Assembly: GCF_028330985.1 (NCBI RefSeq)
Contig: NZ_JAQMUE010000100.1
Location: 1-64,000, forward strand
Reading direction: 5' to 3'
From: Roseofilum reptotaenium CS-1145
GTDB taxonomy: Bacteria; Cyanobacteriota; Cyanobacteriia; Cyanobacteriales; Desertifilaceae
DNA: 64,000 nt
In this document: positions 1 to 64,000 of the stretch, in pieces
Layout: each line of letters opens with the position of its first letter
Position numbering within the stretch: the stretch's first letter is position 1
Notes under the pieces: model-generated
Database searches by the model: none
Seen by the model: only the letters and a program-made list of their open reading frames with translations
What the model was told of the DNA's origin: nothing
Program-made: the position numbers and the translations under genes

Positions 1-5
1 CAAGA

Positions 6-527
6 ATGGTCATATCCAATCATTTGGAAACTGAAAAACGGATAACGAGTGCGATCGCTCTAGGAAGTAACCTTGGTGACTCTCGCGCTACCCTAGAAAA
101 TGCCCTAAAAACGATTGACCAAACTCCTGGAATTACCATCAAAACCCATTCGAGTTGGTATAAGACTGCACCCATTGGCCCCTCACAACCGGATTATCTG
201 AATGGCTGTGCCCTGTTAGAAGTCCAACTCAGCCCTCACGAGTTACTCAAAACGCTGCTCAATATTGAAGACAAATTTGGCCGAGTCCGTCAAGAAAGGT
301 GGGGCGCGCGAACATTAGATTTAGATGTACTATTATTTGGCGATTTAATTCTAGAGACGACCGATCTGCAAATTCCCCATCCCCGGATGACTGAAAGAGC
401 ATTCGTGTTAGTCCCCTTGGCGGAAATTGCCCCAGAGTGGATCGAACCCGTTTCTGGGAAGGCAATTTCTCAACTGCTTGAAAAGGTAGACTCTTCTGGA
501 GTAAGGGGGTTTGAGCTGGAGTCATAG
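6..527 (+). CDS. folK: HPPK, 2-amino-4-hydroxy-6-hydroxymethyldihydropteridine diphosphokinase
   Basis: Cytoplasmic folate-pathway kinase that moves pyrophosphate from ATP to 6-hydroxymethyl-7,8-dihydropterin, making the substrate of dihydropteroate synthase. The 173-residue protein has the family hallmarks in order: LGSNLGDS near residue 20, the YKTAPIG strand near 50, the signature RWGARTLDLDVLLFGD near 98-113 with the paired aspartates that bind magnesium, and IPHPRMTERAFVLVPLAEI near 124. Length is normal for the family. Only five bases precede the ATG, so a start further upstream cannot be excluded. The next gene converges on it and lies at the end of a cluster containing a second pterin-binding-fold protein, which may be more than chance. 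Confidence 0.95.
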   Translation: MVISNHLETEKRITSAIALGSNLGDSRATLENALKTIDQTPGITIKTHSSWYKTAPIGPSQPDYLNGCALLEVQLSPHELLKTLLNIEDKFGRVRQERWGARTLDLDVLLFGDLILETTDLQIPHPRMTERAFVLVPLAEIAPEWIEPVSGKAISQLLEKVDSSGVRGFELES

Positions 528-662
528 ACCTCAAGTATTAACCCGGTCTAGAGGGATTTCGCTAGTGCCATTTAATTCGCGATCGGTTATTGCGAATGGA
601 GTGCAGTGGTAATATTTATGTTGGCGAAGCAAAGCACTCTCCGCCATCTCGCTTTAATATGA

Positions 663-2879
663 CTATGACTCAACATCGATTTCAAAAAGATACCCATGTT
701 GTTCCACTGGCCAGTCACTTGCATACCAAGGTGCGAGAAAGTCTCCTCCTAGCCAAGGCACTACAGATGAGCAAGCAAACAATTTGGCACTGGAACTCAA
801 TTCACGATCAACAACACTTACACTCGTAATATTCATTACAGGTAAAATAATCTCTCTCTTCCTTGCTTGCAATTGGGGATCGATACAGACAATTTTACCG
901 CCAAACCAAAATGTGAGCCAAAGACGACCTGCCCTATCTACAGCCAATCCATCAGGTACGCCTTCATTTTCATCAGCGACAATAAATTGGTAATGCTCAC
1001 GAATATCGGGTGGGTTAGCGTCAGTTCGATCTAAGTCGAAGGTAAAAACATGAACCGTGCGTTCCAAACTATCTAAAACGTAGAGCGATCGCCCATCTGG
1101 TGATATTCCCATGCCATTAGCATAGCCTAGTCCGCTAAAAACTTCTTGAACTTGCCCCTGGAGATTACATCCTAGCAGTGCCCCTTTTTCCCCGATTCCT
1201 CTCTCATTGTCATCGATAGTGTTGAACCAGATGTATCCAGTTGAGTCAATAACCACATCATTACAAACCAATGGTCTGCCCTGATATGCTTGGACAATAG
1301 GTACTAGATCTTGGGTATTGACATTCCATTCTACTAGTCCTAACTCTCCAGACAATATGACAGTTCCCTTACTAGATACTGCCAGACCATAAAATGCACT
1401 CGGTAATGGGAACCGTTGCACTTCGCGGGTCGTTAAGGATAGTTGAACGAGCTGAAGATTACCGTAGTCCAGACAAAATAATTGATTACGTCTAGAGTCA
1501 TAGCAAAGTCCCTCACCACCCTGGAGATCGCACTCTGGCACCACGCTAATTTTATAGTTTGGTGAGCGTCGTTCTAGCAGTAGTGCATTGCGTAGATGCT
1601 CCCCATAAAACTGTAAGGCATCTCGATTCTTACCCATAAGGTTGAGTTCTGCCAGTGGGCTGGGATGATAGTAGGTATCTTGAATTTGCTCTGTTGGTTC
1701 GCAATTAAACGTGATCAATTGCTCGCAATTGAGCGTGTGTTGAGCGAGGCTAAAATCAAACAACGCTGACGCGAGACCACTTTTATAAGTTGATAGATAC
1801 AATCGAATACTGGTGGGTATGTGTTCTACTGATGTCTGTTTAGGAATCTGGGGACAAATTCCCTGGGCTAATATTAGCGCTGCTTTGGGTAAATTAAAGT
1901 TAAGACTCTCCTGGTACAAAAAGCCAAATGTGGCACTCATACGAGCATTCATTTCAATCAAGATCGGAGAACTTTGGTCTTGAATCCAAAATTCAGCGCT
2001 GAAAAAGCTATTGTTCAAACCGCTATCTTGAATAAAATTAGCGACTCGCTGATAAATAGATTTTTGTTGTGCCTGAGTCACTTGAGAGGGAAAAGCATAA
2101 CAATCTACCGATCCATCTTGTGCTTCCACAGTATCTACTAAACCCAAAAAATGAACCTCTCCTTTATAGACAAATCCATCACAGGTTAAAGGTTGACCAG
2201 AAATTAGCTCTTCGACTAAAAGTGGCACTTGAGACGTTACAGCTATGGGGTATTTTGTGCCATCAACAAATTCTTGGAATAAGTTTTGATACATTTGCCA
2301 CCACGGTTGGTAAGAGCTGGCAAGTTCTTGACATACTTGTTCTAATCGTTCAGGTTGCTCTACTTTTGCACAAAACATTCCGTAACTTGAACAAACTGGT
2401 TTCACAAACACGGGAAACTTCAGTTGATTTACAATATCCTTGTCAATTAATATCTCGGTTTTATTGGCCAGATGTACAACACTATAGCTGGGGGGATATG
2501 AGTCGATTTTACGAGCATAAAACTTATGAAAACAGTTGAGTATACCTTCTATAGAAGGGCCAAAAAGATTCAGGCTTTGACAAACTACGGCCGCCACTAA
2601 ATTGGCGATATCAAAGCTATAGTAAACAAACTCGATCTGGTGAGCTTGGGCATAAGCAATTGCATCTTGGCAAAAGGCAACTAAATCGGCTTCACCTTTA
2701 AGTTTAGGTGGCGTAGTTTGTATACATGAATACTCTAAACAATGAAAGCAATAGACAAAGAAATCAGGGCTAGAAAATAATTGTTTCTCATCTTGAGATG
2801 GACATAACACCAATACTGGGATGAGTTTATCGGCTGAATTATTGGTCTGGATTACAGTTACTGTTGCTACTTTGAGCAT
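663..2879 (-). CDS. ATP-grasp ligase fused to SMP-30/gluconolactonase-type beta-propeller
   Basis: A two-domain protein of 738 residues. Residues about 10-430 form an ATP-grasp ligase of the D-Ala-D-Ala-ligase/carboxylate-amine ligase type: FVKPVCSS supplies the nucleotide lysine, VEELISG follows, and ILIEMNAR carries the metal-binding Glu and Asn. Residues about 445-738 match the SMP-30/gluconolactonase propeller, with GGEGL, VCNDVV, YANGMGISPDG and VPDGLAVD holding the Glu, Asn and Asp expected as metal ligands. ATP-grasp enzymes join a carboxylate to an amine or thiol; SMP-30 enzymes open lactones. Having both in one chain suggests a ligation step tied to hydrolysis or lactone handling of a small molecule, which is inference. 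It is the last gene of the minus-strand run from 7233, with its own upstream palindrome. Confidence 0.8.
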   Translation of the reverse strand: MLKVATVTVIQTNNSADKLIPVLVLCPSQDEKQLFSSPDFFVYCFHCLEYSCIQTTPPKLKGEADLVAFCQDAIAYAQAHQIEFVYYSFDIANLVAAVVCQSLNLFGPSIEGILNCFHKFYARKIDSYPPSYSVVHLANKTEILIDKDIVNQLKFPVFVKPVCSSYGMFCAKVEQPERLEQVCQELASSYQPWWQMYQNLFQEFVDGTKYPIAVTSQVPLLVEELISGQPLTCDGFVYKGEVHFLGLVDTVEAQDGSVDCYAFPSQVTQAQQKSIYQRVANFIQDSGLNNSFFSAEFWIQDQSSPILIEMNARMSATFGFLYQESLNFNLPKAALILAQGICPQIPKQTSVEHIPTSIRLYLSTYKSGLASALFDFSLAQHTLNCEQLITFNCEPTEQIQDTYYHPSPLAELNLMGKNRDALQFYGEHLRNALLLERRSPNYKISVVPECDLQGGEGLCYDSRRNQLFCLDYGNLQLVQLSLTTREVQRFPLPSAFYGLAVSSKGTVILSGELGLVEWNVNTQDLVPIVQAYQGRPLVCNDVVIDSTGYIWFNTIDDNERGIGEKGALLGCNLQGQVQEVFSGLGYANGMGISPDGRSLYVLDSLERTVHVFTFDLDRTDANPPDIREHYQFIVADENEGVPDGLAVDRAGRLWLTFWFGGKIVCIDPQLQARKREIILPVMNITSVSVVDRELSSSAKLFACSSVVPWLGGDFLAPWYASDWPVEQHGYLFEIDVES

Positions 2880-2886
2880 AAATTTA

Positions 2887-2906
2887 TAGTATGAACTATC
2901 ATACTA
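2887..2906. promoter_or_regulatory. Perfect inverted repeat, candidate operator
   Basis: TAGTATGA-ACTA-TCATACTA is a perfect 8-bp inverted repeat with a 4-base spacer, 7 bases upstream of the ATP-grasp/SMP-30 start. Shorter repeats with the same ATACT/AGTAT half-sites occur at 5073-5085, 6831-6841 (CTATACTATAG) and 7262-7277, next to other genes of the cluster. A shared regulator binding site is possible, but AT-rich spacers give such matches by chance. Confidence 0.4.
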
Positions 2907-2969
2907 ATTTTACTTGATACTGCTACAGATTTTTTTGCTGATCGGTTGCTTCTAAAAATGAAAATATTA

Positions 2970-3662
2970 TTACCATAAGCGAAGTTTCGTTATCGCAATA
3001 TTGCCGGATAAACACACCTCAACATCTGTTCCCGGATCGGATGTGCGGTTGATATCATCTCCCACATAGAGATACCCATCCCCTTGCTTGACAAACTCAG
3101 TGAGTAGAGGACGGGTGCAGAGGGAACAAAAGACAAGTTCTGGGTCCGGTGTATCGGGTTCTAGGTGGGGAAAATTGACGGTCCATAAGGTTCCCGACTC
3201 AGGGGGTTGAGCGAATAAGTTTTCCAACACTTTTACTGTCCATTGTGTCGCCCTTTCCCAGTCTAGTTCTCTGTCACTTCTTTTGAAGTGAGACAAGGCG
3301 ATCGCTGGAAGACGATGTATTGTTGCCTCTCGGGCTGCCCCTATTGTCCCGGAAGGATAAATGTCTGAACCCATATTGCAGCCAGCATTAATCCCAGAGA
3401 CCACAAAGTGGATATTGTCGTAGAGATAGTTAACCCCGAGACGGACACAATCGGCTGGCGTACTCTCTACACTCACTTCAGTATCCGATCGCCATTCCAC
3501 TGGAATCACGGTGCGAATATTGACCTGATGACCACAGCCAGACTGGTGGTGTTTGGGCGCAACAACCACAATGTGATCGGTCGTTACTTGAGATAGGGCG
3601 CTGTGTAATGTACGAATGCCAGGAGCATCAATGCCATCGTCATTAGTTACTAAAAAGGTCAT
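2970..3662 (-). CDS. surE: SurE-family 5'/3'-nucleotidase (survival protein E)
   Basis: Metal-dependent phosphatase acting on nucleoside monophosphates and related phosphate esters. The N-terminus TNDDGIDAPGI carries the Asp-Asp metal site, and VVSGINAGCNMGSDIYPSGTIGAAREA (split here over residues about 85-112) is the family active-site region. Length 230 is ordinary. The ATG overlaps the stop codon of the small ORF at 3659-3760 in an ATGA arrangement, so translation is probably coupled. Lying between a methyltransferase and an ATP-grasp gene, it may dephosphorylate a pathway intermediate rather than serve general nucleotide repair; that is inference from position. Confidence 0.92.
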   Translation of the reverse strand: MTFLVTNDDGIDAPGIRTLHSALSQVTTDHIVVVAPKHHQSGCGHQVNIRTVIPVEWRSDTEVSVESTPADCVRLGVNYLYDNIHFVVSGINAGCNMGSDIYPSGTIGAAREATIHRLPAIALSHFKRSDRELDWERATQWTVKVLENLFAQPPESGTLWTVNFPHLEPDTPDPELVFCSLCTRPLLTEFVKQGDGYLYVGDDINRTSDPGTDVEVCLSGNIAITKLRLW

Positions 3663-3760
3663 AATCCTAACCCCCCTCTTTTGATGTAAGGTGCTAATTC
3701 CTCTGGAATTAAATTATCTTTTTCTTCTTCATGATGCAAAACATAAGGCTTAGAAATCAT
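3659..3760 (-). CDS. Tiny ORF (33 aa) overlapping surE; unknown
   Basis: ATG at 3760-3758, stop TGA at 3661-3659 overlapping the surE start as ATGA. The peptide begins MISKPYVLHHEEE and ends PEELAPYIKRGGLGL. I do not recognise it. Its start overlaps the end of another small ORF (3750-3875) in a different frame by 11 bases. A +1 shift at TTC-TAA (3755-3750) would join both into one protein of about 71 residues, so this could be the C-terminal half of a frameshifted small gene, or a separate coupled peptide. The tight overlaps on both sides are the main reason to believe it is coding. Confidence 0.4.
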   Translation of the reverse strand: MISKPYVLHHEEEKDNLIPEELAPYIKRGGLGL

Positions 3761-3875
3761 CTCTATTATTTTTCACTAATCGCTTCAAGTAATCACCAAT
3801 TTTTTTCGACCTTAGAGTTTCAATCTGTCTAAATAGACGGTAATACAGCTCCCAAACCACTCCCTGAAAAATCAA
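3750..3875 (-). CDS. Tiny ORF (41 aa) overlapping methyltransferase stop; unknown
   Basis: A possible TTG start at 3875-3873 overlaps the methyltransferase stop as TTGA; the stop TAA is at 3752-3750. The peptide is basic and likely helical (segments WELYYRLFRQIETL and GDYLKRLVKNNRDDF). It fills exactly the gap between the methyltransferase and the next small ORF. It is not a family I know. It may be the N-terminal half of a 71-residue protein interrupted by a one-base frameshift, or use recoding at TTC-TAA-G. The start codon is uncertain, because the frame stays open some codons upstream inside the methyltransferase gene. Confidence 0.35.
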   Translation of the reverse strand: MIFQGVVWELYYRLFRQIETLRSKKIGDYLKRLVKNNRDDF

Positions 3876-5047
3876 TATCCATTCATATTTGTCGCGTCTA
3901 ACCACATTACTCCAAACAGGTCATGGCCCACACCATAGCCCGGTTGTTGACTTTCTTCCAATTGCTGCAATACTTGAGCTAGCATAAATTCGACTTTCTG
4001 TCTGCACAGATGTTGGTCTGAAATTTGTTGTACTTCTTTCTGGGCGACCGTTTTAAATCCTTGAACTTCTGGGGGCAAATCAACGGGTTCTATGGGCAAA
4101 GACTCGCCCAGTAGCGTTGCTGCTTCACTGACTAAACTATTCCACCAACCAGAAAATTTCCTAAAGAAATCCAATATATAATCGGGTGCCGATCCCAACT
4201 CAACTTGGAAGATTAACTGGCTCAATTCAGTTTCTTTCGAGGGATCGAGCAAACTATTAATGAGGTTACGATACTTAGGTAATTCTGGGTTAAATTGTCC
4301 CGTTGAAGTATGACGACCTACCATAATGGAGCGATCGAAAAACTTGAATTTCTCAACAGGGCAACCTACAGCATCAGCAGCTTGCTGCATGATCTCTCGC
4401 AACTGTTCATGGGCATAAAAACTCATCCATGTCGGTTCTGCATTTCCTTGGCTCTCGAAAAAGCTCATGCAGTAATCCCACCGGCTTTCTTTCCATTTGG
4501 GTGTCCACTCGATGCTGTACCGTCCTAATACATCTACAACCACTGCACACCGGGAGCGATTTTCACAAGCATTCTCCACAATTTTTTGTAGAGCTTGGTT
4601 TAGCTCATCGTGAGTCAGATGAGAGTAGGGAACGCCACAAGAAAGGTAAACATCAAAGGGTCGATGGAACTCCCTAGTCCGAATATCCGCACATTCAAAC
4701 CTCACATTACTGTGGTTGCTATATAGCTCATTGGCAGTTGCTACCATTGGGGCACTGATATCAACTCCCAGGTAATCTAGATCATAGCTGCTACCTAGTT
4801 CTGATTCCTCGGACAACAATGTTGACAGCAACAGGTATCCATCTCCTGTACCTGCGCCAACATCTAAAACTCTTAGTTTCTCTCCCTTTTCCTTGCTATA
4901 TGGCGCGATCGCATACTTAAACACTGAACGAGAAAATGGCTCTTCCCACTCAACTTTTACACCGTCACGACGACTTTTAGATAAGTAATGTTGAACCGCA
5001 TTGGTTTCGTGGTACAACGTCTCTATATGCTCTGAAGTTACTTTCAT
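3872..5047 (-). CDS. Class I SAM-dependent methyltransferase with extra C-terminal domain
   Basis: 391 residues. The Rossmann methyltransferase core spans about 55-185: RVLDVGAGTGDGYLLL is motif I, DYLGVDISAPMV binds the SAM ribose, and VRFECADIRT and FDVYLSCGVPYSHLT follow. Residues about 230-391 form a second region rich in helices without motifs I know, so the substrate cannot be read from sequence. The gene sits 18 bases after the dihydropteroate-synthase-like gene in the same direction, clearly in one operon. A role as a tailoring O-, N- or C-methyltransferase of the cluster product is inference. Confidence 0.8.
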   Translation of the reverse strand: MKVTSEHIETLYHETNAVQHYLSKSRRDGVKVEWEEPFSRSVFKYAIAPYSKEKGEKLRVLDVGAGTGDGYLLLSTLLSEESELGSSYDLDYLGVDISAPMVATANELYSNHSNVRFECADIRTREFHRPFDVYLSCGVPYSHLTHDELNQALQKIVENACENRSRCAVVVDVLGRYSIEWTPKWKESRWDYCMSFFESQGNAEPTWMSFYAHEQLREIMQQAADAVGCPVEKFKFFDRSIMVGRHTSTGQFNPELPKYRNLINSLLDPSKETELSQLIFQVELGSAPDYILDFFRKFSGWWNSLVSEAATLLGESLPIEPVDLPPEVQGFKTVAQKEVQQISDQHLCRQKVEFMLAQVLQQLEESQQPGYGVGHDLFGVMWLDATNMNGY

Positions 5048-5065
5048 TGCTACTTACCTCCATCT

Positions 5066-5971
5066 TTAAATTATACTTAAAGTATCTAAAACCGCTTTAA
5101 CTTTAGACACTTCATGGGTTCTCAGCAGATCGCTTTTTCCTAACGCAGCAAAAACTCCCGTGAGGACTTGAGAACTTCTGTATTCTTCCCCAAAAATTTC
5201 CAATGCAGTGGGAATTACATTGAAAACAGGAAACCCTAATTTCCTTAGTCTAAACGCATTTAAAAGACTGCTTATTTGATACCTTATCCGATTTGAAGCA
5301 TTTTGGGATTTATAGTATAAATTGGTGTATCCCAGCCCGACTGCTGGATCGATAAAAATTTTCCTGACTCCATGTTTTGTCGCAGTTTCGATCTCTTTTC
5401 CAAAATAATCGTATAGTAAATCAATCGGATCTTTGGTTACATCTAATTCAAACTCTCCTACATCTCTAGCATGTTTTCCTTGAATGTAACACAAAATAAT
5501 GGCCGCATCGAACTCAGCCACTATTCGATACATTTCTTCGCTATGCTCGATACCTGTAAAGTTAATGACGTTTGCGCCTGCCTTCAAACATTCCTCTGCC
5601 ACTTCTGGGTAATAGGTATCAACTGAACTTAAAATACCTGCTTTACTGAACCCTTGAATAATAGGCAGAAGTTGACTGATTTGTTTCAACCCATCAGCTC
5701 TCGCGGCATTTTTTGCAGTAGCTTCAGCTCCAATATCGATGATATCCGCACCTTGAGCGGTTAAGACGTTACCACGACGAATTGCTTGCTCGGTCGTATA
5801 ACAGATGCTTTTCTTGTACCAAGAATCAACAGAAAGATTAACGACTCCTAAGATCGCTTTTTCTGAATTAAACTTAAACTTCTTATGACCAATAGTGAAC
5901 TCTTCTACTTCAGCATCGTAGTCATCTTTATATTGGTCATAAATGGCGTAGATATCTGCGAGAGAAAACAC
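5066..5971 (-). CDS. Divergent dihydropteroate-synthase-like (pterin-binding fold) protein
   Basis: 301 residues with the TIM-barrel landmarks of dihydropteroate synthase (DHPS): ILGVVNLSVDSW (family ILGxLNVTPDSF), ADIIDIGAEAT (family GADIIDVGGEST), SVDTYYPEV, GANVINFTG, KIFIDPAVGLGYT and LLRTHEV. Pterin-contact residues Asn (VVN), Asp (SVD), Asn (VIN) and Asp (IDP) are kept, as are the Arg and His of RTHEV. The Arg of the GGESTRPGA loop is replaced (GAEATAKNA), and the SRK motif lysine is missing (FNVIPTALEIF). The protein probably binds a pterin or similar ring but is unlikely to be a normal DHPS. It may condense a pterin pyrophosphate with something other than p-aminobenzoate, or act as a corrinoid-type methyltransferase barrel; unproven. 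Confidence 0.75.
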   Translation of the reverse strand: MFSLADIYAIYDQYKDDYDAEVEEFTIGHKKFKFNSEKAILGVVNLSVDSWYKKSICYTTEQAIRRGNVLTAQGADIIDIGAEATAKNAARADGLKQISQLLPIIQGFSKAGILSSVDTYYPEVAEECLKAGANVINFTGIEHSEEMYRIVAEFDAAIILCYIQGKHARDVGEFELDVTKDPIDLLYDYFGKEIETATKHGVRKIFIDPAVGLGYTNLYYKSQNASNRIRYQISSLLNAFRLRKLGFPVFNVIPTALEIFGEEYRSSQVLTGVFAALGKSDLLRTHEVSKVKAVLDTLSII

Positions 5972-6031
5972 CTTTAACCTCCGTTTATTGTCTGCTTTGT
6001 GTTGTGAATTTACTTGATCAGGTCCCGACTA

Positions 6032-6754
6032 TTACAACCGCAAACCCCCCGCAACTTCTAAATTTTGTCCAGTAATGTAATCGGCTTCAGGACTGATAAA
6101 GAAACCTACTGCATCGCTTACTTCTTTTAAGGTTGCAGGTCGTTTTGTTGGGAGCAGTGGGATACTTTCCTCTAAACCAATAGAATTTTCTGCGACTCCT
6201 GGAGAAATAACATTGACGGTAATGTTGTCTTCAATCAACTCTACTGCCAGGGATTTAGTATAGACAATAATACCCGTTTTGGCAATTCTATAGACAGGAT
6301 TTATACGATCTGCTATCACATTTTGGGCACTAGCAAATGCAAAGTTAATGATCCGTCCCCAACCTCCTGCCTTGAGATAGGGAATTGCGGTTTGATTAAT
6401 ATAGAACGCGCTATGGAGGTTTGAATTAAATATTTGATGCCATTCCTCTATAGAGACCTGGCTAATTTGTTTTTCCAAATAGTCACCCACATTATTGACA
6501 ACTACTGATAAGCCTCCAAGTTGTTGCGCTGCCGTTTCGACGAGAGACTTAGCTTGTTCTAGTTGGGTGACATCTGCTTGCAGGGCAATCGATTTTACGC
6601 CGTAGGTAGCAGCAGCTTCTTGACTCACTTGTTGAGCGACTTCTGCACTTTTATTATAATGAAATGCAACATCAAATCCTTTACTTGCAAGATCTAGAGC
6701 GATCGCCCGTCCTATTCCCACTGCTGATCCGGTTACCAGAGCCTTTTTTAACAT
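6032..6754 (-). CDS. Short-chain dehydrogenase/reductase (FabG / pteridine-reductase type)
   Basis: 240-residue classical SDR. TGSAVGIGRAIA near residue 8 is the NAD(P)-binding glycine motif, VVNNVGD the structural NNAG variant, and FASAQ with YRIAKTG supplies the Ser-Tyr-Lys catalytic set. The C-terminus (SPEADYITGQNLEVAGG) is typical of FabG-like reductases. Bacterial FolM and trypanosomatid PTR1, which reduce pterins, are members of this superfamily, so given the DHPS-like neighbour a pterin or pathway ketone reductase is a reasonable guess, but sequence alone does not decide the substrate. It lies 60 bases upstream of the DHPS-like gene in the same direction. Confidence 0.85.
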   Translation of the reverse strand: MLKKALVTGSAVGIGRAIALDLASKGFDVAFHYNKSAEVAQQVSQEAAATYGVKSIALQADVTQLEQAKSLVETAAQQLGGLSVVVNNVGDYLEKQISQVSIEEWHQIFNSNLHSAFYINQTAIPYLKAGGWGRIINFAFASAQNVIADRINPVYRIAKTGIIVYTKSLAVELIEDNITVNVISPGVAENSIGLEESIPLLPTKRPATLKEVSDAVGFFISPEADYITGQNLEVAGGLRL

Positions 6755-6843
6755 GATCTTCCGATCCTCATGAACTGAAAATATGATTTGATTGAGACAA
6801 ACGATATAACTTTACCATGTCTTAGGTAAACTATACTATAGGC

Positions 6844-7233
6844 TTAGTGTGCTATGATTGCTTCTGCTTCAATCTCAACCAAAATTTTGGGATCAATTAA
6901 TCGACTTACTTCAACCATTGTGGTTACAGGTCGAATTTCTCTAAAAAACTCTCCATGAGCTTGCCCAACACTTTCCCAATCTTCAATACTGACAACATAT
7001 ATTCGTGTTCGTACTACGTCTTTTAGATTAGCTCCAGCCTTGTGAAGTATGGTTTCAATATTTCTTAGGGTTTGTACGGTTTGCGCATAAGCATCACCAG
7101 GACAAATAATCAGACCTTTTTCATTAGTTGGGGTCGTTCCTGCTATCCAGACTTGATTTCCAACCCGAACTGCACGTGAATATCCAACAATAGGTTCCCA
7201 AGGCGTTCCACTAGAAAAGTTTTCACGTTTCAC
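6844..7233 (-). CDS. Rid (YjgF/YER057c/UK114) family protein
   Basis: 129 residues, full length for the family: [34 protein letters not shown] and [19 protein letters not shown]. In RidA proper the last segment is preceded by an arginine (ARSCVE in E. coli, Arg105) that holds the imine substrate carboxylate. Here the matching stretch reads [10 protein letters not shown], without that arginine, so canonical 2-imino acid deaminase activity is doubtful. It belongs rather to the Arg-less Rid subgroups often found inside catabolic or biosynthetic clusters. It is the first gene of the minus-strand run. A palindrome (7262-7277) lies upstream, and a 90-base gap separates it from the SDR gene. Confidence 0.88.
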
Positions 7234-7261
7234 ATTGCTAACCTTTATTTTTTTCTACATT

Positions 7262-7277
7262 ATACTTTTATGAGTAT
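7262..7277. promoter_or_regulatory. Inverted repeat upstream of Rid gene, candidate operator
   Basis: ATACT-N6-AGTAT, about 29 bases upstream of the Rid start, shares half-sites with the stronger repeat at 2887-2906. It sits where a promoter of the minus-strand cluster would be. Weak evidence on its own. Confidence 0.25.
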
Positions 7278-7326
7278 GTTTCTATTTATTCTAGCGATTT
7301 CACACGCTATTTAGAGAATGTTGGGT

Positions 7327-8121
7327 TTAAATCCAACCTCTAAGACCATAGACAAACAGGCCAATATATTCTTTTAAGGCATGGGTGGTATCTCGCAAGC
7401 GGCTGCTATCCGGAATAAGACTCAGTAGGGCTGATTCCCAAGTGGTTTCGGTTTCAATAGGACTGCGACCGGGGGGACTGAGGAAGTCTGTGGGTGCGGG
7501 AATGGCTTCGATACCTTGTTTTTGGAAGACTAGGAGCGATCGCACCATATGAGTGGCTGACGTTACTAACAATACCCGATTAATCCCCTCTTCGTCTAGA
7601 ATTTGGCGCACATTCACCGCATTTTCATGGGTATTTAAGGAACTGGGATCTTGTAAAATTGCCTCTTGGGGAACTCCCAGCGCTTGGGCAATTTTTGCCA
7701 TATCTGCCGATTCTGGAGGGCCTCCATCCTTCCAGTTAATGCGTCCTCCAGTGAGGATTAACCGGGGGGCTTTCCCTTGCAGATATAACTGTGAGCCATG
7801 TAGAATGCGATCGCCCGCCTCCGACACATCCACCCAAGGCCGGGGATAAATTTGGGCTTTAATCCCTCCTCCCAGCACCACAATAGCCTCCGCTGTCGGC
7901 AACTCATCTGGAGGAATATGGCGCAATTCCAGGGATTGAATTAACGTCTGATTCACCCAACCATTACCACCGAGCAATAACACCAGTAGCGCCAAAGAAA
8001 TCGAAATTGCCGCTCGTTTCGGCCATTTCCACAGCAACACCAAAGAAACGACCATCAACACACAACTTAACCCCATCGGATAAACGAATAGGGGGAGTAA
8101 CTTAGAGAGAAATAAGAACAT
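7327..8121 (-). CDS. YdcF/ElyC-like DUF218 envelope protein
   Basis: 264 residues. Two N-terminal hydrophobic segments (about residues 5-28 and 34-55) anchor it in the membrane. The DUF218 core follows: AIVVLGGG near 82, LILTGGR near 121, the ESADMAKIAQALGV stretch, NTHENA, and LLVTSATHMVRSLLVF. Relatives (E. coli ElyC/SanA/YdcF) are implicated in envelope integrity and vancomycin sensitivity; the biochemical activity of the family is not settled. Monocistronic in appearance. The ATG abuts a dispersed GCGCTTCGCGC repeat at 8121-8142. Confidence 0.88.
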   Translation of the reverse strand: MFLFLSKLLPLFVYPMGLSCVLMVVSLVLLWKWPKRAAISISLALLVLLLGGNGWVNQTLIQSLELRHIPPDELPTAEAIVVLGGGIKAQIYPRPWVDVSEAGDRILHGSQLYLQGKAPRLILTGGRINWKDGGPPESADMAKIAQALGVPQEAILQDPSSLNTHENAVNVRQILDEEGINRVLLVTSATHMVRSLLVFQKQGIEAIPAPTDFLSPPGRSPIETETTWESALLSLIPDSSRLRDTTHALKEYIGLFVYGLRGWI

Positions 8122-8142
8122 ATAGCGCTTCGCGCTGGTAAT
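8121..8142. repeat. Copy of dispersed AGCGCTT(C/T)GCGCT intergenic repeat
   Basis: TATAGCGCTTCGCGCTGGTA, a palindrome-centred repeat seen about a dozen times in intergenic DNA of this window, always next to a gene end. Other copies listed separately or in the findings. Confidence 0.6.
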
Positions 8143-8246
8143 GAGTCATCAGCCATGGGCCAATTGTTTTGCCCCTTAAAGTCCTGCTTAAAAAGTAGGG
8201 TTTAGGATTATCTTAACATAGCTTATCAAAACAGAAAATACGGTAT

Positions 8247-8297
8247 ATATAGCGCTTTGCGCTACTGTCACTCATAACGCAAGCAAAGCGCTGTAAG
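8247..8297. repeat. Paired inverted copy of the dispersed GCGC repeat
   Basis: AGCGCTTTGC at 8251-8260 faces GCAAAGCGCT at 8283-8292, a perfect 10-bp inverted repeat with 22 bases between. The same arrangement, with a longer interior, recurs at 17135-17229, including the shared words ATAACGCAAGCAAAG and GCTGTAAGT. This looks like a small non-coding mobile or repeat family rather than a terminator, since no T-run follows. Confidence 0.55.
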
Positions 8298-8299
8298 TC

Positions 8300-8623
8300 T
8301 TATTTCCGCCAACGTTCTACTTTCGTGCGATTTTGGGCTAGAGAATTATTTTCTGCTCTCGGATCGGTGGGTAAAATCCAAGTTTCCTCATTGACCTCTT
8401 CCTCTGTTCGCCAAGAGGTTTGAATCCACCAACTTGCCACTCCTCCCACAATTCCCCAAACTATGCTAATTGGAGGGGAAAAGTTAACCAACAAAAAAGT
8501 GATGGTAAACCCTAACCCCATCAGCACTCCTTGGGGCAATGTTCTCCTAGATTGAGAAGATACAGTCGGTATATCCGGTTGTTGAGAGGAAGAATTTGGA
8601 GTCTGATCTACTTCATCTGCCAT
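8300..8623 (-). CDS. Small two-helix membrane protein, unknown
   Basis: 107 residues: a polar, Ser/Gln-rich N-terminus (about 1-30), two likely transmembrane helices (LMGLGFTITFLLVNF and ISIVWGIVGGVASWWI), then a charged tail ending VERWRK. This layout is common among small conserved cyanobacterial proteins of unknown function; I do not recognise a named family. It stands alone, bracketed by repeat DNA on one side and the broken GGDEF-EAL gene on the other. Confidence 0.65.
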   Translation of the reverse strand: MADEVDQTPNSSSQQPDIPTVSSQSRRTLPQGVLMGLGFTITFLLVNFSPPISIVWGIVGGVASWWIQTSWRTEEEVNEETWILPTDPRAENNSLAQNRTKVERWRK

Positions 8624-8717
8624 ACTACTGGGTTTTCAGTTCTTCTCAATTAGAAATAGATATACCACATAAAGTGCGAAAACTGCTGTAACTAATTCCC
8701 TACTCTATCACTTTCTA

Positions 8718-10742
8718 TCACTTCAAAAACCAGGATCGGTTTTGATTTCCCAGTAAATCTAACACTTTTTGACTATCAATCGGTCTCGAAAAAAAGTATC
8801 CTTGTCCCCACTCGCAACCCAATTCAGACAATATTTTCAATTGTCCTAGGGTTTCTACTCCTTCGGCAATCACTTGCATCTTTAAGTGATGGGCTAAATT
8901 AATAATTGTCCTGACAATATCCGAGTGTTCTCCACTTTCTCCCATGTTACTTACAAAGGATTTATCAATTTTCAGGATATCCAACGGAAATCGATGTAAA
9001 TAACTTAGAGAGGAATAACCGGTGCCAAAATCATCCATACAAAGTTTAATCGAACGTTCTTTTAATTGACTTAAGACCTGTTTGACATACTCGGCATTAT
9101 TAATAATCATACTTTCTGTGATTTCCAGTTTTAGGTAATGGGCATGAATCTGGGATTGATGAATGATTTGATCGATTTTTTCTAATAAATCAGGTCGTGA
9201 GAGTTGACAACCGGATAAATTAACGGCCATGGTTAAGCGATGGTGACCGCAGCTTTCCCATCGACGTAATTGATTGCACGCTTCTTGGAGTACCCATTGT
9301 CCTAGTAAAGCAATTAATCCAGTTTCTTCAGCAATGGGAATAAATTGCACAGGGGAGACCATCCCTAATTCAGGATGTTGCCAGCGCAAGAGAGCTTCAA
9401 ATCCAGCAATTTCTCCTGTTTGTAAGCAAGTAATAGGTTGATAATAAACAATAAATTGATTATCTTTAAGGGTATCTGGGCTTTCTAATAGTTGGACTGC
9501 ACGACGCAAATCATTTTCGAGTTTCAGTTGATTCATCACTCGCGTATGGGTTTCTAAATCAAAGACTTCATAGCGAGCGCGTCCTTTAGATTTGGCACGA
9601 TACATGACAATATCAGCATCCCGAAGCACTTGTTCAGGTCGTTGATAACCGGTAGAACTTAGAGCAATCCCAATACTAACAGTAGAAAGAATCTGATGAC
9701 TTTCTATAACAAAGGGATGAGTCATATCTTGGTGAATAGATTCTGCTAATTGATTAGCTTGGGAAAATGCTGAAATGTTAGTTACAAGAATGGCAAATTC
9801 ATCACTCCCTAAATGAGCAATGAGTGTTGCTTCTATGGACAGATGAGGCTGTTTTTGTAAGATTTGATCGAGTCGTTTGGATAACTCAATTAGGAGGTGA
9901 TCGCCAAGAGTATGCCCCAAGGTATCATTAACAACTTTAAAGCGGTCTAGATCGAGAAACAAAATCGCAAATTTATACTCTTCCGACTCTTTGGCTTTCT
10001 CAATCGCTTTTTGCAAATGATCCATAAATAGGGAGCGATTCGGTAAGCCCGTGAAGGGATCGTGGTAAGCGTTGTAACGGAGTTGAGTCGTAATTGTTTC
10101 TTTTTGGTCGATTTCAGCTTGGAGTTGTTTAACCGCAGCTTTGAGCTTAAATGTTCGTTCTTCAATCGCGGCTTCTAGTTTAGTTTGGATATTATTGAGT
10201 TCTGTTTCGGCATGATGGTGAGAGATTGCTCCCCCAAAACTATCGGCAACGGTATTTAAAATCGCGATTTCTTCTGCTGTCCATTGGCGATCGCTCTGAC
10301 AATCATCAAACTCGACAAAACCCCAAAAGCGTTGATCGACAAAAATCGGCAGCACCAGCAGGGAACACACTTGGCGATCGCCTAATAACTGTTTTTCCCA
10401 TTCTGGCAGTTCATTCTGATAACCCGTAATCGCTTTTCCCTGGGAAAGGTAATCATATCAGCGCCGCAGTACCGTAGCATAGGACAAATTTTGCAATTCT
10501 AGATTATTAAAAGGAAGCGATCTTCTCTCTGGAGTCCATTCCCACCATTGGCTGGCTAATAAGGACTGGGTAACCGGATCGGTATGATTCTGAAAAATAT
10601 ACACCCGATCGACTGCCAGAGCTTTGCCTAAATGAGCTAAAGCCAAATGCATTGCTTCATGGCGATCCGATAGGGTAAGCAGGCAATGAGTGGCTTGAGT
10701 CACCCCTTGAAGAAGACGAATATGATATTCAGGATCGAGCAT
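8718..10742 (-). pseudogene. GAF-GGDEF-EAL cyclic-di-GMP protein split by an in-frame TGA
   Basis: One reading frame of 675 codons with a single stop, TGA at 10460-10458. The upstream part (94 codons) and the following residues form one GAF domain; the context LRR-stop-YDYLSQGKAI suggests a tryptophan codon TGG changed to TGA. After GAF come a short coiled coil, a GGDEF domain whose motif reads GSDEF (degenerate), and an EAL domain with its catalytic set kept: EALLRWQHP, NLSGCQL, LEITES, DDFGTGYSS, KIDKSF, AEGVE and QGYFFSRP. The family makes or breaks cyclic di-GMP; this one would be expected to act as a phosphodiesterase. A shorter product from an internal start (10370) would lack most of GAF but keep EAL. 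A sequencing error must be excluded. Confidence 0.75.
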
Positions 10743-10862
10743 AGAAGCTTAGGGAAGTTATATCACTGAAAACAATAGACTTCTTTATCCGGAACCAAGG
10801 TAAAAACTGCCAATAGGGTAAGACAGTCCCTAGAATACACAGGAGCGCATAGAAGAGTTTAA

Positions 10863-10927
10863 CCATAACAATGGGTCTTGAGAAAGAATTATTGAGCGTC
10901 TAAACTGAACCAATTCCATTGTTATGG
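10863..10927. repeat. 12-bp perfect inverted repeat at gene end
   Basis: CCATAACAATGG (10863-10874) and CCATTGTTATGG (10916-10927) are exact reverse complements 41 bases apart. The right arm includes the stop codon of the coiled-coil gene at 10922. No T-run follows, so this is not a standard terminator; it could be a long-loop hairpin in the 3' end of that mRNA. Confidence 0.45.
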
Positions 10928-12355
10928 ACGAGGAAAAGACGGTAGATCGATCGCGGCTAAAGACTTGCGTTTTTTCGGGGGTCGTAGGGGATACACTAAA
11001 GGAGAAGGCCAATTACCTTGGGGAAGATTTACGGGAACTTCTGATTTCTCAGATAGCGGAGCTTCTTCAGAAGAGATATCCTCTACTACTTCTGATTCTG
11101 AGCGATCGGAGGTGACTTGAACACTTTCTTCTTCTTGTAGATCTTCTTGTACATCTTCTTGCTCGATCAAACTTTCCTCTGAATCATCAAACTCAGCACT
11201 AAAAGAGGGAGGTTCGGGTTCTAACTCATCTGACTCTTCTAAAGGTTCTAACTCTCGTGACTGAGCGATCGTCTGGAAGGGAGAATCCTGGAAATTTTCG
11301 ATCGCCCCACTAAAAGATGCTGCCAGTTCTGGGCTTGAAGATAAGGACTCTTCCGGTTTGAAGAGTTGTAAATGAGGGGAATTCACCTCGGGTGAAGGGG
11401 GTTGAGTCAATAGCTCTGGAGACTCTAGAGAAGAGATTTCTCGATCGGGGGTTTCTAAATTTCTAGTCCTTATTTCCTCTGGTAGAGGATTAGGCAGATT
11501 TGTTTCCGATAAAGAGTCTTGCCATTGATTGATTGACCAAGGTTGAATCGCAACGACTTTGGGGGCTAATCCCTGTTCAATTTTGGTCAATTTTAAGCCC
11601 TTGAGAGCTTGAGAGGATTCATGGAGGATCTGTTCTCGGTTTGAGGGAGATAATTCTAAACACCGATCCAGGGCATTTTTGAACTGTAGAGTATATCGTT
11701 GTTGGCGGTGGAGACGGGTTTGTAAGTCGATGCAGAACTTATCCCGTTGATTGAGTTGGGTGGCTTGTTCGTGAGAGCGTTGTTGGACGATCGCACAATC
11801 TCGTTCGAGTTGAGCAACTTGAATTTGGCTACTTTCGAGTTGTTCGGTTAAGGTTTCGACTAAAATTTGTTGTCGTTGGGTGCCTTGATAGGATTTTTCT
11901 AATTCCCGCAAGAGACGTTTATTTTCTTCTTGAAGCGTATTAATTTCTTCTAGACGTTGGGATAGGAGGGCTTCAGTGGCAGGTTGGCGCTCTTGATAGG
12001 TTTGTAAGGCTTGTTGAGAGTGAGCTAGGGCACTTTCGAGTTGACTGATGCGATCGAGCAGAGCCACATTCTTATGTAACACTTGTTCCATTTCCTGTTG
12101 CACGGCTTCTAAGACTTCTGGAGCAATACCTTCGCTAACTGATTCTTCAATATCGTGCCAGTTGAGACTATCATGGGTGATCGCATCTAGTTTCAGCTCT
12201 ACAGAAACATCGGTAAATTCAGCCGGAGGAGGATTTGGGTTCACGTCCTCAACTGCGGTCTCATCTGCTTCAATTGGCTTATCCAGTACAGATTCAGGGG
12301 TTGGCTCGCACTCAGAAGAGTCGAAGGGGGAAGTGGGTGTATGCTCTTCGTTCAT
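10922..12355 (-). CDS. Coiled-coil protein with long acidic region, unknown
   Basis: 477 residues. A short acidic start is followed by a long coiled coil (about residues 85-240, many Gln/Glu/Leu heptads such as LLSQRLEEINTLQEENKRLL). Then comes a low-complexity, Pro/Ser/Glu-rich acidic stretch (about 290-440), and the protein ends with a basic tail (PPKKRKSLAAIDLP). No enzymatic motif is visible. Such proteins in cyanobacteria are usually structural or scaffolding; nothing ties this one to a process. The 3' end lies in an inverted repeat (10863-10927). Confidence 0.7.
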   Translation of the reverse strand: MNEEHTPTSPFDSSECEPTPESVLDKPIEADETAVEDVNPNPPPAEFTDVSVELKLDAITHDSLNWHDIEESVSEGIAPEVLEAVQQEMEQVLHKNVALLDRISQLESALAHSQQALQTYQERQPATEALLSQRLEEINTLQEENKRLLRELEKSYQGTQRQQILVETLTEQLESSQIQVAQLERDCAIVQQRSHEQATQLNQRDKFCIDLQTRLHRQQRYTLQFKNALDRCLELSPSNREQILHESSQALKGLKLTKIEQGLAPKVVAIQPWSINQWQDSLSETNLPNPLPEEIRTRNLETPDREISSLESPELLTQPPSPEVNSPHLQLFKPEESLSSSPELAASFSGAIENFQDSPFQTIAQSRELEPLEESDELEPEPPSFSAEFDDSEESLIEQEDVQEDLQEEESVQVTSDRSESEVVEDISSEEAPLSEKSEVPVNLPQGNWPSPLVYPLRPPKKRKSLAAIDLPSFPRP

Positions 12356-12469
12356 AAATTGGCGTGGGAATAACGGGGGAAACTAATTACAGGATATCGG
12401 AACTTTTGAGTAATGGGTAATAGCGAAGAACCCTAGGTTTCCCCTTCCCTATTCCCTCTTTCCGATTCC

Positions 12470-13318
12470 CTATTCCCCGTTCCCCATAAAGTCTCGCACG
12501 CAGGATAGATAAACTGGGGGATCTTCGAGCATGGGAAAGTGGGCTGTTTTTTGAATGACTTGATAGCGAATCTTGGGGTTTAAATCGGCTGCTTTTTTAC
12601 CCATGGGAGCGGGAATAATCTGGTCTTTTTCCCCAGAAATGAGCAAAACAGGTATGGAGAGTTGGGAAAAGGCGATGGGCATGGTTTTAGCCATGTGTTC
12701 GCTCACTGAGGTGTAAATCGTTCCTAAAGCAGCTTCATAGTCAGCAATCAAGAAATCGGTCAGAAACCCTTGGCGCTGTTCGTCAGGAATGGGGCGACAG
12801 AGAAAGCGTGCCATAAAAAAGCGATCGGCAAAGGGAATTTTGGCTAACCAAGGGGGACGGAATTTGACCACGTAGCCACCAAATTTATGGAAGGCTTCAA
12901 AAGAGGGGCGATCGTATTCAAAAATTCCGCTACAGGTCAGGATGAGCTTTTCAATGCGCTCTGGATACTTCTGGGCAAAGAGAACGGCGATCGATGCCCC
13001 GGTAGAATGGGCGTTAATCCAAACCTTTTGTAGTCCCAGTTGATTCAGCAGTTGGGCGAGATCTTCGGCGTATTCTTCCAGAGCGTAACTTAAGTCTACG
13101 GGAGTTTGGGGCAATCGAGAGCGTCCAAATCCCCGCAAGTCGTAGAGTAAACAGTCAAAATCTTCCTTAAAGGCTTCTGCTGTGCTTTCCCAATAGCGGG
13201 TTGAGCCAGCCCAACCATGGAGGAAAACGAGTACAGGTTTTTGGGGACTGGATGCACTCGGGGTTGTAGTTATCCACTGATAATAGTGGTCAACCCCACG
13301 GACTGTTATCTCTGGCAT
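12470..13318 (-). CDS. Alpha/beta-hydrolase fold protein
   Basis: 282 residues with the fold's catalytic set: oxyanion-side HGWAGSTRYW near residue 34, nucleophile elbow NAHSTGAS (Ser) near 105, GEKDQIIP (Asp) near 232 and TAHFPMLEDP (His) near 260. Substrate unknown; esterase, lipase or C-C hydrolase are all possible. The gene starts 4 bases after the clpX stop in the same direction, so it is likely transcribed with tig-clpP-clpX, an arrangement that may simply reflect read-through. Confidence 0.85.
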   Translation of the reverse strand: MPEITVRGVDHYYQWITTTPSASSPQKPVLVFLHGWAGSTRYWESTAEAFKEDFDCLLYDLRGFGRSRLPQTPVDLSYALEEYAEDLAQLLNQLGLQKVWINAHSTGASIAVLFAQKYPERIEKLILTCSGIFEYDRPSFEAFHKFGGYVVKFRPPWLAKIPFADRFFMARFLCRPIPDEQRQGFLTDFLIADYEAALGTIYTSVSEHMAKTMPIAFSQLSIPVLLISGEKDQIIPAPMGKKAADLNPKIRYQVIQKTAHFPMLEDPPVYLSCVRDFMGNGE

Positions 13319-13321
13319 GAT

Positions 13322-14686
13322 CTAGGCAGATTCAGGTTTGGGTAAGGAGGAGGGGTGAAGCAAGAGTTCTGCCGTCGATCGCTTCTCAACCATGTCTTTG
13401 GTAATTACACAGCGAGTCACATCTTTGCGCGAGGGCAGTTCGTACATCACATCTAACATCAGTTCCTCGACGATTCCCCGTAAGGCTCTAGCTCCAGTTT
13501 TCCGCCGATACGCTTCCCGGGCGATCGCTGCTGTCGCATCTGGGCGAAACTCCAGAGCCACGTTATCCATCTTCAGCAGTTTTTGATACTGTTTAACCAA
13601 GGCATTTCGAGGTTGCGTAAGGATGCATTTCAAGGCTTCTTCATCCAATGGATCGACCACGGCAACTACGGGAATGCGGCCGATAAATTCGGGAATCATG
13701 CCAAACTTCACTAAGTCTTCTGGCTCTAATGCCTTCAGTACATCGGCTGCCCGTTTTTCTTTGGGTTGGCTATCTCCTGGCTGAATAAAGCCCATGGATT
13801 TTTTCCCGGTGCGCTGGCTGACCACTTTATCTAGGCCAACAAAGGCTCCACCACAGATAAACAGGATATTGCTGGTGTCTATTTGGATACAATCTTGGTA
13901 CGGGTGTTTACGTCCTCCTTGGGGAGGAACATTGGCGATCGTACCCTCTAGCATTTTCAACAGAGCTTGTTGTACCCCTTCCCCGGAGACATCACGGGTA
14001 ATGGACGGGTTTTCGCTCTTGCGGGCAATCTTATCGATTTCATCGATATAGATGATGCCTCGCTGGGCTTCTTCAACGTCAAAATCTGCGACTTGCAACA
14101 AGCGCAGTAGAATATTTTCTACATCTTCACCCACATAGCCTGCTTCCGTTAGCGTTGTAGCATCAGCTACAGCAAAGGGCACATCTAGCATATCGGCTAG
14201 GGTTTGGGCGAGTAGGGTTTTCCCACATCCTGTGGGGCCTACGAGCAAAATATTCGATTTTTGCAGTTCTATATTATCTTCTGAATTGGGTTTTCCCCCA
14301 TTTGCTCCAGCATTGTTGAGCTTGGATTGGATAAAACTCAATCGCTTGTAATGGTTATATACGGCCACAGATAGCACTTTTTTGGCTTCTTCCTGGCCAA
14401 TAACATTATCATCAAGATAGTGTTTAATTTCTTTAGGTTTAGGGATTTGACCTAGAGTTAGGTTTGCGGTGCGCGATCGCCGTTTTTTCTGAGCCGGTTC
14501 CCCCCGTCTAGGATTGGGAGGAGCAGAAGTGGAACTTGAGTCAAACAGCTCTTCGTCCAGAATTTCATTACAGAGTTCCACGCATTCATCGCAAATATAG
14601 ACCCCTGGGCCCGCGATCAACTTCCGTACTTGTTCCTGGGATTTTCCACAAAATGAACATTTGAGATGGGAGTCATATTTAGACAT
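13322..14686 (-). CDS. clpX: ATP-dependent Clp protease ATP-binding subunit ClpX
   Basis: AAA+ unfoldase feeding substrates to ClpP. 454 residues. The N-terminal four-cysteine zinc finger (CSFCG and CDECVELC, residues 10-43) recruits adaptors. GPTGCGKT is Walker [12 protein letters not shown] Walker B, AGYVGED the pore-1 loop, and [10 protein letters not shown] and [11 protein letters not shown] the sensor regions. The length is slightly above the E. coli protein because of a basic linker around residues 55-75. It follows clpP by 14 bases and precedes an alpha/beta hydrolase by 4. Confidence 0.97.
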
Positions 14687-14700
14687 AAAGCGGCCTCTGA

Positions 14701-15417
14701 TTAAACAGTGGGGTGGGAGTCAGATGGATGGGACTGGGGTTGGGTAATCACCCGATCGATTAGACCATAGGTTTTCGCTTCCTCAGCAGACATAAAAAAG
14801 TCTCGTTCTGTATCTTCTGAAATTTTTTCCAGGGATTGACCCGTGTGATGGGCCAATAGCCCATTTAACGTTTCCTTATGATAAAGAATTTCTTTAGCCT
14901 GAATTTCAATATCAACCGCTTGTCCTTGGGCCCCTCCCAGGGGTTGGTGGATCATGATCCGGGAGTTAGGTAAAGACATTCGTTTTGCGGCTGTTCCTGC
15001 TGCTAACAGAAACGCTCCCATACTTGCTGCTAATCCGTAACAGATAGTGACCACATCGGGGCGGATTTGCTGAATAGTATCATACATTGCCATTCCTGCG
15101 GTCACCGACCCACCGGGGGAGTTAATGTAGAGTTGAATGTCTTTTTCTGGGTCTTCTGCTTCTAGGAAAAGAAGTTGGGCCACGACTGAGTCAGCCACCA
15201 TATCATCGATCGCTGTTCCCAGAAAGATAATCCGTTCTCGCAAGAGTCGAGAATAGATATCAAAGGCTCTTTCTCCCCGACCTGACTGCTCAACCACCAT
15301 GGGAATTACCCCTTGGGGATGGTAGGAAATGATGTCTTGCGAGCTATAACTTTCAGGAGAAGAATACTGGGATTGAGATCGGAATATCATGGGGTTTCTC
15401 AGAGATTTGAGTTCCAA
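14701..15417 (-). CDS. clpP: ATP-dependent Clp protease proteolytic subunit
   Basis: Serine peptidase forming the tetradecameric chamber partnered by ClpX. The triad is visible: [11 protein letters not shown] (Ser), [11 protein letters not shown] (His) and the [14 protein letters not shown] segment (Asp). [12 protein letters not shown] forms the substrate strand. The reading frame opens with about 30 residues before the conserved [23 protein letters not shown] start of the mature protein. The N-terminal MELKSLRNP may be leader or, more likely, translation begins at the internal Met of MIFRSQSQ. Several clpP paralogues exist in cyanobacteria; the one next to clpX is usually called clpP2. Confidence 0.95.
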
Positions 15418-15562
15418 GTTAGAGGTTAGTTTATTTTAGGGTCATTTTTAGGCTAATTGACCTCTTGGGTTTATTATGCCTTAATCTCCCCCATTCTGGC
15501 AGGTCAACCCAAGAAAAGTTAGCCCTTGTTCAACTTTTAGGGGAGATTTGGCTGGTTCTACC

Positions 15563-16978
15563 CTAGCTAGGAGCGTTGATTTCTGAGGATTCAGCTTCGG
15601 GTTGGGTTTCTGGTTTTTCTGTCTCTGGACTCGTCTCTTCTGAGTTTAGGCTCCCTTCAGCGACTAATTCTACTGTGCCATTGGCTTCTAGCCATTCGAG
15701 GACTTTTTCCCGATTTAAGTCTTCAGTGACAATTTCTTTCAAGCGATCGCGGTTAATCTCTTTGGGATCTTCGACTGTTTTTAGCACATCATCCATTTTG
15801 GCTTGAATTTCGGATTCATCGGCCTGCAAGGATTGTTGCTTGGCAATTTCGGCGATCGCCAGGGATTCTCGAATCGCTTTAATCGCTTCTGGGCGAGCAT
15901 TTTGACGAAATGTAGGAATCTGTTCAGGCGTGAAGATTTTATTCATATCCAGCCCTTGATTGGCCAACTGCATTGCCATTTGGGTTAACTGTTGGGTCAC
16001 CGTGTCTTCAATTAAGCTCTCCGGCAGTTCTACCTCCACTTTTTCTAACAGAGCGGCTACTAGGGCCTGTTGTTTGTTGGTTTTGGTTTTATCTTCTGCT
16101 TCCTTGGCAAACCGCTCAGTTAAGGAAGTCGTTAGGGCTTCTAGAGTGTCAAATTCACTGACCTCTTCAGCAAACTCATCATCGAGTTCTGGTAGTTCCT
16201 TTTCCTTAATCTCTTTCAGCGTAATTTCAAACTCAGCCGGCTGACCGGCAATATCTTCTTGGGGATACTCGTCTGGGAACTTGACAGCAATGGTTTTGGT
16301 TTGTCCCTGCTCCATTCCGACCATACCATCGATAAAGCCAGGAATAAAGCGATCTGACTCCATTTCTACCTGAAAGTCAGTGGCACTCGCTCCTGGGATC
16401 TCTGCCGGTTCTGGCACTTCCTCCCCGTCTTTTGCCACTCGACGACCCACAAAATCAACCACAGCCACATCCCCAAGCTGGCAGGGGCGATCTTCAATGG
16501 GAATTAAAGTCACCCGCTTCTCTTGTTCGGACTTGAGGACTTCATTGACCGCTTCTGGATCGGGTTTAATCTCTTCCGCTTTGACACTTAAGCCCTTGTA
16601 TTCCACTAATTTCGGCTCTGGGGGCACATCTACGGCTGCATTAAACGTGATCGCTTCCCCGGGCTTAAATTGGTTCACGAGGCTATCAAATTCCGACTTG
16701 AGTTGGGGAGAGCCGAGGGTTTCTAATTTTTCTTGGGCGATCGCCTCATCTACGGACTGTTTGATTAACTTTTCTACGGCTGCCGCCTTCAGGTTTTGAC
16801 TGCCCAATTGCTGGATCAGCACATGGCGGGGAATTTTCCCTTTCCGAAACCCAGGAAGCTTAGCGGTACGGCTAAATTCCTTAATCACCTGCTCATAAGC
16901 AGCCTTTGATGCTTCGGCAGGCACTTCAATTTCTAAACCAACTTGACTGGCGGGCAATTTTTCCTGGGTAACTTTCAT
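15563..16978 (-). CDS. tig: Trigger factor, ribosome-associated chaperone
   Basis: Ribosome-bound peptidyl-prolyl isomerase and chaperone for nascent chains. The N-terminal domain has the ribosome-docking signature PGFRKGKIPR (near residue 42). The FKBP-like domain spans about 150-250 (DVAVVDFVGRR to FEITLKEIKEKELPELDDEFA), followed by the helical arm domain and an acidic Glu/Thr-rich tail. I place the start at the Met of MKVTQEKLPASQ (16978); the frame continues upstream to 17035, but the extra 19 residues do not resemble the family. It heads the tig-clpP-clpX order common in cyanobacteria and many other bacteria. Confidence 0.95.
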   Translation of the reverse strand: MKVTQEKLPASQVGLEIEVPAEASKAAYEQVIKEFSRTAKLPGFRKGKIPRHVLIQQLGSQNLKAAAVEKLIKQSVDEAIAQEKLETLGSPQLKSEFDSLVNQFKPGEAITFNAAVDVPPEPKLVEYKGLSVKAEEIKPDPEAVNEVLKSEQEKRVTLIPIEDRPCQLGDVAVVDFVGRRVAKDGEEVPEPAEIPGASATDFQVEMESDRFIPGFIDGMVGMEQGQTKTIAVKFPDEYPQEDIAGQPAEFEITLKEIKEKELPELDDEFAEEVSEFDTLEALTTSLTERFAKEAEDKTKTNKQQALVAALLEKVEVELPESLIEDTVTQQLTQMAMQLANQGLDMNKIFTPEQIPTFRQNARPEAIKAIRESLAIAEIAKQQSLQADESEIQAKMDDVLKTVEDPKEINRDRLKEIVTEDLNREKVLEWLEANGTVELVAEGSLNSEETSPETEKPETQPEAESSEINAPS

Positions 16979-17035
16979 CACTAGATCTGTATACTGAATG
17001 GGAATTGAGCCACGGGCGGTGAAGGGGAGGGTCAA

Positions 17036-17498
17036 GCTCCTGACACACCACGCAATGGTATTATATAATAGGGGGTTGACAATTCAACCCGAATCAAAAC
17101 AAAAACTTGTCAAAAAAAGTCTGACAAGTCCTACAGCGCTTTGCGCTGGGGAATAGGAAATAGGGAATAGGGTTGTGGTACATAGCTTTGAGGAGTCAAG
17201 CTTGTGTTTCATAACGCAAGCAAAGTGCTGTAAGTTGTCAACAGAAATTGGCCCAGAGCAGCCTTAACCTGCTAGAATCTGGAAGATGGTACGCTGGGCG
17301 CTCTGGTGAAAGAGGAATGGAGGAAATTAAATCCTTCTCAGCAGAGCCGAGTATGCGGTAAGCTAAGTTCTAACGCCAAAAAAAACTTAAAAGTTTGCTC
17401 TATATATTATTTATCTTGTGCCCGATTCAGAAATTTTAAGAAAATCCAGATAGTCTAAACCTGAATGCTAAAGTTTTAAAATCAAGGAGGATCACCTT
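17036..17498. other. Intergenic region between divergent tig and asd
   Basis: No gene seen. It holds a hairpin ACTTGTCA...TGACAAGT (17105-17129) in the tig leader, a paired copy of the dispersed repeat (AGCGCTTTGC 17135-17144 and GCAAAGTGCT 17220-17229) with a GGGAATA-type heptamer run between (17148-17172), then about 170 bases of ordinary composition without an ORF. The AT-rich TATATATTAT at 17401-17410 is a possible -10 region for asd, and AAGGAGG at 17484-17490 is its ribosome binding site. Confidence 0.6.
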
Positions 17499-18542
17499 TT
17501 GCCAAAATCCTATAGAGTTGCCATTCTGGGAGCCACTGGTGCAGTTGGAACCGAATTAATCGACCTATTAGCAACCCGTAATTTCCCTCTAGAGAGCCTA
17601 AAACTCTTGGCTTCTCCTCGGTCAGCGGGGCGTACTCTATCCTTTAGAGGGGAAACTCTGCCCGTTGAACCTGTAGCAGAGGGATGTTTCAACCAAGTAG
17701 ATGTGGTACTTGCCTCAGCCGGAGGTTCAACCTCCAAAACTTGGGCCCCGAAAGCGGTGGCAGCAGGTGCAGTGGTCATTGATAACTCCAGTGCATTTCG
17801 CATGGTTCCTGAAGTCCCCCTAGTGGTTCCCGAGGTCAATCCCGAAGCGGCAGCGACCCATCAAGGAATTATTGCTAATCCCAATTGCACTACGATTTTA
17901 ATGACGGTAGCTGTGTGGCCGTTGCATCAAGTGCAACCCGTAGAGAGACTGATCGCAGCGACCTATCAATCGGCTAGTGGTGCAGGGGCACGGGCTATGG
18001 AAGAGGTGAAAATTCAAGCCCAGCAGATTCTTAATGGCCAAGATCCAAAACCGGAACTGTTTCCCTACCCCCTAGCCTTTAATCTATTTCCCCACAATTC
18101 GCCCTTGAATGACCAAGGCTATTGTCAGGAAGAGATGAAAATGGTTAATGAAACCCGGAAAATCTTTTCAGCTCACGATTTGCGAGTATCCGCTACCTGC
18201 GTGCGTGTTCCTGTACTCAGAGCGCACTCAGAGGCCATTAACTTAGAATTTAAACAACCCTTCCCTGTGGAAAAAGCCAGAGAAGTCTTGCAAACGGCTC
18301 CAGGGGTGAAACTGGTTGAAGATTGGAGCACCAATTATTTTCCCATGCCGATGGAAGCCACGGGTAAAGATGAGGTTTTAGTCGGTAGAATTCGTCAGGA
18401 TTTATCCCATCCTTGTGGGCTAGAACTGTGGTTATGTGGAGATCAAATTCGTAAGGGAGCGGCTTTAAACGCGGTTCAAATTGCTGAACTGTTGGTGGAA
18501 AAAGATTGGGTTAAACCCCGTGAAGTGGCATTAAGTCAATAA
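17499..18542 (+). CDS. asd: Aspartate-semialdehyde dehydrogenase
   Basis: Reduces aspartyl phosphate to aspartate semialdehyde, the branch point to lysine/diaminopimelate, threonine and methionine. 347 residues. VAILGATGAVGTELI is the NADP-binding loop, IANPNCTTI carries the catalytic cysteine near residue 130, and SASGAGARAM and the RVPVLRAHSEA segment (His) complete the active site. Start is TTG at 17499, chosen because AAGGAGG lies 8 bases upstream and the protein begins exactly at the conserved strand. dapA follows 51 bases later, so the two first steps toward diaminopimelate are co-transcribed. Confidence 0.97.
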   Translation: MPKSYRVAILGATGAVGTELIDLLATRNFPLESLKLLASPRSAGRTLSFRGETLPVEPVAEGCFNQVDVVLASAGGSTSKTWAPKAVAAGAVVIDNSSAFRMVPEVPLVVPEVNPEAAATHQGIIANPNCTTILMTVAVWPLHQVQPVERLIAATYQSASGAGARAMEEVKIQAQQILNGQDPKPELFPYPLAFNLFPHNSPLNDQGYCQEEMKMVNETRKIFSAHDLRVSATCVRVPVLRAHSEAINLEFKQPFPVEKAREVLQTAPGVKLVEDWSTNYFPMPMEATGKDEVLVGRIRQDLSHPCGLELWLCGDQIRKGAALNAVQIAELLVEKDWVKPREVALSQ

Positions 18543-18593
18543 AGTGAACCGAAAAATTATCAAGCGCATCAAAGAAAAAGGAGCATAAAAAGG

Positions 18594-19478
18594 GTGAGTA
18601 GTTTTGGACGAGTGATCACAGCGATGATCGCGCCATTTTCGGCTGATGGTAGCGTTAATTATGAGGTGGCTGAAGAATTAGCCATTCATTTAATCAAAAA
18701 CGGCAGTGATAGCCTCGTAATCTGTGGTACAACAGGGGAGTCGCCTACCTTAACCTGGGAGGAACAACATCAGTTATTCCAGGTGGTGAAACAAGCAGTA
18801 GCGGGTAGAGCTAAAGTAATTGCCGGGACAGGGTCGAATTCAACCTCAGAGGCAATTTCAGCGACCCAAAAAGCGATGAAATTGGGCTTAGATGGCTCAT
18901 TACAAGTGGTTCCCTATTACAATAAGCCTCCCGCAGAAGGACTTTATCAGCATTTTAAGGCGATCGCCAAAGCTTGCCCCGATATTTCTCTTTTGCTGTA
19001 CAATATTCCTGGACGAACCGGGCAAAATATGCCCCCAGAAACTGTAGCCCGTTTAGCAGAAATCCCCAATATTGTTGGCATTAAAGAAGCCAGTGGGAAA
19101 CTCGATCAAGTCAGTCTTATTCGCCAACTGGTTCCCCCTGAGTTTGATATCTATTCTGGAGATGATTCCCTAACGTTACCCATGCTCTCGGTCGGTGGGC
19201 AAGGTGTGGTCAGTGTAGCCTCTCACCTAGTGGGTAAGGAATTACAAGAGATGATTCAGTGCTTTGAAATGGGAAAGACCCAACAAGCAACGGCAATTCA
19301 TTTGAAACTTTTTCCCCTCTTTAAGGCTTTGTTTCTGACGACTAACCCAATTCCAATTAAAGCAGCACTGGCTCTTCAAGGATGGCCGGTTAACCAGTTA
19401 CGTTTACCCTTAGTAGAAACCCCAGACTCCATTCAAGCAGAATTGAAAAATGTCTTGAATCAGTTGGGTTTAAACTGA
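18594..19478 (+). CDS. dapA: 4-hydroxy-tetrahydrodipicolinate synthase
   Basis: Condenses pyruvate with aspartate semialdehyde in diaminopimelate/lysine synthesis. 294 residues, TIM barrel. [10 protein letters not shown] near residue 44, [10 protein letters not shown] (Tyr) near 133, and [12 protein letters not shown] with the Schiff-base lysine near 163 are all present. Start is GTG at 18594, with AAGGAG at 18578-18583 about ten bases before it. It directly follows asd, the enzyme making its substrate. Confidence 0.97.
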
Positions 19479-19779
19479 GCCGTTTGGTCAGGAGTAGAGT
19501 TAAAAAATCGACCTAAAAACGGGAGGAAATCCCCATGATAAGCGCCCCATTGGTTAGGAAAAAAAGTGATTGAAATGTCTCTTAGAGCGCAAAGCGCTAG
19601 GAAAAAGGCAAGAGCTTCTGGTACTCAAAGTGTGAACCTTTGATCCCGTACCTTAGCGCAGCGCATTTCATATCCGCGACAGCAGAAATTGCTGACACTT
19701 GAATCACAGTTAAGGCTAGGTGCAACTGAACTTAGCCCATACATCTGTCACACTAATGTCACACTAAACTCGAAAAATT
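19479..19779. other. Intergenic region dapA-rnj with repeats
   Basis: No gene seen. It contains the dispersed repeat in reverse form (AGCGCAAAGCGCT, 19586-19598) and an exact 11-base tandem duplication, TGTCACACTAA at 19746-19756 and again at 19757-19767, ending 12 bases before the RNase J start codon. The latter occupies the leader or ribosome binding region; no purine-rich Shine-Dalgarno is visible there. Confidence 0.6.
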
Positions 19780-21597
19780 ATGGTTAGAAAGAATCAAAAG
19801 TCTGCAATCAAAATTATTCCCCTGGGAGGTTTGCATGAAATTGGCAAAAACACCTGCGTCTTTGAGTATGAAGACGAAATTATATTACTCGATGCTGGAT
19901 TAGCCTTTCCCACTGATGGGATGCATGGGGTCAACATTGTCTTGCCGGATATATCATATTTGCGGGAAAATCGCGATCGCATCAAAGGCATGATTGTCAC
20001 CCACGGCCATGAAGACCATATTGGTGGTATTGCCTATCATCTGAAACAGTTTGACATTCCCGTGATTTACGGCCCCCGGTTAGCGATGGCCCTGTTAGAA
20101 GGTAAACTCGAAGAAGCAGGAGTGAGCGATCGCACTGAATTGAGAACCGTCGGCCCCAGAGATATGGTACGGGTAGGGAAAAACTTTGTTGTAGAATTTA
20201 TCCGTAACACCCACTCCATGGCCGACAGCTTTACAGTTGCCATCCATACTCCCCTCGGTGTCATTATCCATTCTGGAGACTTCAAAATCGATCATACTCC
20301 TGTGGATGGAGAACTGTTTGACCTACAGAAACTGGCCGAACATGGGGAAAAAGGCGTATTGTGCCTCATGAGTGATTCCACGAACGCTGAAGTGCCCGGA
20401 TTTACGGCATCAGAAAGTTCCACCATTCCCAACCTCGACCGGGTGTTTTCCCAAGCTGCGGGACGGATTTTAGTCACGACCTTTGCCTCCTCCGTGCATC
20501 GGGTGAATATTATCCTGCAACTGGCGCAAAAACATAATCGAGTAGTTTCAGTTTTAGGGCGCTCCATGCTGAATGTCATTGCCCATGCTCGCAACTTGGG
20601 ATATGTAAAATGTCCCGATGAGCTGCTGCAACCCCTACATGCCATTCGCAACTTGCCAGATGAAAAAGTGCTGATCCTGACCACTGGATCTCAGGGGGAA
20701 CCCTTATCGGCTCTAACTCGGATTGCTAAACAAGAACATCGACAAGTTAAAATTCGCCAGGGAGATACGGTGGTCTTTTCTGCTAACCCCATTCCGGGTA
20801 ATACTATTGCCGTCGTGAACACCATTGACCAATTGATGAAACAAGGGGCGAATGTGGTCTATGGCAAAAATCAAGGCATTCATGTTTCCGGTCATGGATG
20901 TCAAGAAGACCATAAGCTGATGTTAGCTTTAACTCGTCCGAAGTTCTTTATCCCGGTTCATGGGGAACACCGGATGTTAATTAAACATGGGCAAACGGCC
21001 AAAAGTATGGGCATTCCCGAAGAAAATATGGTGATTGTCGATAATGGCGATATGATTGAGCTGACCGAGAATTCCATTGAGATTGCCGGTAAAGTATCTT
21101 CAGGTGTGGCTTTGGTCGATAATGCGGGTATCCTCCATGAACAAGTCCTCAAAGAACGGCAACAGTTAGCTGAAGATGGGGTGATTACAGTGGCTGCTGG
21201 TGTGAATTGGGAAGGGAAATTAGCCAACTGTCCCATGGTGCATTTGCGGGGTGTGGTAACGTCCTTGAAACAACGGTATTTAGAGGATGCGATCGCCCAA
21301 TCGATACAAACTACCTTAGATAATCGCTGGTCAGAGTTTGTGCGCTCTTTTGGCAAAGGACAGTTGGATGTCAGTTTCCATCGCTTGCAACAAGAAATCG
21401 AACACGATTTAAACCGACTCCTGAGAAGAGAATTGCGGAGTAATCCGTTACTTGTCTTACTGATGCAAACCCCTGAAGATCTTCCTGGGGATCTAAAACC
21501 CCAAGAGAAGGGTTCTAAAACGACTCCTCAAACTGATGGTGTACCCCTGAAAAATCGGCGTACCCGTCCCCGGCGATCGGCCCAAGTAGCTTCTTAA
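19780..21597 (+). CDS. rnj: Ribonuclease J
   Basis: Beta-CASP metallo-beta-lactamase RNase (endonuclease and 5'-3' exonuclease) in mRNA decay and rRNA processing. Metal motifs: THGHEDHIGG near residue 68, HSMAD, SGDFKIDH near 166, the beta-CASP segments SDSTNAE and HVSGHGCQED near 370, and PVHGEHRML. The C-terminal part (about 460-560) carries the RNase J-specific domain. The basic, Pro/Thr/Arg-rich tail ending RRTRPRRSAQVAS is typical of cyanobacterial versions. A good terminator follows at 21621. Confidence 0.95.
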   Translation: MVRKNQKSAIKIIPLGGLHEIGKNTCVFEYEDEIILLDAGLAFPTDGMHGVNIVLPDISYLRENRDRIKGMIVTHGHEDHIGGIAYHLKQFDIPVIYGPRLAMALLEGKLEEAGVSDRTELRTVGPRDMVRVGKNFVVEFIRNTHSMADSFTVAIHTPLGVIIHSGDFKIDHTPVDGELFDLQKLAEHGEKGVLCLMSDSTNAEVPGFTASESSTIPNLDRVFSQAAGRILVTTFASSVHRVNIILQLAQKHNRVVSVLGRSMLNVIAHARNLGYVKCPDELLQPLHAIRNLPDEKVLILTTGSQGEPLSALTRIAKQEHRQVKIRQGDTVVFSANPIPGNTIAVVNTIDQLMKQGANVVYGKNQGIHVSGHGCQEDHKLMLALTRPKFFIPVHGEHRMLIKHGQTAKSMGIPEENMVIVDNGDMIELTENSIEIAGKVSSGVALVDNAGILHEQVLKERQQLAEDGVITVAAGVNWEGKLANCPMVHLRGVVTSLKQRYLEDAIAQSIQTTLDNRWSEFVRSFGKGQLDVSFHRLQQEIEHDLNRLLRRELRSNPLLVLLMQTPEDLPGDLKPQEKGSKTTPQTDGVPLKNRRTRPRRSAQVAS

Positions 21598-21620
21598 GCA
21601 ACCGTAATTACCTGAAGTAA

Positions 21621-21646
21621 GGGGAGTTTTACCAAACTCCCCTTTT
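21621..21646 (+). terminator. Rho-independent terminator of rnj
   Basis: GGGGAGTTT (21621-21629) pairs perfectly with AAACTCCCC (21634-21642) around a TACC loop and is followed by TTTT. Placed 23 bases after the RNase J stop codon. Confidence 0.85.
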
Positions 21647-21656
21647 GTCTTATAAT
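21628..21656 (+). promoter_or_regulatory. Candidate petJ promoter overlapping the rnj terminator
   Basis: TATAAT at 21651-21656 is a consensus -10 box. Seventeen bases upstream, TTTACC at 21628-21633 is a fair -35. The -35 lies inside the terminator hairpin of the upstream gene, so the two signals share DNA. Transcription would begin about 40 bases before the petJ GTG. Confidence 0.5.
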
Positions 21657-21703
21657 GATACGGTTTATTCCCGATGCTGTTGGGTTTATTACTGGAGAAC
21701 ACT

Positions 21704-22036
21704 GTGAAAAAACTGCTATCTTGGATTATTGCGGCGATCGCAATCCTTTCCTTTTCTCTGTCCACACCTGCCCTCGCTGGTGATGCAGGGGCTGGCGCAG
21801 GCGTATTTTCTGCCAATTGTGCTGCTTGTCATGCGGGTGGGAAAAACTTGGTTAACCCCACTAAAACTTTGAGTAAAGCCGATTTAGAGAAATATGGAAT
21901 GAATACTCTAGAGGCAATTGTTACTCAGGTAAGCAATGGGAAAGCTGCTATGCCTCGTTTCTTGGGTAAATTGAATGACCAGCAAATTGAAGATGTGTCA
22001 GCTTATGTTTTAGAGCAAGCTGAAAAAGGCTGGTAA
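21704..22036 (+). CDS. petJ: Cytochrome c6 precursor
   Basis: Small soluble haem protein of the thylakoid lumen, carrying electrons from cytochrome b6f to photosystem I or to oxidase. A signal peptide (basic KK, then [14 protein letters not shown], cleavage near ALA-GDAG) precedes an about 86-residue mature chain with the haem site CAACH and the axial Met in AAMPRFLG. The C-terminal helix is [15 protein letters not shown] prefer GTG at 21704 over the ATG at 21674 because GGAG lies 7 bases before it and the signal peptide then has normal length. Copper-dependent exchange with plastocyanin is known in some cyanobacteria; no evidence for it is visible here. Confidence 0.93.
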
Positions 22037-22043
22037 CCACTCC

Positions 22044-22078
22044 AAACAGGGTGTTGATTGAGATCGCATCCTGTTTTT
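22044..22078 (+). terminator. Terminator of petJ
   Basis: AAACAGGGTG (22044-22053) pairs with CATCCTGTTT (22067-22076, one G-T pair) across a 13-base loop, and the right arm runs into TTTTT. It lies 8 bases after the petJ stop. Confidence 0.75.
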
Positions 22079-22131
22079 AGAAACTCATTAAAAGAATACA
22101 TCAGTCAGTCTTAGGCGATAGTGTGGTTTAA

Positions 22132-22175
22132 AAGCTTGTAGGAGTGAGAAACTAATTTCTCACTCCTACAAGCTT
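22132..22175. repeat. 20-bp perfect hairpin beside tRNA-Glu
   Basis: Two 20-base arms (22132-22151 and 22156-22175, beginning AAGCTTGTAGGAGTGAG) are exact reverse complements around a CTAA loop. It starts 9 bases past the 3' end of tRNA-Glu on the minus strand; there the stem ends in AAGCTTTT, a weak T-run. It could end tRNA transcription or convergent petJ transcription. Such a perfect 20-bp stem is longer than usual terminators. Confidence 0.7.
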
Positions 22176-22184
22176 CTATTGGTA

Positions 22185-22257
22185 TACCCCCAAGGGAATT
22201 CGAATCCCTGTCGCCTCCGTGAAAGGGAGGTGTCCTAGGCCTCTAGACGATGGGGGC
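22185..22257 (-). tRNA. tRNA-Glu (anticodon TTC)
   Basis: 73-base cloverleaf on the minus strand. Acceptor stem GCCCCCA pairs with TGGGGGT, followed by discriminator A. The anticodon stem-loop is CTCCC-TTTCACG-GAG in form, with TTC at the anticodon, and the T-loop is TTCGAAT. CCA is not encoded. In cyanobacteria glutamyl-tRNA is also the precursor for tetrapyrrole synthesis, so it serves both translation and chlorophyll/haem supply. Confidence 0.96.
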
Positions 22258-22411
22258 TTGATTTATTCACCTTAATTATCTTAACTAAGGTTTTTCGATA
22301 TGTCAACCCCCAGTGAAAACTTTTTTGAAGAGTCGCGAGGATGGGGGAGCGCGGGGACACGAAGAGGAATAATTATCCCTCTTCTGTCACTTGAAGCAAA
22401 AATCATTCTCT

Positions 22412-22657
22412 TTATACAAAAGTATAATGGTCACCGATGAAGATCATTTGACCTTTACGGAAGAAGAAACCAGCTTCTATCCCAAGATTAGAGGTGAAGA
22501 TGTATATTTGGTGAGTGGCGGCACTATTGTAATACTCTTCCAAGCGCCCATAAGCCTTTAGCCATCTAAGCATCTCTTCTTCTGTAAACCCCTGGAGATG
22601 CTCTCTAACTGCTTCTCGTTGCCCAACTAGATCGATTAAGTGGAAGTTGTTAGCCAT
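22412..22657 (-). CDS. Conserved small protein, unknown
   Basis: 81 residues beginning MANNFHLIDLVGQREAV, mixed alpha/beta, no membrane segment and no known catalytic motif. The ending GQMIFIGDHYTFV suggests a beta-sheet C-terminus. I believe similar short proteins occur in other cyanobacteria but can name no family. It starts 15 bases after the DUF4335 gene on the same strand, so the two probably share a transcript with the DUF3038 gene. Confidence 0.65.
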   Translation of the reverse strand: MANNFHLIDLVGQREAVREHLQGFTEEEMLRWLKAYGRLEEYYNSAATHQIYIFTSNLGIEAGFFFRKGQMIFIGDHYTFV

Positions 22658-22672
22658 ACGAACATCATGGAC

Positions 22673-24148
22673 TCAGTTGACCCCATAATATCCCCGCCAA
22701 GGACTCACCTGTAAAATCCCTTCCGGCGTAAACACCACCTTAAACTGGGCTAAAGGCTCGTCAGAACTTTCTGGCTCTTCAGAACGGCTGTTTTGGGTGA
22801 CCTCTAATAAACTCGGTAGAGGAGTCCGATCTAAATAATCAAATGCCGCTTGATTCAGGGCTTCATAATCAGCAATTTCACCGTCTGGTTGCACGGCTAC
22901 TCGATAATTGAGTTCTGTGGGGAAATCGGCTTCCCGAATCCGCACTCGATCAATTTGGTTATAGAGTTCCTGATTTAAATTTTCTAGTAAAAACGGATCG
23001 GTAATTTCCGGGCCTAAACTTTGAGATCCGGGCGGAAAGCCATTCCAAGGACTGACCTCAACTACCCCTTTTTGGCGAAAGACAACTTTAAACTCAGCAA
23101 TCGACTCCGCTTCTGCTCCTCCTTCATCGGTCGGAATATAAGCTAACTCTAACAAGGGAGTCAGTTGGTCATCTTGGGGAATCATGGCTTCATCTGTCCC
23201 TCGATATCCCAAAATTGCCCCATCTTGCCCTACGGCCACTCGATAGGTTAAATCTCTTTCTAAATCTTCGCGACTTTGCCAAGCCCGGTCAATATCTTCA
23301 TGCAATCTTCGATTTAAAGTCCCTATTTCTGTTGCATCGGTAATTGAGGGTCGGCGTTCGACTAAAGTATCGATATCTTCAATCGTCGGCCGTGAAGAAG
23401 TCCGCCCAGTAGTTAAAGGATTAGTGGTAGTCGAGTCGGAAACCGTTAGGGCTGCCTCTCCATTAGGTTCTCGATCGCTTTGATCGGTATTTGGAGAAGG
23501 AGAGGGAGGTTCACCAGAGTCTTCAGACTCGGAGGCACCATGGGGTTCAACTTCCTCCAGGGTCTCCGGCCGTTCAATGTTGGGTATGGGCATCATCAGA
23601 AATAAGCCGGCTGCAACCGCCAAACCGACGACTCCTAGGGCAGCGGGAGCAGCTCGTTGAGGCCCTGGAATGGTGGCTTGTACATAGCGCTTAGGAGTGG
23701 GAGCTAGAGACCAGGAAAGGCTCGGTAAGGTTTGGGTATCGGCAAAAAATTGATCGACGGCTTCTACCAGATCAAAGAGCTGGACATCACTTAATTTAAC
23801 TTCTGGAGGGTTGGGAGAGGTCGCAGCCGGATCGGGAGTCTTCGTATTAATGCATAGGCGATGGTAATGGCCGTTGAGTTTTTCTAAGTGTATCCATTTT
23901 GGCCCGGGAAGATGCTCTTGGGGATAGGACACCCCACTGAGGACTTCTTGGGCATAGTGGCTAACTGCCCACACGAGGCTTTCAAAAAATTCTTTTCCCC
24001 CAGTTAATTTGACTCCAGCAATTTGGCATTCCACATTACTTAACATGGAAAGGGGCTGAAAATCTAAGGAACTGCCTTCATTAGCCTCACTCCATCCCCA
24101 GAGGGTTAAGTTGCAGTTGGGTAAATTGTATTGACGTTCGATACTCAT
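22673..24148 (-). CDS. DUF4335 family protein, cyanobacteria-specific
   Basis: 491 residues. The N-terminal region (IERQYNLPNCNLTLWGWS to about residue 160) has the look of DUF4335, a cyanobacterial family of unknown function. A single hydrophobic helix (APAALGVVGLAVAAGLFLMM, about 170-190) follows, then an acidic Ser/Pro-rich linker. Two copies of a repeated module end in FKVVF-(R/T)-x-(K/E)-G and (L/V)-x-VSPW-(N/R)-G (near residues 355-375 and 470-488). It overlaps the DUF3038 gene upstream by 4 bases (ATGA), showing translational coupling. The pairing of DUF3038 and DUF4335 is usual in cyanobacteria. Confidence 0.8.
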   Translation of the reverse strand: MSIERQYNLPNCNLTLWGWSEANEGSSLDFQPLSMLSNVECQIAGVKLTGGKEFFESLVWAVSHYAQEVLSGVSYPQEHLPGPKWIHLEKLNGHYHRLCINTKTPDPAATSPNPPEVKLSDVQLFDLVEAVDQFFADTQTLPSLSWSLAPTPKRYVQATIPGPQRAAPAALGVVGLAVAAGLFLMMPIPNIERPETLEEVEPHGASESEDSGEPPSPSPNTDQSDREPNGEAALTVSDSTTTNPLTTGRTSSRPTIEDIDTLVERRPSITDATEIGTLNRRLHEDIDRAWQSREDLERDLTYRVAVGQDGAILGYRGTDEAMIPQDDQLTPLLELAYIPTDEGGAEAESIAEFKVVFRQKGVVEVSPWNGFPPGSQSLGPEITDPFLLENLNQELYNQIDRVRIREADFPTELNYRVAVQPDGEIADYEALNQAAFDYLDRTPLPSLLEVTQNSRSEEPESSDEPLAQFKVVFTPEGILQVSPWRGYYGVN

Positions 24149-24768
24149 ACCACTTCTCCATCAAATAGGCTAATCCACAATCGTTGCATTCCTTTGGTTC
24201 CGGTACAAAATAGGAGTTGGCTTAGTAAAGATACACCGAGTTCATTTAAGGCTCGATCGTTTTGGTATTGGGTGAGGGCAGAACGTTGGAGGTTCATGCG
24301 CGAGCGGAAATGGGCCCGGAAGCGATCGAGGTATTCGGAGAGCCTAAAATGGTGTTCTACGGAGAGGTGTCTTTCTTGCAGTTGATCGTAGGCAACGAGC
24401 AGTTGACGGATGAGGACCGTGCGTTTGCGGGCGAGGGTAGCGGCGATCGCCACTAATGCCTTAGCTTCTTCTATACTCAGAGAACGACGCATATGGGCAC
24501 GGCGAAAGGGATTAGTGCTGCGTAAGCGCCATAGGCTAACACGATTTTGAATGATCTCTTGAAGTTGGAGGGTTTTGGAGGCAGCGAGCATGGCTTCCGA
24601 TCCCCCTAAATCTAGAGCTTCGAGAGCTAGTAGAATCAGATCGAGATGCCAGCGAGTACGACGGGGACATTCTGGGGAATTGAGAGGGGGGTCGACCAAG
24701 TTCTCCAGAATTAAGGGAGTGGTATTGAGGGGTGGACTGTTGGTTTGCATAATGTTCTCAAGAAACAT
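24145..24768 (-). CDS. DUF3038 family protein, cyanobacteria-specific
   Basis: 207 residues, helical. The core WHLDLILLALEALDLGGSEAML through SVEHHFRLSEYLDRFRAHFRSRMN fits DUF3038, an uncharacterised cyanobacterial family. No catalytic motif is visible. The second in-frame Met (24750, MQTNSPPLN) may be the true start, as neither Met has a strong ribosome binding site. The stop overlaps the start of the DUF4335 gene, so the two proteins are probably made together and may interact. Confidence 0.8.
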   Translation of the reverse strand: MFLENIMQTNSPPLNTTPLILENLVDPPLNSPECPRRTRWHLDLILLALEALDLGGSEAMLAASKTLQLQEIIQNRVSLWRLRSTNPFRRAHMRRSLSIEEAKALVAIAATLARKRTVLIRQLLVAYDQLQERHLSVEHHFRLSEYLDRFRAHFRSRMNLQRSALTQYQNDRALNELGVSLLSQLLFCTGTKGMQRLWISLFDGEVV

Positions 24769-25077
24769 TCAAATCGTGTTAGATACTGCCCTTGTGGTGA
24801 ACTGTTCAACTTCAAGGACGCACGATCAGGATCTCTGATGACGAATGAACTGGGTAAAAGAGGACAGGGGTTAATCAGACCATCAAAGGGGAACACGATC
24901 GCTAATACTCATATGAGTCAATCTGGGATGCTAAGTGCATATTACCGGATCGCTCACCCTTTGTTCTAGATTAACCTTTAGAGGCGATCGCTGTCTTCTC
25001 CCTTATTCTAGGAATCAGGTAGGATTGGGAAGCATCGGTTCTGATAACCTGATAATCACAGAAATAATATTTAGATC
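24769..25077. other. Intergenic region between divergent DUF3038 gene and apt
   Basis: 309 bases without a convincing gene. The only striking element is a perfect 12-base palindrome ACTCATATGAGT at 24907-24918, roughly midway between the two divergent genes, a possible regulator site. Confidence 0.5.
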
Positions 25078-25623
25078 ATGGATATTAAAGAGATTCAGAC
25101 TCTGATTCGGGATATTCCCGATTTTCCTAAACCGGGGATTTTGTTTCGCGATATTACCACGCTGTTGAAGCACCCCGAAGGGTTTCGCTCAACGATTGAT
25201 TTATTGGCTCAACGCTGTAGTGAACTCTCGCCAGACTATATCCTGGGAATGGAGTCACGGGGATTTATCTTTGGCACAGCAGTAGCGTATCAATTGAATT
25301 GTGGTTTTATTCCAGTCCGCAAGCCGAAAAAGCTACCCGCCCCGGTTTATCAAGTCAGTTACGATCTCGAATATGGTCAAGATCAGTTGGAAATGCATCA
25401 AGATGCCCTGCAAGGGGGCGATAATGCTCCGCATCGCTGTCGCGATCGCGTCGTCGTCGTTGATGATTTAATCGCTACTGGGGGAACCGCGCAAGCCACG
25501 GCAAAACTGGTAGAGCAAGCCGGAGCAGTCTTAGCCGGATTTGTCTTTGTGATTGAATTAGAAGCTCTCGAAGGACGTAAACACCTCCCCAATGTCCCGA
25601 TTTCTAGCCTAATCCAATACTAG
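25078..25623 (+). CDS. apt: Adenine phosphoribosyltransferase
   Basis: Purine salvage enzyme turning adenine and PRPP into AMP. 181 residues: [18 protein letters not shown] at the N-terminus, [10 protein letters not shown] near residue 60, [10 protein letters not shown], and the PRPP loop [16 protein letters not shown] near 123-138. Length normal. Start ATG at 25078. Confidence 0.96.
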
Positions 25624-25718
25624 ATGGGTAATAGGGAATAGGAGATCGCAGTGTCCCCGTATTTCCCCATCCCCCTATCTCCTCATCTCCTCGCTCCCCC
25701 ATTCCCCCACTCCAATCC

Positions 25719-26747
25719 ATGAACTCTACCCTCTCCTACAATCTCCGGGGACTTTTTGGTAATGAAGTCTTCCTCTACATCAGCAAACGGGTATTACAAG
25801 GCTTAATCACCCTTTTATTAGCCTCTGCCTTAAGCTTTACCATTATTCAACTTGCCCCTGGCAACTATATCGATACCCTGCGCCAAAATCCCCAAATTTC
25901 CCCCGAAACCCTGGAACAACTCTCCCAACAATTTGGCTTAGATAAACCTGCCTATCAACAGTATTTTCGCTGGCTCTGGAGTATTATTAGATACGGAGAT
26001 TTTGGTCAGAGTTTTGTCTATCAGCGCTCTGTTGCTTCCCTGCTCTGGGAGCGGATGGCCAATACCCTGTTGTTAGCTATTATATCTCTGGTGATTAACT
26101 GGGCGATAGCCCTTCCATTAGGTATTGTTGCTGCCCTCAAACAAAATACCAAACTCGATCAAAGTCTGCGAGTTCTCAGCTATATTGGGCAAGGATTTCC
26201 CAGCTTTATTACCGCCCTTGCCTTGCTCTTTTTTGCCCAAAGTGTTTCCCCTCTTTTACCCGTCGGAGACATGACGAGCATCTATTTTTCTGACTTAACT
26301 TTAGTGGGCAAAATTCTTGATATTGGTTGGCATATGATCTTACCCGTCTTAGCCCTCAGTATTACCGGATTTGCTGGACTCCAGCGCCTCACAAGAGGAC
26401 AATTTTTAGACGTTTTGCGCCAAGATTATATCCGCACTGCCCGCGCCAAAGGCTTACCGGAAAATCGCGTTATTTATGTTCATGCTCTGCGCAACGCCAT
26501 TAATCCTCTGATCACTCTTTTAGGTTTTGAATTTGCCACCTTATTAAGTGGTTCTTTTATCACCGAATTTTTCTTTAACTGGCCGGGTTTAGGGCGCTTA
26601 ATTCTCAGTGCTGTCCAATCCCAGGATTTGTACTTAATTATGGCCAGTCTGATGATGGGGGCAGTGATGCTCATTATTGGCAATTTAATTGCCGATCTGA
26701 TGTTAAAGTTTGCCGATCCTCGCATTCGTTTAGAAGATCTCAAATAA
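25719..26747 (+). CDS. Oligopeptide/nickel-type ABC transporter permease (DppB-like)
   Basis: 342 residues, about six membrane helices, beginning with the hallmark RVLQGLITLLLASALSFTIIQLAPGN of DppB-type permeases. The EAA loop that docks the ATPase is seen in DYIRTARAKGLPENRVIYVHALRNA near residue 225. Neither its usual partner permease (DppC) nor a binding protein lies nearby; the fused ATPase at 58440-60281 could be its energy module. The start lies after a run of short C-rich heptamer repeats (25640-25710). Confidence 0.88.
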   Translation: MNSTLSYNLRGLFGNEVFLYISKRVLQGLITLLLASALSFTIIQLAPGNYIDTLRQNPQISPETLEQLSQQFGLDKPAYQQYFRWLWSIIRYGDFGQSFVYQRSVASLLWERMANTLLLAIISLVINWAIALPLGIVAALKQNTKLDQSLRVLSYIGQGFPSFITALALLFFAQSVSPLLPVGDMTSIYFSDLTLVGKILDIGWHMILPVLALSITGFAGLQRLTRGQFLDVLRQDYIRTARAKGLPENRVIYVHALRNAINPLITLLGFEFATLLSGSFITEFFFNWPGLGRLILSAVQSQDLYLIMASLMMGAVMLIIGNLIADLMLKFADPRIRLEDLK

Positions 26748-26768
26748 ATTATCCATCCTATTTCGCCT

Positions 26769-27059
26769 ATGGCCTTTCAAACCTATTATCTGATTCGCTC
26801 TCAAAATGACGGTCAATATATCACGGCTCGTTTAGGAGATCAAAACTATCTGTTACTGTTCCAACAAGATTTTGAAGCCTACAGTTATCTCAATACCCAT
26901 GCCCCCGATGTTGCCCATCAATTTGCCGTTGAATCGTTAGTTGGTTCCCAGCTAAACGCTCTACTCAATCGATGGGGCTATCGGGGCATTGGATTAGTTC
27001 AAGATCCCTTAATTCCTAGGGTAGAATTTATGGCACGAGAGTCTTCTCTTGACAATTAG
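26769..27059 (+). CDS. Small conserved cyanobacterial protein, unknown
   Basis: 96 residues starting [22 protein letters not shown]; alpha/beta, soluble, no recognised motif. It follows the permease by 21 bases and overlaps the convergent GST-like gene by 4 bases at its 3' end. A role with the permease cannot be inferred beyond proximity. Confidence 0.65.
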
Positions 27060-28261
27060 CTCGTGGGGTTGAATTGAGTCGGGTCTTGATCGCGACGATC
27101 GCGCACCGAAAGGGGAGTCCCTTCGCCATCACCCACTAGCGCTGCGGTACTTTCTAAGGCTTCCCGTAACCGTTTAGCGGCATAAATCGACATATCCCTC
27201 GGAACACTAATGCGATCGCGCAAATAACGTAATCCGATATCCGATCCTGATGGTGGGGGACACTTCTCTCCCTTAATCAAGTAGGTTAAAGCACAACGCA
27301 GCGCTTCATCAAACAGGCGATCGTCGGCGGGATTCACTTGAATAATATTCTGACGATGCTTCAGCACTCGGTGAAGAGCTTCTTCTCGGGAGGTTTCCGG
27401 CTCTGGATAGGTTACATCTGGCAATCCCAACCAAGGGCCACTATCCACCCGTTTCTGATTCTCCTGAGTTTCCAGTTCCTCATTTGGGTAACAGCCACCC
27501 ATTTGTGGAGGTAAATCATGGGCATGGGTATGAAAATCGCTTTGGGTTCCTCTATAGGTTGGGCGAGTTTCCATGGCATCAAACCAGTTGGAAAAATGGG
27601 GATTTTCCTTGCGTAGGCAATACCCTTTGTAGTAGTACAAACTCGCGTTCATCCGCTCAACATAGGGCGTGAAAATGATATCCACCGTGCCAAAATCCTC
27701 TAGGAAATAGGGGCCAGGCATACGGCTCAGAGCCTGTTCTACGTCGGCAACTACGCTAATAAATTTTTCTTTGTGCCGTTGGTCATCACGGGGCGATCTC
27801 CTCGGATAGCACAGCCAACTACACCAGGCCCGAAACAGTAACCGTTCTAGTCTGCGCAGGGGGATCACCTGGGAATCCTCCATCCCGGCACCGTTCAGGG
27901 GGCCAAACGCCTGTTCTAAGGCCATTAAAATATCATCACTTTCGGTAATCAATTGGCCGTCCAACTCGATCGCCGGAAGCATTCCCGATCGCACTTTTTC
28001 TTTATACCACTGTTCTTTTTTGCCATAGCAGAACATGGTCACCTTGCGGATACGATAAGGAATCTGTTTTTCCTCTAGCCATAACCATACCTTTTGGCAA
28101 TAGGGACACCAAGCATGATGATCTCGATAGAGTGTAACCCGCACATCCGATTCCGAGTGACCAAATAGGCGTAAATTGGATTGGGCATTGGTCGGGCCAT
28201 TGACTCGATCGATCGTAAAATGAGTGAGCGATTCTAGTTCTGTCCAGGTTAAGACACTCAT
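27056..28261 (-). CDS. Glutathione S-transferase-like protein with CPYC motif
   Basis: 401 residues, about twice a normal GST. A thioredoxin-like N-terminal domain has [21 protein letters not shown] near residue 50, followed by the cis-Pro region [21 protein letters not shown] helical GST C-domain runs to about 260, and an additional C-terminal region of about 140 residues has no motif I know. CPYC is a glutaredoxin-like redox pair, so thiol-disulfide or glutathione chemistry is likely. The extended form is common in cyanobacteria and plants. Confidence 0.82.
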
Positions 28262-28326
28262 GGGCGGATGATAAAAATAACAGGAAGGATAATCCTATTC
28301 AATATAGCGCTGTTATTTGTCAGCGA

Positions 28327-29322
28327 TCAGAGACCCACGACCCGCACACCAATAGTATTGAGCCTAACTTCTGGTTTCGCTTCCATCGTATTACTACTCG
28401 ACTCCGGTTGAACTGGGATGCTATTTTTGAACCCAAGCCATGACCACAGACGCGGCCATCTATTCTTTTTAAATTCTTGTTTAATGCCATAACTGGCATA
28501 ATACAGTGGAGAAGAGCGACGATGGGCACTTCGACAAGCCCAAGGATAAATCATCCAAGACCCCCCACGTATGACGCGATCGCTCCCCTCGGTGGGACAA
28601 TCGAGACTGTTATCGAGATCATTATCCTGCCAGCGATCTTCACACCACTCCCATAGATTTCCATGCATATCGTATAACCCCCATCCATTGGCAGGAAAAC
28701 TGCCGACGGGTAAGGTTTTATAAAGACATTGACCTTTGGGAGCTTCCCCGTAATTATAGCTGGCATCATAATTAGCCAGCTCGGCAGTCAGGGTTTCACC
28801 GCAATGAAATGGAGTCACTGTTCCTGCACGACAAGCATATTCCCATTCGGCTTCGGACGGTAAGCGATAGGATTGTCCAGTGTATTGGCACAGTCGGGCG
28901 CAAAATTCCTGACACTCTAACCAGGAAACACTTTCTACAGGTCGGTTTTCTCCTTTGAAACTGGAAGGATCGGGGTTTAGGGAGCGATGTATTGGGGGAA
29001 AGGACGCTACCCTAAACCATTGGGCCTGAGTGATTTGAAATTTACCCATGTAGAACGGGGGTAAGCTGACGGAGTGCTGGAGTTTTTCCTGGTATCCCAT
29101 GAGAAAGGTTCCACCCGCGATCGCCACCATATCCAAAAAGATTCCTTTTCCCAAATCTTCTCGGTAATATTTTGCTTGCCGAGTTTCCCGCTCAATGATT
29201 TTTCCTCGATGGTTCACCGTAACGGTTTCAAACTCGAATAAAGACAGTTGAGGTTCTACCAATGACCCATTACCTATGACCAGCACGTAGAACTTACCGG
29301 GCCATACCAAAGAGAGAACCAA
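28327..29322 (-). CDS. Formylglycine-generating-enzyme (FGE/SUMF1) family protein
   Basis: C-type-lectin-like sulfatase-modifying fold: [66 protein letters not shown] and [21 protein letters not shown]. The last part differs from true FGE (IGVRVVGL instead of GFR), so it may be one of the many family members not acting on sulfatases. The frame starting at 29322 overlaps hpnH by 29 bases; a GTG at 29286, 7 bases after the hpnH stop, is an alternative start giving 319 residues. No sulfatase is in the window. Confidence 0.85.
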
Positions 29323-30316
29323 AAGAGCGGCCCATATTCTTTGGATCTAAAGCATCAACGGCAGCAGTAGGCTCATAGCCACAATGTACCATGCAATCAG
29401 CACATTTCGGATTGCCACTGCGATGACCATATCGGTCCCAATCTGTATTATCCAGTAATTCTTGGAAGCTTTGATAATAGCCTTCATTAAGCAAATAACA
29501 GGGCTTTTGCCAACCTAAAACGCTATAGCTAGGACTTCCCCAAGGGGTACAGTCATAGTCTTTTTCACCCAGGAGAAAATCTAAAAATAGGGGATTATGG
29601 TTAAAATTCCAAGCTTTTTGACCGGCTTTGAACGGAGCAAGAATTTCCCGAAATAGCGCTTTGGTTTGTTCCCGTTTCAGGAAATGGTCTTGATCGGGGG
29701 CCCAGGCATAACTATAACCGGGAGAAATCATCATCCCATCAATGTTTAAGGTGGCGAGAAAGTCAAAGAATTTTTGTATCTCTTGGGGGTCAGCACCCTC
29801 AAAGACTGTGGTGTTGGTGGTGACGCGAAATCCTTTGGCTTTAGCCGCGCGAATTGCTTGTACGGCTATATCAAACACGCCTTCACGGTCTACACAGCGA
29901 TCGTGTTGTTCCTGTAAGCCATCAAGGTGAACACTCAAGGTTAAATAGGGGGAGGGCTGAAACCGGTTTAAATATTTCTCCAGTAATAATCCATTGGTGC
30001 ATAAATAAATAAATTTTCTGCGCTCAATTAATCCCTTGACAATTTCCACAATTTGTGGGTGTAAGAGAGGTTCGCCTCCGGGAATGGAAACTACGGGCGC
30101 ACCACATTCTTCGACGGCAGCAAAGCATTCTTCTGGGGTAAGATGTTGTTTGAGAATTTCTTTAGGATGCTGGATTTTTCCACATCCGGAACAGGCTAAA
30201 TTGCATCGAAATAGGGGTTCAAGCATTAAGACTAGGGGGAATTTTTTCCGTCCTAATAGTCTTTGGGTGACTAAATATTTTCCGACTTCAATGGCTTGTT
30301 GTAGGGCAATGGCCAT
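29294..30316 (-). CDS. hpnH: Hopanoid biosynthesis radical SAM protein HpnH (adenosylhopane synthase)
   Basis: Adds the 5'-deoxyadenosyl group to diploptene, the first step to extended hopanoids. 340 residues. The radical SAM cluster motif is CNLACSGC (Cys 38, 42, 45), followed by [25 protein letters not shown] and the C-terminal cysteine-rich part [14 protein letters not shown]. The beginning [22 protein letters not shown] is typical. No other hopanoid gene is nearby, but squalene-hopene cyclase often lies elsewhere in cyanobacterial genomes. It is immediately upstream of the FGE-like gene. Confidence 0.95.
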
Positions 30317-30430
30317 AATGGCTCCTCTTACGGTAACGGGTTATCTGGGGATTTAGTATAGTTGAAAGTTCCTGATTTCTGCAATCTTCCTATTACTCAT
30401 TACCCAATTACCTAATTACCGCGCGAAGTG

Positions 30431-30709
30431 CTATATTTTTCGATTTTCTAGACGAAAGAGCCACACCATGAGGGCAACTACACCAATTTGTAGAGCTAGG
30501 TTGCCTAAAGTGGTGCTGAGATCTTCTCCTGAAGCGAGTTTAGCGAGGAAAATGAAGGCTCCGATTAAACCGGATGTGGCAAAGGTGGCGTAAATAAATT
30601 GACGTAATCCCCGATAAGGTGCTTTGGCTTCAGCTTTGAGGCGAGCATATTTTTCTGGACTTAGGGAAGATTTGCGGCTGCTTTTGGATCGAGGAGAATC
30701 GGACGGCAT
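30431..30709 (-). CDS. DUF3493 membrane protein
   Basis: 92 residues. A basic, Ser-rich N-terminus, then EKYARLKAEAKAPYRGLRQFIY, characteristic of DUF3493, a family shared by cyanobacteria and plastids (related to low-PSII-accumulation proteins). Two membrane helices follow (FATSGLIGAFIFLAKLA and LALQIGVVALMVWLF). Function in thylakoid biogenesis is suggested for plant relatives; not shown here. Its 3' end touches a copy of the dispersed GCGC repeat (30419-30433). Confidence 0.82.
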   Translation of the reverse strand: MPSDSPRSKSSRKSSLSPEKYARLKAEAKAPYRGLRQFIYATFATSGLIGAFIFLAKLASGEDLSTTLGNLALQIGVVALMVWLFRLENRKI

Positions 30710-30806
30710 GGGTTTTGATGCTAAAAAGTCTGGGAAAATTCTACCATGGAGATGGCTTAGGGCCAGGAAAACCAGAGTATAGTAGAAAGTCTAGGTTTAA
30801 ATCGAG

Positions 30807-31667
30807 ATGTTTGAACAATTAATGGAATCTGAACGTAAAGTTAAGAGTGTTTACACCGATGGAGCGTGTTTAGGAAATCCCGGGCCAGGAGGATGGGCTG
30901 TGCTGGTCAATTTTACAGATGGCTCCATTTATGAAATGGGGGGATCGGAGGCGGATACGACGAATAATCGGATGGAGTTGCAGGGAGCGATCGCCGGATT
31001 AAGGTTAGTGGTGGCTTCGGGACAAACCGAAGCGGTGACGGTCTTTACGGATAGTGACTATGTGCGTAAGGGAATTACCCAATGGATTCGAGGCTGGAAA
31101 AATAAAGGCTGGAAAACGTCCCAAGGAAAACCGGTACAAAATCAGGATTTGTGGGAAAGTTTAGATCAGTTAAATTCTAAGATGGTGTTGTGGGAATATG
31201 TGCCAGCTCATACGGGCGATCGCGATAATGAACGTTGTGATGAGATCGCTAAAGCCTTTGCCACAGGTCGCTCTCCCGCCTTAAAACAAGCTTTAGAAAC
31301 CCAAAAGCGATCAAGTCTTTCCCCCCTAAATGGGCAGAACGCGCTACAATCCACGGATGTTGCTTTAAACGGTAGCATGACAGATGTAAATGCCCCTTCC
31401 AATCCTACGTCCTCCGAAAACACGGAGAATTTACCCCGTGATGTACGGGTTGGACAACTGCGAAACCTAATCGAAACCTTACGCATTGCTGACGAAATTG
31501 CCAGTCACGCTTATTTAATTACTAGCTCGGAGTTGGCAGACTTAATGGATGTCAACGCTAGTGCGGTTACCAGTCGCGGCGATCACTGGGTTTGGCGAAA
31601 CTGGGTGGTTTCGAGGGTTCGACGTGAGGGAAATCAAATCCTATGGCAACTTGAGAGAGTGGATTAG
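30807..31667 (+). CDS. rnhA: Ribonuclease HI with C-terminal extension
   Basis: Degrades RNA in RNA-DNA hybrids. Residues about 12-155 are RNase HI with its acidic active site: YTDGACLGNPGPGGWA (Asp), NNRMELQGAI (Glu), VFTDSDYV (Asp), and VPAHTGDRDNERCDEIA (His and Asp). Residues about 205-286 form a second domain (RVGQLRNLIETLRIADEIA to WVWRNWVVSRVRREGNQILWQLERV) resembling a winged-helix-type module found in cyanobacterial proteins; its role is unknown. Met 6 (MESERK) is an alternative start. Confidence 0.93.
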   Translation: MFEQLMESERKVKSVYTDGACLGNPGPGGWAVLVNFTDGSIYEMGGSEADTTNNRMELQGAIAGLRLVVASGQTEAVTVFTDSDYVRKGITQWIRGWKNKGWKTSQGKPVQNQDLWESLDQLNSKMVLWEYVPAHTGDRDNERCDEIAKAFATGRSPALKQALETQKRSSLSPLNGQNALQSTDVALNGSMTDVNAPSNPTSSENTENLPRDVRVGQLRNLIETLRIADEIASHAYLITSSELADLMDVNASAVTSRGDHWVWRNWVVSRVRREGNQILWQLERVD

Positions 31668-31744
31668 ATTCTGAGGCCATATCTCGATGAAGATGCCCTT
31701 GACAAGGGGCCTCCAGCCCCTTGCCTCCCCTCTGTAGTGTCCCG

Positions 31745-32017
31745 CTAACCCCTTATTCCCCCATCGGGCGGTGCATCAACCACTTCGTAGCTCGTAACAT
31801 CGATCGCATCGATAGCTTCCGTGGGTTCAGATGAGACGGTTTTGGGTTGAGGAGTCTGCTTTTGTGTCCATTGACGTACTTGCTCAAAATTAGAGGCAAT
31901 AGCCAATAGTCCCCCCGCAACAATAAAGACAGGAAGGGGAACTGATAGCGCTTTGAGCTGTTGAAAGATTTCAGCTAACACTAATAGAAGGACAAAACAG
32001 CTAATCCAGAGTCTCAT
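31745..32017 (-). CDS. Small membrane protein, unknown
   Basis: 90 residues. Two hydrophobic helices (LWISCFVLLLVLAEIFQQL and LPVFIVAGGLLAIASNF) and a polar tail ending VVDAPPDGGIRG. No known family. It lies alone between convergent rnhA and the divergent DHH gene. Confidence 0.6.
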   Translation of the reverse strand: MRLWISCFVLLLVLAEIFQQLKALSVPLPVFIVAGGLLAIASNFEQVRQWTQKQTPQPKTVSSEPTEAIDAIDVTSYEVVDAPPDGGIRG

Positions 32018-32133
32018 GGGTTTCTGATTGGGTTGATAGCACAGCTATTGACTATACTATACTCGACTATACTTGATGATTCTCCCAGAGTCCCTGGTAG
32101 ATGAAAGCTTGTTGTTGAATGAAGAGGTTGATC

Positions 32134-33063
32134 ATGGTTGATGCACAATACCGGTTAGTCACTCGCAGTGATTTTGATGGGTTGGTCTGTGGGGTTCTCC
32201 TCAAAGAGCTGAATTTGATTGATGAGATTAAGTTTGTCCATCCTAAAGATATGCAGGATGGCAAAGTCGAGATTAGCGATCGCGATATTACCACCAATTT
32301 ACCCTATGTTCCAGGAGCGCACTTGGTTTTCGATCACCATTTGAGTGAAACCATACGCAACACCTCTCAACCGGAGAATTATATTATCGATCCCGATGCC
32401 CCTTCGGCCTCACGAGTGGTTTATAACTATTATGGTGGAAAAGACAAGTTTACTGATATTTCTGAAGAGATGATGACGGCAGTGGATAAAGCAGACTCTG
32501 CCCAGTTTTCTGCCGAAGAAATTCTCGATCCTACCGATTGGGTTCTGCTCAATTTTATCATGGATGCCCGCACCGGCTTAGGCAGATTTAAGGAGTTTAG
32601 AATCTCCAATTATCAATTGATGATGGAATTGATCGATTATTGTAAATCTCACACGATTGAGGAAATTTTAGCCCTCCCCGATGTGCAAGAGCGAGTCAAC
32701 CTCTATCAACATCAGCAGGAACAATTTAAGCAACAATTAAAACGTTGTTCCCAAGCTTATGGTCAATTAGTGGCGATCGACCTGCGGAACGAAGAAACGA
32801 TTTATGCCGGGAATCGGTTTATGATTTATGCCCAATATCCTGAGTGTAATATTTCCATGCATATTATGTGGGGATTGAAACAGCAAAATACCGTTTTTGC
32901 AGTGGGTAAATCGATTCTGAATAAGACTTCAACTCTCAATATTGGTGAATTGATGCTACAACATGGAGGGGGAGGCCATGCGAATGCGGGGACTTGTCAA
33001 ATTGATAATGACAAGGCGGAAGAAATCAAGGCTGAATTAATCGATAAACTTCAGAATACCTAG
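32134..33063 (+). CDS. DHH/DHHA1 family phosphoesterase (exopolyphosphatase-like)
   Basis: About 309 residues. TRSDFDGLVCGVLLK near the N-terminus binds metal, HLVFDHHLSET is the DHH motif, and the DHHA1 substrate domain ends with GGGGHANAGTCQI. Relatives cleave oligonucleotides, polyphosphate or cyclic dinucleotide products; this subgroup is usually annotated exopolyphosphatase-related without proof. I choose the ATG at 32134 because AGAGG lies 6 bases upstream; the frame opens 15 bases earlier. Confidence 0.85.
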   Translation: MVDAQYRLVTRSDFDGLVCGVLLKELNLIDEIKFVHPKDMQDGKVEISDRDITTNLPYVPGAHLVFDHHLSETIRNTSQPENYIIDPDAPSASRVVYNYYGGKDKFTDISEEMMTAVDKADSAQFSAEEILDPTDWVLLNFIMDARTGLGRFKEFRISNYQLMMELIDYCKSHTIEEILALPDVQERVNLYQHQQEQFKQQLKRCSQAYGQLVAIDLRNEETIYAGNRFMIYAQYPECNISMHIMWGLKQQNTVFAVGKSILNKTSTLNIGELMLQHGGGGHANAGTCQIDNDKAEEIKAELIDKLQNT

Positions 33064-33215
33064 CATAATGCTACACGCGGGTAATGGGAGTATTACGTCT
33101 CTCTCCCAACCCTTCTTTCACTGGAGAGGGATACCAATTCGCGCCACTGATATTTTAGAAATGTTCGCCTTCCTAAAGTTTTAGCAGATTGTCCGGATTT
33201 AGAACGAGCAGGGGA

Positions 33216-34280
33216 TTACCTCTTCTTATTTTTCATCACTGATTTGATCATTTTTGAAAAACTCTTATCTTTTTGTCGTTTTTCAAGATAAGACATTTGA
33301 TTGAATTCCGACTCTTTTTTCATCTTCATATAATTTTGATAACGTTGTTCGGACAGATCTCCAGCTTCTATAGCAGTAAGAATGGCACAACCTTTTTCAT
33401 GAGTATGAGAACAGTTAGAAAATTTGCAGCTTTGCGAAAGCTCTACAATTTCTGAGAAGGTTTCATCGATTCCCTCATCTACAGACAGACTACCAAGCTC
33501 TCTCATTCCTGGGGTATCTATTATCATCGCTCCACTTTCGAGGCAAACTAATTGACGGGTGGTTGTCGTATGTCGCCCTTTGCTCTGTATTTTGCTTACG
33601 GGTTGTGTTTCATATTTTTCAATTCCTATGATGCGATTAAGTAAAGTTGTTTTACCGACACCAGAAGATCCTAGCAAGCAATATGAACATTCCTTCTTTA
33701 ACAAGCCAATAACTGAATCGATATTATCCGGATTTAAATTGCTAAACTCCATCGCAAGAGTGTAAGGAGCAATACTCAGAACTTTTTTCTTTATTTTATC
33801 TATCTCTTCCTTGGAGATCAGATCGCATTTACTGAGAAGAATAATAGGCTCAATTCCACTTTCATTGACCATAACCAGATAGCGCTCGAGCCTTCGTAGA
33901 TTAAAATTCTCATTCAAAGATTGAATAATGAAAGCAACATCAATATTTGCAGCTATCAACTGAAAATTTACTTCCTTTCCAGCCGTCTTTCTCTGTAGCA
34001 GAGTCTTTCTTGGGAAAACACCATATATAATGGCATGGCTATCATTATCGAAGAAATCGGCATATACCCAATCACCAGTAGTCGGAAGGTCGTATGCTAA
34101 CTCGGTACGGTAAAGAAAATTTCCTGATAATTCAGCAAATATCTCTTTCTCTCCCTTCGTCACAGTATAGCTGTCTTTATGTACAGAAACTACCCGTGCA
34201 ACATCGTGAGCAGCAATCATTTCATCATCCACTTGACTTTTAAACCAGTCATTATACCCAAGGCTTTTCAAATCGTCCAT
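33216..34280 (-). CDS. RsgA-like circularly permuted GTPase, probably acquired
   Basis: 354 residues. An N-terminal OB-like domain (about 1-100) is followed by the permuted GTPase with LLSKCDLI (G4), LLGSSGVGKTTLLN (G1), GRHTTTTRQ (G2) and IIDTPGMRELG (G3), then the zinc-binding tail CKFSNCSHTHEKGCAI. RsgA helps finish the 30S ribosomal subunit. I start it at MDDLKSLGYNDWF, matching the family, and a TATAAT at 34326-34321 would lie upstream of that start. The gene is markedly AT-richer than its neighbours, has a lysine-rich tail and contains no HIP1 octamer, so recent acquisition, perhaps as an extra copy, is likely. Confidence 0.88.
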   Translation of the reverse strand: MDDLKSLGYNDWFKSQVDDEMIAAHDVARVVSVHKDSYTVTKGEKEIFAELSGNFLYRTELAYDLPTTGDWVYADFFDNDSHAIIYGVFPRKTLLQRKTAGKEVNFQLIAANIDVAFIIQSLNENFNLRRLERYLVMVNESGIEPIILLSKCDLISKEEIDKIKKKVLSIAPYTLAMEFSNLNPDNIDSVIGLLKKECSYCLLGSSGVGKTTLLNRIIGIEKYETQPVSKIQSKGRHTTTTRQLVCLESGAMIIDTPGMRELGSLSVDEGIDETFSEIVELSQSCKFSNCSHTHEKGCAILTAIEAGDLSEQRYQNYMKMKKESEFNQMSYLEKRQKDKSFSKMIKSVMKNKKR

Positions 34281-34364
34281 AATTAGATTGATGTCTTTTT
34301 TTGTTATTCCTAACCCTGAAATTATACGATAAATTAGCATGATATATCTTGAAGAACTAAAGGG

Positions 34365-36818
34365 TTAGAATTGCGCTCCGTTTAAATTGGCATCGCTTAA
34401 GTCTGCATGGGTTAAATCAGCGCCCTCTAACTGAGCATCAGACAAGTTGGCTCCCATGAGTTTGGCTTGCCTTAAATTCGCGCCTCTGAGGTTGGTTTGG
34501 CTTAAATTAGCGAAGATAAATTTAGTGCCTTGAAGTTGGGCGTTTTCTAGGTTGGATTCCTGGAATTCGGTGCGGATAAAGTTGGCTTGGGATAGGTTGA
34601 TTCCCGGTAAATGAGCGCCTTTGAGGTTCATGCCTTGGAAGTTTCGATCGCCGGCTGTGTAGCGATCGATTACTTCGCTGATATCGGTGATGGAAAGAGA
34701 GCGCTGAGAGTGTTTTGGGAGGGTAAATGTGAGGGAATTTTCTGATCGCAGAAGTTGATACAGTTCTTGATAAAGCGGATAGTTCCCCACTCCACTAATT
34801 GTAACCCAAGCTCTGGTGCGAGTTAAGGCAATAAATAGGTGATTTCTGAGGGATAAATTGCTCTCATCTTGGGCAATATGATCCAGGGCGATCGCGTAAA
34901 CCATGTCTGCCTCATTTCCCTTTGCTTTCTCAATTGATGAAACCGTCACACAGCCTTCACTCCAAAAACTATTTTTTGAGCCAGAATCCTGCTTTTGTCC
35001 AGGAAGATAGACATCTATCCCCTGTCTAAAGAGTGCCTCAACCACCATTGGCTCCAGTTGGCGAGTCTGAATTCGAGTCCCCAAAAGAATAACCAAAATA
35101 TCCCGACTCGGTTTTAGTCCATCTTGGCGTAAATTTTGCCTTAAATGATAACCCAGATTCGCTAATTCTTCCTGGCGCGATTCATAAGCTTGAAACTCAA
35201 TCAGCGCTGATGAGTCTAACTGACTGACTGGATTGAGATCGGTATCAAACGGACGAGTGAGGGTAATCGATTTTCCAGGCAATAGTTCTCCTTCCACTTT
35301 AAATCCTAGGGCTTGCCAATCGGACTTTTGACACAACTGAGTTAAACATCCTTGGGGGCGAAAAATGCCCATCGTAATGCCATAGGCAACCCTTAACACT
35401 TGCGCCGGAGTACGATAGGATTTACAGAGGATTTCGGTTTTGGCAATATTCCCTAAATGAGAGCCATTTAAAAGATGTCCTAACTCCGCGCCAAATAAAT
35501 CGAGAACAGTTGTCATCTGTTGGGGATCGAGATGTTGATATTCATCCATTGTCCAAATCAAACGCCGTTGCTCCGGATATAAGGGATTGCAAGAGCGAAC
35601 AGACTGGTAAGCTAACCAATAAAAGGGTTGCTTTTGTTCAAATTTAATGCTATCTTGGACTAAGAAATCCTGCCCCTCATCTATAAAAACCGCATCAAAA
35701 ACTTGGGGTATTCTTCCTCGACGTAGAAGGTCAATACACACCTCAGCTAACGCTTCATGTGGCGCAGATCGTAAGGTATCAGAAACGGTATGAGGAGAGA
35801 CTCCAGACAGACGAGATAAAAAGCGATAAAAACCGGGTTGTCCTTTGGCTCCCCAACCGTGAAAAACGCGCAGGTTTCGGTTGCGCGAAGAATAGCTGAC
35901 TTGCCCCTCACTAAAATGGAGTAACCAGCGATCGAGTTGCTCGGTAATCGTTTGGTAAAGACTGCGGCTAAAGAAGACGATCGCGATTTTCCAATCTCGA
36001 TGTTTCAAGTGCATGTGAGCTGCTTTTTGGCAGAGAATTACCGTTTTCCCCGATCCGGCAATACCGCGAATTCGTTGCACTCCAGGCGGAATAGTTTTGG
36101 CGAGAGTTTCCTGGGCTAAATCAAGTTGGGAAAACTGCTGCCTGGCTTTGGCTAAAATTTCGGCGCGACTGGGAGAAGGATATAAGCGCCATCGGTTACT
36201 GGAATTAGGTTGAAAAATGGGAGTCCCACTCATTAAGGACAGCAAAAGTTGCCATTGCTGTTCGCTTAGGGAGGTGCCTGGAGTTAGGGGACTGATGTTT
36301 TTAACGCGATCGCAAAATTGGGCAATGGCAGTTAAGCGCAGATGGTTTTCAAACAGAATAGGAGGAGCCGAAATGAGGCGATCGAATTGCTTCTCGTGCC
36401 ACTGTTCTTGGGTAATATAAGGTAGGGCAACGATCGCCCGACTCATCAGACAAGACGTTAACCCGGGTTCTCGCTCGCACAATCTCAGAATCGCCCAAAC
36501 CTGCTGCTCGGCTTGTTGATAGGGCGATCCGGTTTTCTGGTAAAATCCTTGATAGTGCCAACGATGACCGGTAATTTGGGCGATTTGGTGAATCCGTAAA
36601 GACTTCACCTCAATGACAACGATTCCCAATTGGCGATCGAGAATCAGAATATCCGGCTCTTTGCGGTGTTTTCCTTGGGCAGAAAACAGAGGATAGCGCC
36701 AATAGGCAAGACAGGATCTGTCGTCAAACGCATCCTGAACTCTTTCCCATACCCGAAACTCCCCTCGCTCTCCTCCATTTCCAGTAAATTCAGTGGTAAT
36801 AAACTGCCCCTTCCCCAT
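34365..36818 (-). CDS. NERD nuclease - UvrD-like helicase - pentapeptide repeat fusion
   Basis: 817 residues in three parts. Residues about 15-130 are a NERD domain, with DILILDRQLGIVVIEVKS giving the Asp and Glu-x-Lys of a PD-(D/E)XK site. Residues about 240-690 are a superfamily 1 helicase: IRGIAGSGKTVIL (Walker A), DAVFIDEGQDF (Walker B), SSIEKAKGNEADMV and NHLFIALTRTRAWVTI (motifs V-VI). Residues about 715-817 are pentapeptide repeats of the A(N/D)Lxx type. NERD-helicase proteins are thought to process DNA and are often linked to defence or plasmid biology. A pentapeptide tail on such an enzyme is unusual; it could aid protein or DNA-mimic binding (inference). Confidence 0.85.
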   Translation of the reverse strand: MGKGQFITTEFTGNGGERGEFRVWERVQDAFDDRSCLAYWRYPLFSAQGKHRKEPDILILDRQLGIVVIEVKSLRIHQIAQITGHRWHYQGFYQKTGSPYQQAEQQVWAILRLCEREPGLTSCLMSRAIVALPYITQEQWHEKQFDRLISAPPILFENHLRLTAIAQFCDRVKNISPLTPGTSLSEQQWQLLLSLMSGTPIFQPNSSNRWRLYPSPSRAEILAKARQQFSQLDLAQETLAKTIPPGVQRIRGIAGSGKTVILCQKAAHMHLKHRDWKIAIVFFSRSLYQTITEQLDRWLLHFSEGQVSYSSRNRNLRVFHGWGAKGQPGFYRFLSRLSGVSPHTVSDTLRSAPHEALAEVCIDLLRRGRIPQVFDAVFIDEGQDFLVQDSIKFEQKQPFYWLAYQSVRSCNPLYPEQRRLIWTMDEYQHLDPQQMTTVLDLFGAELGHLLNGSHLGNIAKTEILCKSYRTPAQVLRVAYGITMGIFRPQGCLTQLCQKSDWQALGFKVEGELLPGKSITLTRPFDTDLNPVSQLDSSALIEFQAYESRQEELANLGYHLRQNLRQDGLKPSRDILVILLGTRIQTRQLEPMVVEALFRQGIDVYLPGQKQDSGSKNSFWSEGCVTVSSIEKAKGNEADMVYAIALDHIAQDESNLSLRNHLFIALTRTRAWVTISGVGNYPLYQELYQLLRSENSLTFTLPKHSQRSLSITDISEVIDRYTAGDRNFQGMNLKGAHLPGINLSQANFIRTEFQESNLENAQLQGTKFIFANLSQTNLRGANLRQAKLMGANLSDAQLEGADLTHADLSDANLNGAQF

Positions 36819-36922
36819 GGCTCAGTTATATGAAATCTTTAGATATGTGCTACAGATGATTAACACGGGGAGACGAAGATTGATGTATCGCCTGATTTTT
36901 GAAGTTTCATTGTTCATTGATA

Positions 36923-37966
36923 TTACTCCACAATTGCTCCTTTATCGCGCAAATGTTGCTTCAGGGCTGAGGACAATTTCGGATTATCCTTAAAATAGGC
37001 TTGATTGACATGGGCTTTATCAATATTTGCCTGTTTTAAGAGCGTTCCCGTCAACTGGGCTTCCTCTAAATTGACATCAGTTAAATCCGAATTGGATAAA
37101 TCCGCATTCGATAAATTGGCACGGGAGAAATTGGCGCGTTGCAAATACGCCCCAGATAAATTTGCCTCTTCCAAATTGGCATCACTCAGATCGGCACGGG
37201 GTAAAACCGTGCGTAAATCTGCCCCTTGCAAATTAGCGTACTGTAAATTAGCATCGCGCAAATTGGCATTACTTAAAATTGCTTTTTCCAGGTTGGCATG
37301 GCTTAACTGAGCATGGGATAAATCCGCTAAACTCAAATCTGCACCGCTCAAATTTACCTTTGTTAAATCTGCTCCAGCTAAATTAGCATAATGAAAATTC
37401 ACCTCAGCTAAATTGGCTCCAGCAAAATCAGATAAGGGATTTAAACCTACCTGTTGGGCAATGTCTAACATATCTTGGTTTTGGGTTTGCCGTAATTGGT
37501 TGGCGATCGCCCATTGCTCCTGCAAACAGCGCTGTGCTTCTTCCCAATTTTGCATCACTTGATACACTTGACGCAGATTGAGTAACGCCTGTCCTTGCAG
37601 TCCTAAATTCCCCCATTTCCGAGTGAGTAGTAACCCTTGTTGATAAGAGTTCAGTGCTTGGGGAAAATCTTGCAAACGACTATAAGCATTACCCAAATTA
37701 TTCAGGGCATTCTGTTGTCCTGGACGATCGCCAATCTCTTGCGCTAAACTCAAATGCTGTTTATAGTAGGCGATCGCTTCTTCAAGATCCCCTAAAGCCT
37801 GACTTACAGCCCCCAAATTCCCTAAAGCCGCCCCTTGGTGATGGAGATTACCCTCGGTATGGTAGAGCGATAATGCCTGCTCCCACAGGGTTTTTGCCCC
37901 TTGCAAATTCCCCCCTTGATACTCCTGAATTCCCTGCTTAAATAGCACGTCAGCATCCTGAGACAT
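36923..37966 (-). CDS. TPR - pentapeptide repeat protein
   Basis: 347 residues. Tetratricopeptide repeats occupy about 1-165 (ALGNLGAVSQALGDLEEAIAYY and similar), then about 28 pentapeptide units from 180 to 320 (GADLSLADLSHAQLSHANL and similar). Both are protein-interaction folds and no enzyme is present. Pentapeptide proteins are abundant in cyanobacteria. It lies 105 bases upstream of the helicase-pentapeptide fusion on the same strand; the two may be linked, as their repeat arrays look alike. Confidence 0.85.
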   Translation of the reverse strand: MSQDADVLFKQGIQEYQGGNLQGAKTLWEQALSLYHTEGNLHHQGAALGNLGAVSQALGDLEEAIAYYKQHLSLAQEIGDRPGQQNALNNLGNAYSRLQDFPQALNSYQQGLLLTRKWGNLGLQGQALLNLRQVYQVMQNWEEAQRCLQEQWAIANQLRQTQNQDMLDIAQQVGLNPLSDFAGANLAEVNFHYANLAGADLTKVNLSGADLSLADLSHAQLSHANLEKAILSNANLRDANLQYANLQGADLRTVLPRADLSDANLEEANLSGAYLQRANFSRANLSNADLSNSDLTDVNLEEAQLTGTLLKQANIDKAHVNQAYFKDNPKLSSALKQHLRDKGAIVE

Positions 37967-38043
37967 ATGATAATCAGAATAAACTCAATCAAATTGACAA
38001 TAATCAGATCGAAGACCTGGTTTTATTACTGTAGACAACTCCG

Positions 38044-38919
38044 ATGAAAAAACTACTGATTACGGGCGCAAGTGGCTTTTTAGGTTGGAATTTCTGCCAA
38101 ATTGCTCAATTTCATTGGCAGGTTTATGGCACGTATCACACCCATGCCCTCAGCTTACCCCAGATTCACCTCACTGCCCTGAATCTCCTGGACTTTTCTG
38201 CCCTAGAGTGCCTGTTTACAGACATTCAACCTGATGCCATTATTCATACTGCTGCTCAATCAAGTCCCAATTATTGCCAAACCCATCCCCAGGAAACCGA
38301 TGCAATTAATATTCAGGCTGCTGTAGAAATTGCCCGATTCAGCGCCCAACGCCATATTCCCTGCGTATTTACCTCCACCGATCTTGTCTTTGATGGCACT
38401 GCTGCCCCCTACGGAGAAGCCGATCTCCCTTCCCCCATCAACCATTATGGACAGCAAAAAGTGAACGCAGAACAGGCAATGCGCCAGGAATATCCCCAGG
38501 TTACCATTTGCCGGATGCCCCTGATGTTTGGCGCAGCGCCTGCTCATGGTAGCAGTTTTATCCAACCCTTTATTAGAGTATTGAGATCCCATCAACCTCT
38601 CGCCCTCTTCACCGACGAATGGCGCACCCCTGTCAGCGCCACCACTGCCGCTCAAGGACTCCTTCTCGCCCTCAACCATCCAGGGGAACTATTTCACCTG
38701 GGAGGAAAAGAGCGCATTTCCCGCTATCAATTTGGGCAACTGATGGCAGAATCTCTACACTTACCCACGAAATTCATCCAACCCACCCGCCAACAGGATG
38801 TGCCCATGGCAGCTCGCCGCCCCCAAGATGTTTCCCTAGACAGCTCTAAAGCCTTTTCCCTGGGCTACAATCCCCCTTCCTTGCAGACACAATTACAGGC
38901 GCTCCAGGGGCAAGTTTAG
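38044..38919 (+). CDS. RmlD-like sugar-nucleotide reductase/epimerase (extended SDR)
   Basis: 291 residues. LLITGASGFLGWNFCQ binds NAD(P), HTAAQSSPNYCQ follows, FTSTDLVFDG is the active-site strand, and NHYGQQKVNAEQ holds Tyr-x3-Lys. The C-terminal half (MPLMFGAAP, DEWRTPVSA, GELFHLGGKERISRYQFG) matches the dTDP-4-dehydrorhamnose reductase subfamily. No other rml gene is near, so the sugar substrate is uncertain. Confidence 0.85.
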   Translation: MKKLLITGASGFLGWNFCQIAQFHWQVYGTYHTHALSLPQIHLTALNLLDFSALECLFTDIQPDAIIHTAAQSSPNYCQTHPQETDAINIQAAVEIARFSAQRHIPCVFTSTDLVFDGTAAPYGEADLPSPINHYGQQKVNAEQAMRQEYPQVTICRMPLMFGAAPAHGSSFIQPFIRVLRSHQPLALFTDEWRTPVSATTAAQGLLLALNHPGELFHLGGKERISRYQFGQLMAESLHLPTKFIQPTRQQDVPMAARRPQDVSLDSSKAFSLGYNPPSLQTQLQALQGQV

Positions 38920-39174
38920 AGGTTGAGAAACTCCTCTAATACTAGAGAGGCGATGTTTCTATTTCGGGTTTAGTATTGAGACTTTCAAAGCTGAACCATA
39001 AGCTTACTTTCTCATGAGACTGCTTGCAGAAGTCAGGAAATAGGAACCCGATTTCTGCCACATTGCCCTCTTCTCCCACAGTTTCCATAGAAATCTAGTT
39101 TATTGCCATCTTCCCCGATCCAAACCCAGCAATGGCGCTAAACTATCAACAGGGTTAATCATGAGGAAAAAATC

Positions 39175-40068
39175 ATGGCAAAGTCAATTATTCAGCTTGT
39201 CGATGAGCTGCCCGAAGATAACATTACTGTCAAAGTTTTAAAAGCTCTCGATTTTGTTGCGCCGGGAGAATGGAATAATGTGATCGGATTTGATCTTACC
39301 ATCACCCATTTTACCGGAGAAACTGACCCAAAAATCATTCAACGTATTCGCGATCGCGCCGCTGCTCTCTATCTCGATCCCGCCCAAGGCTATCAAGGGG
39401 CAGTCCAACTCTATCAGACCATTGATAAAGCCGATGTCGCCATGGGCACAGCCGCCTTAGCCAATAAGGTGAGTGAAAAGTTAAGTTTTCTCTCTTTTCT
39501 GGGCAACCTTACCCCCAAAGCCGAGACAACCCAAACCATTGATTTATTACTCAAGATTGTCGTCGAAGTGATTGCTTTTTGCAAACTCAATGGCATTCCC
39601 CAACCTAATCCCCAACTCTTTGCTAATTCTCTGGCTAAAAACTATCACAATGCTGGCTTAATCCGCATGGTTGCCTTGGTGTGTGAGGATCTCCGTGGCG
39701 AAGGAGAAATCGAGTTTTCCATCGGAGATATGGTTGAAGTTTGGGATAAAAAAGAAGAAGATTGGTATGAAGCAACCATCCGCAAAGTTAAAGTCAAAAA
39801 AGATAAACCTCGGTACTATGTTCATTATGTTGGCTCTGGGTCATCCGAGGATGAATGGATCAAAGAAAAGAATGTTCGCGCTGGTAATTTTGAAGAGGCT
39901 GATGATAATGGGTATGCCGTCGGTCAAAAGGTCAAAGTCTGGGATGACGATGAAGAAGAATGGTATACCGCCAGAATTCAAAAAATCGACGGCGCTCAAT
40001 ATCGAGTACATTATCTCGATGAAGATGACTTGAATGATGAATGGGTGGACTTAGACGAAATCTGTTAA
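39175..40068 (+). CDS. Protein with tandem C-terminal Tudor-knot/chromo-barrel-like domains
   Basis: 297 residues. The N-terminal 175 residues (MAKSIIQLVDELPEDN to about NAGLIRMVALVCEDL) are helical and unlike anything I know. Two copies of a small beta-barrel follow: VEVWDKKEEDWYEATIRKV with YYVHYVGSGSSEDEWI (about 180-232), and VKVWDDDEEEWYTARIQKI with YRVHYLDEDDLNDEWV (about 245-297). The pattern V-W-D/E-W-Y-x-A-x-I and Y-x-V-H-Y-x-(D/E)-E-W is that of eukaryotic Tudor-knot or chromo-barrel domains (as in MOF/MRG15), which bind RNA or methylated tails. In a bacterium, nucleic-acid or protein binding is the cautious guess. It precedes the PD-(D/E)XK protein by 55 bases. Confidence 0.75.
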   Translation: MAKSIIQLVDELPEDNITVKVLKALDFVAPGEWNNVIGFDLTITHFTGETDPKIIQRIRDRAAALYLDPAQGYQGAVQLYQTIDKADVAMGTAALANKVSEKLSFLSFLGNLTPKAETTQTIDLLLKIVVEVIAFCKLNGIPQPNPQLFANSLAKNYHNAGLIRMVALVCEDLRGEGEIEFSIGDMVEVWDKKEEDWYEATIRKVKVKKDKPRYYVHYVGSGSSEDEWIKEKNVRAGNFEEADDNGYAVGQKVKVWDDDEEEWYTARIQKIDGAQYRVHYLDEDDLNDEWVDLDEIC

Positions 40069-40123
40069 GCAAAGGGTAAAACGCAGTTTTCTCTATTTCC
40101 TATTACCAGCGAAGCGCTATATT

Positions 40124-40744
40124 ATGTCTACTCCTTTAGCCACACAAACGATCACCCTCAGAGAACTGATCGATCGCTTTGGCTTAACCTTAACCAAAGA
40201 CGAGGAATTCTTTTCAGAATGGCAAGAAAATTTACCTGAAATTTCTCCGAGCGATCGCCAACTCCTCGATAAAGTCAAAGCCGGTTATATCAACCGACTC
40301 AACTCCCCTCCCTTACTCGAAAACGTAGTCAGGATGGCGATTTTAGACCCCATTCTATTTATCGGTGACTTCTATATCGCTCCCTTCTATGTCAAAAGTG
40401 AAGAACCGATAGAGATTAGTGCAGAAGACGAGGGGGTAATCATCAAAGGTCGAATTGATACCTTGATTTTGAAAGAACAATTTTGGATTGTGGCGATCGA
40501 ATCCAAAAAAGCCTCCTTTTCCATCGAAGAAGCACTCCCCCAGATCCTCGTCTATATGCTCGCCAGCCCTCACCCCGAACGTCCCTGTTTTGGCATGATT
40601 GCTACAGGAGGCAGCTTTATTTTTGTCAAGCTAGTCCGGAGAGAAGTCAACCGCTATGCCTTATCAGATCTGTTCAGTATTCGCAATCGTGGAAATCAAC
40701 TCTATGAAGTGCTACGAATCTTAAAACGCCTAAGTCAGTTATAG
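40124..40744 (+). CDS. PD-(D/E)XK nuclease-like protein (type I restriction R-subunit N-terminal type)
   Basis: 206 residues. The core VIIKGRIDTLILKEQFWIVAIESKKASFSIEEALPQ has the Asp, Glu-x-Lys spacing of the restriction-endonuclease fold, and resembles the HsdR N-terminal domain widespread in cyanobacteria as a stand-alone protein. No methylase or specificity subunit is adjacent, so a complete restriction system is not present here. Possibly co-transcribed with the Tudor-knot-like gene, though a dispersed repeat (40108-40121) sits between them. Confidence 0.72.
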   Translation: MSTPLATQTITLRELIDRFGLTLTKDEEFFSEWQENLPEISPSDRQLLDKVKAGYINRLNSPPLLENVVRMAILDPILFIGDFYIAPFYVKSEEPIEISAEDEGVIIKGRIDTLILKEQFWIVAIESKKASFSIEEALPQILVYMLASPHPERPCFGMIATGGSFIFVKLVRREVNRYALSDLFSIRNRGNQLYEVLRILKRLSQL

Positions 40745-40888
40745 TGCTGGGTAAGGGTGAATCGAAGCCCATCCCTCTTGCCGGTTGCCTACTCAACCCA
40801 ACCTGACAATTCTGGTCAATCTTCTGTATTCTGAAAGGAAGCAACGTTATTATAATTTTTGTAAACAAACTCTAATCCCAATCCTTCC

Positions 40889-41215
40889 ATGAGTAACAGC
40901 CCTCTCCATGCCTTCTTTGTCGGTCGTGCCCTATCCGAGGCGATCGCCGAAGAAGTAGAATACACCTTAACTCATGCCCTCAGCAACTTCGGTAAAGCTG
41001 ACGCAGAACAACAAGAACGGCTCAAAAACTTCCCGCAAATGGTCTTAGATCGAGCCACAGCCGCAGAATCAGCCGCCCGGACGGGAAACCCCTCTCCCGC
41101 TTCCCCAGTTGCCAATCCTCCAGCGCGCGATCTCCAAGAAACGCTTGATGATTTGCGGGCTGAAATTGCCCAACTACGCTCTGAACTGCAAAAATATCGC
41201 TCCCGTTCCACCTAA
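40889..41215 (+). CDS. Conserved small protein with C-terminal coiled coil, unknown
   Basis: 108 residues. The N-terminal part (SPLHAFFVGRALSEAIAEEVEYTLTHALSNFGKADAEQ) is helical, then an Ala/Pro-rich linker, then a coiled coil (LQETLDDLRAEIAQLRSELQKY). I believe homologues occur throughout cyanobacteria and in plastids, but I cannot name a function. It precedes the UbiB-like kinase by 47 bases on the same strand. Confidence 0.7.
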   Translation: MSNSPLHAFFVGRALSEAIAEEVEYTLTHALSNFGKADAEQQERLKNFPQMVLDRATAAESAARTGNPSPASPVANPPARDLQETLDDLRAEIAQLRSELQKYRSRST

Positions 41216-41262
41216 ACCTCAATCCCAGACTTTCCTTAACCCAATCCATTCATGACCCACTG

Positions 41263-43014
41263 ATGACCTCTGTATCTGCGCTCTCCGACGTATCCAACGA
41301 TCCATCAGCTCTTTCCCCCTCCAGTAGCCTGGAACAAGGCTATAGCAGTAAATCCTATCGCTGGAATCGTCCCAAATATTCCCGAAACCGCCGTTTTGTC
41401 GATATCTGGAGTTTCTTCTGGCTCTTCCTAGGATCTGCGTGGCTCAATGGTAAAGCCTGGAGTTACCGAGGCGGTATGACCGAGGAAAAAATCCAAAAAA
41501 GACGGCGACAGCAAGCAATTTGGATTCGAGATACCTTCCTAGATCTAGGGCCTACCTTTATTAAACTCGGCCAACTCTTCTCCACCCGTGCGGACCTATT
41601 TCCCATCGAATATGTAGAAGAACTCTCCAAACTCCAAGACCGCGTACCTGCTTTTAGCTATGAAAAAGCGGAAAGCATTATCAAGGAAGACCTAGGAAAG
41701 TCCGTTCAAGACCTCTATAGCAATTTTGACCCCATCCCCATGGCGGCGGCTAGTTTAGGCCAGGTTCACCGGGCCCAACTCCATAGCGGTGAAGAAGTCG
41801 TGGTGAAAGTCCAACGACCCGGTCTCAGGCAATTATTTACCATTGATTTAGAGATTCTCAAAGGTATTGCCCACTATTTCCAAAATCATCCTGACTGGGG
41901 AAAGGGACGGGACTGGCTCGGCATCTATGAGGAATGTTGCCGCATTTTATGGGAAGAAATTGATTATCTCAATGAAGGGCGCAATGCAGATACCTTTCGG
42001 CGCAACTTCCGCCAAGAAAATTGGGTGAAAGTGCCCAGAGTCTATTGGCGCTATACCTCTCCCCGTGTCTTAACTCTTGAATATGCTCCAGGGATCAAAA
42101 TCAGTCAGTACGATGCCCTAGAAGCAGCCGGATTAGACCGTAAAAATTTGGCTCATTTGGGGGCTAAAGCCTATTTAATGCAAATTCTCTACAGCGGGTT
42201 TTTCCATGCTGACCCTCATCCAGGGAATATTGCCGTCAGTGCTGAAGGGGCGCTAATTTTTTATGATTTTGGCATGATGGGCCAAATTCAAGCAGTAACC
42301 CGTGAAAAACTTTTAGATACCTTTTTTGGGATTGCCCAGAAAGATGGCAATCGAGTGATGAATTCGTTGATTGCGTTGGGCGCACTGGCTCCCACAGGAG
42401 ATATGGGGCCGGTGAGGCGATCGATTCAATACATGTTGGATCATTTTATGGATCAACCTTTTGAAACTCAGTCTGTGAGTGAAATTAGTGACGATCTTTA
42501 TGAGATTGCCTACGATCAACCGTTCCGGTTTCCGGCAACGTTTACGTTTGTGATGCGTGCTTTTTCTACCTTAGAAGGGGTAGGGAAAGGTCTTGACCCA
42601 GACTTTAGTTTTATGGAAGTAGCGAAACCCTTTGCAACAGAGCTTATGAATAGTGGAAATGGATCGGCAGGAAATAATTTGTTGGGGGAACTCAGTCGCC
42701 AAGCCACTCAGATGAGTAATACGGCTTTGGGGTTGCCCCGTCGTTTAGAGGATGCTTTGGATAAGTTGGAGCAGGGGGATATCCGGGTGCGGGTCAGAGC
42801 GACAGAGAGCGATCGCATCCTTAGACGGATCAGTAGTATGAGTTTGGTGAACACCTATGGTATCCTAATTAGCGGCTTGACTATTGCTGCGGCAATTTTG
42901 GTTAGTGCTGATAAACTAGGGTTGGCCGTAGTCGTCGCTGTATTGGCGATCGCTTTAGTGGTTATGTTATTCCGTCTGATGCGGCGAATTAATCGTTTTG
43001 ATCGAATGCCTTAG
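41263..43014 (+). CDS. ABC1/UbiB-family atypical kinase (AarF)
   Basis: 583 residues. Family motifs: FIKLGQLFSTRADLFP (KxGQ), AAASLGQVHRAQL (the Ala-rich nucleotide loop), VVVKVQRPGL (lysine), HADPHPGNIAV and FYDFGMMG (DFG). Two C-terminal transmembrane helices (LISGLTIAAAILVSA and VVAVLAIALVVMLF) anchor it. UbiB/ABC1 proteins support quinone biosynthesis; cyanobacterial and plastid members affect plastoquinone and tocopherol metabolism and stress tolerance. No quinone gene is adjacent. Confidence 0.9.
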   Translation: MTSVSALSDVSNDPSALSPSSSLEQGYSSKSYRWNRPKYSRNRRFVDIWSFFWLFLGSAWLNGKAWSYRGGMTEEKIQKRRRQQAIWIRDTFLDLGPTFIKLGQLFSTRADLFPIEYVEELSKLQDRVPAFSYEKAESIIKEDLGKSVQDLYSNFDPIPMAAASLGQVHRAQLHSGEEVVVKVQRPGLRQLFTIDLEILKGIAHYFQNHPDWGKGRDWLGIYEECCRILWEEIDYLNEGRNADTFRRNFRQENWVKVPRVYWRYTSPRVLTLEYAPGIKISQYDALEAAGLDRKNLAHLGAKAYLMQILYSGFFHADPHPGNIAVSAEGALIFYDFGMMGQIQAVTREKLLDTFFGIAQKDGNRVMNSLIALGALAPTGDMGPVRRSIQYMLDHFMDQPFETQSVSEISDDLYEIAYDQPFRFPATFTFVMRAFSTLEGVGKGLDPDFSFMEVAKPFATELMNSGNGSAGNNLLGELSRQATQMSNTALGLPRRLEDALDKLEQGDIRVRVRATESDRILRRISSMSLVNTYGILISGLTIAAAILVSADKLGLAVVVAVLAIALVVMLFRLMRRINRFDRMP

Positions 43015-43122
43015 TCCTAAAGTTACCGACCAGAGGTTACAATTAGACCGCCAGAGGTTACAATTAGAGGGGAGAAATCTCTTCATAGCCATCCCTTAGT
43101 TACTGTTTTGGTCAGAAAACTT

Positions 43123-43875
43123 ATGAAACGCATCTTCACGGGTCTAACTGATACGGGGCTAGTCCGTTCTGTAAACCAAGATGCCTTCTATTATGACCCG
43201 GAAGGTCGATTTTTTATTGTTGCTGATGGTATGGGTGGCCATGCTGGTGGAGAAGAAGCCAGTAAGTTAGCCACCAAAACCATTGAAGAGTATTTATTAG
43301 TCCATTGGGACTCGGAGAAGTCTTCCGGTGAGTTATTGAAGGCAGCTCTATTGAAAGCCAATGATGCAATTGTTGAAGACCAGCGCCAATATCCTGAACG
43401 CTCCGATATGGGAACCACAGCAGTAGTGGTCTTATTCCGTCAATCTCAAGATCAGAACGTGGAAGAATCTTGGGTGGCTCACATTGGTGACTCTCGTCTC
43501 TATCGACTGCGCGGCCATAATCTGGATCAGATGACTGTCGATCATACTTGGGTTGCTAAGGCGATGGCTTCTGGAGTCCTCGATCAAGAACAGGGACGTA
43601 CCCATCCCTGGAGGCATGTGTTATCCCAATGTTTGGGACGCGAAGATACCCAAGATGAGGATATTGATGTAGATTTGATCGAGTTACAAGGACGCGATCG
43701 CCTCTTGCTCTGTAGCGACGGTTTAACCGAAGAACTCCCCGACGGAACCATCGCTTCTACCCTCAAATCGATTCGAGCCTGTAAGTCTGCTGGAGAGAAA
43801 TTAATCCAATTGGCTAAGGAAAAAGGGGGACGAGACAATATCACGGTGATTATTGTTGCCATGGACAGTGACTAG
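43123..43875 (+). CDS. PP2C-type Ser/Thr protein phosphatase
   Basis: 250 residues from MKRIFTGLTDTGLVRSVNQDAFYY. Metal-dependent phosphatase motifs: FIVADGMGGHAGGEEAS near 35, DMGTTAVV near 98, VAHIGDSRLYRL near 120, LLLCSDGLTEEL near 195 and GRDNITVIIV at the end. This is the bacterial Stp1/PrpC type that opposes Ser/Thr kinases; such a kinase lies 1.6 kb away at 45495-47129. A Met five codons upstream (43108) is an alternative start. Confidence 0.93.
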   Translation: MKRIFTGLTDTGLVRSVNQDAFYYDPEGRFFIVADGMGGHAGGEEASKLATKTIEEYLLVHWDSEKSSGELLKAALLKANDAIVEDQRQYPERSDMGTTAVVVLFRQSQDQNVEESWVAHIGDSRLYRLRGHNLDQMTVDHTWVAKAMASGVLDQEQGRTHPWRHVLSQCLGREDTQDEDIDVDLIELQGRDRLLLCSDGLTEELPDGTIASTLKSIRACKSAGEKLIQLAKEKGGRDNITVIIVAMDSD

Positions 43876-43889
43876 GCAGTGAATGGAAA

Positions 43890-43941
43890 GTAGGCAACAG
43901 GCAATAGGTAATAGGCAATAGGCAGTAGGCAGTAGGCAATT
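43890..43941. repeat. Heptamer tandem repeat (AGGCAAT/AGGCAGT type)
   Basis: Six to seven imperfect copies of a 7-base unit (TAGGCAA, TAGGTAA, TAGGCAG) immediately after the phosphatase gene. Short tandem heptamers of this kind are well known in intergenic DNA of filamentous cyanobacteria. Related GGGAATA runs occur at 17148-17172, 51462-51475 and 53062-53092. Confidence 0.75.
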
Positions 43942-44255
43942 TCCCCCTATCTCCCCACTTCCATCCCAACATCTCTAGACAAAAAACTAGAGATTTGTTC
44001 GTCATGAGCATTTTTAGCTTTGTAAACTTGCTAAAACATCCCCAAGAAAAGCCAATGTGGTCAATCTGTCAAACATTTGTTATATTTTGTAATATTACTA
44101 GACGTGCTTAAGTATGAGGAAATGGGACGGATAGGAAATAGCTCAAACATCTTTAGAGACCAGTGTCTCCATGCTATTACCCATGACCCACGACCCATAA
44201 CCAACCTACGTCGCACTATTCTCAGTCCTACTGAACCCAAATGGAGGAGTCTTCG

Positions 44256-44435
44256 ATGAACGAACCCATGCAACTCACCCTAGAACAAGAATTTAATCTT
44301 CGATCTTTCCAAACCCAAGTCGAAAAAATGAGTCGCGAGCAAGCGCAAGAATTCCTCGTCAAGCTGTATGAACAAATGATGTTACGAGAAACTATGTATC
44401 AGCAATTTATCAAACACGAGTGGGGTTTAGATTAA
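44256..44435 (+). CDS. nblA: Phycobilisome degradation protein NblA
   Basis: 59-residue helical protein that marks phycobilisomes for breakdown by Clp protease during nutrient stress. LTLEQEFNLRSFQTQVEKMS and FLVKLYEQMMLRE are the family core. Start ATG 44256 is fixed by GGAGGAG 8 bases upstream and by normal NblA length. The 380-base upstream gap holds the heptamer repeat, an AT-rich segment with the palindrome GTAATATTAC (44089-44098), and no clear NtcA site. The clpX/clpP genes of this window may encode part of the protease it uses, which is general knowledge and not linkage. Confidence 0.95.
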   Translation: MNEPMQLTLEQEFNLRSFQTQVEKMSREQAQEFLVKLYEQMMLRETMYQQFIKHEWGLD

Positions 44436-44562
44436 ATTAAGGACACCTTATCGTATCTATTGAGAACTAGAAGCTCAAGATTTGTTTGCTTGTGGGTCTA
44501 ACTTCCACTTGAGAGTGTTAGGGTAAGGGAAGATTCACACCTCGGTATTACACTTACCCCTT

Positions 44563-45441
44563 ATGTTCAAGCGTGCTTTAATCTCCACCGATTTATCCGA
44601 TGGATTATACCGTCTAGTCAATTCAGTTCCCGCTCTAGCTCAAAGTGGTTTAGAGCAAATTGTATTTAACCATTGTGTAGCCTTAGAAGGAATAATTCCC
44701 AAAGCAGATAATGAAAAGATTGAATGGGCAAAATCTCGCTTATCTGTCCTGCGCCCGAATATCCCCGATAGCTTAGAAGTCAAGGGTGAAGTCGTTCCTT
44801 CAGTGAAACCCCATGAAACCATTCTAGATGTAGCCAAAAAACATCATTCCGATGTGATTATCATGGGAGCGAATATCCATACCTTCATGGATGAACAAGT
44901 TTTTGGCAGTACCAGTCGGAGTTTAGCCGAACATACGGAGATTCCGATCATGGTTTTACGACCCCAACTGATTTCCACCTATACGTCTGAAGAATTAAAC
45001 CTGCGGTGTCGTTATCTATTTCGATATTTAATGCTCACCTATGATGGCAGTCCCAGCGCCCAATACTTGTTAAAACGAGTTAAAGATTATGCCCAAAACC
45101 GGCCGGCTAACTCCCTAGAAAAAGTACTGCTTGTTTGGGTTGTTGAAGAAGGCAGTCGCCGAGAATATAAAGATGTCAATTATGAATTAGAAAAAGCGAA
45201 CACTGAACTCCAGAAAGTGAAGGAAGACTTATCAAATCTCGATTTAGAGGTCGAAATTGAAGTGCGTCAAGGGGAAATCATTCCCCAGATTTTTGAGTCT
45301 GCCTTGATGCATGATATTAGTGCGATCGCGGTTTCATCGAGTCGCAAAAACAAGATTCTAGAATGGTCTTCACCGAGTATCAGTAACAAAATCTTGCGGC
45401 GCAGTTGGCATCCAATTCTTTACTTCTCTCCTAGTCACTAG
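44563..45441 (+). CDS. Tandem universal stress protein (UspA family)
   Basis: 292 residues with two Usp domains. The first (about 1-138) keeps the ATP-type motif VIIMGANIHTFMDEQVFGSTSRSLAEH ending in IPIMVLRP (split over residues 100-138). The second (about 155-292) has YDGSPSAQYLL and IAVSSSRKNKILEWSSPSIS in the same places, but the glycine pattern is lost. An ATP-binding first half with a degenerate second half is common. The role is in general stress; its neighbours nblA and the kinase fit a stress block. Confidence 0.85.
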   Translation: MFKRALISTDLSDGLYRLVNSVPALAQSGLEQIVFNHCVALEGIIPKADNEKIEWAKSRLSVLRPNIPDSLEVKGEVVPSVKPHETILDVAKKHHSDVIIMGANIHTFMDEQVFGSTSRSLAEHTEIPIMVLRPQLISTYTSEELNLRCRYLFRYLMLTYDGSPSAQYLLKRVKDYAQNRPANSLEKVLLVWVVEEGSRREYKDVNYELEKANTELQKVKEDLSNLDLEVEIEVRQGEIIPQIFESALMHDISAIAVSSSRKNKILEWSSPSISNKILRRSWHPILYFSPSH

Positions 45442-45494
45442 ACTTCAAAACCACAATTTAGCCCTCCTAACTTAACGAGTTCCTTGCTATATTA

Positions 45495-47129
45495 CTAAAA
45501 AGAAGAATCCGGGACTCCAGCTTCCAATTTCATCAGAATTTGGGGTTGGAGTTTTTCAAATTCTTTTTGCAGAAGTTCTTTACTACGAGTGGGTTGACCT
45601 CCCGCAATAGAATCACTGCCTGTAGCCCAATCTTGTAGCCTTTTCCGTTGCGAAAGGTTAACATTAATGCTGATGACATCTGCACAACGGCCAGGTTCCT
45701 CTAAGGGAAAAAACAATAAGCAGTAACGTCCCGTATGTGCTAATAGATTAGCTAAACGCTTACCCTTCTTGCTTTTGAGATCCATATAATACCTCAACCA
45801 TATTGGCCCCTGTTTAGGATCGTACAAAACAGTAAGCCACAAAATCATCGGATGGGGAGAAACAGAATACAAAAAGTTCTTATAGGTTTTATTATACAAT
45901 CGGCTAATTTGTCGTTGTTCAATTTCCTGTTTCTTAAGCATTGCCCACAATGTCACCACAGATTCCTTGGTCTGGGTTTGCAAGACTTGCGGAAAGACAA
46001 TTTGAGCTAGGGGCTTGCCTTTGGGCCAAGTTTGTTCCCAACAGACCATATCAATGGCAGGTGTTGCCTCAATCACTTGTAGTTTTCCAGGGGCTTTTGT
46101 TGGGCTTGATCCTGGAGAAACTTCGGTTGGAGGGGTTGTTTTTACAGAGGGGGGAGCATTAATGGAAGCCGAGGAAGATTTTTTTTGAGCGGGTTCAGAA
46201 GCAGGCGAGGCTTTCCTGCCGTTTTCCGCAGGATTTGGGGAGGCATGGAGATTTTTCTCTAACTGCTCTAGGGTTTTAACAATATCTCCTGCACTTTGGG
46301 GCCGTTCTTTAGGCTTTTTGGCTAAACATCGGAAGATTAAGTGTTTTATCTCTGAAGGGAGTTTGAGGTAAGGAGCAACAGATTCAAAGGAGCGAGGGGT
46401 TTGAAAGTGATGTGTTTTATACCAAGCCCCAAAGGTATGAGTTTCCGCTGTCAAGGGCATATGACTGGTGAGCATTTGGAACATCATCACCCCTAAACTG
46501 TAGAGGTCGGAACTGCTGGTGAGTTCTTTGCCTTCCATTTGTTCGGGGGAAGAATAGGCTAAAGTCCCCATAAAACAGTTGGTTTGTCCGGCTGTCTCTT
46601 CTTGGAGGAGTTTAGCAATACCAAAATCGAGAACTTTCACCAGTTCTCCAAAACTGGAATCTTGGGTAACGAGGATATTACTGGGTTTGATGTCTCGATG
46701 GACGATGGGAACGGTTTTACCATCTTTTTGAATGCCTTCATGGGCACATTGTAAGCCAAGAGCAATTTGTCGAGTTAGGCTTAAGAAACGCTCTAGATTA
46801 ATGTTGTCTTCGCGGATCACATCGCTGAGGCTGTCTCCTTGAAGATATTCCATGACGTAAAAGGGGATTTCGTCGGTTACTCCATAGTCCATAACGCGGA
46901 CAATGTGGAGGCTATGTTGTCCGAGGAGGGCGCAAGTGGTGGCTTCTCGCTCGAAGCGATCGCGCATTTTTTTATTCAGTAGGGCTTGAGAGAGAAATTT
47001 AACCGCGACCAATACTCCGCCGACTCTCGCATCTTTGGCCAGGTAGACTTTCCCCATTGCTCCCTTACCAAGTAGTTCGACAAGCTCATAGCGATTAAAT
47101 AGAATGCGGCCAATATTGGGGTCACTCAT
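45495..47129 (-). CDS. Ser/Thr protein kinase (Pkn2/Spk type) with novel C-terminal domain
   Basis: 544 residues. Hanks-type kinase domain about 12-275: LLGKGAMGKVYLA (glycine loop), VAVKFL (Lys), VHRDIKPSNIL (catalytic Asp), KVLDFGIAKLL (DFG) and AYSSPEQMEG. A Pro/Ser-rich linker (about 290-350) leads to a C-terminal domain (about 360-544), including WEQTWPKGKPLAQIVFP and WLTVLYDPKQGPIWLRYYMDL, which I do not recognise and which contains no membrane helix. A likely partner is the PP2C phosphatase nearby. The substrate is unknown. Confidence 0.9.
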   Translation of the reverse strand: MSDPNIGRILFNRYELVELLGKGAMGKVYLAKDARVGGVLVAVKFLSQALLNKKMRDRFEREATTCALLGQHSLHIVRVMDYGVTDEIPFYVMEYLQGDSLSDVIREDNINLERFLSLTRQIALGLQCAHEGIQKDGKTVPIVHRDIKPSNILVTQDSSFGELVKVLDFGIAKLLQEETAGQTNCFMGTLAYSSPEQMEGKELTSSSDLYSLGVMMFQMLTSHMPLTAETHTFGAWYKTHHFQTPRSFESVAPYLKLPSEIKHLIFRCLAKKPKERPQSAGDIVKTLEQLEKNLHASPNPAENGRKASPASEPAQKKSSSASINAPPSVKTTPPTEVSPGSSPTKAPGKLQVIEATPAIDMVCWEQTWPKGKPLAQIVFPQVLQTQTKESVVTLWAMLKKQEIEQRQISRLYNKTYKNFLYSVSPHPMILWLTVLYDPKQGPIWLRYYMDLKSKKGKRLANLLAHTGRYCLLFFPLEEPGRCADVISINVNLSQRKRLQDWATGSDSIAGGQPTRSKELLQKEFEKLQPQILMKLEAGVPDSSF

Positions 47130-47396
47130 TAGATGTTACACCAGAATACTGGAATCAACTGGAATTCTTCCTATCGTTAATGACGGTATGGGGTAAGGAG
47201 AGCAAATGCACCTAATCCAAATTCTGCTAGTCCTCTTGCGTTGTACCGTCCGATCCAAACTATGAACGACTAGATCAGATAGAGGCTATCCATTCTAGAG
47301 GATGGTTTGGATATTTAATTGTAAGGGTTTCCATGATCAGTACAGTTGATCATTATCCTTTCATTGTAGCTTGAAGAGAGCAGGGGTTTACGCACT

Positions 47397-47849
47397 TTAG
47401 CTTTCTGTTTGCCTCTCTAGGCGAGCTTCCATAGCACTGGTTAAGTAATGTCCTGCCATAATTGCGCTAGAGAGATGATAGGTCTCGTAGTCAATGCGAT
47501 AGAGGGTTTCAAAACTACTGCGACGTTCCTTATCTCCAAGAACCCAATAGCGCTGAATGATAGAGTCTGGAGCCACCCAACCTTCTCCTTCGGCTTTTTT
47601 TCCGAGGAGACTGTGTTGGAGAACGAAGGTATATCGGCGTTCTCCACTGTCGAGACGGCCTTTATATTGAAAGGATATGGGGTCGCGATCGCCGTGGCTA
47701 AAGGTCAGTTTCATGACCATGGTAAACCAGTTATCGGCTGTCCACCGTACTAAGCTTGCTCCTCGGATGGCGATCGGTAGACCATCTTTCTCTAGCCAGT
47801 TTCCTTCCAGAGTCCAGCGTCCAGGTTCCATTAAGAATGTATGAGCCAC
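47397..47849 (-). CDS. Conserved cyanobacterial protein, unknown
   Basis: 150 residues starting MAHTFLMEPGRWTLEGNWLE. The sequence suggests an all-beta fold with repeated aromatic strands (WFTMVMKLTF, RYTFVLQHSL, YWVLGDKERR), possibly a lipocalin-like or beta-barrel fold; that is a guess. No signal peptide. The 267 bases between it and the kinase contain no gene that I can see. Confidence 0.7.
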   Translation of the reverse strand: MAHTFLMEPGRWTLEGNWLEKDGLPIAIRGASLVRWTADNWFTMVMKLTFSHGDRDPISFQYKGRLDSGERRYTFVLQHSLLGKKAEGEGWVAPDSIIQRYWVLGDKERRSSFETLYRIDYETYHLSSAIMAGHYLTSAMEARLERQTES

Positions 47850-47923
47850 TTCGATCGCCTCTAAATTCTTGTCTCAGATTGTTTCGAGTCTTAAGCAACC
47901 GTGCTTAATGATCTAGTTAGCGA

Positions 47924-49078
47924 TCATAACATTGTTGTCCGATGGGTTCCAACTGGGTGTAGGTGTCCCAAAATCTGACTAGAGTTGGCCCCCGTGACTT
48001 GGGGAAGATTACCCGGAATACCGAGATGATGCCAATAGCCTAAGACGGCAAAGGCGATCGCTTCTTTAAATTCGGCATTTAAGCCCATCTCTTCCGTCGT
48101 CAGAACTTGAATGGGGCTTAGGTGGTGCTGAATACGCTCTTTGAGGTACAGATTACGACTGCCGCCCCCACACAGTAGCACGCGATCGGGCATCTGAGGT
48201 AGAAATTGGTGATAGTTTTGCTTAACGGAAACGGCGGTAAATTCCGTGAGGGTGGCCAGGATATCGGCATCAGAGAGAGCGTAAGCTTGTATTTCTTGCC
48301 AACAGCGCTGCCAGAATTCCCACCCAAAATATTCCCTTCCCGTAGATTTGGGAGGAGGTTGCTGAAAATAGGGGTCTTGCATCCATTGGTCTACTAAGGG
48401 TTGGCAGGGGGTTCCACTGGCTGCCCAAGCACCGTTGAGATCGCAGTGTTGAGTGCCATGAGTTAACTGCTCGACGGCTAGATCCAGCAGGCTATTTCCT
48501 GGGCCGGTATCCCATCCCCGGACTCGATCGAGATGCTGATGACTGTTGACCGGAAGATACGTTAGATTGCCAATGCCACCTAGATTTTGGATACATTGGC
48601 TTTGGGTGGGATGGCTGAGAAGGCAGGCATCTATGGGGGGAACAAGGGGAGCACCCTGTCCACCTGCGGCGATATCCGCTTGGCGAAAATTACTGATGGT
48701 GGGGATACGGGTATTGTAGGCGATCGCCTCTCCACGTCCGAGTTGCAGGCTATAACCGAGTTGTCCATTGGGGGGACGGTGAAAGACGGTTTGCCCATGG
48801 GAGGCAATCCGTTGAGCTGGAGGATGACCCTGTTGTACCTTGAGAGCTGCTTGGCTAAAGGCTTGTGCTATTTTGTCATCCACAGCAGCAAGTTGGGGAA
48901 GGGAGAGAGATGCGCCAGCGGCGATCGCTAAAATTTCCCTCTGCAACTCCTCCGGATAAGCATAGGTTTCCCCAGCGATTAAATCCACCTTTAACTCATA
49001 TCCCTCTCCAGAAATCTCCACCAGCGCCGCATCAATTCCATCTGCTGATGTTCCACTAATCAAGCCAATAATATACAT
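47924..49078 (-). CDS. anmK: Anhydro-N-acetylmuramic acid kinase
   Basis: Phosphorylates and opens 1,6-anhydroMurNAc released from peptidoglycan, feeding cell-wall recycling. 384 residues. [18 protein letters not shown] at the N-terminus, [59 protein letters not shown] and [10 protein letters not shown] are all family hallmarks. Complete and normal in length. Confidence 0.96.
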
Positions 49079-49099
49079 CCTTTGACAACCTTTTTTCTG

Positions 49100-49801
49100 C
49101 TAGATCGGTAACCGATTAATCGCCTTATTGTCCCCAATTAACACCATTGAATCCCCTTTTTCCATTCGTTGATTAGGTTTGGGGTTCACCTCCAACTTAT
49201 TTCCTTGATGGTTAATGGCAATCATTGTTAACCCATACTCATTCCTTAAATCTAACTCTAACAGGGTTTTACCCGCAAATTCTTCAGGAACCAACAATTC
49301 CACCATACTATTGTCTGGATCGAGTTCTACCCGCTCTAAAATATTGGGTTTAGTCAGGGAAATTGCTAAATTACAACCCATCTCATCTTCTGGAAACACC
49401 ACCCAATCTGCTCCCACCTTATTCAGCAGTTTCTCATGAATTTTAGAAGAGGCCTTAGCGACCACGAATTTCACCCCAGCCTCTTTCAAGTTTAAGGTAG
49501 CAATTACACTTTCTTCCACATAATTGCCGATACTCACAATCACTGTATCAAACTCAAACACACCCGCTTGTTTGAGAGCCATGGGATCGGTGGCATCCAA
49601 GGCCAAAACATGGGTGGCAATCTGACTATTAATCACTTGATTCACTTGCTGTTCGCTCGAATCAATCCCCATAACTTCATAGCCCATATTATACAGGGTT
49701 GCAGAAACTGCTCGCCCAAACCGTCCTAACCCAATTACCGCAAACTGTTGATTATTTTGACGCAGGCGACGAAACCACCCGAACGACTCTTTTTTCACCA
49801 A
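49100..49801 (-). CDS. ktrA: Potassium uptake regulatory subunit KtrA (RCK/TrkA)
   Basis: 233 residues. Cytosolic gating ring of the Ktr potassium transporter: VIGLGRFGRAVSATLYNMGYEVMGID is the nucleotide-binding Rossmann start of the RCK_N domain, and VELLVPEEFAGKTLLELDLRNEYG to the end is the RCK_C domain. It lies downstream of its membrane partner (ktrB, 50086-51441) on the same strand with a 284-base gap, so the pair works together though perhaps from separate promoters. Confidence 0.92.
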   Translation of the reverse strand: MVKKESFGWFRRLRQNNQQFAVIGLGRFGRAVSATLYNMGYEVMGIDSSEQQVNQVINSQIATHVLALDATDPMALKQAGVFEFDTVIVSIGNYVEESVIATLNLKEAGVKFVVAKASSKIHEKLLNKVGADWVVFPEDEMGCNLAISLTKPNILERVELDPDNSMVELLVPEEFAGKTLLELDLRNEYGLTMIAINHQGNKLEVNPKPNQRMEKGDSMVLIGDNKAINRLPI

Positions 49802-50085
49802 ACCATCTCCCGTGAGTTAAGATAGACTCCAATTAATTTTAAGCCCGATTGCTCCCCACACCACACCTCGTATAGGTAGAGAACGTGGAACAGGGAAAAG
49901 AGTGAAGGCCATTAATACACAAGACACTGACCCTGTACCCTATAACAGCGCAAAGCTCTGTATCTCTCTTTGTCACTCTCGGAGATCGAGATCGCTTACC
50001 TTTACCTTGTCTACGACTCTAGGATTCTGAAAAGCTTTAGCCTATCGGAGAATGAAAGAGGAGGGATATTACTTCTAGAAGCTAG

Positions 50086-51441
50086 TCATCCAATTAATAA
50101 ATCTTCTTCAGAATAACGAATAACCTTGGGCTTGGTATTTTGATAAAATGAAGCCATGAGTAATAAAATACCCACTCTACCGATATACATAATCAAGATA
50201 ATCACTAGCTTAGAAAATTGAGACAAACTATCCGTAATCCCCGTGGATAAGCCGACAGTGCTAAAGGCGGAAACGACCTCAAAAAAGATAGCTAAAAATT
50301 CAATTTCTCCAGAACCAATACTGACTAAAACTGTGCCGCAAATGATCACAAACAGAGACGCAATAATTACTCCTACGGCCTTAATGAGTAAAAGATTGGG
50401 AATTTGGCGTTTATAACATAGAACTTCCTCTCGCTCTTGCAACGCGGCTCTGGTCGCACTGAGCAAAATTCTAAAGGTTGTGGTTTTAATTCCTCCCCCA
50501 GTACTGCCTGGACTAGCGCCAATGAACATTAAGGGAATGGTAATAAATAAGGAGGTGGTGGTCATTTGACCAATATCAATGCTATTAAATCCCGCCGTTC
50601 TCGTTGTCACGGATTGGAACCAAGCCGCTAAACATTTTTGCCATAAATTTAAAGATTCTAAGGTTGCTGGATTAGAAAATTCTGTCTGCAAAAATGCCAA
50701 GAAACCGATAACAAAAAGGGCGACATTGGTGCTGGTAACAATTTTAAAATGGAGAGAAAAAGTAAATCCTTGATTGCGCTTAATCACACGCCGATAGAAC
50801 CAAGTGTAGAGTTCCATGATGACTTGATAGCCAATACCCCCAATAATAATTAAGGCGGTAACGATCGCCACTAACGGGGTGGAAGTAGCGTAGGACGAGA
50901 GGCTATCACTAAACAAGCTAAATCCGGCATTGTTGAAGGCGCTAATGCTGTGGAAAATCGCTAACCATAATCCTTGAGCATTGCCATAATCAGCTTGAAA
51001 GACCCGGATTAATAAGAAAATTCCGGTAATCTCAAAAATTAAGGTCATGCCAATAATCGATCGCACCAACTGACCCACTCCTTCCATACCTTGGGTATCC
51101 AGGGATTGTTGAATAGCGAGTTTATCTCTCAATCCTAATTGCCGTCCCAATAGGAGCAGTAAAAAGGTGGTGGCAGTCATGTAGCCTAAACCACCGACTT
51201 GAAAGAGTAAGCATAGGAACAACTGCCCCCAAAAGGAATAGAATTGACCGACATCGACGATGGATAATCCCGTGACGCAGACGGAGGAGGTGGCGGTAAA
51301 TAGGGCCTTCATCCCATAATCCAGGGGCCCGTTAATAGTGGCAAATCCTTCTGGGGTAATGGCAAACGGTAACATTAACAACACTGTACCGATCGCAATG
51401 ACGGCTAAGAAACCCAGACAAATGGTACGCGCAACACTCAT
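50086..51441 (-). CDS. ktrB: Potassium transporter membrane subunit KtrB/TrkH
   Basis: 451 residues, four M1-P-M2 repeats. Pore loops TSSVCVTGLS, HSISAFNNAGFSLF, SVTTRTAGFNS and SAFSTVGLST carry the selectivity glycines. The motif PGSTGGGIKTTTF is the intramembrane gating loop of TrkH/KtrB. It acts with KtrA and, in cyanobacteria, serves in early osmotic stress through sodium-dependent potassium uptake. The start codon is followed upstream by a dispersed repeat copy (51449-51461). Confidence 0.93.
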   Translation of the reverse strand: MSVARTICLGFLAVIAIGTVLLMLPFAITPEGFATINGPLDYGMKALFTATSSVCVTGLSIVDVGQFYSFWGQLFLCLLFQVGGLGYMTATTFLLLLLGRQLGLRDKLAIQQSLDTQGMEGVGQLVRSIIGMTLIFEITGIFLLIRVFQADYGNAQGLWLAIFHSISAFNNAGFSLFSDSLSSYATSTPLVAIVTALIIIGGIGYQVIMELYTWFYRRVIKRNQGFTFSLHFKIVTSTNVALFVIGFLAFLQTEFSNPATLESLNLWQKCLAAWFQSVTTRTAGFNSIDIGQMTTTSLFITIPLMFIGASPGSTGGGIKTTTFRILLSATRAALQEREEVLCYKRQIPNLLLIKAVGVIIASLFVIICGTVLVSIGSGEIEFLAIFFEVVSAFSTVGLSTGITDSLSQFSKLVIILIMYIGRVGILLLMASFYQNTKPKVIRYSEEDLLIG

Positions 51442-51538
51442 GGGTTGTAGCGCTTTGTGCTAGGGAATAGGGAATATTTCCCTGCTTTTTTAAGGGGGGT
51501 TCGGGGGATCGAAATGTACTTCATCAAGCAAGGAAAGG

Positions 51539-51628
51539 GGAGTTAAGGAAGTTGTCTCTGGCACGTTCAATCTCCTCTACTTTACCGCGATTCATGACCA
51601 TGATGCGATCGCTCATAAACTTGACGAC
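51539..51628 (-). pseudogene. Relic of an oligopeptide ABC-transporter ATPase 3' end
   Basis: Bases 51568-51628 match 58556-58616, inside the fused ABC ATPase gene, at 59 of 61 positions (the stretch encoding [15 protein letters not shown]). Bases 51539-51567 resemble, less exactly, the extreme 3' end of the same gene (58437-58467). The roughly 90 bases between these parts in the intact gene are missing here. The junction falls at CAATNTCNTCTA, a word present at both ends of the missing piece, so the deletion probably arose between short direct repeats. Remnant of a former paralogue; no product expected. Confidence 0.65.
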
Positions 51629-51647
51629 CCTTTTCACCGAACCTTTG

Positions 51648-53048
51648 TTAACGGTTGTTGCGACCCGATCGCCCCCTAACCCTGCACCAGATCCACTTTA
51701 TCGGTCTGCACCAGGTCTTCCATTGGAAGATTGCCCAGACTAAGCCAGCAGAGAGAAAGCTGACGAGAACAGCGATAATAAAGGGATGGAGACGATCGCC
51801 ATGATTTTGTTGCCATGGCGAAGTCCAAGGGTACTGAAAGATAAGCGCTGAGGTGGATGCAATGATCGCACCCACAGCGATCGCGCTACCAAAGGTTTGG
51901 ATTTGATGCTCTAGGTTGCGATCACTCTCCGCTTGGTCGATTTCTACGATTCCTCGGATGGAGGCGATCGCGGTATTTACTAAATCTGTACCATGGTTAA
52001 AATAGCCTAAATCGACTTCAATTTGGCGCTGGAATCTTTGCCCCGTCTTTTCACTGAAATGTTGTATAAAATATAGTTCTTCCTTATCAATTTCTAGCGT
52101 ATCACAAATCTGGGCGATTTTGTCATTGTAATTGTAAAGATTAGTTTCAATTGTCTGCTGAAAATCTTCCAAGTTTCGCAGGAATCGAGTGTAGGGGAGC
52201 GACTCCTGGGCGAAGTATTTCAAGCTGGTTTTGAATGACTCTAAATAATCATCATTATTCGGGTAATTGTGGCGATCGAGTTATGTTTGCAATTTGTCGA
52301 GTTTTGTTTCTAGCTTGTGGTAATCTCGATCTAGATTGCGATAAACGCTGCGACTTTTTTCATACGCTTTAACCACTTTTGCCCGATAAAACAGCAGATC
52401 GGTAAAATAACTCAAGCAGGCATTAATTTGCTCCTGGGCTTCTTCGTCTCGAAATAACCAAATCAGGACATGGGGCGTGGTGGAGTCTTCAGACGCTGGG
52501 TTATATTCAAAAATGGGGCTACCAAAGAGCGTTCCTTGGCGATAGGATTGGGGCGAGTGTGGGAATAAGGCTTGATAGCACTGATGGGCAATATTCCTGA
52601 GTTTCTTAAGATCGCGCTGTTGATTGACCCGATTTAGATAAGCGGTGACTAATAGGGTTTGTCCTAAAAAATTCTGCTCTGGTGCCACCCAGTTGAAGTT
52701 GAGCGATCGCAGTTCGTTAACCTTGACGCGATCGAGGGCATCTTTTTCATCATCATAGCCAAGATTGGCAAACAGAGCATAGCTATCTTTAAGTTTCAGG
52801 GGTTGAAGAGAGCCACTAATCTCTGGTGAATCTTGAAGCTTGAAGGGAATAGAGGAAGATTTAGCCAGTAAAATTCTGCTATTTTGGCGCTCCGTAATCT
52901 CTAGGGTTTGGCCAAAGGGAGATAACAGGAGATTAGCCGCCTGCCAAAAGGTTTCATCGGTCGATTGATCCGCGAGTTGATAAGCCCATAAATAGAGATT
53001 AGGGGCTAAGAGAACAGTATCAGGATTGGATTCGGGCGGATGGTTCAT
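51648..53048 (-). pseudogene. Unknown protein with C-terminal two-helix membrane region, split by in-frame TAA
   Basis: A frame of 467 codons interrupted once, by TAA at 52283-52281. Upstream lie 255 residues (start MNHPPESNPDTVLLAP), ending in a coiled coil (YRNLDRDYHKLETKLDKLQT). Directly after the stop the frame continues LDRHNYPNNDDYLESF and on into FAQESLPYTRFLRNLEDFQQ. A second helical part and two membrane helices (FGSAIAVGAIIASTSALIF and FIIAVLVSFLSAGLVWAIF) follow, then a basic tail. A CAA-to-TAA change is the simplest cause. I do not know the family. It is the third gene of the CHAT operon. The N-terminal piece alone could still be made as a soluble protein, and TTG at 52223 could restart the rest. 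Confidence 0.65.
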
Positions 53049-53092
53049 AGCGCTTTGCGCTGGGAATAGGGAATGGGGAATAGGGAATAGGG
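53049..53092. repeat. Dispersed GCGC repeat followed by GGGAATA heptamers
   Basis: AGCGCTTTGCGCT (53049-53061) is followed at once by several GGGAATA/GGGAATG units up to 53092. The same combination occurs at 17135-17172 and 51449-51475, indicating that the two elements travel or expand together. Confidence 0.7.
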
Positions 53093-53094
53093 AA

Positions 53095-53463
53095 TTAGGG
53101 TTCCTGTTCGGGATTATTCATTGTTAATTGTTCATTATTACGGCTTCTTTCTTGCAGAACTTCAGAGGTTTTGGGAAAGCGGTTAGCGATGCTGTTGTCT
53201 TCAGCGTCTGGGGGTGGTTCGTTATTTTCTGAGGATAATTTGCGCGGTGGGGTTTCCCAGATTTTTTCGCTCAGTTGCGGATAATCTGAACACCATGCCA
53301 TTAACTGTTCCATCAATACATCATTGGGTTGAGACCTTAGTTGTGGCATCATTTGCTCTAGTTTGTCTAAACCGGCAATGGCTCCGGATGTGGTAAAGAT
53401 ATTGTCCGAGTTGGTTTCCCAGACGTGGAAGAATTTGGTGATCATTTCTTCTGGAGTAATCAT
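53095..53463 (-). CDS. Small acidic protein in CHAT operon, unknown
   Basis: 122 residues from MITPEEMITKFFHVWE (53463). A longer frame to 53559 exists, but its extra residues come from repeat DNA, so I use the internal Met. The first 80 residues are helical (LDKLEQMMPQLRSQPNDVLMEQLMAWC); the rest is polar and disordered. No known family. It lies 96 bases after the CHAT gene and 47 before the broken membrane-protein gene on the same strand, so a shared transcript is likely. Confidence 0.6.
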   Translation of the reverse strand: MITPEEMITKFFHVWETNSDNIFTTSGAIAGLDKLEQMMPQLRSQPNDVLMEQLMAWCSDYPQLSEKIWETPPRKLSSENNEPPPDAEDNSIANRFPKTSEVLQERSRNNEQLTMNNPEQEP

Positions 53464-53558
53464 GGTTAGAGCACTTCGCGCTGGTAATGGGTAATAGGTA
53501 GAGAATAGGCGATCTCCATTTCCCCCTATCCCCCTATCTCCCCATCCCCGTATCCCCA

Positions 53559-56537
53559 TTACTGGCCAACCGCGTAAAAGGCGGCCCAGTGATAGGGAGA
53601 TTGATAGAGGCGATAATCGGGTTTGAAGCCTAGGGAAACTCGTTGTTGTATGGAGGGTTTATGGGCTTGGGAAATTAAGGGACAAGTGCTAATCCAGTTT
53701 ACCAAATCGTCGCTGGTGCCCGAGCGCATCCAGTCTTGGGTGTGTTTGAGGGCGAGGGCGACGGGGGGTTGGGGTTCGACGAAGAGGGTTTCGTAGAAGC
53801 GAATCATAAAAATGGCGGTGGAGAGGTCATTGACTGCCCAGAGTGTGCCCAGGACGTTCCGCGCACCGGCAAAGAAAAATCCGGCGAGGATGCTGATATA
53901 TTCGTCGCTGGTGGCGGTGTCGGTGATGCCGGTTTCGCAGGCGGACAGGGTAACCAGCCGACATTGGGGTAAGCGGAGATTAAAGATTTCGGGGACGGTG
54001 AGGCATTCGGCGGCGTTGAAGTTGCCCCGTCGGGAAGGAATGACGGTGACATCGGCTTCGGGGGTGGGGGTTTCGGGGAGTTGGGCGTTGGCGAGGATGA
54101 GTCCGGAACTGCGGGGGTTGCTGAAGTTGAAGTAGCCGTGACAGGAGAAATGGGCAAACTGGAGGGTTTTGAATTGGGGGGTGGCTTCGGTGAAGGCGGT
54201 TTTATGGGCGGCTTCGCCAGGGAGGACGGTGGCAGGGTTGAAGGCAGTTTGAATAGCTTCGACTTCGATATTGGCGAACGTGAGGTCGCGGGTGGGGTTT
54301 TGGATGGCAAAGAGGGATTTATTGCTCGGTTGTGGGGTAGGTTCGGAGAGGGAGAGTTGCAGGATCTGGCTGCTGGGGATGTAGCGGATGCCTTGGGAAA
54401 ACCGATCGCCCAGATACTCCCCATCTCCGCCAACGACGGGCAAAGCGTGAAGGGGGAAGAGATGGAGGTAGCGGTAGGGGACGAGGATCAGTTCCTGGCA
54501 GTGGGGCGGGATGTGGGAGAGGAGGTCATTGAGTTGCAGGAGGTTGGCTAACCGGTGGAGGTAGGTGGGTAGGGTTTGTCGCCAGTGGTTATCGCGGTGG
54601 AGATAATGGTTTAAATATTCGTCTTTTAATTGTTCTAAGGCATCGACGGCGCTACTGTCGGTGGAGAAGAGAGCCGGTTGTTCGGCTTCGGGGGTGACGA
54701 TGAAGGCGGTTTGGGCAGGGACTAGGGCCTGAATTTCTCGGTAGCGGATGGGTTGGACAGCTTGCCCAAAGCGGAATTTGGGGTCGTGGAGGGCAATTTC
54801 GGTGGAGATGAAGTCGTCGAGCTGTTGCCGTAGCTCGTTGAGGGAGGGGGACGGGGGAGCGCTAGAGGAGACGGAGACCTGGAGGCTGCGGGTGTCGTCG
54901 GCGCTGGAAACAGGGGAACTGCTGCCGTTGGCCTGCTGCTGGCGCTGCCACCACTCTTGATAGAGCTGGGTGTAGCGCTCCCAGACTTCGCCGGGGATGG
55001 CTTCGGGCTGGAGGCGGATAGCGGCGATCAGGTCTACGAGGTTTCTGGCTTTGCTGCGCTCGGCGTATTCTAGGGCGGCGCTGGGATTATCCTGTTCTAG
55101 GCAGACTTCGATGATGTTGCGGTAGAGTTTCTGCCATTCTTCCGCCAGTATCTGTTTGTCGGCCTCGCCGCCGATGATGATGGTGCTGCGGATGCTCTCT
55201 ACGGTGTCAATGGCAGCCGCGAAGGTGTTATAGGCCAGTTGTGCTTGGGAAGTTTTGCGATAGGTCAGGCCGAGGTTAAACTGAGTTCCGGCATGGCCTT
55301 GGGGGAAGGCGCTGCGCGTGCGAACCTCTAAACTCTGTTGATAACAGTGGATCGCCCGCTCCAGATTCTCCGCCCGCTCTCCCCGCAGGCGATCACTGTA
55401 AGCATTTGCCAAGTTATTTTGGGTCATGGCCCATTTTTCAGCATCGGCGCTGCGGGTTCTCACTTGCAGTGCCGCTTCATAGCAGGCGATCGCCCGCTCC
55501 AGGTTCTCGGCCCGCTCTCCCCACAGGCGATAGTTGTAAGCAGTTCCCAAGTTATTTTGCGTCATCGCCCAATCTTCAGCATAGGCGCTGCGGGTTCTCA
55601 CTTGCAGTGCCGCTTCATAGCAGGCGATCGCCCGCTCCAGGTTCTCCGCTCGCTCTCCCCGCAGGCGATTTCTGTAGGCTTCTCCCAAGTTATTTTGCGT
55701 CAGTGCCCATTTTTCAGCATAGGCGCTGCGGGTTCTGACTTCTAAAGCCGCTTGATAACACTTGATCGCCCTCTCCAGGTTCTCCGCCTTCTCTCCCCGC
55801 AGGCGATCAGAGTAAGCAGTTCCCAAATTATTTTGTGTCGTGGCCCATTTTTCGGCATAGGCGCTGCGGGTATACACTTGCAGTGCCGCTTCATAGCAGG
55901 CGATCGCCTTCTCCAGGTTCTCGGCCCGCTCTCCCCGCAGGCGATTTCTGTAAGCAACTGCCAAGTTATTTTGCGTCATCGCCCAATCTTCAGCATAGGC
56001 GCTGCGGGTTCTCACTTGCAGAGCTGCTTCATAGCAGGCGATCGCCCGCTCCAGATTCTCGGCCCGCTCTCCCTGCAGGCGATCGTCGTATTTGATTTCT
56101 AAACTATTTTGGGCGATCGCCCAATTCTCTAGAGACTGTTCCCGCGTAAACACCTCTAAGTTAATCTCCAAACAAGCCATGGCAATTTCGATATTGTTGG
56201 CTCTGCTGCCATAGCGAAAGCTAGAAAGTATCAGATTAAAGTTATAGAGAACGTTGGCAATATCTTCCCTGTCTGAGGAAGTTGCTGTTTCTAGGGTTTT
56301 TGTTGCCCAAGCTTGTAAGATCTGGGCAAAGTTTAAGTCTAATTTCTCTAGGTTCTGTTGCAAGAGCGGATGAACCACTGCCGCATCTCCGTTGCTCTCT
56401 TCTGTCGCTTGCAACACTTGCATTAAGAACTGGAAATACTCCTGTGCTGTGGCATTCCCTTGAGGTTCACCCTCTCCAGAGGCTTGACCTTGGAAAAATG
56501 CCGCCACCCGTTGCATCAGATTTCGCAGAGACTTCAT
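53559..56537 (-). CDS. TPR-CHAT protein (caspase-like peptidase)
   Basis: 992 residues from MKSLRNLMQRVAAFF. After a helical N-terminus come TPR-like repeats of 46 residues (about 130-450, consensus A-x-W-A-M-T-Q-N-N-L-x-x-A-Y), then a helical linker. The CHAT domain is at about 620-992, with the catalytic pair FAHFSCHGYF (His) and LVTLSACETGITD (Cys) and the ending SPYHWAAFYAVG. CHAT proteases are related to separases and caspases; TPR-CHAT proteins act as sensors and proteases in bacterial conflict and cell-death systems. Two unknown genes follow, the second with membrane helices, so a protease-plus-membrane-effector module is plausible. Confidence 0.9.
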   Translation of the reverse strand: MKSLRNLMQRVAAFFQGQASGEGEPQGNATAQEYFQFLMQVLQATEESNGDAAVVHPLLQQNLEKLDLNFAQILQAWATKTLETATSSDREDIANVLYNFNLILSSFRYGSRANNIEIAMACLEINLEVFTREQSLENWAIAQNSLEIKYDDRLQGERAENLERAIACYEAALQVRTRSAYAEDWAMTQNNLAVAYRNRLRGERAENLEKAIACYEAALQVYTRSAYAEKWATTQNNLGTAYSDRLRGEKAENLERAIKCYQAALEVRTRSAYAEKWALTQNNLGEAYRNRLRGERAENLERAIACYEAALQVRTRSAYAEDWAMTQNNLGTAYNYRLWGERAENLERAIACYEAALQVRTRSADAEKWAMTQNNLANAYSDRLRGERAENLERAIHCYQQSLEVRTRSAFPQGHAGTQFNLGLTYRKTSQAQLAYNTFAAAIDTVESIRSTIIIGGEADKQILAEEWQKLYRNIIEVCLEQDNPSAALEYAERSKARNLVDLIAAIRLQPEAIPGEVWERYTQLYQEWWQRQQQANGSSSPVSSADDTRSLQVSVSSSAPPSPSLNELRQQLDDFISTEIALHDPKFRFGQAVQPIRYREIQALVPAQTAFIVTPEAEQPALFSTDSSAVDALEQLKDEYLNHYLHRDNHWRQTLPTYLHRLANLLQLNDLLSHIPPHCQELILVPYRYLHLFPLHALPVVGGDGEYLGDRFSQGIRYIPSSQILQLSLSEPTPQPSNKSLFAIQNPTRDLTFANIEVEAIQTAFNPATVLPGEAAHKTAFTEATPQFKTLQFAHFSCHGYFNFSNPRSSGLILANAQLPETPTPEADVTVIPSRRGNFNAAECLTVPEIFNLRLPQCRLVTLSACETGITDTATSDEYISILAGFFFAGARNVLGTLWAVNDLSTAIFMIRFYETLFVEPQPPVALALKHTQDWMRSGTSDDLVNWISTCPLISQAHKPSIQQRVSLGFKPDYRLYQSPYHWAAFYAVGQ
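55380..56100 (-). repeat. Near-identical 126-138-bp tandem repeats within the TPR-CHAT gene
   Basis: At least five consecutive copies of one segment, each holding the words CTGCGGGT, CGCTCCAGGTTCTC and TTATTTTG(C/G)GTCA on the plus strand, are nearly identical at DNA level, not only in protein. This implies recent tandem duplication or gene conversion. Copy number probably varies between strains. Confidence 0.75.
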
Positions 56538-56590
56538 CGTTGAAACCTTTTCCTCCCATCCAGTGTAGCGCAACCTCCCTGCCAGGAGCC

Positions 56591-56813
56591 GAGAAACCCG
56601 GTTTCTTGTGTATCTTTTCGTTGGTGTCCGCCAATTGGGAAGAAACCCGGTTTCTTTCGGAGAGCGATCGCAAGGAGAGTAAGATTGGAGGCGATCGTGT
56701 TGGTTTGAGAAACCGGGTTTCTTGGGTATCTTTTCGTTGGTGTCGGCAAGTTGGGAAGAAACCCGGTTTCTTTTCGGGAGGCGATCGCAAGAGAGTAAGA
56801 TGGGAGGCGATCG
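56591..56813. repeat. Two copies of a 116-bp unit carrying GAAACCCGGTTTC palindromes
   Basis: Copy one begins at 56591 and copy two at 56707, differing by a few substitutions. Each contains two palindromes (GAAACCCGGTTTC or GAAACCGGGTTTC), the word TATCTTTTCGTTGGTGTC, and one or two GCGATCGC-like sites. They fill the space between the divergent CHAT gene and the toxin gene. The promoters of both must lie in or beside these repeats. A weaker relative, GGAACCCGATTTCT, occurs near 39044. Confidence 0.8.
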
Positions 56814-56842
56814 CCCATTGATGAGAACCTCGTAAACTAATT

Positions 56843-57202
56843 ATGGTTTGGGAAGTTGAATATACCAATGAATTTGCCCAATGGTGGCAAGGTCTACTCC
56901 CAGAACAGCAAGATGATATTGCCAGTATTGTTACACTACTAGAAGAAAGAGGCACGCAATTACCTTTCCCTTATTCCTCCAATGTCAAAGGCTCCAAACA
57001 CGCTCATATGAGAGAATTACGAGTGCAAAGCAGTGGTCGCCCAATACGCATCTTTTATGCTTTCGATCCCAGACGCAGTGCGATTCTGTTAATTGGAGGG
57101 GATAAAACTGGCAGCGATCGCTTTTATGAAATTTATATCCCAATTGCGGATCGCTTGTATGATGAGTACATTTTAGAACTGGAACAAGAGGGTTTACTAT
57201 GA
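56843..57202 (+). CDS. HigB/Gp49-like RelE-superfamily toxin
   Basis: 119 residues: VEYTNEFAQWWQGLLPEQQDDIASIVTLLEERG, then MRELRVQSSGRPIRIFYAFDPRRSAILLIGGDKTG (split between residues 55-95), typical of phage-derived Gp49/HigB mRNA interferases with the core Arg of LRV and RIFY. These cut mRNA at the ribosome. The gene precedes its antitoxin, the HigBA order, and overlaps it by 4 bases (ATGA). Confidence 0.85.
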   Translation: MVWEVEYTNEFAQWWQGLLPEQQDDIASIVTLLEERGTQLPFPYSSNVKGSKHAHMRELRVQSSGRPIRIFYAFDPRRSAILLIGGDKTGSDRFYEIYIPIADRLYDEYILELEQEGLL

Positions 57203-57438
57203 CCGGTCACCAGAAATTTTCTCAGCTCACTGCAAATTTCTCCGAGAGCAGGAAAGCTAAAATTGCTGCCAAAACTGAGCAGATTAAAAAAGAAATGGCA
57301 TTCACTCAAATCACTCCTTCTGGGGAAATTGCCCTACCTCTAGAAATTATCGACTGGTTGCAACTCAAACCAGGTGACTCCATCCATTTTGCCATTTCTC
57401 CTGATGGTAAAGTTTACTTAGAACCTGCCAAAATTTAG
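57199..57438 (+). CDS. Antitoxin: HigA-like N-terminus joined to AbrB/MazE-type domain
   Basis: 79 residues. Residues 1-33 (HQKFSQLTANFSESRKAKIAA) look like the start of HigA antitoxins that accompany Gp49 toxins. Where those have a Cro/XRE helix-turn-helix, this protein has a swapped-hairpin AbrB domain: ITPSGEIALPLEIIDWLQL, then KPGDSIHFAISPDGKVYLEP. So the toxin-binding helix type appears combined with a different DNA-binding fold. The overlap with the toxin supports pairing. Function as antitoxin and autorepressor is inference. Confidence 0.75.
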   Translation: MTGHQKFSQLTANFSESRKAKIAAKTEQIKKEMAFTQITPSGEIALPLEIIDWLQLKPGDSIHFAISPDGKVYLEPAKI

Positions 57439-57482
57439 GATCGTGTTTACGAAACTGATCTGCGAATCGGCGATCGCACCTC

Positions 57483-57806
57483 TTAATTCACCGGAGTTGT
57501 TTGGTCTTTATGCAAAAGAAAATCAAGGTATTCTTCTAGTTGTTTTTGTCGGTGTTCTGACAAGTTGCGAAATTTACTTAAAATTGCTTCTTCTCTTAAA
57601 TAGTCACTCAAGAGCATAATCTGTGATGCTTTCACTTCAATAGTTATTTCGGGAACATCAAACCCTTCTAAACTATACCCATCTTCTTGGGACTCTGGCA
57701 TGGGATAATGTTCAACAATAGTGGCAGTATCGCCTTGTTTTAGGTGATATTGGGGCAAGTCTTCAGTGAGAGCAACTTGGGAAAAGAAAGGATGTTGAGT
57801 TTTAAT
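57483..57806 (-). CDS. DUF4926-DUF2281-like small protein; unusual start
   Basis: The DUF4926 part (ALTEDLPQYHLKQGDTATI, then DGYSLEGFDVPEITIEV) is followed by a DUF2281-like antitoxin tail (ILSKFRNLSEHRQKQLEEYL). A TTG at 57758 would cut off the conserved VALTEDL. The frame is open upstream to ATT at 57806-57804, which has AAAAAGGAG 7 bases before it. ATT initiation, or an ATG mutated to ATT, is therefore likely. DUF4926 proteins are common orphan partners in cyanobacterial toxin-antitoxin islands; function unknown. Confidence 0.55.
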   Translation of the reverse strand: MKTQHPFFSQVALTEDLPQYHLKQGDTATIVEHYPMPESQEDGYSLEGFDVPEITIEVKASQIMLLSDYLREEAILSKFRNLSEHRQKQLEEYLDFLLHKDQTTPVN

Positions 57807-57840
57807 TGATTTTCTCCTTTTTCCTAATCAGATATTTCAG

Positions 57841-58104
57841 CTAACCAAAGAACCGTTCATAATTATCATGGTTGCCGATCCAAAACCAGGTTACTGTGTC
57901 TTGGTCTTTGAATCCCAAGGCTCGATAATTGCGCGTTACTCGCACTGACCAAATCTCCTCTTCTGGGTTAATACACTTAAAATGAAGAGAGAGATGAAAG
58001 GGATTTTCTGACCATAATCGATAGGCCTTGCGGGCACGTTCGCGAACCTCCTGATTAAGCTGACGATACTGCTGCCAGAATGACGGCAGCACTTCAGATT
58101 TCAT
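57841..58104 (-). CDS. RelE/ParE-like toxin
   Basis: 87 residues: SFWQQYRQLNQEVRERARKAYRLW, then HFKCINPEEEIWSVRVTRNYRALGF and a C-terminus ending GNHDNYERFF, the pattern of small RelE-fold ribosome-dependent mRNases of cyanobacteria (Arg of RVTRNYRA and His of GNHDNYE). It overlaps the upstream antitoxin-like gene by 4 bases. Confidence 0.8.
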   Translation of the reverse strand: MKSEVLPSFWQQYRQLNQEVRERARKAYRLWSENPFHLSLHFKCINPEEEIWSVRVTRNYRALGFKDQDTVTWFWIGNHDNYERFFG

Positions 58105-58328
58105 AGCTCGTCATAATCCATTTTTGTTGCATTTCCCGCAGCACGTTCTTGTTTCGCTTTTCGTGCGGCTGCAACTAAGGCTGATTGAGTGCGACGAAAG
58201 GACTCATCCCACCGTTGTTCATTCTGTAAATCGGCAATATACTCGCGCACATGAGCGACGATTTGCTGTTGGATTTCATCGGGTAAAGGTTCTACCATCT
58301 CTAGCAAATCTTTGATGGCTAATGACAT
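58101..58328 (-). CDS. Antitoxin-like partner of RelE toxin
   Basis: 75 residues, helical and acidic at the start: LAIKDLLEMVEPLPDEIQQQ, then WDESFRRTQSALVAAARKA. It ends GNATKMDYDEL. Such short proteins precede RelE-type toxins in many cyanobacteria and carry no separate DNA-binding domain. Gene order antitoxin-toxin, with ATGA overlap. Confidence 0.72.
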   Translation of the reverse strand: MSLAIKDLLEMVEPLPDEIQQQIVAHVREYIADLQNEQRWDESFRRTQSALVAAARKAKQERAAGNATKMDYDEL

Positions 58329-58439
58329 GATATGCTCCTATTAGGGTTTAGTTTGATGATTTAGAAGGTTGCTTATCTGGATTTTGGCGATCGCCATTTC
58401 TAGGGTGAGGATAATCAGAGCATTTTCAGGAAAATGGAG

Positions 58440-60281
58440 TTAACGAGGTTGCTTCTGGCGCTCTTCAATGTCCTCTAATGTCCCTGTGGGAATGGCGGCA
58501 ATCAGTTGACGGGTGTATTCTTGGGTGGGATGGTTGTAAATCTGCTCAGAGGGGCCAATTTCTTCTACTTTACCGCGATTCATGACCATGATGCGATCGC
58601 TCATAAACTTGACGACGCTCAAATCATGGGAAATGAAAATATAGGTCAGCTTAAACTCGTCTTGCAGCTCTTTCAATAGGTTCAACACTTGAGCTTGCAC
58701 GGACACATCCAACGCAGACACGGACTCATCACAAATAATAAACTTAGGATTCAGAGCCAGAGCGCGGGCAATACAGACCCGTTGGCGCTGTCCTCCAGAA
58801 AACTCGTGGGGATAGCGACCCATCCAACTCGGATCGAGACCGACTCTTTCTAAAAGATAGCGCACGCGATCGCGTCGTTTAGACCCAGATTCTAACTCCT
58901 GATGAATGACCAACGGTTCCATCACCGCATCCCCGATGGACATTCTCGGATCTAAAGAACTATAGGGGTCTTGAAACACAATCTGCATCTGGCGGCGAAA
59001 GTAGCGCAAAGCCTTGACACTTAAGGATTGTAGTTGTTCGCCTTCAAAGGCCATCATCCCACCCATAGAAGGAACTAATTGCAGGAGCGTTCGCGCTAGG
59101 GTGGTTTTACCACAGCCTGATTCTCCCACTAATCCTAATGTTTCCCCTGGATAGACTTCAAAGGATACTCCATTCACAGCCATGGTGTAGCGCTGGGTTT
59201 GTCCCCAGATGCCTTTACTGGGAAAACCTACTTTCAGGTCTTTCACCACCATCAGCGGAGATTGTTCATAGAGCTTTTCTAGACGCTGCTCCACTTCCTG
59301 GGGATCGACTTCAGCGATTTTGGTCAGAGGAACAGCAGGCTCTTGCTCCAAAAAATCGGCCACTGTAGGCAAATATTTTAAGTGTAAATCGGGTTGGGGA
59401 CGACAGGCTAACAGACCTTGGGTGTAGGGATGTTGGGGACGGGAAAAGATATCGAGAACGGAGCCAGATTCAACGATTTTACCTTGATACATGACCACAA
59501 CGCTATCGGCAATTTCAGCAATCACGCCCAAGTCATGAGTAATAAAAATCAGGGACATGCCCCTGGCTTTTTGCAAATCGCGCAACAGATTGAGGATGGT
59601 CGCTTGCACGGTCACATCTAAGGCTGTGGTGGGTTCATCGGCAATCAGGAGGGTAGGATTGCAAGAAATGGCCATGGCAATCATGACCCGTTGAAGTTGG
59701 CCGCCAGAGAGTTCATGGGGATAGCGATCGAGGATGGCTTGTTTTTGACGATTGATCGAAGATTGCTGTTGGCGATCGCTCGTTACTTCCGGAAATTCCT
59801 GTGAGATCTGTTGTTGTAAAATTTCATCCTTGGGCAGTAATTGTACCTCTTGCAAGAGGGCGATCGCCTGTCGTCTGGCTTCTGACGGGGAAATCGATTG
59901 ATGAAATCGTAGCGCTTCAACCAATTGAAAGCCAATGGTATACACCGGATTTAAGGAACTCATCGGTTCCTGAAAAATCATCGAGATTTGACTCCCCCGA
60001 TACTGTTGCATCTGTTGCGGGGAAACTTGACGCAAATTAACCCGATCGCCTTCAGGGGGATGAAACCAAATTTCTCCACTGGCTATATTTCCTGGAGGTT
60101 GAGGAACCAGATCCATAATGGCCAGGGAAGTCACCGATTTTCCTGAGCCAGATTCTCCCACAATGCCTAGGGTTTGTCCTCGTTTCACCGAGAAAGTGAT
60201 CCGATCAACCGCTTGAATCACTTTCTCATCCGTTTGGAATTGAACAGTGAGGTTACAAACATCTAATACCGAGTCATTCAT
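58440..60281 (-). CDS. Oligopeptide ABC transporter, fused double ATPase (DppD-DppF type)
   Basis: 613 residues with two nucleotide-binding domains. First half: GESGSGKS (Walker A), [15 protein letters not shown] (signature), [12 protein letters not shown] (Walker B) and an oligopeptide-type C-terminal segment ([13 protein letters not shown] variant). Second half: [23 protein letters not shown] and [12 protein letters not shown]. This is the normal cyanobacterial fused form. It is probably used with DppB-like permeases such as 25719-26747; the rest of the transporter is not here. A decayed copy of its 3' end lies at 51539-51628. Confidence 0.92.
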
Positions 60282-60369
60282 GGAGATGGCGCTAAGAGGT
60301 AAGGGTGATTTTCCAGTAAAACCGTAAATTTACTGGCAAATACGGGCATTTTACCAAAATCCACAGAGA

Positions 60370-61368
60370 TTAGCTGGGATGTATGGCCCGTTGATTGGCT
60401 TCGATCGCCTCTGCATAGCGACCTAATTTTTGCAGAGCGACCCCTTTGTTAATCCAAGCATCCTGAAAATCTGGTTGCAGATCGGTGACTTGGTTCCAAC
60501 TCTCTAGAGCATCTTCCCATCGATTTAAGGCGGCTAAGACAATACCTCGATGAAACCAGGCTTGTACATCATCAGCTTGCAGTGCCAGGGTTTGGTCAAA
60601 ACAAGTGAGCGCCTCTTCAAACCGATTGAGTTTGACCCCTAGAACGATGCCTTTATTATGCCAAGTTTCGAGATCTTTTGGATTGAGTTCTATTGCTCTG
60701 TCCCAATTGGCGATCGCTTGTTCATAGTCTTCGAGATCAAAGAATACATTACCGCGATTGGCCCAAGCTAGATCGGCATTCGGGTTTAATTCTAGGGCAT
60801 GGTCATAGGCTAAAATTGCCTCTTGATGTTGACCCAGGTTCATCAATGCATTTCCGCGATTAATGGCAGCGCGATAATGATTAGGGTCAAGTTCCAAAGT
60901 GCGATCGAAAGCTTCTAAGGCTTTTTGATCCTCTTCATCGAGTAATTGTTTACCGCGATCGAACCAAACTTGAGGATTATCCTCATCTAAAGAAATGGGT
61001 GGGTGTAACTGTTCGCCAATCTCTTTCGCCACTTCTCCCAATTGACCACAACCGACTTCCCCTAACCGGATCAGGCGCTGTGCCAATTTTTCATTGGGTT
61101 CTGAATTTTGGGTGACCTTCTGGCCAAAGCGTTTTAACCAGGCTATCCATTGATCTTCTGAATATTCCTGTTGTAGGTTTTCCCAGTCTTTGAGCACCTG
61201 GGTTTTTCCCCGATCCACTCCCTCTAGAAAGGACATAAACCGCATTTCATAGTCGGTATCTGTTGGCCAAGTCGTCGCAGTATCCGCTGAGGAGCTAGGG
61301 GAGGAAGAGAATAGATCCTTGAACCATTGCCAAAATTGCTCCAACCAGCGCCGAAGTTTTCTGAACAT
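60370..61368 (-). CDS. TPR protein, unknown role
   Basis: 332 residues. After an aromatic, basic N-terminus (LRRWLEQFWQWFKDLF) and about 110 residues of helical sequence come six tetratricopeptide repeats (NPQVWFDRGKQLLDEEDQKALEAF, and then NPNADLAWANRGNVFFDLEDY and similar) running to the end. TPRs bind other proteins; no partner can be inferred. Confidence 0.85.
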   Translation of the reverse strand: MFRKLRRWLEQFWQWFKDLFSSSPSSSADTATTWPTDTDYEMRFMSFLEGVDRGKTQVLKDWENLQQEYSEDQWIAWLKRFGQKVTQNSEPNEKLAQRLIRLGEVGCGQLGEVAKEIGEQLHPPISLDEDNPQVWFDRGKQLLDEEDQKALEAFDRTLELDPNHYRAAINRGNALMNLGQHQEAILAYDHALELNPNADLAWANRGNVFFDLEDYEQAIANWDRAIELNPKDLETWHNKGIVLGVKLNRFEEALTCFDQTLALQADDVQAWFHRGIVLAALNRWEDALESWNQVTDLQPDFQDAWINKGVALQKLGRYAEAIEANQRAIHPS

Positions 61369-61428
61369 ATCCCCATACTCTCATCTTGTTGCTTTTGTCA
61401 TGAATAATTATTCATTCTTCATTGTTAA

Positions 61429-61501
61429 TTATTCATCAAAAAATGAATCTTCTAATCTAACCATATCCCACCTCAGAATTTGTTTAACTAGATTGGTATC
61501 C
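61429..61501 (-). pseudogene. Relic fragment of a nuclease-family paralogue
   Basis: Bases 61462-61501 repeat 61775-61814 inside the next gene at 39 of 40 positions. The fragment reads DTNLVKQILRWDMVRLEDSFFDE-stop, so the start matches the intact gene and the end diverges. It lies 10 bases past that gene's stop codon. The simplest reading is the leftover 3' end of a second tandem copy. Confidence 0.55.
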
Positions 61502-61510
61502 CAAGGGTTG

Positions 61511-62389
61511 TCAATTGCGATCGCTAAATTGCTCCAGTAACTCTTGCTGTGACTTTTGCAAAATCAAGGAAAACACTTCTTCAGTTGGCAAAGCTATCAA
61601 TTTGGGTACGATCGCCTCTAATTCAGGGTCAATGGTCTGAAAACGTAACCTCATCAAGTTTTCCACCGTTTTTCGGCGCTCTTGTTCAATACCTTGTTCA
61701 ATACCTTGTTGTAAAACGGTTTTTCTGGCCTGTTCGAGCATTTCTCGGTATAAAGGTGATGCTTCTAGTACCGACATATCCCACCTCAGAATTTGTTTAA
61801 CTAGATTGGTGTCCAATACAAAATTAGCAAAAAAACCGAGCAACGTCTCGAAGTCTTGCAACTGTTCATCAGCTCTCAACCTTCGCACTGCTTCTTGCAC
61901 CACGAGTTCTTGGTCGCCATTTTTGAGCAAAGGGACAAAGGGAATTAGGGGGCGAATGGGGGGATCGAGAATAGTTCGCGCTTCAATTTCCCAGAGATTG
62001 ATAACTTTGTATTCTCGTAGTGCCTTCAGACCCCCAAATTCCGATTCGTAACGAGTGGGAATGGGTTGCTTTCCGTCGGGTTTGAGCAGATTGACTAATA
62101 CAGGGTATACGGGAAGTTGGTATTTCTCTTCGGCAAGGGCGGCATAGGCTTGCATCCGCCTGGGCATTTGAGCGTTATAGTACAGTTGCAACTCGTTAAC
62201 GACCAGAAATTCTCCCTGTTGAGGAGACCGGACTCTCAATAAAACATCGGTCTGGCGGCTCACCCATTCAAAACTGGTGGACTCCATGCCAATGTACTGG
62301 AGGTCGGGCATTTTAGTTACCCATTCTACCCAGCGATCGGGGTTTAATCCAATCAAACGTTTGCTGCCAATATCTGCGGGCTTGGCCAT
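61511..62389 (-). CDS. Rpn/PD-(D/E)XK-like cyanobacterial protein
   Basis: 292 residues. The N-terminal half contains SRQTDVLLRVRSPQQGEFLVVNELQLYYN, with Asp, Glu-x-Gln spacing of the PD-(D/E)XK fold (Gln in place of Lys), and QLPVYPVLVNLLKP. The C-terminal part has a repeated GIEQGIEQERRKTVENLMRLRF segment and a helical end, as in transposase-derived Rpn proteins and cyanobacterial DUF4351-type proteins. These make large families in cyanobacteria, perhaps as recombination-promoting nucleases. The replaced lysine raises doubt about catalysis. Confidence 0.7.
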   Translation of the reverse strand: MAKPADIGSKRLIGLNPDRWVEWVTKMPDLQYIGMESTSFEWVSRQTDVLLRVRSPQQGEFLVVNELQLYYNAQMPRRMQAYAALAEEKYQLPVYPVLVNLLKPDGKQPIPTRYESEFGGLKALREYKVINLWEIEARTILDPPIRPLIPFVPLLKNGDQELVVQEAVRRLRADEQLQDFETLLGFFANFVLDTNLVKQILRWDMSVLEASPLYREMLEQARKTVLQQGIEQGIEQERRKTVENLMRLRFQTIDPELEAIVPKLIALPTEEVFSLILQKSQQELLEQFSDRN

Positions 62390-62568
62390 TTTTCTAACTA
62401 AATTAATTAATAATTGAATAACGTAAGCACCGGCAAAGGAGCTAAAGATCGGGCGATCGCCAGTTCCCTTACCGGTGCTTAGAAAATTATGATTCTAATC
62501 TGCTCTATAGCAATGCTGTTTGGGTCTTAACAGGGGTTGAACTTCCGATTACCCATTACCAGCGCTAT

Positions 62569-63051
62569 TTAGAATAATCCCAAGGTCAGAGATTTATCGA
62601 TGGGTAAAGCCGCTCCAATACCTAACCAGAGAGTAACCAGGGTTCCAAACAAGAAAACCGCAGTCGCGACGGGACGGCGGAAAGGATTTTGGAATTTGTT
62701 CACATTTTCGATAAAAGGAACCAGGATTAAGCCTAGGGGAATGGAAGCCATCATCAGAACGCCCAACAGTTTATTGGGAACTGTTCTCAGAATTTGGAAT
62801 ACAGGATAAAAGTACCACTCTGGCAGAATTTCCAGGGGAGTGGCAAAGGGATCGGCAGGTTCGCCAATAAAGGCAGGATCGAGTACCGCTAGGGCAACGA
62901 TGCAGCCGAGGGTTCCCACAATTACGACTGGGAAAGTATACAACAGGTCATTGGGCCAGGCAGGTTCACCATAGTAATTATGGCCCATGCCTTGGGCGAG
63001 TTTTTCCCGGAGTTTGGGATCGGATAAGGCCGGTGGCTTTTGAATGGACAT
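62569..63051 (-). CDS. petD: Cytochrome b6f complex subunit IV
   Basis: 160 residues, three membrane helices. KKP-type N-terminus ([33 protein letters not shown]), [17 protein letters not shown] (the PEWY motif of the quinol oxidation site) and [17 protein letters not shown] (the last given as position about 112-128). Part of the photosynthetic and respiratory plastoquinol-cytochrome c6/plastocyanin reductase in thylakoids. It follows petB by 94 bases with a dispersed repeat between. Confidence 0.98.
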
Positions 63052-63145
63052 GGTTCAATCAATATAATGAATGGAACAATTATATAGAGGGAGTCGGCAG
63101 TGAAGCAGTCGGGATTTATCTCCCTATTCCCTAGCACTACGTGCT

Positions 63146-63814
63146 TTACAAGGGGCCAGAGATCCCTTGCTTACGAATCATTAAGAAGTGAGCCAACATG
63201 AAGACGGCGATCGACCAAGGAAGGACGAAGATGTGTAGGCTATAGAAGCGGGTTAAGGTGGCTTGACCTACACTTTCACCGCCTCGCATTAGTTCAACGA
63301 CAAGGTCTCCAACCACAGGAACAGCAGCAGGAACGCCACTTACAATTTTAACGGCCCAATATCCGACCTGATCCCAAGGCAGAGAATACCCGGTAACTCC
63401 GAAGGTTACAGTGATGACCGCTAGAACAACTCCGGTAACCCAAGTTAGCTCGCGGGGTTTTTTGAAGCCTCCGGTAAGGTACACTCGGAAGATGTGCAGA
63501 ATCATCATCAGCACCATCATACTGGCAGACCAACGGTGGATGGAGCGGATTAACCATCCAAAGCTGACTTCATTCATGATGTATTGAATAGAGGTGAAGG
63601 CTTCAGCTACCGTGGGTTTGTAGTAGAAGGTCATGGCGAATCCAGTCGCAAACTGGATGAGGAAGCACACGAGGGTAATTCCACCGAGACAGTAGAAGAT
63701 ATTAACGTGAGGAGGGACGTATTTACTGGTGATGTCGTCGGAGATGCCTTGGATCTCCAGACGTTCTTGAAACCATTGAAAGGTTTTTGACTCTCTTACC
63801 TGCTTGGTAAACAT
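63146..63814 (-). CDS. petB: Cytochrome b6
   Basis: 222 residues from [22 protein letters not shown] (63814); the frame runs 19 codons further upstream, but those residues are not part of the family. Four membrane helices. Haem-ligand histidines are in [23 protein letters not shown] and [23 protein letters not shown] (positions about 86/100 and 187/202). Cys 35 in FYCLGG covalently holds haem cn. Core subunit of cytochrome b6f, co-transcribed with petD. Confidence 0.98.
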
Positions 63815-63875
63815 GCGGTTAACGATCCTATGAAAGATTAATGCGCTCTTATAGAAATGTAACATAGCCAAAGTA

Positions 63876-64000
63876 ATGATAAAACAGGTGATGGTAAAGC
63901 GAATTTTTTGGGTGGCGTGTTTTTTGGTGTTGTATGTGGCGATCGCCCTTGGGGTTTGGATCTCTCCAGCCTATGCTCTGACACAAGAACAGAAGCTCTA
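63876..64000 (+). CDS. ctpA: Carboxyl-terminal processing protease CtpA (5' part)
   Basis: Start of a gene divergent from petB, cut by the window end. The visible 41 residues form a signal peptide (basic [10 protein letters not shown], hydrophobic [15 protein letters not shown], cleavage near AYA) followed by LTQEQKL, the usual mature start of cyanobacterial CtpA, which trims the C-terminus of photosystem II protein D1 in the lumen. Location beside petBD is typical. ATG at 63891 is an alternative start. Confidence 0.75.

Follow-up and report, generated by a model that had tools for sequence, protein, structure and literature searches.

A dihydropteroate synthase-like protein and an SDR reductase form a recurrent cyanobacterial gene unit that may belong to a specialised pterin-conjugate pathway

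We found that the gene for an altered dihydropteroate synthase-like protein (DHPSl) recurs across a cyanobacterial order as a unit with an SDR reductase gene, usually with folK nearby. The starting point was the window, a 64,000-nucleotide stretch of Roseofilum reptotaenium CS-1145. DHPSl forms a clade of its own with a distinctive residue pattern, its neighbours fall into gene families in recurrent linkage, and its two subtypes pair with different methyltransferases. From these observations we infer a pathway, including all of its catalytic steps, its substrates and its product: we judge it just more probable than not that the genes serve a specialised route to a pterin conjugate, one that leaves folate synthesis at the FolK product. 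If true, this would point to a pterin whose role as cofactor, signal or light screen has gone unrecognised. To our knowledge, conjugated pterins are few and central, namely folate and methanopterin. A DHPS paralogue with an altered nucleophile side, its own reductase and its own methyltransferase is also a short gene set that is open to testing.

In the window, six genes form a single minus-strand run. They encode, in order, a Rid/YjgF-type protein (6844..7233; Pfam Ribonuc_L-PSP), the SDR reductase (6032..6754), the 301-aa DHPSl (5066..5971), a class-I methyltransferase with a long C-terminal region (3872..5047), a SurE-type phosphatase paralogue (2970..3662; one of three SurE matches in this genome) and a fusion of ATP-grasp and SMP-30/gluconolactonase-like parts (663..2879; Pfam ATP-grasp_4 and SGL), with intergenic gaps of 89, 60, 18, 209 and 90 bases. 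A sequence-only reading of this DNA had named these genes at these positions and in this order, and family matches confirmed all of them. The folK gene (6..527, plus strand; Pfam HPPK), presumed source of the substrate, is convergent and lies tail to tail with the run, and so stands beside it and is not a member. A second folK copy on another contig shares 96.2% nucleotide identity over 503 bases. An Rfam scan of the window returned a tRNA as its sole match, and promoter and terminator scans gave site numbers no higher than in shuffled sequence.

The earlier reading had also counted tiny ORFs as parts of the cluster, which our comparison does not bear out, as their conservation goes no further than the sister genome. 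The 51-aa ORF (3750-3905) was rejected as a gene because its match in the sister genome is split over two frames in the alignment, indicating a frameshift. The 33-aa ORF (3659..3760, minus strand; 3760-3662 with the stop to 3659), which overlaps the surE start by ATGA, was not accepted as a gene because it occurs only in the window and the sister among all loci compared, at 94% identity, and its Pfam search gave no match. The gap between the methyltransferase and SurE genes is 44 bases in two relatives and 220 in a third.

Across a sample of 388 genomes of the order, DHPSl was called at E ≤ 1e-40 in 34, with one locus in each; carriers include Okeania, Hormoscilla and Prochloron. Genes were called with an ORF finder and families were defined as single-linkage BLAST groups at 30% identity and so take in relatives down to that value, the SDR group also taking in other SDRs from loci without DHPSl. 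Contig ends shorten six of the loci compared (L051, L052, L053, L054, L061 and L077). The SDR gene was present in 33 of the 34 DHPSl loci, which, like the 27 of 34 for folK, exceeds chance, and in 32 of the 34 it lies on the same strand and at most 1 kb upstream of DHPSl, with a median gap of 74 bases. Counted by genome, 33 carry both genes, 1 carries DHPSl only, 6 carry the SDR only and 348 carry neither, such that an SDR above the cut-off of the TmpR model is found in 33/34 DHPSl genomes versus 6/354 others; Fisher tests on such co-occurrence ignore shared ancestry. Two genomes, G595 and G601, have the SDR with folK and PTPS genes and no DHPSl match.

The remaining genes of the run are less constant. 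The Rid and ATP-grasp/SMP-30 genes are lineage-specific accessories found in 2/34 loci, the window and one close relative, and they are under weaker constraint than the SDR, DHPSl, methyltransferase and SurE genes: between the window and the relative, dN/dS is 0.62 for Rid, based on few substitutions, and 0.30 for the fusion, compared with 0.08-0.14 for the other four (DHPSl 0.08 versus the sister). The idea of one small-molecule cluster therefore stands for its core (SDR with DHPSl in 33/34 loci, folK in 27/34) but not for the limits originally drawn around it, and the reading of all these genes as a single pathway was not supported, with the methyltransferase in 7/34 loci, SurE in 6/34 and the proposed co-occurrence of DHPSl with the fusion in other cyanobacteria confined to the two loci above. 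Because the accessory genes are absent from most loci, the lactone and amide-ligation steps once proposed fall outside the recurrent core. For that core we looked for scattered homologues and for an already known cluster, and neither was seen in the loci compared or in the titles and abstracts surveyed.

We considered how closely folK is tied to the unit. Among the 27 loci with folK, it is downstream and convergent in 15, upstream and co-directional in 11 and upstream and opposed in 1, and the arrangement changes at least six times on the DHPSl tree, a count made over 26 of these loci, L053 being absent from that tree. Copy counts, which cover 28 of the 34 DHPSl genomes, gave a single folK in 22, so the gene at these loci is in most cases the housekeeping one. 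In the genus of the window the cluster is flanked by a DUF218 gene on one side and folK on the other. Three genus-mates that lack DHPSl have other genes in this interval, and thus the linkage there may partly reflect the site. Other pterin-type genes recur as well, including NUDIX (19/34 loci; weak match to the folate-pathway NUDIX model, 20.7 bits with a cut-off of 103), PTPS (12/34) and FolB (10/34). The suggestion that a modified pterin is made here has largely survived, given that folK is kept near through rearrangement and that further pterin genes are often alongside.

The PTPS genes could instead point to tetrahydrobiopterin-type or pterin-glycoside synthesis, in which PTPS and the reductase would lead to biopterin glucoside or cyanopterin and DHPSl would be incidental. 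Cyanobacteria do make glycosides of 6-hydroxymethylpterin and biopterin, according to the available part of PMC3546692, and the DHPSl-less loci of G595 and G601 with SDR, folK and PTPS would fit such a route. We nonetheless regard it as highly unlikely, as the constant partner of the SDR is DHPSl and not PTPS, the PTPS scores above the QueD cut-off and no glycosyltransferase occurs in the 15 families with at least four loci, two of which, the MurL-like family and family 13, lack a Pfam match.

DHPSl is an altered Pterin_bind barrel (108.1 bits; cut-off 25.5) and the hallmark of the locus. Its NCBIfam matches are to DHPS, Sul and DHPS-like models, with 111.6 bits against the DHPS equivalog TIGR01496, below the cut-off of 162.6, and at best 61.9 bits (Sul3) against the Sul1-4 models, whose cut-offs range from 475 to 600 bits. 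In the tree, DHPSl is a clade separate from 30 canonical FolP proteins of the same genome set, the FolP rows having been chosen by the loop-1 motif so that a FolP without it could not appear. DHPSl thus has in common with FolP and Sul the Pterin_bind family, most pterin-ring residues, a C-terminal R-x-H and a nearby folK, and it differs in its clade, its sub-cut-off scores and the loss of loop 1, the loop-2 Arg and the SRKS Lys and Ser. Residue roles were placed on DHPSl by motif position, which we take to be equivalent to the positions in the reference enzymes, themselves outside our alignment. In those enzymes the SRKS Lys contacts O4/N5 of the pterin and the Ser lies on the p-aminobenzoate (pABA) side, with roles also assigned to pterin-ring Asn and Asp residues and a stacking Arg (PMC3098144, with PMC10328974 also used for residue roles; available portions of both). 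N45, D79, N137 and D208 are kept in 34/34 DHPSl proteins and R284 and H286 in 97%, while the D118 position is D in 5 and E in 29. Loop 1 is altered relative to FolP, the loop-2 Arg position holds L, A, V or S in 33/34, the SRKS Lys position holds A in 31, G in 2 and S in 1, and the SRKS Ser position is E in 34/34. Judged by these motif positions, DHPSl retains most of the predicted pterin-ring residues and the C-terminal Arg/His and has lost the predicted pABA-side residues and the pterin-contacting Lys. Loss of this Lys could mean that DHPSl has another ligand or is not a catalyst. The structure that AlphaFold predicted for DHPSl, at pLDDT 37.1, was too poor to use.

The missing Lys is also what would be expected of a MetH-like protein that binds the tetrahydropterin made by the SDR and serves in methyl transfer, binding or sensing, with no diphosphate chemistry. 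The Lys that donates to O4/N5 (PMC3098144, available portion) is replaced in DHPSl (A in 31/34) and likewise in the MetH of the same genome, and the near-constant partner of DHPSl is a reductase. This MetH, however, lacks the C-terminal Arg/His that DHPSl keeps, the NCBIfam matches of DHPSl are of the DHPS, Sul and DHPS-like kind, and its loci are linked to folK, leaving a MetH-like role unlikely in our view.

The SDR scores 357.1 bits against the TmpR model NF012208 (dihydropteridine/dihydrofolate reductase; cut-off 325), which is exceeded in 39 of the 388 genomes and in the controls Thermus composti and Deinobacterium chartae. The motif TGxxxGxG is present in 37 of 38 SDR rows from the 34 loci, with one row lacking the motif and Arg in none, and a YX3K motif is present. 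The available part of PMC13259868 describes TGX3RXG as specific to pteridine reductases, and the SDR fails this PTR1/FolM/PruA test because Gly replaces the Arg. PruA and FolM are likewise SDRs that act on dihydropterins (PMC13259868), whereas the cyanobacterial cluster SDRs have TGX3GXG and the TmpR match. A soil pteridine reductase is reported to confer trimethoprim resistance (PMC8066302, available portion), and therefore the TmpR label alone says little about the role of the SDR here. A sulfonamide/trimethoprim-type resistance cassette was rejected, with DHPSl far below the Sul models and its pABA-side residues lost.

The TmpR match could also indicate a back-up folate branch, in which DHPSl would act as an additional dihydropteroate synthase while the SDR stood in for dihydrofolate reductase. 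Two folP or two folK genes are known in some organisms (PMC1971073, available portion), a FolA match was found in 0/34 DHPSl genomes, and a clear FolP was not found in four of these genomes (G392, G461, G655, and G399, where there are fragments only), of which G461 is rated 100% complete, so that DHPSl may serve folate in some. On the other hand, canonical FolP is present in 30/34, the pABA-side residues of DHPSl are lost, and subtype-specific methyltransferases do not fit folate synthesis as known. Further, at E ≤ 1e-15, where the control Synechococcus elongatus, which gave a match at 0.001, drops out and weak FolA proteins may be missed, 359/388 genomes have no FolA match but just 39 have the SDR above its cut-off; most FolA-less genomes thus also lack the SDR, and we rejected the SDR as a general FolA substitute. 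Overall we consider a back-up folate branch very unlikely.

In the specialised pathway that we favour, folate enzymes, often encoded alongside the cluster, would supply 6-hydroxymethyl-7,8-dihydropterin diphosphate. DHPSl would bind the pterin and diphosphate in the fashion of DHPS and expel the diphosphate as a nucleophile other than p-aminobenzoate attacks the methylene carbon. The TmpR-type SDR would reduce the dihydropterin ring to the tetrahydropterin, before or after coupling, and the appended group would be methylated by a subtype-specific enzyme, window-type with type I and EgtD-like with type II. In clusters with the window-type methyltransferase, SurE or a HAD-type enzyme would remove a phosphate, and in the lineage of the window Rid and the ATP-grasp/SMP-30 fusion may further decorate the product. 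Similar logic underlies tetrahydromethanopterin, where a DHPS-like coupling of a phosphorylated non-pABA partner is followed by methylation and ligation; that cofactor belongs to archaea and methylotrophs, unlike the cyanobacterial setting here.

Two other known systems overlap in part. The pepteridine cluster of Photorhabdus luminescens likewise groups PTPS, pteridine reductase and pteridine pyrophosphokinase and leads to a tetrahydropterin, yet it uses NRPS-like and pyruvate-dehydrogenase-like parts, and neither "dihydropteroate" nor "methyltransferase" occurs in the available text (PMC5384830). No NRPS-like E2 fusion of the pepteridine type was found among the window cluster genes or the recurrent families. 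Cyanopterin and biopterin glycosides are cyanobacterial and tetrahydro in form, and cyanopterin is based on 6-hydroxymethylpterin, like the proposed substrate; their sugars are attached by glycosyltransferases, and "dihydropteroate" is absent from the available text (PMC3546692). The statement that no cluster with such content had been described agrees with the titles and abstracts we surveyed, which took in the top part of large result lists and left most subscription papers outside. A distant DHPSl homologue (127.4 bits against TIGR01496) lies in a folB-DHPSl-SDR row on a plasmid of Roseibium (Alphaproteobacteria), where the partner SDR carries TGX3RXG, as PruA and FolM do; a plasmid search with this homologue matched itself alone.

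The two DHPSl subtypes differ in their methyltransferases. The window-type enzyme, which adjoins type I DHPSl, is encoded in 0/20 type II loci versus 7 of the other 14. These 14 include L053, later put in type II, and L054 (G399), which is unclassified and has its DHPSl broken into two parts, with a stop. By genome it is present in 12/34 with DHPSl versus 2/46 others, with several copies away from the cluster; its AlphaFold model was too poor to use (pLDDT 50.8). SurE follows the methyltransferase in each of its six loci and occurs in 0/20 type II loci. Locus L070 has a HAD-type hydrolase in place of SurE. An EgtD-like gene is found in 19/34 DHPSl genomes versus 0/46 others, and in 19 of the 21 type II genomes. 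Its product scores 77.2 bits against Methyltransf_33 (cut-off 23) and 67.4 bits against TIGR03438, below the cut-off of 290.9, which assigns it by model score to the EgtD superfamily only and not to the EgtD equivalog.

It is quite unlikely, though conceivable, that the cluster makes a folate-like family in which a different amine takes the place of pABA and undergoes N-methylation, perhaps as far as a quaternary, betaine-like group. Such a product is at most hinted at by the EgtD-superfamily gene, by a set of panD, N-methyltransferase-like and gamma-butyrobetaine-dioxygenase-like genes and by a transporter. The panD set adjoins folK in G609, G589 and G320, which belong to one family, and lies between folK and the SDR gene in two of the three, and one type II cluster continues into glycine-betaine-type ABC transporter genes.

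We found every gene listed by the sequence-only reading, running on the minus strand from 7233 to 663, with a convergent folK at 6-527. Pfam and NCBIfam families place the products as Rid, an SDR, Pterin_bind, a class-I methyltransferase, SurE and ATP-grasp_4 plus SGL. The DHPS-like protein at the centre (DHPSl, 5066..5971, minus strand) is a clear Pterin_bind member (108 bits against a cut-off of 25.5) that falls below the cut-off of the DHPS model (111.6 versus 162.6 bits), and the SDR scores 357.1 bits on TmpR, the dihydropteridine/dihydrofolate reductase model, above its cut-off of 325. We suggest that the cluster is a specialised pterin-conjugate pathway that would leave folate synthesis at the FolK product, a chemistry toward which we lean modestly; we are more confident that the genes form a genuine, pterin-related cluster. 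A 33-aa ORF (3659-3760, minus strand) overlaps the start of surE by ATGA; its counterpart in the sister is 94% identical, and none was found in the other loci compared.

The window's genome contains three Pterin_bind matches: canonical dihydropteroate synthase (folP), metH and DHPSl, which is thus an additional paralogue. DHPSl occurs in 5 of 386 genomes of a phylum sample, all five from the same order (the share of the 386 from other orders is not stated), and in 34 of 388 genomes of an order sample at E ≤ 1e-40. A canonical FolP match was present in 30 of these 34 genomes, the one in G492 consisting of two pieces in open frames of 307 aa. The search of the 34 gave no canonical FolP match in G392, G461 and G655, and in G399, which is 61% complete, the matches were fragments that could not be assigned. 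G461 (locus L066) is 100% complete and G392 (L075) 94% complete; in these two, DHPSl may cover folate synthesis, or the assemblies may lack folP. A tree built from 34 DHPSl and 30 FolP rows has a long, fully supported branch dividing the two groups.

DHPSl was compared with the 30 FolP from the same genome set, and the residue numbering published for Burkholderia cenocepacia DHPS is presumed to transfer to it by motif position. The Asn/Asp equivalents N137, D208 and D79 are present in all 34 DHPSl, R284 and H286 are each kept in 97%, and position 118 is Asp in 5 and Glu in 29. The C-terminal Arg/His are absent from MetH of the window's genome. In the B. cenocepacia enzyme, Asn and Asp residues contact the pterin ring, on which the Arg stacks (PMC3098144). 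In DHPS, diphosphate loss yields a pterin carbocation that is attacked by an amine, and loops 1 and 2 help shape the pABA site (PMC10328974). In DHPSl, loop 1 is altered from TPDSFSDGG to SxDSWY..., and 33 of 34 have L/A/V/S at the loop-2 Arg position. Also altered is the Ser-Arg-Lys-Ser segment, whose lysine donates to O4 and N5 (PMC3098144) and whose serine binds the pABA carboxylate. Judged from these residues, the electrophile side would be mostly retained in DHPSl and the nucleophile side exchanged; alternatively, loss of the lysine may reflect a tetrahydropterin ligand.

Across 34 loci, one for each DHPSl genome, the SDR family recurs in 33 and folK in 27, followed by NUDIX (19), an EgtD-like methyltransferase (15), PTPS (12), thioredoxin-reductase-like and FolB (10 each), MurL-like (8), the window's methyltransferase family (7), SurE (6), and Rid and the ATP-grasp fusion (2 each). 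Named relatives include Prochloron didemni, Hormoscilla, Okeania, Oscillatoria and a UBA cyanobacterium, and the seven named-record loci carry the SDR in all and a folK match in six. In 32 loci the SDR is co-directional with DHPSl and lies less than 1 kb upstream of it, at a median gap of 74 bases; in L056 it is downstream. The pair forms a tandem-duplicated unit in two genomes (L059, L065). Both DHPSl and an SDR above the cut-off occur in 33 of the 388 genomes, DHPSl only in 1, the SDR only in 6 and neither in 348. Three of the SDR-only genomes have folK near the SDR, two of them also with PTPS. In the other three (L087, L088, L089), all of genus g177, a NUDIX gene adjoins the TmpR-model SDR; the g177 SDRs score highest in the order sample, and the genus gave no DHPSl match.

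From a single pair, the window and its sister locus, dN/dS was 0.08 for DHPSl, 0.10 for the methyltransferase, 0.11 for the SDR, 0.14 for SurE, 0.19 for folK, 0.30 for the ATP-grasp fusion and 0.62 for Rid, the last from few substitutions. Because of these values and because neither was found in the other 32 loci, Rid and the ATP-grasp fusion look lineage-specific. The co-occurrence of DHPS-like and ATP-grasp/SMP-30 genes that the sequence-only reading had proposed looking for in other cyanobacteria is confined to 2 of 34 loci. That reading knew of no described cluster with this content, and we found no published account among the literature matches listed; the nearest there is the pepteridine locus, which has PTPS, a pteridine reductase and a pyrophosphokinase in common with this one and uses NRPS-like parts for coupling (PMC5384830).

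A plasmid of Roseibium porphyridii encodes a DHPSl homologue (33.7% identity, E 7e-52) flanked by a gene annotated dihydroneopterin aldolase and by an SDR. Its translation carries the hallmark segments of the DHPSl family, and in a tree it clusters with DHPSl, on a long branch, apart from six FolP. Among the matches listed, this SDR and the aldolase are below the NCBIfam cut-offs. The SDR has TGX3RXG, a motif described as specific to pteridine reductases (PMC13259868). That an SDR of another subfamily, resembling pteridine reductases, occupies the equivalent place supports ring reduction within the pathway; however, the motif Arg is absent from the cyanobacterial SDRs, which counts against that support.

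DHPSl comprises two subtypes, type I (the window's) and type II. Counted by locus, 15 of 20 type II loci carry the EgtD-like gene, against 0 of 14 others; the window's methyltransferase is found in none of the 20 and in 7 of the 14. Among those 14 are L053, since reassigned to type II, and L054, which is unclassified. Counted by genome, 19 of 34 with DHPSl have the EgtD-like gene, all of type II (19 of 21 with G651/L053 included), and none of 46 without DHPSl does. The product of the EgtD-like gene belongs to the EgtD superfamily (Methyltransf_33, 77 bits) and is far under the EgtD cut-off (67 versus 291 bits). The window's methyltransferase, found in 12 of 34 DHPSl genomes and 2 of 46 others (G595; G396 at 31%), is more loosely linked because several copies lie away from DHPSl. 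SurE follows the window-type methyltransferase in six loci, and in L070 a HAD-type hydrolase takes its place 23 bases downstream, which suggests that a phosphate needs removal. With three SurE matches in the genome, the window's SurE is a paralogue. In L045, a type II cluster is followed immediately by genes for a glycine-betaine-type ABC transporter at 12976-15324, one encoding the ATPase and one an OpuAC/permease fusion.

In the 27 loci with folK, it is downstream convergent in 15, upstream co-directional in 11 and upstream opposed in 1, with at least six changes of arrangement on the DHPSl tree (26 rows); linkage kept through rearrangement argues for function. This should be read cautiously: folK is single-copy in 22 of 28 DHPSl genomes examined and so mostly a housekeeping gene, and in the window's genus the cluster occupies the interval between a DUF218 gene and folK, where three members of the genus that lack a DHPSl carry other genes. 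In L067, L068 and L081, three genomes of one family, panD, N-methyltransferase-like and gamma-butyrobetaine-dioxygenase-like genes adjoin folK, an arrangement suggestive of beta-alanine betaine chemistry next to pterin genes. The window's genome has a second folK on another contig (C29, locus L058), 96.2% identical over 503 aligned bases, the first 141 bases of the two copies (window 1-527) being identical. Both contigs start at the same base of the common sequence, which makes it probable that the assembly is interrupted by a repeat lying upstream of folK.
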